Shown: positions 1 through 38,786 of the stretch, piece by piece | How the letters are laid out: each line of letters opens with the position of its first letter | Numbering within the stretch: position 1 is the stretch's first letter | DNA from: Alphaproteobacteria bacterium | GTDB lineage: Bacteria; Pseudomonadota; Alphaproteobacteria; SMXP01 | Direction of reading: 5' to 3' | Length of the DNA stretch: 38,786 nucleotides | NCBI GenBank assembly: GCA_028280675.1 | Contig: JANQLI010000148.1 | Location: 1 to 38,786, forward strand | Program-made: the position numbers and the translations under genes | The notes under the pieces: generated by a model | What the model was told of the DNA's origin: nothing | The model's database searches: none | What the model saw: only the letters and a program-made list of their open reading frames with translations

Positions 1-399
1 CAAACAAGTACTCAGATCCGGGTTATTCGGCCTCTTTCAGTCGATAAGACTGAGGTCACAATTTATTGTTTCGCTCCGAAGGGAGAGAGCGTCGAAGATC
101 GATCTCATCGCATTCGTCAGTATGAGGACTTCTTCAATGCAAGTGGTATGGCAACGCCAGATGATCTAAGGGAGTTCGAGCAATCACAAAAGGGATTCCA
201 AGGCACATCGGCTGAATGGAGTGATATTTCAAGAGGATCAACGCATTGGATCGAAGGTGCTGATGATAATGCAAAAGCTCTAGGCATCCATCCATTGATG
301 AGTGGTGAGAGAGTGGATGATGAAGGCATCTTCCTCGGTCAGCATGAATATTGGCTAGATACTCTAAAGAATGAATTGAAAAATGAAGTTGAGTTATGA
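1..399 (+). CDS. benA: Aromatic ring-hydroxylating dioxygenase alpha subunit, benzoate/anthranilate type, C-terminal fragment (5' end outside window)
   Basis: Frame 1 is open from base 1: QTSTQIRVIRPLSVDKTEVTIYCFAPKGES...RIRQYEDFFNASGMATPDDLREFEQSQKGF...; closely resembles the BenA/AntA C-terminus; stop overlaps the start of the beta-subunit gene. Confidence 0.85.
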   Translation, partial: QTSTQIRVIRPLSVDKTEVTIYCFAPKGESVEDRSHRIRQYEDFFNASGMATPDDLREFEQSQKGFQGTSAEWSDISRGSTHWIEGADDNAKALGIHPLMSGERVDDEGIFLGQHEYWLDTLKNELKNEVEL

Positions 400-890
400 G
401 TAAGCTTGCCAGCATTCACGAATTCATCACCGTAGAAGGCCATCTTCTTGATGAGCGCCGTTTTGAAGAATGGCTGGACCTTTATGCAAATGATGTCGAA
501 TACTGGGTGCCGAGTTGGGATGAGAATGGATGCTTGGTTGATAACCCTGAAACGGATGTCTCCTTAATCTATTATTCACGCCGTGCGGGTTTAGAGGATC
601 GAATATTTCGTTTAGGAACAGAAAGGTCTTCTGCTTCCTTTCCATTGCCGCGGACAACACATTTGGCAACCAATGTTCTAATCATGGATAGGGTGGATAA
701 AGATATTTCAGTGAAATCAAACTGGGCCACTTACTCGTATAGAGATAATGTTACGCATGTCTATCATGGTTGTTCGCAGTACGTATTACGACAAGATGCC
801 TCGGAATTGGGTTGGAAAATCAAAAAGAAAAAGATTGTCATTCAAAATGATTATCTTGGACATGTTGTCGATTTTTACAGCATTTATTGA
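396..890 (+). CDS. benB: Aromatic ring-hydroxylating dioxygenase beta subunit (BenB-like)
   Basis: 164 aa; SLIYYSRRAGLEDRIFRLGTERSSASFPLPRTTH motif typical of BenB; ATGA overlap with the alpha subunit. Confidence 0.87.
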   Translation: MSKLASIHEFITVEGHLLDERRFEEWLDLYANDVEYWVPSWDENGCLVDNPETDVSLIYYSRRAGLEDRIFRLGTERSSASFPLPRTTHLATNVLIMDRVDKDISVKSNWATYSYRDNVTHVYHGCSQYVLRQDASELGWKIKKKKIVIQNDYLGHVVDFYSIY

Positions 891-899
891 GTAACCCAA

Positions 900-1940
900 A
901 TGAAAGCCTTCATAAAATCAGATTTTACTCCAGGTCGTGCGTCATATGAAGATGTTAAAAAGCCGGAACCCAATGTGGATCAGGTACTCATAAGAGTTCA
1001 TGCGGCTGGTATCTGTGGCACAGATGTACATGTTTATCACTCCGCACCTTTTATGCTTCCTAAAATTAAGCAGCCTGTGATCATGGGGCATGAAGCAAGT
1101 GGTCGTGTTACGGCAATTGGTGAAAATGTACAATCCGTAAGGGTAGGTGATCGCATTGCGGTAGAAAGCCATATTTGGTGTGGCAACTGTCCAGCCTGTT
1201 TAGCTGGTCTTGAACACGTTTGTCCACATACGACTTATTTTGGTGTGGATGTTGATGGGGTCTTTTCCGAATATGCGCTTTTGCCTGAAAAAGTTTGCCG
1301 CCGCGTTCCTCAAGCGCTCGGCGATGAGGAGGCTGCACTGTTAGAGCCATTTGGCGTTGCGGTGCATGCCGCAACGAGTGGAGGAGGTGTATCTGGAAAG
1401 CGGGTTCTTGTTGCAGGATGCGGCCCGATCGGCCTTATGAATATTGCAGCCGCGAAGGCTCTTGGCGCTTCAGAGGTTTATGCGATTGACAAAAACCAAA
1501 AGAGATTAGATGTCGCAGAAGATATGGGAGCAGATTCTGTCATTCAAGCGAAAAACAATGATGGAAATGATCTGTTCTCCCAGAGTGATTTGGAGAATAT
1601 TGATGTGGCCATTGATTATACAGGACAGGCTGACGTGATTCAGTCCCTGAGCCGTTGTTTGCGCGTAGGAGGTTCCCTTCGTTTGCTGGCGATTCCAGAG
1701 AAATCAGCAGGCTTTCCCTATGAACATATCATACTGAAAGGGCTTGAGGTTGTGGGCGTGCATGGTCGCAAACTTTTTGAGACGTGGGATATTGCTGAAG
1801 ACCTATTAGTGAGTGGGAAAGTGAATCTATGGCCGGTGATCAGTCACCGTTTGTCTCTCCAAGATGTAGATGCTGGGTTTGAGTTTATTGCCCAGGAAGA
1901 AGCGTTAAAGATCCTCATTGTACCTAATAGTACGGAGTAG
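900..1940 (+). CDS. Zinc-dependent medium-chain alcohol/polyol dehydrogenase
   Basis: 346 aa; GICGTDVHVYH, GHEASGRV, structural-zinc Cys cluster (CGNCPACLAGLEHVC), Rossmann VLVAGCGPIGLM. Confidence 0.88.
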   Translation: MKAFIKSDFTPGRASYEDVKKPEPNVDQVLIRVHAAGICGTDVHVYHSAPFMLPKIKQPVIMGHEASGRVTAIGENVQSVRVGDRIAVESHIWCGNCPACLAGLEHVCPHTTYFGVDVDGVFSEYALLPEKVCRRVPQALGDEEAALLEPFGVAVHAATSGGGVSGKRVLVAGCGPIGLMNIAAAKALGASEVYAIDKNQKRLDVAEDMGADSVIQAKNNDGNDLFSQSDLENIDVAIDYTGQADVIQSLSRCLRVGGSLRLLAIPEKSAGFPYEHIILKGLEVVGVHGRKLFETWDIAEDLLVSGKVNLWPVISHRLSLQDVDAGFEFIAQEEALKILIVPNSTE

Positions 1941-1958
1941 CACCAATCACTTGCTGTG

Positions 1959-2939
1959 TTATGAACGAACCGTATGGGAAGGAAGCTCGTGATATTCTTT
2001 CTTATACTCTGCCGAAAACCGTCCTAAATGCGTGAATTGAAATTCCATCGCGATATCGGTTACTGATTTTCCTGTGAGGTGTGCTTTTTTGAGCTCTTGC
2101 CGAGCTTTCTCCAGCTTCAGCTTTTTAACATACGCCATAGGAGATATGCCCTGGTGATGTTTAAACCTCTCATACATGGTACGAATGTTAAGATTCGTTG
2201 CTTTGGCAAGAGCTTCAGGTGTAATGGCTTCGCGAATATTATTGTCAATGTAAGCATCGATATTGATAAGCCAAGCTGGTTGGTGTTCTGCTTCGGCTTT
2301 AAAAATTACATATGAATGCGTATTGTCTATGCTGCGGAGCAAATATTGTATGAGAAGCTTTTCTGCTGACTGTGAAAGACAATTTGAGGCTGTGTAAAAT
2401 GAAGACTCTGAAAACATATCATGTGTCATATGGCTGATGAGGCGCACTAAATCCAGCCCAGGTGATGAGCTAATGTCAAAACACTCTTGGAAGACAATGG
2501 GTGTTTTGATGGGTCTACGTGTGATTTCGTAAAGCTCTTTTTTGACTGTTTCTGGGTCGACTAACACGACGACTTTTTCACAATCAGGGCTATAAGTTAC
2601 CTTGATGTTTCCAGTTGGATTGATGATCACTGCATTGTGCTTGTTGGCAGTAAAGCAACGTCCTTCGGAGCGAATCTCACATCGGCCCCTGGTGACGATT
2701 TGGATGTGATACATGGAGCAAGGTTTTGTCGCGCGAACATCAACTTCTTGTCCATAGCTCAGGTAATTAATAGAAGAGCTGCCGATCTGGCTGTGCAGGA
2801 AAATCGCTTTATCTTTTGTTGTATGCGTATTCTCCACGGAACAATAATGGTCGCCTGTGAGCGCCCGCATTTGTTGATGGACCAGACTCGGGTGGGTTTG
2901 CGCGTGGTCGGAATACTCTGGTAAGAAGTCGAAATTCAT
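1959..2939 (-). CDS. AraC/XylS-family transcriptional regulator
   Basis: 326 aa; C-terminal double HTH (ITPEALAKATNLNIRTMYERFKHHQGISPMAYVKKLKLEKARQEL...VTDIAMEFQFTHLGRFSAEYKKEY). Confidence 0.88.
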   Translation of the reverse strand: MNFDFLPEYSDHAQTHPSLVHQQMRALTGDHYCSVENTHTTKDKAIFLHSQIGSSSINYLSYGQEVDVRATKPCSMYHIQIVTRGRCEIRSEGRCFTANKHNAVIINPTGNIKVTYSPDCEKVVVLVDPETVKKELYEITRRPIKTPIVFQECFDISSSPGLDLVRLISHMTHDMFSESSFYTASNCLSQSAEKLLIQYLLRSIDNTHSYVIFKAEAEHQPAWLINIDAYIDNNIREAITPEALAKATNLNIRTMYERFKHHQGISPMAYVKKLKLEKARQELKKAHLTGKSVTDIAMEFQFTHLGRFSAEYKKEYHELPSHTVRS

Positions 2940-2975
2940 CTGTTCCCTCTCTCACATCACACAATTACTGGAAGA

Positions 2976-2985
2976 ATACTAGAAT
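2976..2985. promoter_or_regulatory. Candidate regulon operator, site 1 (ATACTAGAAT)
   Basis: Intergenic between the AraC regulator (-) and the isomerase gene (+); matches the recurrent motif ATRCTAGWAT. Confidence 0.55.
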
Positions 2986-3045
2986 AGCAGTTATTATCCA
3001 TGCTGACAAACACAGCTATTATTATAACTTTTCTGGACTGCACAG

Positions 3046-3684
3046 ATGAAACTATATGGATTTAGTCGAAGTTCTGCATCGTATCGTGTGCGCATTGCGC
3101 TTAATCTCAAGGGGATAACATATGAACAGCTCTCAGTTCGTCTTAGAGAAGGCGACCAGAGAAAAACAGAGTTTCTGGACTTGAATGCACAAGGTCTAGT
3201 CCCCGTTCTTAAAACGGAATCGCACGATCTTACGCAGTCTCTTGCTATTATAGAATGGCTCGATGAAGAATACCCACTCCCTGAGTTATTACCTCAGGAT
3301 TCTTTCGCGAAGGCTCATGTGCGTGCGATGGCACAGCTTGTCGCCTGTGATATTCATCCAATTAATAATTTACGTGTGTTACAATATCTTCGCGAAACCT
3401 TTTCTCAAGGTGAGGAGGGAGTGAATGAATGGGTGCAGCATTGGATAAATCTGGGTTTTGAATCGCTTGAAATGATTGTTGCGAAAGAACCTGAAGGTAA
3501 TGATTTCTGTTATGGTCAACGTCCCGGACTTGCAGATATCTGCTTGATACCGCAAATTGCGAATGCAGTGCGCTTTGGTGTCGATATGTCTCGTTTTCCG
3601 AGATTGCAGCATATCAATGAGGCATGTTTATGCATGGATTCTTTTCAATCGGCGGCGCCAAGCAATCAACCCGACTTTGATTAA
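3046..3684 (+). CDS. maiA: Zeta-class GST: maleylpyruvate/maleylacetoacetate isomerase
   Basis: 212 aa; MKLYGFSRSSASYRVRIALNLKGI signature, DIHPINNLRVLQYL; adjacent to gentisate pathway genes. Confidence 0.88.
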   Translation: MKLYGFSRSSASYRVRIALNLKGITYEQLSVRLREGDQRKTEFLDLNAQGLVPVLKTESHDLTQSLAIIEWLDEEYPLPELLPQDSFAKAHVRAMAQLVACDIHPINNLRVLQYLRETFSQGEEGVNEWVQHWINLGFESLEMIVAKEPEGNDFCYGQRPGLADICLIPQIANAVRFGVDMSRFPRLQHINEACLCMDSFQSAAPSNQPDFD

Positions 3685-3711
3685 TGTGAATCCGGTTTAG
3701 TACGAACTCGG

Positions 3712-4410
3712 CTATGTGATTGAGAGGTCTACCGCTCCTATGCCTACTACCTCACCATGGAGATGATCGCCGGGCTGAACAGCTCCAACGCCCGCGGGCG
3801 TTCCTGTATAAATAAGGTCCCCAGGAACAAGGTGATAAAATTTGGATAGGTCGGAAATAATTTCTGGAACACTCCAAATGAGGTCCGAAATATCTGCCAG
3901 TTGTCGCATATCTCCGTTAACCTCAAGGGAGATCCCAGCTCTTTCAGGGTGTCCACATTGTTCTACTGTTACAATAGTTGAAATCACCGCTGATTGTTCA
4001 AAGTCCTTGCCCAGGTCCCATGGGCGTCCTTTCTCGCGTGCAACGAGTTGTAGGTCGCGCCGAGTCATATCTAAGCCAACGGCATACCCAAAAATGTGTT
4101 CGTGAGCAGAGGGTACATCTACATTTGAGCAGGGACTGCCTATTGCAACGACAAGTTCAATCTCGTGATGATAATTTTGCGTCCCGGGCGGGTAGGGTAT
4201 CTGCGCTCCCGTTTCGACAATCGTTGAAGGCGATTTGGTGAAGTAGAAAGGTGCTTCACGATCAACTTTTACTCCCATCTCTGCTGCATGCGCTTCATAG
4301 TTGCGCCCAACACAAAAGATACGGTTTACAGGAAAGCGTTCATCTGTTCCTGAAATCGAAACAGACGACGTTTGCGATGGTGGAAAAGTATAGATATGTT
4401 TTGAAGGCAT
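3712..4410 (-). CDS. nagK: Fumarylacetoacetate hydrolase-family protein, likely fumarylpyruvate hydrolase
   Basis: 232 aa; RIFCVGRNYEAHAAEMG, YHHEIELVVAIG, GDLIYTGTPAGVGAVQPGD; TAATG overlap with the gentisate dioxygenase gene. Confidence 0.87.
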   Translation of the reverse strand: MPSKHIYTFPPSQTSSVSISGTDERFPVNRIFCVGRNYEAHAAEMGVKVDREAPFYFTKSPSTIVETGAQIPYPPGTQNYHHEIELVVAIGSPCSNVDVPSAHEHIFGYAVGLDMTRRDLQLVAREKGRPWDLGKDFEQSAVISTIVTVEQCGHPERAGISLEVNGDMRQLADISDLIWSVPEIISDLSKFYHLVPGDLIYTGTPAGVGAVQPGDHLHGEVVGIGAVDLSIT

Positions 4411-5468
4411 TATGTATGATTCTTTTCTGTAAATTCTTCATAGAAACCCAACTTGCGTTGCATGGGTGCATCATCGACCATAAAGAGAAATGCTGAGCGC
4501 GAACTTGATTGGTTTTGGTGTTGAATATTGGCGTGGGTAGGGACAGCAAAAGTGTCCCCTTCGTCCCAGGAAATTGTTTTGCCATCTATGAGGGATTGTC
4601 CACTTCCCTCAATAACATGGATAACTGCACTTGCGGATCGTCGGTGCGGCGTTGCTAACTCGCCGCCTCTTAGCATCAGTGCAGAAAACCCCAGGATCGG
4701 AAGGCATTCTTCACCTGTTTCAGGATTAACATAGGCAAGATGGACAAGTTCATCCAGCGCTGCATCTTTTTCACAGGATATCAATGCATCCCGGACATCT
4801 TTCCAGGGAAAGCGCACAAGGGGGTAAGGTTTCCGTTGTTGGTTTATGGACGAGTACGGGAGAAGACCAGCGCGTTTGTAGCGAGTTTGAGATGCGTCCA
4901 GTTTGTTCGAGAGTGGTTGGGGTGCGCCTTCTATGCAGTAAGAAGCCTCAACGGAATAGACTAATGGCAGATCCAGTGCGTCCAACCAAACAACGGGTCC
5001 GTCGCCATCGTGACCATGTTCATGCCACAGACCAGATGGTGTCAAGATAAGGTCTCCTTTTTCCATGGGGCAGCGTTCGCCTTCAACAGTGGTGAAGCCG
5101 CCACTCCCTTCAACAACAAAACGTACAGCGCTAGGGCTATGACGGTGGTTTGGTGCAACTTCATTGGGAAGAATTAATTGCATTCCAAGATAGATCGTAG
5201 GTGTTGCTTTCATGTTATCCAGGCCTAAACCTGGATTTGCTAATACGAGGACACGTCGTTCCGCTTTTTCAATAGGGGTAAGGTCACCAGCTTGAATCAG
5301 AAGGTGGCGTAAGTCTTGATAACGCCACAGTGTTGCCTCAGTGCTTCGCATGGGTATGTCGTACGGCAGGACATTCCTCAGACTGGGCCATAACGGGAGC
5401 AAGTTTAAGTCCGTTAAGGCTTCACGATAATCAAGTGGTAGATCTTCTAAAGTCCCAAGTTCGCTCAT
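4410..5468 (-). CDS. Gentisate 1,2-dioxygenase (bicupin)
   Basis: 352 aa; two cupin motifs ([26 protein letters not shown]...; [25 protein letters not shown]); gene neighbours are the isomerase and hydrolase of the gentisate route. Confidence 0.9.
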
Positions 5469-5502
5469 GAACGGATTACTCTGTTAGGTAGTTCTATTAA
5501 GC

Positions 5503-5512
5503 ATACTAGTAT
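5503..5512. promoter_or_regulatory. Candidate regulon operator, site 2 (ATACTAGTAT, perfect palindrome)
   Basis: About 35 nt upstream of the gentisate dioxygenase start (- strand). Confidence 0.65.
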
Positions 5513-5606
5513 ATTACATGGATTCTGGCGTGAGTTCAATATTCTATCGTCAACGTGGTGCAAAAAGCTGATAATGACACGGCAGAGCTCAAGAAATTCA
5601 GATTTC

Positions 5607-7268
5607 TTACAAATTATATGCTTCTAGTGGGCCTGGGTATTTAGCACCGATGTCTTGACCCTTTCCAATTTCAATATCGATAAGAGTATTCAGTTGCGTG
5701 TTTAGTTTTAGAATAAGGTCGCGGTGCGAGTTTTTACGGCTACCATAAGCGAGATTAGTGATTTCGTGGGGGTCATTTACTGTATCATAAAGCTCTAACT
5801 CGTTATGAGTGATTAAGCTTTCCCAATTACTGGGTTGATGATGTTCGGATGGACGGAAATATCGTGCGAACTTGTACCGGCCATCAAAAACTCCCCGTAA
5901 TAAAGAAATGTTATCGAGGGACGGCCTTTCGTTCTTATTGAGTGTGCGAAGGAGGCGTCGTTTGAAGAATTCCGGATCCCATGCATGAATCGTAGTGTAG
6001 TTAAAGAGAATGCCACGCTCAGAGCGTTTTGTTGGAGCGCTTGTTGTCGTAAGCGCGTCGTTTAGGGGGATGCCGGTGAGTTCAGGAAATGTCTCGTGTG
6101 AGTTCGTCTCACGTTGTTCAGCAAAATTCAAGATTGTCGGTACAATATCAATACCTGATGCTAAGGCTGAAGTTGAGAATCCGCTACTGTAATCGGGGTG
6201 TCGAATGATCAAAGGAACTCTTAAATTCTCTTTGTAAATATCGGGTCCTTTTAAGCGTAATCCATGGGCACCGGCGCGCTCGCCATGATCACTCGAATAA
6301 ATAATGATAGTGTTGTCGTATTGACCCGATTTGATAAGGGCATTGAGGACAGATTGAAGTTGTGTATCTGCATCTTGTATGCATGCATAATAATAAGACT
6401 GCCACTTCTTCCACTTTGCCTCATCATAACTTGTGGTTTCGCCTAACATATAGTCAAGGAACAGGGCATGATCCTTTTGCGCACTTGGTTTCTCTTTTAG
6501 GTCATCCAAATAGTAACTTTCAGGTAAATCATAATCCGTATCAGTGCTGTAGGGTGGAGCATTTGGGGCTTGGTGTAACTTTGAAACAAAGCCAGGGTGG
6601 ATCCGTTTTGATTCTTGCTGTCCCGTCACATCAAAATACATAATATCATGTGGATTGATAAAATTGACGGCAAGAAACCAAGGTTTGTCTTTCGAGATAC
6701 GTGTTGACTTATCGAGCAGCCAGTTGCTTGCATCCTTCGCAATGAGCGGATCAAGTCGATGCCCGTCCCAACCTTTTCCGCCATGAATCTTTTCATCCTG
6801 AAAATCTGAGAAACCAAAGCCATCGAGATCAAGTGTTGAATTAAAATTGTGATAGGTGAGGTGCCACTTACCCTTATAGGCCGTATAATAGCCAAGCTCG
6901 CGCAGCATATGACCAATAGTTTTTACTCCTGGGGCAAGTCCTGCAGACGGTTGCTCATCTCCTGGATTTGCGAAGACGCCCGTGTGTTGTGTATGCTGAC
7001 CTGTATAAATTGTTGAGCGTGATGGAGCACATGGTGCTGTTGTCACATAATAATTTGTAAAGTTGACACCATTCTCCTCTAAAAAATCGTGTCCAGGCAA
7101 ACTAAGATTCGAAGGTAAATCACCTCGGGACCTTTCTTGATCCGAGAGGATTAGAAGTATATTTGGCCTAGCGTGTTTTCGTGAAAGAAATGCCGCAGAC
7201 TGAGCTTTCCTAGCCGAGTTGAGGCTGAGAGTTGCCAGTGCGCTGGCTAAAAAAGTTCGCCTTTTCAT
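5607..7268 (-). CDS. Secreted (Tat) sulfatase, Cys-type formylglycine-dependent
   Basis: 553 aa; twin-arginine N-terminus MKRRTFLASALATLSL; CAPSRSTIYTGQ sulfatase signature; SDHGERAGAHGL metal site. Confidence 0.88.
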   Translation of the reverse strand: MKRRTFLASALATLSLNSARKAQSAAFLSRKHARPNILLILSDQERSRGDLPSNLSLPGHDFLEENGVNFTNYYVTTAPCAPSRSTIYTGQHTQHTGVFANPGDEQPSAGLAPGVKTIGHMLRELGYYTAYKGKWHLTYHNFNSTLDLDGFGFSDFQDEKIHGGKGWDGHRLDPLIAKDASNWLLDKSTRISKDKPWFLAVNFINPHDIMYFDVTGQQESKRIHPGFVSKLHQAPNAPPYSTDTDYDLPESYYLDDLKEKPSAQKDHALFLDYMLGETTSYDEAKWKKWQSYYYACIQDADTQLQSVLNALIKSGQYDNTIIIYSSDHGERAGAHGLRLKGPDIYKENLRVPLIIRHPDYSSGFSTSALASGIDIVPTILNFAEQRETNSHETFPELTGIPLNDALTTTSAPTKRSERGILFNYTTIHAWDPEFFKRRLLRTLNKNERPSLDNISLLRGVFDGRYKFARYFRPSEHHQPSNWESLITHNELELYDTVNDPHEITNLAYGSRKNSHRDLILKLNTQLNTLIDIEIGKGQDIGAKYPGPLEAYNL

Positions 7269-7376
7269 TGTGGATCCCTATCGGCTTAAACAGATTTTAT
7301 TAGATTCATCATGACTTTTCAGTTGGATAGGTCGTGATCCTCACAACCCTAGGCAACTCGTTGTTCGATAAATACC

Positions 7377-7404
7377 TTGACATAGGCTAACATATTAGTA
7401 TGCT
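7377..7404 (+). promoter_or_regulatory. Sigma70-like promoter with embedded operator, site 3 (ATATTAGTAT at 7392-7401)
   Basis: TTGACA (7377-7382), 16-nt spacer, TATGCT (7399-7404); operator-like motif overlaps the -10; lies between sulfatase (-) and TonB receptor (+). Confidence 0.65.
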
Positions 7405-7560
7405 AAAGGCAATCTTGTGCACCGGCTAAACAGCCTGAGAGGCGTAAGATTTATAGAGATAGGGGGTTGTCGGAGCATTTTCATTTGTATGCTTGCATGC
7501 GCTAAGCGCTGTGACTGCAAAAAAATTATGCGTTCGGCTTAAACAAAGAGGAATTTAGAG

Positions 7561-9828
7561 ATGAACTCTCCTGATATGACAAAAGATTCGGCTAATAGAC
7601 GTGCGGCCTTTCGTATGGCACTTCTTTCGACGATCTTTGGTGTTTCGCTCACAGGGGTCGCTCATGCTGCTCTTGATGAGGTTGTTGTGACAGCGCAAAA
7701 ACGTGAAGCGAGTTTGCAGGATACACCAATTTCCATGGCTGCATTTAGCGGTGATGATCTTGACAAGCGCGGTGCAGCAAACATTTCTGATGTAGGCGAT
7801 TTTACGCCAAACATTCAGTTTGACTCATCCGTTGCTCTGAGCGGGAGTTCTAATTCAGCGTCGATTTATATTCGTGGCATCGGTCAGCCGGACTTTATTG
7901 CCTCCGCTGATCCTGGTGTTGGCGTTTATCTGGATGGTGTTTATATCTCAAGCTCGATGGGCGGTGTGTTGGATCTCCTTGATGTCGAGCGAGTTGAGGT
8001 GCTGCGTGGTCCGCAAGGGACTCTGTTTGGGCGGAATACAATCGGCGGTGCGATTAGTGTTGTTACTAAAAAGCCGGACAATGAGTTTTCAGGTTCTGCT
8101 GAACTAACCCTTGGCGAATTTGAGCGTATCAATGCTAAAGCATCTATAAATGTTCCAATTGTTGAAGATGTGCTTGCTGCTCGTATTGGGGTGTCAACTA
8201 AGAATAGTGATGGCTATGCTGATCGTATTCTAACAGGTGAAACCATGGGTGGGGAAGATACCGACGCTCTCCGTGGCATGCTGCGTTTTACGCCGAATGA
8301 AGATTGGGACATTAACTTTGCTTTTGACTATACCAAGTCAAAGGATGACAGCCCGCAATCATCTTTGGTTGGTGTGTCGGCTGTCCCTGGACCTCCTCCT
8401 CCAGCGGGGACATGGGCTGGTGCTTATAATGCAATCTATGGCATTGCCAATATGGCAGTTTATGATGAGAGCTTCGTCCTTGGAGATAATGAAAAGTCTA
8501 TGGCGACGGGTCCTACGGGAGTTGATATGGACCTCTGGGGTGCGTCACTCAATATGGAATGGGATCTTGGTTTTGCGACCGTGAGATCCATAACCGCATA
8601 CCGTACGTGGGAAGCAGAGTTTGGTCGTGATCCTGACCACTCGCCCATTGTTATTATTCAGCAAGCCTATGAGCACGAGCAAGATCAATTCAGCCAAGAG
8701 TTTAATATCTTCGGCAGTGCCTTTGATGATCGTCTCGATTGGCTGCTCGGTGCTTATTACTTCGATGAGCATGCCGAGGAGTTTACAGATGTTCCTGTAG
8801 TGCCTGATCTCTTTACATGTTGTGGTTTGCCAATTTCTGGCGGTGGTACCCAAGTCATGGATAATGAGAATTATGCATTCTTTGGACAAGGGACCTATCA
8901 AATTACGGATCAGCTCGGTGTGACGCTTGGTCTTCGTTATTCTCATGAAGAAAAGAATATGATAAACGGCTCGCGTAAACCGCAGTTGCCGGGTATGCCA
9001 TACTTGCTTACTAATCGGAATGCATCGGCAACATTTAATAGCTTAACGCCTCGTATTAGCGTGGAGTATAAGCCACTTGATAATATGTTGCTCTATGCTT
9101 CATATTCCGAAGGTTATAAGGGCGGAGGCTTCGTCGCGCGCTATCTTTTCCCACGCGCAGAGCCACTTGCATTTGATTCAGAAGAAGCGCAAACTTATGA
9201 AGTCGGCTTTAAAGGGGACTTCTTTGATGATCGTTTGCGCTTGAACGGTGCTGCTTTCTTCTCGGAATATGAAAATATTCAAATCTCAGTATTCAACTTT
9301 GGTGTTCCAGAAATTCGGAATGCTGCGGAAGGTGAAATTAAGGGATTAGAATTAGAAGCGACCGCTGTGCCCACAGACAATCTTACTCTAAATGCAGGTT
9401 TTGGCTATATTGACGCTGAATACACGAAGATTGATCCTGGTGATTTGGTTGGTGTTCTGGTGCCATTTGATACGAGTGCAGCATTTCAAAATACACCTGA
9501 ATATTCCTGGAATGTGGGTATTGAGTATCTTCTGCCTTTCGCCAATCTTGGAGATTTGAGACTTCGGACAGATTATTCCTATAAAACGGAAATTGCGAAT
9601 GATGCTGTGAATACTCCGCAATTGATCCAAGATGATTTTGGTCTTTTGAGTGCGAGCGCGAATTTGGAACTCGCTGATAGCCCTTGGCAATTTACCGTCT
9701 TTGGCCGCAATCTCACTGATGAGGATTATATCATCTCTGGTACCAGTGATATTGCATCGATTGGTATCATCGAAGCAGTTTGGGGCCGTCCACGTGAATG
9801 GGGTGTCACAGCGAAAGTAAACTTCTAG
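7561..9828 (+). CDS. TonB-dependent outer-membrane receptor
   Basis: 755 aa; signal peptide, TonB box-like DEVVVTAQKREASLQDTPIS, plug domain VEVLRGPQGTLFGRNTIGGAISVVTKKP, C-terminal beta-strand ending in F. Confidence 0.93.
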   Translation: MNSPDMTKDSANRRAAFRMALLSTIFGVSLTGVAHAALDEVVVTAQKREASLQDTPISMAAFSGDDLDKRGAANISDVGDFTPNIQFDSSVALSGSSNSASIYIRGIGQPDFIASADPGVGVYLDGVYISSSMGGVLDLLDVERVEVLRGPQGTLFGRNTIGGAISVVTKKPDNEFSGSAELTLGEFERINAKASINVPIVEDVLAARIGVSTKNSDGYADRILTGETMGGEDTDALRGMLRFTPNEDWDINFAFDYTKSKDDSPQSSLVGVSAVPGPPPPAGTWAGAYNAIYGIANMAVYDESFVLGDNEKSMATGPTGVDMDLWGASLNMEWDLGFATVRSITAYRTWEAEFGRDPDHSPIVIIQQAYEHEQDQFSQEFNIFGSAFDDRLDWLLGAYYFDEHAEEFTDVPVVPDLFTCCGLPISGGGTQVMDNENYAFFGQGTYQITDQLGVTLGLRYSHEEKNMINGSRKPQLPGMPYLLTNRNASATFNSLTPRISVEYKPLDNMLLYASYSEGYKGGGFVARYLFPRAEPLAFDSEEAQTYEVGFKGDFFDDRLRLNGAAFFSEYENIQISVFNFGVPEIRNAAEGEIKGLELEATAVPTDNLTLNAGFGYIDAEYTKIDPGDLVGVLVPFDTSAAFQNTPEYSWNVGIEYLLPFANLGDLRLRTDYSYKTEIANDAVNTPQLIQDDFGLLSASANLELADSPWQFTVFGRNLTDEDYIISGTSDIASIGIIEAVWGRPREWGVTAKVNF

Positions 9829-9855
9829 GTTCTATTCCCTTGTGAAGTACTTGAG

Positions 9856-9890
9856 ACGCCAGATCGGGCAACTGATCTGGCGTTTTTTTT
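9856..9890 (+). terminator. Rho-independent terminator after the TonB-dependent receptor gene
   Basis: acgccagatc-gggcaact-gatctggcgt perfect 10-bp stem followed by a T run. Confidence 0.93.
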
Positions 9891-9961
9891 AATTCCCTAT
9901 TTGGCTTTTTTGGAGCGTTGCTTGTCACGATGACGTGAAAAAGACTAGCAATGATAAACAA

Positions 9962-9971
9962 ATACTAGTAT
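9962..9971. promoter_or_regulatory. Candidate regulon operator, site 4 (ATACTAGTAT, perfect palindrome)
   Basis: Upstream of the NahD-like isomerase (10075); continues into TATGCT -10-like sequence. Confidence 0.65.
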
Positions 9972-10074
9972 GCTACACTCAATTTAGCCATGAGAATGCA
10001 AAAAAAATTGAGCTAATTAAAGCGTCGGTGTCGCTTTCTAGCGCTATCTAAATAAGAAATTTACAGGTTCTTGA

Positions 10075-10668
10075 ATGAGCAAAGTGATTGACTTCTATTA
10101 TGACTTCTACAGTCCTTATGCCTATTTAGGGCATTACGGATTAATGGAACTGAAGAAGTCAAACAAATTTCAAATTCATTATCATCCAGTCGACTTGAAT
10201 CTGCTGAAAAAAGCAGCAGGAAATACAGGTCCACCAAACCGAGACATCCCGCCCAAAATTAAATATCTCATGACAGACTTAAACCGTTGGGCACAACGAT
10301 ACGATATCGCTTTTGGCATGCCTGGGAGTTTTCTTTCTGAGCGTATGAATAAGGGAACATTCTACGCAATGAAGAAGGGCGATGCAGATGCGTATGTTTT
10401 AGAATCCTATAAGATGACATGGGGGGAAAGCGGCGACCCTAATGATGATGACCTTCTTCGGAAGTTGGCCAAGGCTATGGATTGGGATCAAGACGAATTT
10501 ATGTCTTTTTTAAGTTCAGAGGAGGCCTCTCATACCTACGAAAACGAAAACCAGTCCGCTATTGCAGCAGGAGTATTCGGTGTTCCCACTATGGTGATTG
10601 ATGATGACATGTGGTGGGGCAATGATCGACTCGTTTTCGTAGAGGAATATCTGTCAGCGCATACATGA
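10075..10668 (+). CDS. nahD: 2-hydroxychromene-2-carboxylate isomerase-like (DsbA/kappa-GST family), copy 1
   Basis: 197 aa; VIDFYYDFYSPYAYLGHYGLMEL, FGVPTMVIDDDMWWGNDRLVFVEEYL. Confidence 0.85.
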   Translation: MSKVIDFYYDFYSPYAYLGHYGLMELKKSNKFQIHYHPVDLNLLKKAAGNTGPPNRDIPPKIKYLMTDLNRWAQRYDIAFGMPGSFLSERMNKGTFYAMKKGDADAYVLESYKMTWGESGDPNDDDLLRKLAKAMDWDQDEFMSFLSSEEASHTYENENQSAIAAGVFGVPTMVIDDDMWWGNDRLVFVEEYLSAHT

Positions 10669-10751
10669 ACACCCATCCGTCATTATGGACGGATATCTCA
10701 TCAATAAACTCACGCTTAGAGAGTTATTTTGACACAATATAAGGAACAAGA

Positions 10752-11096
10752 ATGATGAAGAGAATGACACCTTTTGCTTTTGCACTCGCTAGCATGGTGC
10801 TTGTTACTTTAAATACGGCATCCGCAGATATCAGTATTCTTTACGGAAACTCCATTGCGATGAAAAATGCTGAAACTGAATTTTCCGCGTACTTTAACAA
10901 AGATGGTAGTTATTCAAGCTCGAAAGGTGATACAGGCAGTTGGACGCTAGAAGGTGATCAATTATGTGTATTGTTAGATGGCGCAGATGCAAGCAGATGC
11001 GGCCCTGCTCCTTTGGATAAGGCAATCGGTGATAGTTGGTCTATGACGGATCAGAATGGCGAGTCAATTACAGCTACGCTTGTCAGCGGTCGTTAG
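10752..11096 (+). CDS. Small secreted protein of unknown function
   Basis: 114 aa; clear signal peptide (MMKRMTPFAFALASMVLVTLNTASA), two Cys in the mature part; upstream aaggaac and followed by a terminator-like hairpin. Confidence 0.7.
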   Translation: MMKRMTPFAFALASMVLVTLNTASADISILYGNSIAMKNAETEFSAYFNKDGSYSSSKGDTGSWTLEGDQLCVLLDGADASRCGPAPLDKAIGDSWSMTDQNGESITATLVSGR

Positions 11097-11116
11097 TTTA
11101 ACAAGCGATTTCCCCC

Positions 11117-11159
11117 AAACTGCCCGGTTTTCCCTCTTGAGGGGGCCGGGTGGTTTTTC
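11117..11159 (+). terminator. Probable Rho-independent terminator after the small secreted protein gene
   Basis: aaactgcccgg...ccgggtggttttt: about 11-bp stem with two G-U pairs, inner CCCTC-TTGA-GGGGG, T run at the end. Confidence 0.75.
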
Positions 11160-11176
11160 AATATATGAGATAATCT

Positions 11177-12016
11177 GTGCCAGTTATAGAGAGCAGTAAT
11201 ACTTCAATCATTCCGTCCAAAGGCGTACACCTTTATCACACGGATATTTCAAACTGTTGTGACCGTGTCCGTATTGCTTTGGAAGAGAAAGGCATTGAAT
11301 GGGAAAGTCACTTCTATGTGCTTCCCCGTGGCGATCATCTAACCGAAGAGTTTTTTGCGTTGAATCCCAAAGGTGTGGTTCCAGTGCTTGTGCATGACGG
11401 GGTTGTTATAACGGAATCGAATGACATTATCTCATATCTCGATGATCACTTTCCTCAGCCGCCTTTGCAACCGGACGACCCGGATAAGAAGAAACGCATG
11501 CATGATTGGATGCAGTCAGCGGCTGATTATCATGTCTATATTGCTGCACTTTCATTTGAGTTTTTATTTAAAGCAACACCTTACGAACCTACTTTTTTTC
11601 AGAGGCGAGCGAAGTTTCGTGCAAATGTACCAGATCCCATGAAGGTCATTTTTGACCCACGCAATCATGCGGTTAAACCAGACGCGGTTAAAGAAGGCAT
11701 TCGTGAAGCCAATCGAATTTTTGCCGACATGAATGCAACATTAGACCGCAGTGGGCCGTGGCTTCTGGGAGAGCAAATTACACTGGCTGATATCAGCTGG
11801 GCTGTGCAAATTCATCGACTCAAAACATTGAATATGCGGGATATCGAGAATTATCCCCATGTTGCATCTTGGTACGCGAGACTTGAAGAACGTGAATCTG
11901 TGAAAAAGGGTATGCTTCAATGGGAAACGAAGGAGCCCTATGCGTTATTCAATCAATATGTTGAGCAGCGTGTCGAAGAGGGAACGGATGTCAATGCGTC
12001 TTGCTGGCGTGAGTAA
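11177..12016 (+). CDS. Glutathione S-transferase family protein (GTG start)
   Basis: 279 aa; VHLYHTDISNCCDRVRIALEEKGIEWE...NPKGVVPVLVHDGVVITESNDIISYLD; C-terminal GPWLLGEQITLADISWAVQIHRL. Confidence 0.85.
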   Translation: MPVIESSNTSIIPSKGVHLYHTDISNCCDRVRIALEEKGIEWESHFYVLPRGDHLTEEFFALNPKGVVPVLVHDGVVITESNDIISYLDDHFPQPPLQPDDPDKKKRMHDWMQSAADYHVYIAALSFEFLFKATPYEPTFFQRRAKFRANVPDPMKVIFDPRNHAVKPDAVKEGIREANRIFADMNATLDRSGPWLLGEQITLADISWAVQIHRLKTLNMRDIENYPHVASWYARLEERESVKKGMLQWETKEPYALFNQYVEQRVEEGTDVNASCWRE

Positions 12017-12114
12017 CCGTAGCGAGTTAGATGCTTATGTAATCGCCAGTGATGCATAAGCTATACTCAAGAAATGCATACAGCTCAAAAATAAGAAAAT
12101 AGGGGGCATCTATT

Positions 12115-13437
12115 TTGGATAAAGTAGAGCAGTCCGCATTGGACTTTCGCGAGAAAGAAATGTCTCGGTATCAAATGTTTACCGTCGGACTCTGTTTGAT
12201 TATCAACATGTTGGACGGATTCGATGTCCTGGCCATTGCTTTTACCGCGCCCTCGATAGCGGTTGCTTGGGATTTGCATCCAACAGAACTAGGTATTTTG
12301 TTTAGTGCAGGACCATTGGGCATGACGGTAGGCTCTTTGGTTATAGGACCGCTCGCAGATTATTATGGAAGACGTCCATTAATCCTTGCTTGCTTAGTTA
12401 CAATTAGCATTGGCATGTTGCTATCGGCCTTGACAACGACAACGCTGCAACTTTCTATTTTACGTGTTCTAACGGGCCTTGGTATTGGCGGCATGCTCGC
12501 AAGTCTGAACACACTCGTTTCGGAGTATTCGTCGTATAAGCGACAAGCTTTTTGTATTTCGATATTTCAATCCGGGTATCCCATAGGAGCAAGCGTGGGT
12601 GGTGTCATCGCGACTTATCTTATCGCTATGTACGATTGGCGTGCCGTGTTTATATTTGGTGGAGTGTTGTCGACTCTTATGATTGTCGTTGCATGGTTCT
12701 ATTTATTTGAGTCCATTGATTATTTGCGTGCGAAGAATACGAATAAGGCACTTGCTCAACTCCAAAGTATATTGCGACGAATGGGTAGTGCGACAAACAA
12801 TATCCCACCTAAGTCATTAATGGGAAAAACAGAAATCACCTTCAATTACCGGGCTCTCTTTGAGAAAGAGTATTTTTCTTCAACGGCGAGAATATGGTTG
12901 AGTTATTTTGGTGCCATGTTCGCCTTCTATTTTATTATAAACTGGACCCCTAAGATTATCGTAGATATGGGACTGAGCGTAGATCAAGGGATTACAAGCG
13001 GCGTCATTATGAATGTAGGTGGAATGATTGGCGGCTTGTTTCTTGGTTATATTGCGGTGAGATGGGACATTCGTGTCATTGTTGCGGCCTATTTTGTTGC
13101 AAGCTTTTTTGTTATGAGCCTTTTTGGATTCCTTGGACCTCACTATGTCACTTTATTGATCGTCGCATTCTTTATAGGGATTTTTCTATTTGGAGGAATT
13201 GTGGGCCTATATGCTGTTATTCCTCAAATCTATCACGCTGATGTCCGTGCTTTTGGTACGGGGTGGGGTATCGGTATGGGACGGCTTGGTGGAATTGTAG
13301 GCCCGTTTGTAGCTGGACTGATTATCTCAAGTGGCATAGATCGCCACTATTACTTTCTTATCTTAGCAATTCCCGTGCTACTGGTTGCTTTGGCGATTTA
13401 TAATATCGAACTCATCCGGAATAGAGGAACACTCTAG
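12115..13437 (+). CDS. MFS transporter, aromatic acid:H+ symporter (AAHS)-like (TTG start)
   Basis: 440 aa, 12-TM-like; LDGFDVLAIAFTAPSIA... and GPLADYYGRRPLIL signature typical of PcaK/BenK-type permeases. Confidence 0.87.
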   Translation: MDKVEQSALDFREKEMSRYQMFTVGLCLIINMLDGFDVLAIAFTAPSIAVAWDLHPTELGILFSAGPLGMTVGSLVIGPLADYYGRRPLILACLVTISIGMLLSALTTTTLQLSILRVLTGLGIGGMLASLNTLVSEYSSYKRQAFCISIFQSGYPIGASVGGVIATYLIAMYDWRAVFIFGGVLSTLMIVVAWFYLFESIDYLRAKNTNKALAQLQSILRRMGSATNNIPPKSLMGKTEITFNYRALFEKEYFSSTARIWLSYFGAMFAFYFIINWTPKIIVDMGLSVDQGITSGVIMNVGGMIGGLFLGYIAVRWDIRVIVAAYFVASFFVMSLFGFLGPHYVTLLIVAFFIGIFLFGGIVGLYAVIPQIYHADVRAFGTGWGIGMGRLGGIVGPFVAGLIISSGIDRHYYFLILAIPVLLVALAIYNIELIRNRGTL

Positions 13438-13518
13438 TTTCTGGGACATATGTCGGGGCTGGGGCAAACTTTGATTCATTTGTTTGTCGCTAATTATCTT
13501 GAATCCAGATTAAGTAAC

Positions 13519-13528
13519 ATGCTAGTAT
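13519..13528. promoter_or_regulatory. Candidate regulon operator, site 5 (ATGCTAGTAT)
   Basis: About 100 nt upstream of the aldehyde dehydrogenase/dioxygenase operon; TTGAAT (13499-13504) then 18 nt to TAGTAT. Confidence 0.62.
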
Positions 13529-13629
13529 ATGAATTGTGTGGTGCGCATTTGTTTTGCGCATATATGGCTCTGTATTGGACAAACACATAAGAGCAGTATT
13601 CGGAATGCATAAGAGCAAGGACACGTTAA

Positions 13630-15105
13630 ATGACACAGTCTTCAAAATTATTTGCGCCAGCGATTTGGTCAGGAAAAATCTTTGACGGCGATTGGAAAGA
13701 TGCTCGAGGTGCCATCCAGGAGGTTCTTGATAAAGCTAGCGGAGACAAAATCGCAGAATCCGCATTTGCAACGAAGGATGACGTATCCGATGTGGCGCGA
13801 GTTGCTGTTGAAGCACAAAAAGAATGGTGCAATTTACCTGGCCCACAGCGGGGTGATATCTTACGTAAATTTTCAGAGCTTTGTCGCGTGCACGATGGAG
13901 AAATCTCTGATTGGTTGGTTCGCGAAACGGGCTCCGTTCGTGCAAAAGCGGATTGGGAAGTTCACACGACTGCACGCGAAGTTTTAGAAGCATCCACAAT
14001 GCCCAGCTTTCCGCAAGGCCAGTTGCTCGCAACAGAAGTACCAGGACGTCAGAGCATTGCCCGGCGTCTTCCTGTTGGGGTGGTGGGCATCATTACGCCT
14101 TGGAACTCACCCTTTCTTTTAGCTGCACGTGCATTTGGTCCGGCATTAGCGATGGGAAATGCGGTTGTTATCAAACCTGATCCACAAACGCCTATCATTG
14201 GTGGGGTGCTTCCAGCTTTATTGTTGGAAGAAGCAGGCCTGCCAAAAGGCTTGTTTCAAGTGGTTCCAGGGGGAGCCGAGACTGGCGAAGCGATCATATC
14301 TGACCCTGCTATTGATATGATTTCTTTCACCGGCTCAACGGCAACGGGACGCATCGTTGGCGAGCAAGCGGGTCATCATATCAAGCGAGTGTCTTTAGAG
14401 TTAGGTGGAAACAACGCCTATATCGTTCTCGATGATGCGGATCTCGAAGCGGCAACATCCGCAGGCTCATTTGGATCCTTCTTTCATCAAGGACAAATTT
14501 GTTTAACGGCTGGTCGTCACTTGGTGCATGAGGTCATTGCTGAGGAGTATATCCAAAGGTTAGCGGAGCGAACGCAAAGGCTGAAAATCGGTGATCCCTT
14601 TTTAGATAATGAGGTGTTGATAGGGCCAATAATTAATCAAAAACAGGCGGATCGCGTGGAAGGTATTGTCCAAAGAAGTATAGACATGGGCGCAACGCTG
14701 AATGCTGGCGGTATGCGGGATGGGCTCTATTATCCACCGACTGTATTGAGTGATGTCACTGTGGACATGCCTGTCTTTACGGATGAAATCTTTGGACCAG
14801 TTGCGCCGGTGATAACATTCAAAACGGATGAAGAGGCGGTGCAACTAGCCAATCAAACACATTACGGTCTGTCAGCAGCGATCCAGTCACCTGATATCGG
14901 CCGCGCGATGGCGATTGCAGATCAACTTCATTCCGGGATTATACATATCAATGAGCAGACGGTTCTGCATGAGGTCTATGGGCCAATCGGTGGGGTTGGC
15001 GCTTCCGGCAATGGGTTTAATTACGGCACTGTAAGTAACGCAGATAAATTCACTGAATTACAATGGATCACCTCTCGAGCCGAGGCGCAACCATACCCAT
15101 TCTAA
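13630..15105 (+). CDS. Aldehyde dehydrogenase, aromatic aldehyde type (benzaldehyde/salicylaldehyde dehydrogenase-like)
   Basis: 491 aa; GVVGIITPWNSPFLLAARAFGPALAMGNAVVIKPDPQTP, SLELGGNNAYIVLDDADLE, HQGQICLTAGR catalytic Cys. Confidence 0.88.
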   Translation: MTQSSKLFAPAIWSGKIFDGDWKDARGAIQEVLDKASGDKIAESAFATKDDVSDVARVAVEAQKEWCNLPGPQRGDILRKFSELCRVHDGEISDWLVRETGSVRAKADWEVHTTAREVLEASTMPSFPQGQLLATEVPGRQSIARRLPVGVVGIITPWNSPFLLAARAFGPALAMGNAVVIKPDPQTPIIGGVLPALLLEEAGLPKGLFQVVPGGAETGEAIISDPAIDMISFTGSTATGRIVGEQAGHHIKRVSLELGGNNAYIVLDDADLEAATSAGSFGSFFHQGQICLTAGRHLVHEVIAEEYIQRLAERTQRLKIGDPFLDNEVLIGPIINQKQADRVEGIVQRSIDMGATLNAGGMRDGLYYPPTVLSDVTVDMPVFTDEIFGPVAPVITFKTDEEAVQLANQTHYGLSAAIQSPDIGRAMAIADQLHSGIIHINEQTVLHEVYGPIGGVGASGNGFNYGTVSNADKFTELQWITSRAEAQPYPF

Positions 15106-15147
15106 AAACGCGATACCAGTCATTGTTGCGGTGTGCTGAGAGAGACG

Positions 15148-15471
15148 ATGCGTATAAAACTTTGTGAAGTCATTCACTTATCTGAGGGTGAGGTACAATG
15201 TGTAGAGGCTTCCGGCTTAGAGCCTCTTGCAGTTTATCGTTACAGTGGTGAAATCTATATCACGAGTGATCGCTGCACCCATAGTACCGCATCTCTGTCA
15301 GAAGGATACTTTGAAGGAGGCGTTATTGAATGCCCTCTTCACAGAGGACAATTTGATGTGCGCACCGGTGAGGTGATTAAGTTTCCCTGCAAGATACCCT
15401 TGAAAACCTATGAGCCAATTATAGAAGATGGGTGGATTTGTATTGATCTACCTTTGGCCACTGATGACTAA
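15148..15471 (+). CDS. Rieske [2Fe-2S] ferredoxin of a multicomponent dioxygenase
   Basis: CTHSTASLSEGYFEGGVIECPLHRGQFD Rieske motif; ATG at 15148 preceded by gagaga; track start at 15133 is an in-frame GTG. Confidence 0.87.
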   Translation: MRIKLCEVIHLSEGEVQCVEASGLEPLAVYRYSGEIYITSDRCTHSTASLSEGYFEGGVIECPLHRGQFDVRTGEVIKFPCKIPLKTYEPIIEDGWICIDLPLATDD

Positions 15472-15514
15472 CTGATCTCCACCTATGTGGCATAGGAAAA
15501 CTAGGACAGATCTT

Positions 15515-16864
15515 ATGTATAGCGAAGAATTGATAGACGTAGAAAACGGCATCCAAAGTAAAAAGATATTTTGGGAAGAGGGTATCTATCATCATGAATT
15601 AGAAACCGTTTTTTATCGTTGCTGGTTGTTCTTAACGCATGAGAGTCTTGTTCCGGAAGCAGGAGATTTCATAGTAGCCAAAATGGTTGATGACGAAGTC
15701 ATTGTTTCCCGACAAAAAGACGGATCCATTCAAGGTTTCTATAATTATTGCACCCACCGCGGTAATCAGCTTTGCCCTTATGAAGCAGGAAACGCGCGTG
15801 GATTCCAATGTAATTACCATGGGTGGGCATTTGGTTTAGATGGATCGTTGCAGTCTGTTCCCTTTAAAGAGCAGGCTTATCGTAAACACTTTGACCAGAG
15901 TAAGTGGGGATTGAAGAAGGTTGCAAAGATTGAAAGCTATAACGGTTTTATTTTTGCATGTGCAGATGGTGATGCGCCGTCACTACGTGAGTATCTTGGT
16001 GAGATGGCCTGGTATCTTGATGCCTGGACGAATGTACCTGGGGGCATAGAGTTTCTTGGTCCCCCAGCGCGTTCCATTATGCGAGCAAACTGGAAGGCGC
16101 CTGCTGAGAATTTTGTTGGTGATGCGTATCACCTTGGATGGACTCATGCCTCTGCGCTTTCCGTGATTGGCGGACCAGTTGGGGGCTTGGTGGGGAATGA
16201 CGAACCGCCTCCAGAAGGTATTGGACTTCAGGTTACCACGAAACATGGGCATGGTTTTGGGTGTCTTTGGGATTTGGGACCGACTTTAATGAGTGATACG
16301 GTTCCTGAAATTTGGCAATGGAAACAAGATCATACGCCTGAAATCGAAGAGCGTTTAGATGCGTGGCGTGCTCGTACATATTCTGGGCAATGGAATTGTA
16401 CTCTTTTTCCAAATTGTTCGTTTCTTTACGGAACCAATGCTTTCAAACTCTGGAATCCAATAGGGCCGAATGAAATCGAAGTGTTTACGTGGGCCTTCGC
16501 GGAAAAACGTATGCCTGAAGATATGAAGAAGCGTATCCATTCGTCAGTGCATAGAACTTTCGGCCCGGCGGGAACATTTGAATCAGATGATGGCGATAAT
16601 TTAGAATATTGCACGCAAGTGAATCGCGGTCAGGTGACAAGAACAGGTGTGATGAATGCACAAATGGGTCTGGGTGAAGAGCGCGATGATCCAAATTTGC
16701 CAGGTTTAGTTGGGGACTACATTAGTGAGATTTCGCATCGCGGGATGTATCGCTTCTATGCAGAACTCTTAGATGGTGCAACATGGGATGACATCAATAT
16801 AAGTGGTGATCTTTGGAAGGAGTCACTTATGAAGGCCACTCGCCAAGATCAGGAGAGTGTCTGA
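15515..16864 (+). CDS. nahAc: Aromatic ring-hydroxylating dioxygenase alpha subunit, naphthalene-dioxygenase type
   Basis: CTHRGNQLCPYEAGNARGFQCNYHGW Rieske centre; KAPAENFVGDAYHLGWTHAS mononuclear-iron region as in NahAc. Start chosen at the internal ATG (MYSEELIDVENG) rather than the track start 15485. Confidence 0.88.
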   Translation: MYSEELIDVENGIQSKKIFWEEGIYHHELETVFYRCWLFLTHESLVPEAGDFIVAKMVDDEVIVSRQKDGSIQGFYNYCTHRGNQLCPYEAGNARGFQCNYHGWAFGLDGSLQSVPFKEQAYRKHFDQSKWGLKKVAKIESYNGFIFACADGDAPSLREYLGEMAWYLDAWTNVPGGIEFLGPPARSIMRANWKAPAENFVGDAYHLGWTHASALSVIGGPVGGLVGNDEPPPEGIGLQVTTKHGHGFGCLWDLGPTLMSDTVPEIWQWKQDHTPEIEERLDAWRARTYSGQWNCTLFPNCSFLYGTNAFKLWNPIGPNEIEVFTWAFAEKRMPEDMKKRIHSSVHRTFGPAGTFESDDGDNLEYCTQVNRGQVTRTGVMNAQMGLGEERDDPNLPGLVGDYISEISHRGMYRFYAELLDGATWDDINISGDLWKESLMKATRQDQESV

Positions 16865-17385
16865 TGCCCCCGCTAAGTGTTGTTAACACCCACACCTATT
16901 ACGAAATTCAATGCTATCTTCATCATGAGGCGCGGCTATTTGATAATGAAGAACAGCGTGAATGGTTAGATGAGCTTGTCGATCCAGAAATTCGTTATCA
17001 AGTATTGGTCACACAGGAGAGAAGCCGGGATGGACGAGGAAGTGGGAGCGATACTGTCTATGTCTATGATGACGGAAAAGACGAACTCGACTTTCGTGTA
17101 AAGCAATTTGAAACCGGTATGCAGTGGATGACCAATCCTGTGCCAAAACTGCGCCATCTTATTACGAATATTGAGGGATTCCAGTGTGAGAGCGATAATG
17201 AATTCCGCGTGTATTCAAACGGAATGATTTATCGAAGCCGGAAGGTTTACGAGGAAAATATATTTGTCTTTAGTCGTGATGATATTTTACGCCGCGGAGA
17301 TGATAATAAATTGCGACTCTTACGGCGTGAGGTTCTCTTAGACCAACGCTTAGTGCGCAGTAAGAATATGCTGTTCTTTATATAA
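16864..17385 (+). CDS. nahAd: Aromatic ring-hydroxylating dioxygenase beta subunit, NahAd-like
   Basis: MPPLSVVNTHTYYEIQCYLHHEARLFDNEEQREWLDELVDPEIRYQV...RREVLLDQRLVRSKNMLFFI; TGATG overlap with the alpha gene; track ORF extends upstream to 16813. Confidence 0.87.
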   Translation: MPPLSVVNTHTYYEIQCYLHHEARLFDNEEQREWLDELVDPEIRYQVLVTQERSRDGRGSGSDTVYVYDDGKDELDFRVKQFETGMQWMTNPVPKLRHLITNIEGFQCESDNEFRVYSNGMIYRSRKVYEENIFVFSRDDILRRGDDNKLRLLRREVLLDQRLVRSKNMLFFI

Positions 17386-17407
17386 TACGTCCTTGGGATT
17401 CTTATTG

Positions 17408-19000
17408 ATGACCACATATGATTATATCATTGTTGGGGCTGGGTCGGCAGGGTGTGTGCTAGCCAACAGGTTGTCAAAGAATCCTCGTCACTCTGTTCTT
17501 CTTATTGAAGCGGGCCCCTCTGACAAATCTCTTTTAGTTCGCATGCCCATGGGATTTGGAAAACTGCTTTCAGATACCAAGCATGTTCGGCATTTTACAA
17601 CTCAACCTGAGAGAGGAAATGGATTTCGATCCGAATCTTGGCCTAAAGGTAAGACGATAGGTGGATCAAGCTCGGTGAATGGGACCTATTATAATAGAGG
17701 CCAACCTCAGGATTATGATCACTGGCATGCTTTGGGTGCAACCGGATGGCATTGGGAAAATTTGGAACCGTATTTTCGGGAGATTGAGGACCATGTCTTA
17801 GGTGATGATGGCGTGAGGGGCAGTGATGGTGAGCTTCATGTTTCCTTGCATGCTGATCCCAGTTCACTTGCGAAGGCGACAATATCCGCAGCAAAGGGCT
17901 GTGGATTAGATCAGAAAGACGATTTGAACCGTGCCAATCCTGAAGGTATTGGCTATACAGCATGTAATATCAAGAATGGGGAGCGAGTGAGTGCCGCTAG
18001 TGCCTTTCTTGATCCCATAAATTCACGTCCTAATTTGACCGTCTGGAAAAATACCTTGGTCACAAAAATTGAATGCCAAGGAGGGCGGGCTGTAGGAGTT
18101 CATTTTCGCCAGGGTGGGCGTGATGCTTTCGTTAAATGTGATCGAGAAGTGATTCTTTCGGCAGGGGCAATTCAATCGCCACAATTGTTACAACTTTCAG
18201 GTATTGGACCTATCGATGTACTTTCACAGTTTGAGATACCAGTCGTAGCGAATCTTCCTGGTGTGGGGCAAAACCTTCGTGAGCATCGTATGCTATTTGT
18301 CCAGCATGCTTTGAAACAGCCACTCAGCTACAATCATGAGTTTAATGGATTAAGAGTTATTCCGCATGTGCTCCAGTATATCCTCAAGAAAAAAGGTTTA
18401 ATGGCGACGAGCTCACATGAAGTGTGTGGTTATCTAAAGTCTCATCCGGATACAGATCGCCCGGATATTCAAATTATTATGGCACCTTTCTCATTTGATC
18501 TTGAGCAAGGCGGTGCTGTAACGTTTGAGAAGTGCCATGGCATGCAGATTTCCGGTTATCACTTGCAGCCGACGAGTTGCGGCAGTGTGAATATTTGTTC
18601 GATTGATCCTGAGGTTCAACCTACGATTACCTCGAACTATTTAGATACGGAGAAAGACCGTGCCGTGAGTGTTGCTATTCTAAAACATATCCGAAATATT
18701 TATGCACAACCCGCATTGCAGAAGTATGTAGATGAAGAAACATCTCCTGGTATCGCAATAGAAGCGCCAGAAGAAGTGATTAATTATCACCGTTGTTATG
18801 GTCAATGCCTTTATCACGTAGCGGGGACATGCAAGATGGGAAAAGACGACATGTCTGTAGTTGATGAGAGGTTGAAAGTCTATGGTGTCGAAGGATTGCG
18901 TGTAGTTGACTGTTCTATCATGCCTACGCTTGTTTCGGGAACGACGAGTGGCCCGGTCATGGCTATTGCTAATCGTGCCGCAGCCTTAATCACCGGGTAA
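17408..19000 (+). CDS. GMC-family FAD-dependent oxidoreductase
   Basis: YDYIIVGAGSAGCVLANRLS; GKTIGGSSSVNGTYYNRG; C-terminal YHVAGTCKMG...GVEGLRVVDCSIMPTLVSGTTSGP. ATG at 17408 preferred over 17393. Confidence 0.9.
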   Translation: MTTYDYIIVGAGSAGCVLANRLSKNPRHSVLLIEAGPSDKSLLVRMPMGFGKLLSDTKHVRHFTTQPERGNGFRSESWPKGKTIGGSSSVNGTYYNRGQPQDYDHWHALGATGWHWENLEPYFREIEDHVLGDDGVRGSDGELHVSLHADPSSLAKATISAAKGCGLDQKDDLNRANPEGIGYTACNIKNGERVSAASAFLDPINSRPNLTVWKNTLVTKIECQGGRAVGVHFRQGGRDAFVKCDREVILSAGAIQSPQLLQLSGIGPIDVLSQFEIPVVANLPGVGQNLREHRMLFVQHALKQPLSYNHEFNGLRVIPHVLQYILKKKGLMATSSHEVCGYLKSHPDTDRPDIQIIMAPFSFDLEQGGAVTFEKCHGMQISGYHLQPTSCGSVNICSIDPEVQPTITSNYLDTEKDRAVSVAILKHIRNIYAQPALQKYVDEETSPGIAIEAPEEVINYHRCYGQCLYHVAGTCKMGKDDMSVVDERLKVYGVEGLRVVDCSIMPTLVSGTTSGPVMAIANRAAALITG

Positions 19001-19039
19001 GAGTTACATCACATATTGTCAATATATGTTCTTCAGTCA

Positions 19040-20053
19040 TCACTCAGCAGCTGCAGGGCTTTTTAAAGAAGAGTATTTTTTATGTAGGGCAGCTGCGCGA
19101 CGCCCGGATTCCTGCGCGCCTTCAAGGTAAGCATCTGGCAGAATATGGTAAGGCGGGCGTGTTGGTCCTGCATTCATCCAGCCTGCGGCATTCATGCGCG
19201 CTTTCTCTAGAGCAATGTTATAGATTGAAAACTCTTTGAAGCTGCCGTTCGGGAAAAGAGGTGCTAATGCATGCCCAATCTCTCCGGCCATGTTGTTCGC
19301 TTCAGCCCAATCATTGGATTCTTTGGCGGCTTTGATAACATCACGGAATCGCGTTACTGCATTTGGGCCGCACACGGCGCTATTTGTCCAGAACGCAGTG
19401 CAAAACTCAGGGTGCATCCGTGCCGCGCCATAGTAAGCAGCATCAATGGGTAAAAAACGAATTTGTTGGTGAGACGCATTGATGTCTTGTAATAGTCGAT
19501 CCATGCTTGAGTACTTACTCGTGACGACCTGTGGAATAGATGCCACTTGCGCCCAGAAATTTGTTGGGAAATCGAACTTGAAGGCTTCTTTATTATCGTA
19601 AACGCAAATTCCCATATCGGGGCAGGCTTCAGCGATATCTTTAAAATATTGTACTGCAGTTGCGACACTCGGTGCACACCACATTGGTACGCCAAGCATT
19701 GTGCCATCCGCGCCTAAGTCTGAAGCTATACGTGTTTGGCGAACTGTTTCTCGGGTATTTAATGCTGTGGTCCCGACGAAGACTGGAACACGCCCTGCAG
19801 TGACTTCGACAAGGGTTGCCATAAATTTGTACTTTTCATCCCATGTCAATGTTGCGCATTCGCCAAGCGTACCGAGTGCCAGAATACCATTCACGCCGCC
19901 CTTAATAAGGCCTTCGATGGCGCGTTCTGCTTCATCTAGATCGAGGGTGTCTTCGGACCGCCAATCATCGCTGCCCGGTTTTGCTGGCGTTGGCATGATG
20001 GCCCATGCACCTACGATTTCATCGACAGTTATGAGGGATTTTGCCTTGGCCAT
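19040..20053 (-). CDS. nahE: DHDPS/NAL-family hydratase-aldolase, trans-o-hydroxybenzylidenepyruvate hydratase-aldolase-like
   Basis: 337 aa; GAWAIMPTPAKPGSDDWRSEDTLDLDEAERAIEGLIKGGVNGILALGTLGECATLTWDEK, resembling NahE/PhdJ. Confidence 0.87.
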   Translation of the reverse strand: MAKAKSLITVDEIVGAWAIMPTPAKPGSDDWRSEDTLDLDEAERAIEGLIKGGVNGILALGTLGECATLTWDEKYKFMATLVEVTAGRVPVFVGTTALNTRETVRQTRIASDLGADGTMLGVPMWCAPSVATAVQYFKDIAEACPDMGICVYDNKEAFKFDFPTNFWAQVASIPQVVTSKYSSMDRLLQDINASHQQIRFLPIDAAYYGAARMHPEFCTAFWTNSAVCGPNAVTRFRDVIKAAKESNDWAEANNMAGEIGHALAPLFPNGSFKEFSIYNIALEKARMNAAGWMNAGPTRPPYHILPDAYLEGAQESGRRAAALHKKYSSLKSPAAAE

Positions 20054-20124
20054 AGTCAGTTCCTAGTTTCGGGGCAGGTGAGAATCTGTCTCGTGCAGAC
20101 CCCTATATTTCTATTTCAGGTAAT

Positions 20125-20134
20125 ATACTAGCAG
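20125..20134. promoter_or_regulatory. Candidate regulon operator, site 6 (ATACTAGCAG)
   Basis: Upstream of the NahE-like gene (-); on the minus strand TTGAAA-N17-TAGTAT overlaps it. Confidence 0.55.
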
Positions 20135-20674
20135 ATCAGATATGCAATTTCAATAACCCTCTATCTGTTAATCTCTATCATGAGGGGTTCTTGGGTTATT
20201 TGAGACTTGTGACGGCGATTCATAGCTTTAGGCGTGCTTTCTATAGATATTGAATCTTTCTGAAAGTTGACCGCTTCTCTCCAGATCAGGTGTGCGTAAT
20301 GTGAAGTTAATACACAAAGAGTCATAGTGGCTGATCAAACTTATAAGCCTCTTTATGAAGGCGAAGAGCGCTAAAGCATAGAATCTATCAGGCATATACG
20401 CTGGTAGACTGTCCCTCAGTTACATTCTGAGTGGGATCAATATGTCTCTTCTTTGTATGCTGTAAGTCAATGTTTCATGTTTTCAGCTATGCCAGCCTAA
20501 GGACATCATAGGTCGCGGGTATGGCATTTATTACCCTCGATGAAGATCAGAATAATCTGCCCAGTAGAAGCCAAATGTGAGGGGGGTGTATTCTTTAGGA
20601 TGCGTTGACTCTCGGGCACTAGAACGAATCAGCGCCGAATTTTACGGGAAAATGCGTAAAAGGCTTTACTTATA

Positions 20675-20684
20675 TGCTAGAATG
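20675..20684. promoter_or_regulatory. Candidate regulon operator, site 7 (ATGCTAGAAT)
   Basis: Upstream of the flavin monooxygenase/meta-cleavage operon (20817 onward). Confidence 0.55.
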
Positions 20685-20816
20685 TTACATAATCAGTCTC
20701 GAACTTCTTCACTGAGTGTATTTCGCTCACTTAGGTGGGGTTCACAGATGGTCTGTTATTAAGAGGGCAAAGTGTCAGCCAGACCGTGACTGGTTTAAAA
20801 ATGAAATGGATGAGCA

Positions 20817-21986
20817 ATGAACGATATACCTACGCCAGTCAGTCTTATTAATGCAGCGAGAGCAATGAAGCCTCAGTTGCGGGAACGCGCAGCTCAGGTG
20901 GAAGAAGCGCGCATTGTTGGTAGAGAAACAATTGCGGAGTTCCGAGAAGCGGGTTTCTTTAAAATTCTTCAGCCTAAATCTTATGGTGGTTATGAACTTC
21001 CGCCGGAAGTTTTATCTGATGTTATATTTGAAGTGGCTTCTGCTTGTGGGTCAAGCGGTTGGACACTTGCCGTCTTAGCGCTGCATCAATGGGAAGTTCA
21101 GCTTCTCCCGGAAGATGCTATTGCTGACATTTGGGGTGATGATCCAAATGTACTTTTATCGTCTGCTTATGCGCCATCCGGAAATGTGAAGCCAGTAGAT
21201 GGTGGATATGAGCTGAGTGGTGAGTGGCCGTATTCAAGCGGATGTGATCATGCCGACTGGGCGATTGTTGGTGGGGTGCGTCCACCACGGTCGGATGATG
21301 AGGTTCCTGCGCTTTGTGGTTTCTTCGTTCCAAGGTCAGAATATGAGATTATCGATGACTGGAACGTCATGGGGTTGGCTGGTACCGGGAGTAAAAGAAT
21401 TAAGATGGATGGTGTTTTTGTTCCAGAACGTCACCAGCATGCGATATTTGGTTCTGCACCACCACCTCCTGAAGATGCAAATACGATTTATAAAATTCCG
21501 TTTGCTCTCGTTTTTGTAGAAATGTTGTCTGCTGCCGTGCATGGCATGGCCATGGGTATGTTGGACCAATTTATAGAACGCAATAAAGCGCGTCTCGGTG
21601 CGTTGGATCAGTCAAAGTATTCTGAGAATTCAGACATTCACCGATACATTGCAGAAACGGAATTTGTGATCCGTTCATCACGGATGCTGAGTCATGAAAA
21701 TCAACGAACGGCATTTAACTTAGCTGAAGCGGGGCAAGAACAGGCGCTTATAGACAAAGTTCGGCACTTATGGGAAGCCGCTAAGTCCGTGCACAATTGT
21801 TCTGAAACCTGTTCAAAACTCTATTCCGTAAGTGGCGCGCATACCCTTTTTGAAGGTGATTCACTGCAGCGACTCTTCCGTGATTTGCAAAGCGGAACAA
21901 TGCATATGGCCTTTAATTACAACGCATATGCGCGCAACTACGGTGGCATGCATATGGGGCATCCGAATTCAGGGAGTTTTGTATAG
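20817..21986 (+). CDS. Flavin-dependent monooxygenase oxygenase component (acyl-CoA dehydrogenase fold; HsaA/HpaH-C2-like)
   Basis: 389 aa; LRERAAQVEEARIVGRETIAEFREAGFFKILQPKSYGGYELPPEVLSDVIFEVASACGSSGWTLAV; co-directional flavin reductase at 24268. Confidence 0.85.
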   Translation: MNDIPTPVSLINAARAMKPQLRERAAQVEEARIVGRETIAEFREAGFFKILQPKSYGGYELPPEVLSDVIFEVASACGSSGWTLAVLALHQWEVQLLPEDAIADIWGDDPNVLLSSAYAPSGNVKPVDGGYELSGEWPYSSGCDHADWAIVGGVRPPRSDDEVPALCGFFVPRSEYEIIDDWNVMGLAGTGSKRIKMDGVFVPERHQHAIFGSAPPPPEDANTIYKIPFALVFVEMLSAAVHGMAMGMLDQFIERNKARLGALDQSKYSENSDIHRYIAETEFVIRSSRMLSHENQRTAFNLAEAGQEQALIDKVRHLWEAAKSVHNCSETCSKLYSVSGAHTLFEGDSLQRLFRDLQSGTMHMAFNYNAYARNYGGMHMGHPNSGSFV

Positions 21987-22136
21987 GGTGCATCAGCACA
22001 GCATGTGCGACTGAAAATAATGGGTCTAACCATATCTGCTCAATGCGATATGTGAGCCAAGATTACTGACGGAATGGCAGCCTCGTGTTGTCTTGCGTAG
22101 TGGCGTGATCGTGTGCGCCGAAGAGGAGGATAGATA

Positions 22137-23369
22137 ATGAAAGTACTTGCATTCCAGCAGGCGCCGTATCGTCATATGCCCGCTGATTTCGCGGAGAAAT
22201 ACAATTCAGTTGTGAATACTCCTTATTTTGAGTTGGTTGATAATCAGCTCATGCATGAGGACCACGTACATTTTATTGATGAGATGTTACATGCAGCGCG
22301 TTGTGGTTTCGATGGAATCGGTCTTACCGAGCATGGTCAATCATCATATGATGTCTTGCCTAATCCCAATTTGCAGCTTGCAGCATTAGCTTATGCAACA
22401 CAATCAGAAGGCCTTGATACTGCGTTAGCGTGTTTGGGTCGTTCGTTGGGTAAAACAAAGGAGCCGCTACGAGTGGCTGAAGAGTATGCGGTTTTGGATC
22501 AAATCAGTGGTGGACGTTTGATCGCAGGTTATCCAATTTCTCTAAGCTTTGACTCAAATATCAACCAAGGTATTCCCCCCATACAGACCCGTGATCGTTT
22601 CGCGGAAAATATTATGTTGATTGATAAGGCTCACAAGGAGAAAGAACCATTTGCGTGGAATGGGAAATACAACAAACACCCACATGTGAATCTCTGGCCG
22701 CGCCCTGTGCAGCCGTCGCTTCCTGTGTGGTCTCCTGCTGTTGGAAATCCGCATACACTTGGTGGAATTCTTGATCGTGATCAGGTGTTTTTATATTTCA
22801 GTTGGTTCGGGCCTAAATTGACGGGTCGCATCTTTGATCGTTATTGGGAGATGGCCGAAGAACGTGGCCGTGACACGAATCCCTATCGACTTGCGTTCCT
22901 GCAATGTGTTGCTGTTGGAGAAACGGATGAAGAAGCGCATAGAGAGTACGGTCCGCACGTGAAAGCGGCATTTAATACTGGTCTTGGCTGTATACCCCAA
23001 TCCAATCTCGGCGTTCCTGGTTATATGGACATTAACGGCGTCGAAGCAGTGACGCGAGATCCGGGTGACTTTGGTATTTTTCCTAAAATGCGTACGGCAG
23101 CATATGAAGAAATCGTCGATGCGCAGGCGTGTATTGTTGGTGGTGTAGATACGGTAGCTGAACAGTTAATCGAGCTCATTAAATCACACCGGATTGGCAA
23201 TTTGTTGCTCATGACACAGCACGGGTCCATGCCAACAGAGCTTACCAAGAAAAACATCAGTCTTGTTGCAGAAAAAGTGATGCCCAAGCTGCGTCAAGCA
23301 TGGTCAGAAGCTGGTTTTGACGCTCAAGGTTGGGAACACAATTGGTGGCCAACCGGACTTACCAACTAA
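22137..23369 (+). CDS. Luciferase-like (LLM class) flavin-dependent oxidoreductase
   Basis: 410 aa; GFDGIGLTEHGQSSYDVLPNP, EEYAVLDQISGGRLIAGYP typical of bacterial luciferase-like monooxygenases. Confidence 0.85.
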   Translation: MKVLAFQQAPYRHMPADFAEKYNSVVNTPYFELVDNQLMHEDHVHFIDEMLHAARCGFDGIGLTEHGQSSYDVLPNPNLQLAALAYATQSEGLDTALACLGRSLGKTKEPLRVAEEYAVLDQISGGRLIAGYPISLSFDSNINQGIPPIQTRDRFAENIMLIDKAHKEKEPFAWNGKYNKHPHVNLWPRPVQPSLPVWSPAVGNPHTLGGILDRDQVFLYFSWFGPKLTGRIFDRYWEMAEERGRDTNPYRLAFLQCVAVGETDEEAHREYGPHVKAAFNTGLGCIPQSNLGVPGYMDINGVEAVTRDPGDFGIFPKMRTAAYEEIVDAQACIVGGVDTVAEQLIELIKSHRIGNLLLMTQHGSMPTELTKKNISLVAEKVMPKLRQAWSEAGFDAQGWEHNWWPTGLTN

Positions 23370-23408
23370 CGCATCGCTTATGCAGATCAATATTCGGAGT
23401 TAGGCAAA

Positions 23409-24230
23409 ATGAGCAACAACACGAACATCAAAGGTCCCGAGAGGGAAGAAGTCATAGGCGTTTGGAATGACGAGATCAGCCTGCGCGTCAATATTGCCGG
23501 GGATGGTCCAGCGTTACTGTATTTCCATCCTGCCGGAGGCCTCTATTGGGACGAATTTCTTGATGCACTCGCAGAAAGCTACACGGTTTATGCGCCCGAA
23601 TTACCTGGAACAACGCCGGGTGATCCTTATGCCATACATAAGGTCAAGGATTATACTGACCTTATACTTATGTACGAAGAGCTAATTCAGAAACTCAACT
23701 TAAAGGGTTCTGTTGCTATTGGACAGTCTATGGGTGGTATGATCGCCTTTGATCTTGCATCCTTTTATCCTGATATCTTTAGCCACCTTATTGGACTGGC
23801 GCCGTGTGGCTTATGGCGAGATGATGCGCCAGTTGCGATCGCAGATCTTTATGTGGCAGCTCCTGAAACGGTTCCGAGTTTTCTTTTTGATGATCCTTCG
23901 CTGCCTGCAGCGCAGGCGATGCTGTCATTGCCAGAAGACCCCGCAAACATACCTAAGCACGTGGCTCAAGCGGTATGGAATCTGGGGTGTGCTGGAAAAT
24001 TTATGTGGCCCTTCCCGGATCATGGCCTAGGTGGCAGGCTGCATCGTATTGCGATACCGACACTGGTTCTTTGGGGACGCAATGATAATTTAGTGCCTTC
24101 GATTTATGCCGAAGATTTCGGAGCAAATATCTCAGGCAGTGAAGTTCATCTGTACGAAAACTGCGGGCATATTTTGCAAATCGAAAAATTAGACGACGCA
24201 TTGTCAGATGTGAAGCGATTCATAGCTTAG
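23409..24230 (+). CDS. Alpha/beta-hydrolase
   Basis: 273 aa; nucleophile elbow GQSMGG, acid region LWGRNDNLVP, GHILQIEKLDD histidine. Confidence 0.87.
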   Translation: MSNNTNIKGPEREEVIGVWNDEISLRVNIAGDGPALLYFHPAGGLYWDEFLDALAESYTVYAPELPGTTPGDPYAIHKVKDYTDLILMYEELIQKLNLKGSVAIGQSMGGMIAFDLASFYPDIFSHLIGLAPCGLWRDDAPVAIADLYVAAPETVPSFLFDDPSLPAAQAMLSLPEDPANIPKHVAQAVWNLGCAGKFMWPFPDHGLGGRLHRIAIPTLVLWGRNDNLVPSIYAEDFGANISGSEVHLYENCGHILQIEKLDDALSDVKRFIA

Positions 24231-24267
24231 ATCAGCTGCTGCTGATTATGGAAATTAAGGCCGTGTA

Positions 24268-25281
24268 ATGAGTGACGCACTCCTCAAAGGGACGAATATG
24301 CATAAGCCGGTATTTGATTCAAATGAATTCAGGCGCTCGCTTGGAACATTTGCAACTGGTGTGACTATCATTACTGTGCGTAGTCCTGATGGAGAACCTA
24401 TTGGCGTAACGGCGAATAGCTTTAGTTCCGTATCCCTTGATCCCCCTCTTGTTCTTTGGAGTTTAGCCAAAAATGCGAAAAGTCTTCCTGCATTTCAAGC
24501 AGCGGAGTACTTTGCAATTCACATTCTTTCGGCAGAACAAGAAGGCTTATCGAATTTATTCGCCTCGCAGGGGGCAGATAAGTTCGGCAACTTGAACACG
24601 GAGCAGGGTATAGGCGATACACCGTTGCTTGATGGATGCTGCACACGGATGCAATGTAAAGTGGCGCATCAATACGAGGGCGGTGATCATATCATATTTG
24701 TTGGAGAGGTCGTTGATCTCGTTAGCAATGATTTAACGCCACTTGTCTTTCAAGCGGGAAAATATTCTTTAGCAGCTCGTAAAACAGATGATACACCATT
24801 GATAAGTAGCTCATCTTCCGGGTTCGATGAGGATTTTTTTGGCTATTTGTTGTGGCGTGCATACTTCCAATTCCAATCTGAAGTTAACAAGCAAGCGCCA
24901 TTCAGAGGCTTCACCAGTCTTGAGTTTTTGATCCTTGTCACGCTCGCACATAATAATTGGCGAGCTGTCGATACACTGTGCGATATGATAGTGCATGATG
25001 GTGATCATGACTTGGTGGGCCAAGCATTGGAATCCTTAGTTGAAAAGGGCCTTCTTCAGGAGAAGGCCGACAAGAATGGATTTAAACTATGCGGTTTGAG
25101 TGAAACCGGAAACGAAAAAGCACTCGAACTACTCACTATCGCCAAATCAACGGAATCCACATTTTTGGAAAGGCTTGGGCAGAAGGAAAGTGCTGCCCTC
25201 AAGAATTTACTTAAAGGTTTTATCGTTGAGACGGATACGGGGATACCTCACCCTTGGGAGCGCACTGAAGGTGAAGCCTAA
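24268..25281 (+). CDS. Flavin reductase (HpaC/HsaB-like) fused to a C-terminal MarR-like winged-helix domain
   Basis: 337 aa; N-terminal FRRSLGTFATGVTIITVRSPDGEPIGVTANSFSSVSLDPPLVLWSL; about 150 extra C-terminal residues with wHTH-like FTSLEFLILVTLAHNNWRAVDTLCDMI...LVGQALESLVEKGLLQE. Confidence 0.83.
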   Translation: MSDALLKGTNMHKPVFDSNEFRRSLGTFATGVTIITVRSPDGEPIGVTANSFSSVSLDPPLVLWSLAKNAKSLPAFQAAEYFAIHILSAEQEGLSNLFASQGADKFGNLNTEQGIGDTPLLDGCCTRMQCKVAHQYEGGDHIIFVGEVVDLVSNDLTPLVFQAGKYSLAARKTDDTPLISSSSSGFDEDFFGYLLWRAYFQFQSEVNKQAPFRGFTSLEFLILVTLAHNNWRAVDTLCDMIVHDGDHDLVGQALESLVEKGLLQEKADKNGFKLCGLSETGNEKALELLTIAKSTESTFLERLGQKESAALKNLLKGFIVETDTGIPHPWERTEGEA

Positions 25282-25376
25282 GAAGTTTTCAAATATGTGC
25301 ACGCCATACGCAGTTTTCATGGATGCCCATTCACTTTTGAGCTTTTAGCTAAAGAGAAAGAGATTCATTTTCGATT

Positions 25377-25955
25377 ATGGAGGTATTGGTCTTTTTTAAT
25401 TTTCGCAGCCCTTATTGCTATTTAGCGACGCAAACGCTCTTTGATGAGATAGGCAAGCGTGGTGCAAAATTGATATGGAAGCCGCTCGCGGGATGGGATG
25501 GACGATCTCCTAAAGATCGTCCACGGATAAAAGACAAAGTGAGAATCGCACGTCAGGATGTTCAAAGAATTGCAAGAAAAATGGACATTCCTTTTTGCCC
25601 TCCACCGCCTGATACGGATCCGACATTAGCTGCTCTTGGTTCGTTATATGCAGAAAAAAGCGGTCAACTTGCAGCATATGTGAAGGCTGTTATGCAAGCT
25701 GAATGGGCAGAAGGCAAAGATATTGGAGATGAATACGTGCTGATGGAGAGCGTCAAGAAGTCCGATCTTAATGGCGAAGAATTTCTTATAAGTTTGAAAA
25801 ATCGCGATTTAAAGAACCAACTTTCAAAAAACTGGGAGGAAGCGCAGGAGCTGGGCGTGATTGGTGTTCCATCTTTTGTTGTCGAGGATCAGATTTTTTG
25901 GGGACATGATCGCCTCTCCTACTTGCTTGATTATATAGAGGAGAGAGCCGCATAG
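25377..25955 (+). CDS. 2-hydroxychromene-2-carboxylate isomerase-like (DsbA/kappa-GST family), copy 2
   Basis: 192 aa; VLVFFNFRSPYCYLATQTLFDEI...GVIGVPSFVVEDQIFWGHDRLSYLLDYI. Confidence 0.83.
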   Translation: MEVLVFFNFRSPYCYLATQTLFDEIGKRGAKLIWKPLAGWDGRSPKDRPRIKDKVRIARQDVQRIARKMDIPFCPPPPDTDPTLAALGSLYAEKSGQLAAYVKAVMQAEWAEGKDIGDEYVLMESVKKSDLNGEEFLISLKNRDLKNQLSKNWEEAQELGVIGVPSFVVEDQIFWGHDRLSYLLDYIEERAA

Positions 25956-26266
25956 CGAAGACGGAAACAGATCAGTCTTGGGCATACACCCTTGAGTTTG
26001 AAGACACTGGAATAAGCTTAATGTGTCGTGCGTCGAAATCTGTTCTTGCAGAGCTTGAGAGACAACATTGTCAAACAGTGTCTATTGGTTGCCGTGGGGG
26101 TGGGTGTGGTGTGTGCCGTGTTGAAGTATTGATGGGGAAATATGCGGTTGGGACGATGAGTCGAGCGCAAGTGTCCTTAGAAGAAGAGAGATGTGGCATC
26201 GTATTAGCTTGTCAGCTTTATCCCGAAAGTGATTTGAAGCTTCGGGTGCTTAACCGAAAAAATTAA
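25952..26266 (+). CDS. xylT: XylT-like plant-type [2Fe-2S] ferredoxin (start codon uncertain; probable ATA start at 25952)
   Basis: CRGGGCGVCRVEVL...CQLYPESDL cluster-binding pattern. Track ORF begins at ATG 26021, but the in-frame upstream sequence IAKTETDQSWAYTLEFEDTGISLM looks like the missing N-terminal strands; no ATG/GTG/TTG lies between stop 25928 and 26021; AGAGGAG lies 8 nt upstream of ATA 25952. Confidence 0.75.
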   Translation: MAKTETDQSWAYTLEFEDTGISLMCRASKSVLAELERQHCQTVSIGCRGGGCGVCRVEVLMGKYAVGTMSRAQVSLEEERCGIVLACQLYPESDLKLRVLNRKN

Positions 26267-26313
26267 AATTGAGTAGTTATGGAATTTAATCAGGTGAGAG
26301 AGGAAATCGGAAA

Positions 26314-27237
26314 ATGGCAATGACAGGTGTACTGCGTCCAGGTTTCTGCCAATTGCGGGTCTTGGATATGGAAAAATCAATGGTTCACTATCGAGATCGG
26401 ATCGGTCTTGATGAAGTGAGTCAGGAAAAAGATGGTCGTGTGTATTTGAAAGCGCGCGATGAATTTGACCGCCATAGCATTATTTTGCGATCTGCCGATG
26501 AACCGGGTATGGATTGCATGGGTTTTAAAGTGTTAGATGACGAAAGCCTTACCCAGCTTGAAAAGGATCTCACCGCTTTTGGCGTGGATGTCGAGCATAT
26601 TGAGGCAGGTGAGCAGCCCGGTATCGGTCGGCGTATTCGTTTCCAAGCGCCTATGGGGCATATCTTTGATTTTTATGCGGAGATGGAAAAATCGGATAAA
26701 GGCCCAATGGTACAGGACCCGCATGTTTGGGATGAGCAACCCCGCGGTATGCGACCAATCCGTTTTGATCATTGCTTATTGTATGGTGATGAACTGGATG
26801 AAACAGCCGAGATTTTTCAAAAAGTCTTAGGCTTTCAAGTTTCTGAGGTCATTCGCGTTGAAGGGGACGTGATCAATGCATACTTCTTAACATGCAGCAC
26901 GAAGGCGCATGACATTGCTTTGATCCGCTTTCCTGAAAAAGGGAAGTTCCATCATTGCTCCTTTTTATTGGAAGACTGGAATGCCATTGGCAATGCGGCA
27001 GATATAATGACTCGTTACGATATCTCTGTTGATATTGGACCAACACGTCATGGTATTACGCGCGGTAAAACAATCTATTTCTTTGATCCATCGGGAAATC
27101 GCAATGAAGTTTTCTCAGGTGGCTACAACTTCTACCCTGACAATCCTCGCCGTGAATGGTGTGAAGAAGAAGTAGGACGTGCGATTTTCTATTACGAAAA
27201 GCAACTTAATGATCGCTTCATGGGAGTTGTGACCTAA
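26314..27237 (+). CDS. xylE: Catechol 2,3-dioxygenase (type I extradiol, VOC fold)
   Basis: 307 aa; TGVLRPGFCQLRVLDMEKSMVHYRDRIGL...FDHCLLYGDELDETAEIFQKVLGFQ...YFFDPSGNRNEVFSGGY. Confidence 0.93.
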   Translation: MAMTGVLRPGFCQLRVLDMEKSMVHYRDRIGLDEVSQEKDGRVYLKARDEFDRHSIILRSADEPGMDCMGFKVLDDESLTQLEKDLTAFGVDVEHIEAGEQPGIGRRIRFQAPMGHIFDFYAEMEKSDKGPMVQDPHVWDEQPRGMRPIRFDHCLLYGDELDETAEIFQKVLGFQVSEVIRVEGDVINAYFLTCSTKAHDIALIRFPEKGKFHHCSFLLEDWNAIGNAADIMTRYDISVDIGPTRHGITRGKTIYFFDPSGNRNEVFSGGYNFYPDNPRREWCEEEVGRAIFYYEKQLNDRFMGVVT

Positions 27238-27331
27238 ACAGATATCACTCTGACTATTGATCATTAAGGATAGAAGGAAAATGTGGGGCAGGTATGTGAT
27301 TAAATCCTGATCATCACAAAGTTAGATACAC

Positions 27332-28798
27332 ATGACATCAAGAGAAATATTACATTTTATCGATGGGGCTTATACGGCTGGCTCATCTGGGCGGATGTAT
27401 GAGAATATCAATCCTGTGGATGGGAGTGTGATCTCACATATCTGTGAGGGGGGCCGTGACGATGTTGATCAAGCTGTGAGTGCCGCGCGTCGTGCACTTG
27501 CAGGCCCCTGGCGCGATATGACAGTTCAGCAGCGTTCAGATATTCTTTACCGGGTTGCCGACGGTATCACAGCACGATTTGATGAATTCCTTGAGGCCGA
27601 ATGTCTCGATACGGGTAAGCCTCATTCCTTGGCAAGGTCAATCGATATCCCTCGCGGTGCCGCAAACTTTAAGGTTTTTGCTGATCTTGTGAAAAATGTA
27701 CCTGCAGAATCCTTTGTAATGGATACACCTGATCAACAAGGTGCTGTGAACTATTCGATCCGTACACCCAAAGGGGTGATTGGCGTTATCTCACCATGGA
27801 ATCTGCCGCTTCTACTCATGACATGGAAGGTGGGTCCAGCCTTGGCCTGTGGAAATACGGTTGTTGTAAAGCCTTCCGAGGTAACGCCAACTACGACGGC
27901 ACTGCTTGGTGAGGTGATGAATGAAGCAGGCGTTCCACCCGGTGTGTACAATGTTGTGCATGGGTTTGGAGCGAATTCTGCGGGGGCCTTTTTGACAGAA
28001 CATCCAGATGTTGATGCCATCACATTCACAGGAGAGACATCAACGGGCACAGCGATTATGAAGGCTGCGTCTGAAGGGGTGCGTGATGTATCCTTTGAGC
28101 TGGGTGGGAAGAACCCTGCAATTGTTTTTGCCGATTGTGATCTCGATAAAGCCATTGAAGGAACCATGCGATCTGCTTTTGCAAATTGCGGTCAGGTCTG
28201 TCTCGGTACCGAGCGTGTTTATGTGGAGCGGCCAATCTTTGATGAATTCGTAAAGCGTCTCAAAGAGGGTGCTGAAGGCCTTGTGATCGGTCCACCTGAT
28301 ATGGAAGGGGCTGCGCTTGGTCCACTGGTGAGCCAGGAGCATCAGGATAAAGTTCTCAAATATTATGATCTTGCTGCGTCGTTAGGTGCCCAGATTGTTA
28401 CGGGTGGCGGCGCTCCGAGCATGAACGATGCACTGCAATCGGGATTCTGGGTGGAGCCGACTATTTGGACGGGATTACCCGATGATAGCCCCATCATGAA
28501 AGAAGAAATTTTTGGCCCATGCTGTCATATCACACCATTTGATTCAGAAGATGAAGTTATCGCTTTGGCAAATGATACGGATTATGGGTTGTGCTCGTCC
28601 GTGTGGACGGAAAATCTCTCAAAAGCGAACCGTGTTGCAGCGCAAATTGATTGTGGCATCACATGGGTGAACTCGTGGTTTTTGCGCGATCTTCGGACAC
28701 CTTTTGGTGGCGCAAAACAATCCGGTATCGGTCGCGAAGGTGGTGTTCATAGCTTGGAATTTTACACAGAGCTACGCAATATCTGTGTGAAGCTGTAG
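27332..28798 (+). CDS. dmpC: 2-hydroxymuconic semialdehyde dehydrogenase
   Basis: 488 aa ALDH; GVIGVISPWNLPLLLMTWKVGPALACGNTVVVKPSE, FELGGKNPAIVFADCD, CGQVCLGTERVYV; follows xylE. Confidence 0.9.
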   Translation: MTSREILHFIDGAYTAGSSGRMYENINPVDGSVISHICEGGRDDVDQAVSAARRALAGPWRDMTVQQRSDILYRVADGITARFDEFLEAECLDTGKPHSLARSIDIPRGAANFKVFADLVKNVPAESFVMDTPDQQGAVNYSIRTPKGVIGVISPWNLPLLLMTWKVGPALACGNTVVVKPSEVTPTTTALLGEVMNEAGVPPGVYNVVHGFGANSAGAFLTEHPDVDAITFTGETSTGTAIMKAASEGVRDVSFELGGKNPAIVFADCDLDKAIEGTMRSAFANCGQVCLGTERVYVERPIFDEFVKRLKEGAEGLVIGPPDMEGAALGPLVSQEHQDKVLKYYDLAASLGAQIVTGGGAPSMNDALQSGFWVEPTIWTGLPDDSPIMKEEIFGPCCHITPFDSEDEVIALANDTDYGLCSSVWTENLSKANRVAAQIDCGITWVNSWFLRDLRTPFGGAKQSGIGREGGVHSLEFYTELRNICVKL

Positions 28799-28804
28799 GG
28801 GATT

Positions 28805-29608
28805 GTGATGAGTACGATTAGTCACGATGATATTGAACGCGCCGCTTCTCAATTGAGGCAGGCGCACGAAAGTGGCGTTCCATGCGCGCCGCTCAATCAA
28901 TTCATTCCAGCAACGGATATTGAGGCCGGTTACGCCATCCAAAATATGAATACAGATTATTGGATTGCAGAAGGACGCAAACTTGTTGGCCGTAAAACAG
29001 GTTTAACCTCTAAAGCCGTACAGAACCAACTGGGAGTTAATCAACCCGATTTTGGAATGCTCTTTTCAGATATGGCGTATGCCGATGGTGAGGATATATC
29101 TCTATCACGGATGCTACAGCCCAAAGTCGAAGGTGAAATAGCATTTATTCTCGGCCAGGATCTCGATAGTGATCATCTGACATTGGCGGATGTGATAAGC
29201 GCTATTGATTATGCAGTTTGTGCCATTGAGATCGTCGATTCGCGTATTGCAGATTGGCAAATCAAGATTATGGATACCGTTGCAGATAATGCGTCATCGG
29301 GTCTTTACGTTTTGGGAAGTGAGCCGCGAAAACTCGGTGAATTTGATCCCCAACTTTGTGGTATGGTGATCGAACATCGAGGTGAGCCAATTTCGACTGG
29401 TGCTGGTGCCGCATGTTTGGGCAATCCGCTACATGCCACACTCTGGCTTGCAAAAATCATGGTTGATGTGAAACGTCCTTTGAAAAAAGGCGATACGGTC
29501 TTATCCGGTGCTCTTGGCCCAATGGTCAGTGTCACAGGCGAGGGCGTGTATGAGCTTCGCATTGATGGTGTGGGGTCTGTTCGCGCTTCTTTTGTTGATG
29601 GGAAATAG
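28805..29608 (+). CDS. dmpE: 2-oxopent-4-enoate hydratase (2-hydroxypenta-2,4-dienoate hydratase)
   Basis: 267 aa; GRKTGLTSKAVQNQLGVNQPDFGMLFSDM...PKVEGEIAFILGQDL...AIEIVDSRI. Confidence 0.9.
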   Translation: MMSTISHDDIERAASQLRQAHESGVPCAPLNQFIPATDIEAGYAIQNMNTDYWIAEGRKLVGRKTGLTSKAVQNQLGVNQPDFGMLFSDMAYADGEDISLSRMLQPKVEGEIAFILGQDLDSDHLTLADVISAIDYAVCAIEIVDSRIADWQIKIMDTVADNASSGLYVLGSEPRKLGEFDPQLCGMVIEHRGEPISTGAGAACLGNPLHATLWLAKIMVDVKRPLKKGDTVLSGALGPMVSVTGEGVYELRIDGVGSVRASFVDGK

Positions 29609-29618
29609 GTAATCGATA

Positions 29619-30557
29619 ATGTCTAAAGTGAAATGCGCTGTCATTGGATCGGGGAATATTGGAACTGATCTTATGATTAAAATTATCCGAACCAGTGAAA
29701 GTCTTGAGATGGCTGCCATGGTGGGTATTGATCCGGAGTCGGATGGACTTGCTCGTGCAGAGCGTATGGGCGTTGCTTCAACACATAGAGGTATTGATGG
29801 GTTAGTGGAACTAGACTCCTTTGCCGACATAAAAATCGTTTTTGATGCCACCTCAGCCTACGCACATCAAAATCACAATGATATTTTGCAGGCTCATGGC
29901 AAACAGGTTGTTGACCTAACACCAGCTGCCATTGGGCCGTTCACGGTTCCGGTTGTAAATATGGAGCAGAATCTTTCTGAGCAGAACGTCAATATGGTGA
30001 CATGTGGTGGGCAAGCGACGATTCCTATTGTTGCAGCGGTGAGCCGTGTTGCGAATGTGCCTTATGCAGAAATTGTGGCATCAGTATCTTCAAAATCGGC
30101 GGGGCCAGGGACACGTGCGAATATTGACGAGTTCACACGGACAACGGCCCAAGCGATTGAAAGCATCGGAGGTGCAAAAAAAGGTAAAGCGATTATCATA
30201 TTGAACCCGGCCGAACCACCAATGATTATGCGCGATACAGTGTTTACGCTTTCAGACATTGTAGATGAAAAACTCATCGAAGATTCTATTCATAAAATGG
30301 TGGCGGATGTTCAAGCTTATGTTCCCGGCTATCGTCTTAAACAAGATGTACAATTTGAGCGTTACGGTTCCAATAATCCATTGAAAATCCCTGGTTATGG
30401 TGAGTTTGAAGGTCTTAAGTCGTCCGTCTTTCTTGAGGTCGAGGGTGCAGCGCATTACCTGCCGGCCTATGCTGGGAATCTAGACATCATGACGTCTGCG
30501 GCCCTTGGCACGGCGGAGAAGATTGCAGAGCTAAAATACGGCGCTAAAGCGGCATAG
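29619..30557 (+). CDS. dmpF: Acetaldehyde dehydrogenase (acylating)
   Basis: 312 aa; [37 protein letters not shown] catalytic Cys. Confidence 0.93.
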
Positions 30558-30571
30558 GTGGGATCAGTAAG

Positions 30572-31597
30572 ATGTCTAAAAAACTATATATTCAAGATGT
30601 GACGCTACGCGATGGGATGCATGCGATTAAACATCTCTATGGTGTGGATCAAGTACAAGCGATTGCCAAGGCGCTTGATGATGCGGGCGTGGATGCGATT
30701 GAAGTTGCCCATGGGGATGGTCTTTCCGGCACAAGTTTTAATTATGGATTCGGGACTCATACGGATTGGGAATGGTTGGAAGCTGCTGCTGATGTTCTGA
30801 ACAATGCTGTTCTCACCACACTTATCTTACCCGGTATTGCGACAGTGGAGGAACTTAAGCGTGCTTATGACCTCGGCGTGCGGTCTGTGCGTGTTGCGAC
30901 CCATTGCACAGAAGCTGATGTATCAAAACAGCATATCCAGATGGCACGTGAGATCGGGATGGATACCATTGGCTTCCTCATGATGAGTCACATGAATGAG
31001 CCCCAAAAGCTTGCGGAACAAGCAAAGCTGATGGAATCTTATGGGGCGCAATGTGTGTATGTTGTCGATTCGGGTGGTGCTTTGAACATGGATGATGTCC
31101 GAGATCGTCTTAAGGCGTTTGATGAGGTCTTAGACCCAAAGACAGAGCGTGGCATTCATGCCCATCAAAATTTATCGCTTGGTGTCGCAAATTCCATCGT
31201 GGCTGTGCAAAATGGTGTGCGGCGTGTTGATGCTTCTCTGGCAGGCATGGGTGCCGGTGCCGGAAATGCACCCTTGGAAGCCTTTATTGCATGTGCAAAC
31301 CGCTTGGGATGGGAGCATAATTGCGATCTATTCAAACTGATGGACGCGGCGGAGGATTTGGTCCGTCCCATACAAGACCGACCTGTGCGTGTTGATCGAG
31401 AAACATTAAGTCTTGGTTATGCAGGCGTTTATTCGAGCTTTCTGCGTCATGCAGAAACTGCTGCCGAAACTTATGGCTTGGATGTGCGTGAGATTCTTGT
31501 CGAGCTCGGTGCACGTAAAATGGTCGGCGGGCAAGAGGATATGATTGTGGATGTGGCGTTGGATATCTTGAAAGACCGTGAGGGGACGAGTGTATAA
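30572..31597 (+). CDS. dmpG: 4-hydroxy-2-oxovalerate aldolase
   Basis: 341 aa; [60 protein letters not shown] overlap with the next gene. Confidence 0.94.
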
Positions 31598-32367
31598 TGA
31601 CCGATATTCCACATATTGCAGAAATCGTTGATACTGCCGCTCACGATGCAACAGAAATCTCCCAGCTTTCATTAAGTGGTTACGACCTGACTCCGCAACA
31701 AGCCTATGACGTGCAGGCAGAATCCATAGATCGGCGTATGAAGCGAGGCGAGACTCTGATCGGTGTGAAGATGGGCATGACCTCACGTGCCAAAATGATT
31801 CAAATGGGTCTTGATGAGATGATGTGGGGGCGTCTTACGGATAAGATGCTTGTTGAGGATGGTGGAGAGATTGATCTCAAAGATTATGTCCACCCACGTG
31901 TTGAACCAGAAATTGCATTCCTGATGAAACAGGATTTATCGGGGAAGGTGAGTCCTCTACAGGCAGTGGAAGCCGTCAGCGCCATTGCTCCTGCTATAGA
32001 AATTATCGATAGCCGCTATAAAGATTTTAAGTTTAATGTCCCGGATGTTATCGCTGACAACACTTCCTCATCAAGTCTCGTGGTTGGCCCGTGGGCAAAG
32101 CCAGATATCAATATTGCAAATCTCGGTATGGTTATGGAGTTTGATGGTAAGGCTGTGGAGATAGGGTCATCCGCCGCTATACTCGGTCATCCAGCGCGAG
32201 CGCTTGCAGGGGCATCGCGATTAGTTGCTGAGCAAGGATTATCATTAAAGGCCGGTTGGATTGTTATGGCAGGTGGTGCAACGGCTGCTGTTGCTTTGAA
32301 GCCTGGTGTCCAGGTGCGCTTGAGTGTGGCTCAGCTCGGGCGCGTGAATTTTTCAGTTCTTCCTTAA
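31597..32367 (+). CDS. dmpH: 2-oxo-3-hexenedioate (4-oxalocrotonate) decarboxylase
   Basis: 256 aa hydratase/decarboxylase family; GVKMGMTSRAKMIQMGLDEMMWGRLTD...PRVEPEIAFLM; position after dmpG. Confidence 0.9.
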   Translation: MTDIPHIAEIVDTAAHDATEISQLSLSGYDLTPQQAYDVQAESIDRRMKRGETLIGVKMGMTSRAKMIQMGLDEMMWGRLTDKMLVEDGGEIDLKDYVHPRVEPEIAFLMKQDLSGKVSPLQAVEAVSAIAPAIEIIDSRYKDFKFNVPDVIADNTSSSSLVVGPWAKPDINIANLGMVMEFDGKAVEIGSSAAILGHPARALAGASRLVAEQGLSLKAGWIVMAGGATAAVALKPGVQVRLSVAQLGRVNFSVLP

Positions 32368-32415
32368 TTATCTACTTCATAGATAGCTGTTTAGTATTTC
32401 ACAGTAGGTGGTGAA

Positions 32416-33123
32416 CTAGAGCGTTCCTGTCCGGAATGGTTTGTTGCAAACATGTGTTGCCATTATTCTTTCCGCTCTCGCTGAGTCGCGGTGAGAAATA
32501 ATATCCACGATTTGATCACGTTCTTTATTTGCCTCAGCGATGTTGGCATTAATTTTGGCGGATTGCCCGTTGAACAATAAGAACTCGGACATATGCCATT
32601 GATCGGCTACGCGCTTTGCAATCATCGGGCTACGAGCCATCGAACGTATCAAGCCGTAGAATTCAGAAAGAAGACTTAGAAAATTCTCAGACAATGCTTC
32701 ATCGATCTTTGGAGACGCATGATGGATTTTTTTTGATAGGTCAATTAGAAGCTGAATCTCGTTTTCATCATGCCGTTCGGCAGCTAAGCGAGCCATAAAG
32801 CCTTCTGCTTTGCCAAAAAGACGGAAGAAATCTTCAATCTCTATTCTTGTTGGTGAGATCACTTTCGAGCCAACTTGCGGCGTAATAATCAGATAACCAG
32901 CACTTCGCAAGTGACTCAAGGCCGCTGAGACTGGCGCACGACTTGTTTTGAACTCTTGCGCTAAGTGCAAAGAAGAAATGGGCTCGCCGAATAAGTAAAC
33001 CCCTCGTGCGAGTCTGTGTTCTAATACATCACAAATATATCCAGCTTTACCACCAAGTTTAGAATTGCGATTCTCAGAACGAACACTCCCTCGGTTGGTA
33101 TAAGATTGATCCTGTTGTCTCAT
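32416..33123 (-). CDS. GntR-family transcriptional regulator, paralog 1
   Basis: 235 aa; wHTH FKTSRAPVSAALSHLRSAGYLIITPQVGSKV plus FCD-like C-terminal helical domain. Confidence 0.87.
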   Translation of the reverse strand: MRQQDQSYTNRGSVRSENRNSKLGGKAGYICDVLEHRLARGVYLFGEPISSLHLAQEFKTSRAPVSAALSHLRSAGYLIITPQVGSKVISPTRIEIEDFFRLFGKAEGFMARLAAERHDENEIQLLIDLSKKIHHASPKIDEALSENFLSLLSEFYGLIRSMARSPMIAKRVADQWHMSEFLLFNGQSAKINANIAEANKERDQIVDIISHRDSARAERIMATHVCNKPFRTGTL

Positions 33124-33242
33124 CTTGAAAGAATTGGTTTGAGTTATGTACTATAAAACTGCATTAGTTGTCAGAGGAATATGGTAAAGTGCTGCAAAGA
33201 GAATCATGCACTTCTATAACCTTACAATTCATTTATTCCCGC

Positions 33243-33917
33243 TTACGCAACCCAGGAATTTATTTCTTGATTATTATGCATCATGCTTCTGTTAAATTGA
33301 GTTGATTTCCCTTTTAAGAGCAAAGAGCGAATACTCTCTATTTCAACGAAGGGGAGGTCAAGTTTCTTCGCTAAGGATTGACAATACGCTGATGTGCCTA
33401 CCTCGCCTTTTTCATCAAGTATGTCACAGCATGTTATGACATCATAAGGTGTTAAATCGTTTATTAATTGATGTGCACCGGAAATTAATGTTTCGTCTAA
33501 AGAAAATGGTTTCCGTATGACGATGGGCATCACGTGACCAGGTGTTACCAAGTCATTTGCTGTAGCTATTTGTGAACCAGCGGTTCTAATTGTTAATGCG
33601 CGGTCAGCAGCAGAGATTCCGGTTCCATTGCAACTCGCGGCTTCGATAGATTTCAAGTATTCAGGCCTACTTGAGTTGTGTGATGAATTGCATTCCATAG
33701 TTCTCAAACCCAAACGGAAAGCTGTGCGTTCATCCAGCGCAATGCTTAAAAGTCCACGTCCTTCAATAGCCATCAGCGAAGCTAAGTCTTCATGTAGAAG
33801 AGCAGCTACGCCAACGAAAATCCCTCGACCAGCACCATTGTGATGAGATTTATGGCTTAAAATAATTAACTCGCCGCTGGATAGTGATTCTCTTAGGGAA
33901 TTGATGTCTGGTGTCAT
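33243..33917 (-). CDS. RibB-like (3,4-dihydroxy-2-butanone 4-phosphate synthase fold) divergent paralog
   Basis: 224 aa; GTGISAADRALTIR, PGHVMPIV, VITCCDILDEKGEVGT match RibB blocks; the canonical DDEDRENEGD loop reads SHKSHHNGAGRG here. Confidence 0.75.
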   Translation of the reverse strand: MTPDINSLRESLSSGELIILSHKSHHNGAGRGIFVGVAALLHEDLASLMAIEGRGLLSIALDERTAFRLGLRTMECNSSHNSSRPEYLKSIEAASCNGTGISAADRALTIRTAGSQIATANDLVTPGHVMPIVIRKPFSLDETLISGAHQLINDLTPYDVITCCDILDEKGEVGTSAYCQSLAKKLDLPFVEIESIRSLLLKGKSTQFNRSMMHNNQEINSWVA

Positions 33918-33977
33918 GCCCTGGCCTTTATGCCTTTCTGAAGAGTCCTTTGTGTTTAAATCCTGAGTTAGGCTAAC

Positions 33978-33987
33978 ATACTAGAAT
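33978..33987. promoter_or_regulatory. Candidate regulon operator, site 8 (ATACTAGAAT)
   Basis: Upstream of the RibB-like gene (-); on the minus strand TTGGAA-N17-TATGTT overlaps it. Confidence 0.6.
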
Positions 33988-34220
33988 AATAGATAGATTC
34001 CAACAAAAATATCACATAGAATAAGGTATTAAAATCAGAGGGTTAAGAAGGATGTAACGTTAGCCTGAGCAGCAGGTGCCTTTAGAATATTGCTGAACTT
34101 ACATGTAAAACCGTTGGCTTATAATCCCTAAATACTATGTGGTTTTCTAAGATTACAGAGTTCCTCTTAGCTGCCAAATCTTCGTTTCCGTGTAAAAAGC
34201 CTAGCAAAATCTATAAAAGT

Positions 34221-34230
34221 ATGCTAGTAT
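34221..34230. promoter_or_regulatory. Candidate regulon operator, site 9 (ATGCTAGTAT)
   Basis: About 36 nt upstream of the ligA-like GTG start. Confidence 0.62.
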
Positions 34231-34266
34231 GCAAGCTGGCAATGAGTTCGTGAAGGAGTGAAATAG

Positions 34267-34533
34267 GTGAGCATTAATACGATCGAAAGAGTCCTATGGG
34301 AGGCGATCACATTCCCGGATAAAGCGGAAGTTTTTAGATCACAGCCCGAAGAACATTTTAACAGCTATTTTCATTTAACGTCGCAAGAGAAGCAATTATT
34401 GCATGAAATGGATGTACGCAAAATGGCTGATCTTGGTGCGAGTGAAATGCTTCTTATGCTTGCATGGCAGGTCGTCAGGGGCCCCGAGACTATGAATGAA
34501 TATATGGGACGCATGAATACGCCCAGCAGCTAA
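34267..34533 (+). CDS. LigA-like small subunit of a type II extradiol dioxygenase (GTG start)
   Basis: 88 aa; helical LigA-type protein (ERVLWEAITFPDKAEVFRSQPEEHFNSYFHLTSQEKQLLHEMDVRKMADLGASEMLLML) directly upstream of the LigB-like gene. Confidence 0.82.
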   Translation: MSINTIERVLWEAITFPDKAEVFRSQPEEHFNSYFHLTSQEKQLLHEMDVRKMADLGASEMLLMLAWQVVRGPETMNEYMGRMNTPSS

Positions 34534-34572
34534 AGTTATGAAGAGAGAAGTCTCTAGAATAAGGAATCTACA

Positions 34573-35400
34573 ATGAGTGAAATAGTTGGTGGCTTTTTAA
34601 TGCCGCATGATCCTTTAATCTCAGCCGAACCAGATGCTCCACCAGCTGAGCAGCGTAAGGCAGTGAAAGATGCATTTGCGACAATAGCGAGCAGATTAAA
34701 AGAGTTGGACGTGGATACGGTGATTGTCGTTGGAGATGATCACTACACTGTTTTCGGTCCACAATGTATACCACGATATTTGATTGGCATTGGCGATGTT
34801 GAAGGACCAGCAGAGCAATGGCTCGGTATTTCACGTAGGCCTATTGAGAACAATGAACCACTTGCGAATCACATTATGCAAGTTGGGTTTGATAACGGTA
34901 TTGATTGGGCGGTTTCCAAAACCCTTCTTATGGACCATTCCACTATTATACCTATTCACTATACCTTAGGGGAAGGAAGTAAGATTAAGTCGATACCCGT
35001 TTATATTAATTCTGGTGTTATGCCGCTCATTTCGAGTCGCCGTGCGGCTGAAGTGGGTCAATTAATAAGAAAAGCTGTTGACTCGTGGTCAGGTGATGAA
35101 CGCGTGGCTATCTTAGGTACGGGTGGCATTAGTCATTGGGTCGGCATGGCTGATATGGGCAAGGTCAATGTGGAATGGGATAAGAAAGTTCTCTCTTTTG
35201 CTGAGGCCGGAGATATTGAAGGTCTGATCGCAATGGAAGACATGGATGTGTTCCATGAATCTGGAAATGGCGCACTTGAAATCAAGAACTGGATTGTGGC
35301 CATGGCAGCTGTACCGGAGATGAAGGCCGACATCATTGCCTATGAACCGATACCTGAATGGGTCTGTGGGTGTGGTTTTGCAGAGCTCAAGGCCGCTTAA
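34573..35400 (+). CDS. LigB-like catalytic subunit of a type II extradiol dioxygenase (protocatechuate 4,5-/gallate dioxygenase family)
   Basis: 275 aa; candidate metal/catalytic His in FLMPHDPL, VIVVGDDHYTVF, GTGGISHWVG and acidic region FHESGNGALEIKNW. Confidence 0.87.
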   Translation: MSEIVGGFLMPHDPLISAEPDAPPAEQRKAVKDAFATIASRLKELDVDTVIVVGDDHYTVFGPQCIPRYLIGIGDVEGPAEQWLGISRRPIENNEPLANHIMQVGFDNGIDWAVSKTLLMDHSTIIPIHYTLGEGSKIKSIPVYINSGVMPLISSRRAAEVGQLIRKAVDSWSGDERVAILGTGGISHWVGMADMGKVNVEWDKKVLSFAEAGDIEGLIAMEDMDVFHESGNGALEIKNWIVAMAAVPEMKADIIAYEPIPEWVCGCGFAELKAA

Positions 35401-35523
35401 GTTCCAGTTGTAATATGAGAGGGGGTGGTCGGATATTATTTAAAATCTGTGGCCGCCGCCTCGATTGGGGTTTGTTGCGTAGAGCGCGTCACAGATATTG
35501 TTTTTTATTGAGCGTGTAAGAAG

Positions 35524-36759
35524 ATGAATTCTCCAATGCAGAGGCGCGCTGTTCATGGGTTTGGAGAATGCGATGTGTTTGAGAAGAGACGAAAGTATAT
35601 CCTACTGCTCGTAAGTGCATTGCCTGCTATTGCCGGTGCTCTTGTCTCTCCGCTCCTCCCTAGCCTAACACGCGTCTTTGCCGCAGAACCTAATGTCGAG
35701 TTGCTAGCGCGATTTGTTTTTACGCTTCCTGGGCTGTTCATTGCTCTCTTTGCCCCGCTCAGTGGCATTGTGATTGATCGCTATGGTCGCAAATTACTCC
35801 TAATCGCATCCGTCATCCTATTTGCCATTTCTGGTGGATCGGGACTTATCGCTCAGTCTTTGCCACAATTACTTTTTGGCCGCGCTTGCCTTGGCATCGC
35901 TGTGGCTGCGATCATGACTGTCACAACAACACTCGTTGGAGACTACTATCGTGAGCCTGAAAGAGGTCATGTTGCTGGAACACAGGCCGCTTTTTTGGCA
36001 TTAGGTGGTTTCTTAGGATTGCTGATCAGTGGCCTTCTTGCAGAGCTATCGTGGCGTGTTCCCTTTTTCATTTACTTTCTGGTGTTGCTTCTTGTTCCAT
36101 TTGTTGTGAAGTATATCAGCGAGCCAGTATCTGGCAATCTGGGCACGCATGACAAGGCGTTTGTTGAAGACAGGGAAACGCCTACTTCGCTGTCTCTTAT
36201 TTTGCTTGTTAATGGTCTCGCCATCGTCGGGATGATGATTTTCTTTACTGTCCCAATACAAGTGCCATTCTTACTGGAGGAGATTGGAGAATCTGCTCCG
36301 AGTCTTGCGGGTTTAACAGTGAGTGTATGCATTCTTGTAACAGGTATTTCCTCGATGAGCTTTCGTTACTTTAAGACTGTGATCTCGCTGCCACTGGTTC
36401 TATCCTTGTCCATGGCTATTATGGCTGTAGGCTATCTACTCGTGGGTATCTCATCGGGGTATTGGATGTTGTTGGTGGCGATGCCTATATGTGGTCTGGG
36501 GATGGGTCTCATAACGCCAGCGATTACTTTGTGGCTTTTAGAATTATCCCCCATGCATATCCGTGGCCGTGTCATGAGTGCTCTTGCTTCAGGGATCTTT
36601 TTTGCGCAGTTCGTGACACCTCTTATATCGCAGCCTATCATTTCTTCATTAGGGTTAAGCGGAATTTTCATATTGTCGTCACTAGTACTTATGACCCTGG
36701 CTGCCACACTCTGTTTTGGGTCTTATCTCTATCAGCGTCGTTCTCTGCGCGCGCGATAA
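35524..36759 (+). CDS. MFS transporter
   Basis: 411 aa, 12-TM-like; PLSGIVIDRYGRKLLLIA MFS signature, repeated hydrophobic helices. Confidence 0.87.
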   Translation: MNSPMQRRAVHGFGECDVFEKRRKYILLLVSALPAIAGALVSPLLPSLTRVFAAEPNVELLARFVFTLPGLFIALFAPLSGIVIDRYGRKLLLIASVILFAISGGSGLIAQSLPQLLFGRACLGIAVAAIMTVTTTLVGDYYREPERGHVAGTQAAFLALGGFLGLLISGLLAELSWRVPFFIYFLVLLLVPFVVKYISEPVSGNLGTHDKAFVEDRETPTSLSLILLVNGLAIVGMMIFFTVPIQVPFLLEEIGESAPSLAGLTVSVCILVTGISSMSFRYFKTVISLPLVLSLSMAIMAVGYLLVGISSGYWMLLVAMPICGLGMGLITPAITLWLLELSPMHIRGRVMSALASGIFFAQFVTPLISQPIISSLGLSGIFILSSLVLMTLAATLCFGSYLYQRRSLRAR

Positions 36760-36813
36760 AGGTCGCAACCGTAGTTCGCGTGAATATGCAATTTTGCTTG
36801 AGTGATATACGCG

Positions 36814-37551
36814 CTACTTAAGGGTTCCAGTTCGTAATGGCTTGCCACGAACATGTGCTTCCATGGCCTGCTCTGCAGCATCAACATCTCGATTCTCGAT
36901 GGCCGCGACGACCTCATTGCGCTCTTTGTTTGCTTGTGCAAGATTGATGTAAACATTGGATGTGCGACCATTGAAGAGTAGGAACTCTGACATCCGCCAC
37001 TGACTGGAAACACGTCGCGCTTCCATCGGACTTCGCGCCATGCTCCTTATGGTGCTATGAAAAGAAGCAACAAGGTCCAAGAATTCGTCTGATACTTGCT
37101 CATTCTTCTTTTTCGGTGTTGCTTTTTTAATGCGTTTCGATATGTCGCGGAGAGCGTCACATTCACCATCTTCATGCCGTTCAGCCGCCAATCCAGCCAT
37201 GAATCCTTCTGCTTTGCCGAAGAGATGAAAAAAGTCTTCGATTTCCTGTGTTGTTGGAGAAACCACACGACATCCAACTTGAGGAGTGATGACAAGAAAG
37301 CCTGCACTACGCAAATGATTGAGCGCTGTCATAACGGGTGCACGACTTGCATTGAATTCTTCGACTAATTCGACAGTCGAAATGCTCTCGCCGAATAAAT
37401 AGTTTCCACGTGCGAGGCGGTATTCCAGCTCCTCACAGATGTAGCCTGCTTTACCACCGAGGGCCGTCATATTCTCACCTAAATTCATACCATTTCCAAT
37501 AGCATGAAGCTGACTTTGTTGTCTTTTGTCTCTCATTGGAGTCGCTGCCAC
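36814..37551 (-). CDS. GntR-family transcriptional regulator, paralog 2
   Basis: 245 aa; clearly similar to the 32416-33123 product over its length (e.g. NASRAPVMTALNHLRSAGFLVITPQVGCRVVSPTTQEIEDFFHLFGKAEGFMAGLAAERH). Confidence 0.87.
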   Translation of the reverse strand: MAATPMRDKRQQSQLHAIGNGMNLGENMTALGGKAGYICEELEYRLARGNYLFGESISTVELVEEFNASRAPVMTALNHLRSAGFLVITPQVGCRVVSPTTQEIEDFFHLFGKAEGFMAGLAAERHEDGECDALRDISKRIKKATPKKKNEQVSDEFLDLVASFHSTIRSMARSPMEARRVSSQWRMSEFLLFNGRTSNVYINLAQANKERNEVVAAIENRDVDAAEQAMEAHVRGKPLRTGTLK

Positions 37552-37653
37552 CTAACTAACCATTTGATTTTATTGGAAAAATATGCCATTTTGAAACATC
37601 TTCAAGCTTTATGATCGATTCGCTTATAGCAATGCAAGCATCTTAGCATGTAA

Positions 37654-37663
37654 ATAATAGTAT
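37654..37663. promoter_or_regulatory. Candidate regulon operator, site 10 (ATAATAGTAT, weaker match)
   Basis: Intergenic between GntR paralog 2 (-) and purU (+). Confidence 0.4.
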
Positions 37664-37777
37664 GCATGTGTTTTGTCTGACCGCTTTCTGAGCTGCTTTC
37701 GGCTTCATTAGCGCATTGTGATCTGTCAGAGCACGTCGCATAGATGAGACGAGTAAACCAAATAGGGATGATTAAAT

Positions 37778-38641
37778 ATGAGTACCCAGGATAAGTATGT
37801 CTTAACACTGACCGCGCCAGACGTGTCGGGAATTGTGGCCAATGTCGCTGGAGCGCTTGCTGACTGGGGCGCTTTTATAACGGAGGCCAATCATCATAAT
37901 GAGCCGCGCTCTGAGACTGCTTTTTTACGTTTTGCGTTTCATGCGTCAGAGGTATCAATGGCCACCTGCGAAGAAATGAGACAAGCTTTCATACCTATTG
38001 CAAAGAGGTATAACGCGGAATTTGCTTTTCACAATATGACACATCCTATGCCGATCATTATTGCTGTCTCAAAATTTGGACATTGCCTGTATGATTTATT
38101 GCATCGTTGGAAGGCAGGAATTTTGCCCGTTGATGTGAAAGCCGTTATCTCAAACCATGAGGATATGCGCGGTTTCGCCGAATGGCATGACCTTCCATTT
38201 CATTATCTTCCGATTACGAAAGAAACAAAACCCCAACAGGAAGATCAAATAAAAGATCTCATTAAAAGCTACGGTTCTGAACTTCTCGTGCTTGCTCGCT
38301 ATATGCAAATACTCTCGGAAGATATGTGTGAGCATGTATCAGGGAGGGCGATAAACATTCATCATTCGTTCTTGCCAAGCTTCAAAGGGGCTAAGCCTTA
38401 CAGTCAGGCCTATGATCGCGGCGTGAAAATGATTGGAGCAACTGCTCATTATGTGACCTCCGATTTAGATGAAGGGCCAATCATCGAACAAGCAGTTGAA
38501 CGCATCGATCACTCGGTCTCTCCGGAAGAACTTGTCAATATTGGCCGGGATAGCGAGTCGGTCGCGTTGTCTCGTGCGGTGCGGTGGCATGCAGAACGGC
38601 GCGTCTTGATAAGTGGTCATCGGACAGTTGTGTTCCGTTAA
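37778..38641 (+). CDS. purU: Formyltetrahydrofolate deformylase
   Basis: 287 aa; N-terminal ACT-like LTLTAPDVSGIVANVAGALADWGAFITEANHH; C-terminal formyltransferase fold INIHHSFLPSFKGAKPYSQAYDRGVKMIGATAHYVTSDLDEGPII. Confidence 0.93.
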   Translation: MSTQDKYVLTLTAPDVSGIVANVAGALADWGAFITEANHHNEPRSETAFLRFAFHASEVSMATCEEMRQAFIPIAKRYNAEFAFHNMTHPMPIIIAVSKFGHCLYDLLHRWKAGILPVDVKAVISNHEDMRGFAEWHDLPFHYLPITKETKPQQEDQIKDLIKSYGSELLVLARYMQILSEDMCEHVSGRAINIHHSFLPSFKGAKPYSQAYDRGVKMIGATAHYVTSDLDEGPIIEQAVERIDHSVSPEELVNIGRDSESVALSRAVRWHAERRVLISGHRTVVFR

Positions 38642-38741
38642 CTGACGAACAACCTGTACTTCTATGTGTTCTACTAGGTGCTAGAGAACGTCCGTGAATA
38701 ATTTGATGATCAGGGTAATTGATTTCCCTGTTCTCTTAGGT

Positions 38742-38770
38742 AACAGGGAATTTAAATTCCCTGTTTTTTC
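38742..38770 (+). terminator. Rho-independent terminator downstream of purU
   Basis: 24-nt perfect palindrome aacagggaatttaaattccctgtt followed by tttt; a related imperfect hairpin (cagggtaattgatttccctg) lies at 38711-38730. Confidence 0.75.
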
Positions 38771-38786
38771 TTTAGGGAATTCGCAC

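Follow-up and report, generated by a model that had tools for sequence, protein, structure and literature searches.

A RibB-like protein encoded within a regulon for aromatic catabolism belongs, judged by its sequence, to a rare subfamily of the RibB fold. RibB is 3,4-dihydroxy-2-butanone-4-phosphate (DHBP) synthase, an enzyme that makes vitamin B2. From the residues at its former active site, the RibB-like protein is almost certainly not a DHBP synthase, and its job in degradation clusters is probably different from riboflavin synthesis. We propose that it is a RibB-fold enzyme that was re-specialised for catabolism and that works independently of metal and phosphate; we put the probability of this at a little under one half. 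The gene lies in a stretch of 38,786 nucleotides ("the window"), which is the whole of contig C321 from a 2.88-Mb, 84%-complete alphaproteobacterial genome assembly.

A RibB-like protein with an altered active site

The gene (33,243–33,917, minus strand) has an ATG start and an intact open reading frame for 224 amino acids. The initial annotation had described an open reading frame with RibB landmarks, and we recovered it at exactly those coordinates, with the quoted motifs as written. PF00926 is its only Pfam domain (residues 9–196; 91.9 bits, E = 4.7e-26, cutoff 26.4), and its significant matches among solved structures are DHBP synthases. The protein shares with DHBP synthase (EC 4.1.99.12; PF00926, TIGR00506) the same domain at full length, the TGIS loop, R114, the PGH motif, and the overall layout. 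But it lies in a catabolic context, and its score with TIGR00506, the equivalog model for RibB, is just 71.2 bits (cutoff 177.45 bits). RibBA and RibBX have the RibB-type domain in common with it, but they combine this domain with a GTP-cyclohydrolase-II-like domain; our protein has neither the C-terminal RibA-like domain nor the catalytic loop. The AlphaFold2 model, built from a shallow alignment of three sequences, is poor (pLDDT 54), and the pocket described below is predicted from the sequence alignment. Codon usage is less typical in this gene than in its neighbours and does not by itself prove the reading frame. (A third PF00926 match in the same genome, on contig C350, falls within a relaxase-like coding region and is spurious.)

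In E. coli RibB, E38 and H153 bind the metal, while R150 and the H153-T154 block bind phosphate. We aligned the RibB-like protein to its relatives and to 20 canonical proteins (RibB from E. coli K-12, the RibBA from the genome of the window, and 18 others), and we use the E. coli numbering unless stated otherwise. The acidic loop is replaced, as the initial annotation had claimed: DDEDRENEGD of E. coli aligns to HKSHHNGAGR, with the substitutions D33H, R37H, E38N, E40A, and D42R at positions where all 20 canonical proteins have the canonical residue. R150E, H153L, and T154I alter the phosphate and metal sites, and C67 is replaced by serine. E174 is replaced by aspartate; the initial annotation had read CDI in place of CEL. 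SGAHQLIND had been equated with GHTEATID; that motif is present as written, but it offers no histidine at position 153, which is also lost from the other members of the clade described below (8 of 8 in total). T107 (T99 in the protein's own numbering), G108, R114, and H136 (H128) are retained.

The same genome encodes a canonical protein of RibBA length on contig C229, with the loop DAEDRENEGD and with HTEA and CEI, and the sequence downstream of it resembles RibH (as judged by eye). A separate canonical ribB, which the initial annotation had suggested looking for, is thus present, so the organism does not need the RibB-like gene for riboflavin. DHBP synthesis is very unlikely because the metal- and phosphate-site residues were lost instead of being displaced, and because of this separate RibBA; here we agree with the initial annotation. 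Since the fold and the TGISAADR and PGH motifs are retained, we also considered that the protein might still be a DHBP synthase with its catalytic residues in shifted positions, which the initial annotation had named as a refutation of its reading. However, its loop has no acidic residues, every clade member lacks the histidine of HTEA, none of them has a complete acidic loop, and a canonical RibBA is encoded in the same genome. We consider this explanation extremely unlikely.

A conserved clade with new invariant residues

Using exact peptide patterns, we found no close homologues in GTDB genomes or in viral contigs. About 790 sampled alphaproteobacterial and proteobacterial genomes had canonical RibB, apart from two degenerate proteins of another group, and no clade member was recognised in the plasmid and phage collections. 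A search of 251 genomes from one family (the Sphingomonadaceae, by its named members) gave four relatives: G864 (E = 4.5e-35), G970 (1.4e-32), G936 (1.4e-23), and G782. Scanning with three of the relatives added Sphingobium algorifonticola TLA-22 and the Sphingomonadaceae assembly BROCD036, and the last family search added G1249. These seven proteins and the one from the window make up the clade. Clade proteins are found in 6 of the family's 401 sampled genomes, or about 1.5% (this count includes the members known earlier), and one of the six, G1223, has the same contig as BROCD036. The clade profile (A2) was too general and recovered canonical RibB throughout.

A maximum-likelihood tree splits the clade from canonical RibB and from a second degenerate group with support of 100/100 (99.9/100 in an earlier tree). 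Arginine replaces D42 and cysteine replaces G104 in 8 of 8 members, while aspartate replaces E174 and leucine replaces T176 in all 7 members whose sequence covers that region. By comparison, all 20 canonical proteins have D42, G104, and E174. In the subfamily's own numbering, the diagnostic residues are R31 (8 of 8, in a GxGRG-type loop), C96 (8 of 8), H128 (the retained H136, 8 of 8), and D165 (7 of 7). R150 is replaced in the members that were tabulated, and the old T-G-I-S loop is retained. Compared to RibB, the window's protein is without the acidic loop, the HTEA block, and E174, and it has the clade's new invariant Arg, Cys, and Asp. It forms its own long branch, with glycine at position 106, where most others have glutamate, and aspartate at position 113, where the others have glutamate.

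The uniform replacements at former catalytic positions favour a new function over decay. A decaying RibB copy without any function could account for the loss of so many catalytic residues, for the fast divergence, and for the less typical codon usage. But the reading frame is intact and has an operator of the regulon, and the new residues are invariant across roughly 35–50% identity and several genera. Also, in the closest pair (G936 and BROCD036, with 14 differences in 408 bases), dN is 0.017 and dS is 0.088, for a dN/dS of 0.19. The conserved clade largely refutes decay, and we regard it as highly improbable.

Several other RibB-like proteins have departed from the canonical form or lie near flavin-related genes. 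The second degenerate group, also from the Sphingomonadaceae (L036, L037, L051–L064, and L086; with GDRLRGGDIDF and CSIMRDDGEMA), has likewise lost E38, E40, H153, and E174. But it has a different loop, it keeps D42, R150, and G104, and the tree places it in a separate clade, which rules it out as the relative of our proteins. In the two loci of this group that were read for their neighbours, the gene lies between FMN-reductase-like and glycerol genes. One protein of RibBA length (L090; G779:C11:279271) has a third altered loop, DDDNPASTGD, with GQVEA in place of GHTEA and CKI in place of CEI. Accessory RibB proteins on plasmids of Sphingobium AntQ-1, Croceicoccus marinus, and Rhodococcus DMU1 (L112–L114) have largely canonical catalytic residues and are encoded near luciferase-like monooxygenase (LLM) or flavin reductase genes.

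We also noticed that all 7 complete clade members end in alanine (WVA, QFA, QFA, DCA, EAA, HFA, and FGA; the window's protein, L071, L072, L073, L074, L079, and L110). The pattern could mark a C-terminal signal, or it could be coincidence.

Catabolic neighbourhoods and regulators

As the initial annotation stated, the RibB-like gene is divergent from ligAB; 349 bp separate the start codons. These genes encode an 88-amino-acid LigA-like small subunit (34,267–34,533, plus strand; PF07746 at 18.6 bits, which is below the cutoff of 25.3) and a LigB-type class III extradiol dioxygenase (34,573–35,400, plus strand; PF02900). Compared with its class III counterparts in the sphingomonad clusters, the LigB-type protein shows only 23–25% identity. 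On the other side, a GntR/FCD regulator (32,416–33,123, minus strand) lies on the same strand as the RibB-like gene, 119 bp past its 3' end; a second GntR/FCD regulator (36,814–37,551, minus strand) is 58% identical to the first. The plus strand also encodes an acyl-CoA-dehydrogenase-fold protein that is a candidate HsaA-like monooxygenase (20,817–21,986; PF02771/PF08028), an LLM (22,137–23,369; PF00296), a flavin reductase (24,268–25,281; PF01613), and a catechol 2,3-dioxygenase (26,314–27,237; TIGR03211, above cutoff). These are followed by a 2-hydroxydienoate hydratase homologue (28,805–29,608), an acylating acetaldehyde dehydrogenase (29,619–30,557), and a 4-hydroxy-2-oxovalerate aldolase (30,572–31,597), which are 40%, 69–75%, and 77–81% identical to their counterparts in the sphingomonad clusters, where the latter two also lie beside RibB-like genes.

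A candidate operator at 33,978 had been proposed from the window alone, and it stands: the window contains 7 palindromes of the form ATNCTAGNAT, versus 0.58 expected, whereas only 11 occur in the whole 2.88-Mb genome, of which the window makes up 1.35%. All seven are intergenic and ahead of catabolic or regulatory genes. They are ATACTAGAAT at 2,976–2,985, ATACTAGTAT at 5,503–5,512 and 9,962–9,971, ATGCTAGTAT at 13,519–13,528, ATGCTAGAAT at 20,674–20,683 (upstream of the HsaA-like candidate), ATACTAGAAT at 33,978–33,987 (60 bp upstream of the RibB-like start), and ATGCTAGTAT at 34,221–34,230 (upstream of the ligA-like gene). The last two lie between the RibB-like gene and ligA, one for each direction. 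Outside the window, the sole site that fits the tighter consensus ATRCTAGWAT is inside a coding gene (G000:C217:5072). Because it has this operator in common with other genes of the window, the RibB-like gene can be placed in the aromatic regulon, as was claimed. A weak promoter-like match (33,986–34,015, minus strand; such matches are near chance) has a -10 element that overlaps the operator at 33,978, as expected for a repressor. The two GntR/FCD paralogues are the likely regulators of the ATNCTAGNAT regulon, and either may bind these sites.

One common set of genes, with lower meta-cleavage genes among them, contains the RibB-like gene in G864, G970, and S. algorifonticola. It comprises an LLM, an alpha/beta hydrolase, a class III extradiol dioxygenase, a DAO-type oxidoreductase, an SMP-30-type protein, an SDR, an old-yellow-enzyme homologue, a MalT/LuxR-type regulator, and the RibB-like gene, followed by the hydratase, the acetaldehyde dehydrogenase, and the aldolase. 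(The S. algorifonticola LLM was outside the locus that was first read; a separate search found it, and it is 78% identical to the LLM from G864.) In two further lineages, represented by G936, G782, and BROCD036, the RibB-like gene is directly behind another LLM, in clusters that also have acyl-CoA-ligase-like genes and, where read, TetR-like ones (named by resemblance; the G782 LLM alone was domain-scanned). In G1249, the gene is amid hydantoinase-like, amidohydrolase-like, and cupin-like genes (also named by sequence resemblance). We noticed no extradiol enzyme near the RibB-like gene in the G936, G782, BROCD036, or G1249 loci. So linkage to ring-cleavage genes, which the initial annotation proposed to survey, is kept in the three Sphingomonadaceae, while other lineages have an LLM or hydantoinase-like setting instead; this implies that a role specific to the product of ligAB is not general. 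An LLM is encoded beside or within the cluster in the window and at 6 of the 7 relatives' loci, with none noticed in the 20 kb seen of G1249. Between the three settings, the LLMs share just 24–32% identity, so the association is with a class of enzyme.

The main rival to our proposal is that the protein is a non-enzymatic accessory or co-regulator, a ligand-binding partner whose old pocket binds a pathway intermediate and which modulates the adjacent transcription factor. In four clusters, a regulator is directly 3' of the RibB-like gene on the same strand: the GntR gene of the window and the MalT/LuxR genes of the three sphingomonads, where the genes overlap by 4 bp in S. algorifonticola and also overlap, as called, in G864. 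Furthermore, between the sphingomonad clusters, the RibB-like proteins are 48–50% identical, which matches the LuxR protein (45–56%) and not most of the enzymes (68–88%; LigB is at 54–66%). This rate of divergence suits an accessory protein better than a core enzyme. However, the regulators are from unrelated families (GntR in the window, MalT/LuxR or TetR elsewhere), which implies that the RibB-like gene is not bound to one type of regulator. There is no regulator 3' of the gene in G936, G782, BROCD036, or G1249, where it follows LLM or catabolic genes, and the Cys, Arg, and Asp that uniformly replace the old residues look like catalytic residues. We think a co-regulator unlikely, though worth taking seriously.

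Another role that we considered is helping to supply or handle flavin for the pathway's flavin-dependent monooxygenases. The protein might, for instance, bind FMN or a precursor of flavin, and it would be the relic of an accessory RibB that was recruited to boost flavin synthesis. Accessory RibB genes do occur with LLM or flavin reductases in catabolic clusters, as on the Sphingobium AntQ-1, Croceicoccus, and Rhodococcus DMU1 plasmids, whose long RibB proteins recall RibBA and RibBX. One accessory RibB, encoded by orf2560 in the ipp cluster of Rhodococcus D-6, is induced together with a two-component monooxygenase (PMC12442392). This RibB homologue has 42% identity to a RibBA, and its listed function is simply that of a synthase (PMC12442392). 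Its gene sits in an inducible cluster for aromatic compounds, alongside a two-component flavin monooxygenase and an extradiol-type dioxygenase (PMC12442392), a setting comparable to that of our gene. Our protein is altered at the active-site residues of RibB. A flavin role would also fit the frequent LLM genes at the relatives' loci and in the window, and the FMN-reductase-like gene that adjoins the separate degenerate group. But the residues for making the flavin precursor are lost, the LLMs are from distant subfamilies, and the G1249 locus lacks a noticed LLM. Also, RibB itself is not known to bind flavin. A flavin role for the clade is therefore quite unlikely in our view, but accessory RibB genes in flavin-monooxygenase clusters may be the clade's origin.

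A proposed role in catabolism

We propose instead that a RibB subfamily departed from riboflavin synthesis and was re-specialised as a catabolic enzyme. At the old pocket, the Arg/Cys/His/Asp set (R31, C96, H128, and D165) would form a metal-free active site. The ligand would be a small, non-phosphorylated keto/enol or acid compound that arises downstream of a flavin monooxygenase or of a ring-opening step, and the reaction might be an isomerisation, dehydration, or cleavage of that compound. Our proposal is consistent with the separation of the clade at 100/100, with the uniform new residues at former catalytic positions, with the persistence of the gene in catabolic clusters with oxygenases, and with the operator that it has in common with the aromatic regulon. 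Two observations argue against it: the RibB-like protein diverges faster than most adjacent enzymes, much like LuxR, and the usual steps of the meta pathway already have standard enzymes. More speculatively, the Arg/Cys/His/Asp set may replace the RibB metal centre in a new, metal-independent activity whose substrate is a non-phosphorylated intermediate in the breakdown of aromatics or heterocycles; this would be the fold's first function outside of riboflavin synthesis.

Our literature search turned up no account of a RibB subfamily that works outside riboflavin synthesis (coverage of subscription journals was thin). Accessory RibB in catabolic clusters is already on record; as far as we found, no paper reports a conserved clade whose active site has been re-made.

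Proteins with PF00926 are routinely annotated as DHBP synthase, and for this clade, which is a conserved exception, that annotation is very probably wrong. Sphingobium algorifonticola TLA-22 is a named and cultured carrier of a clade protein. If the new function is enzymatic, then an unrecognised step in breakdown pathways with LLMs and extradiol dioxygenases would become testable.
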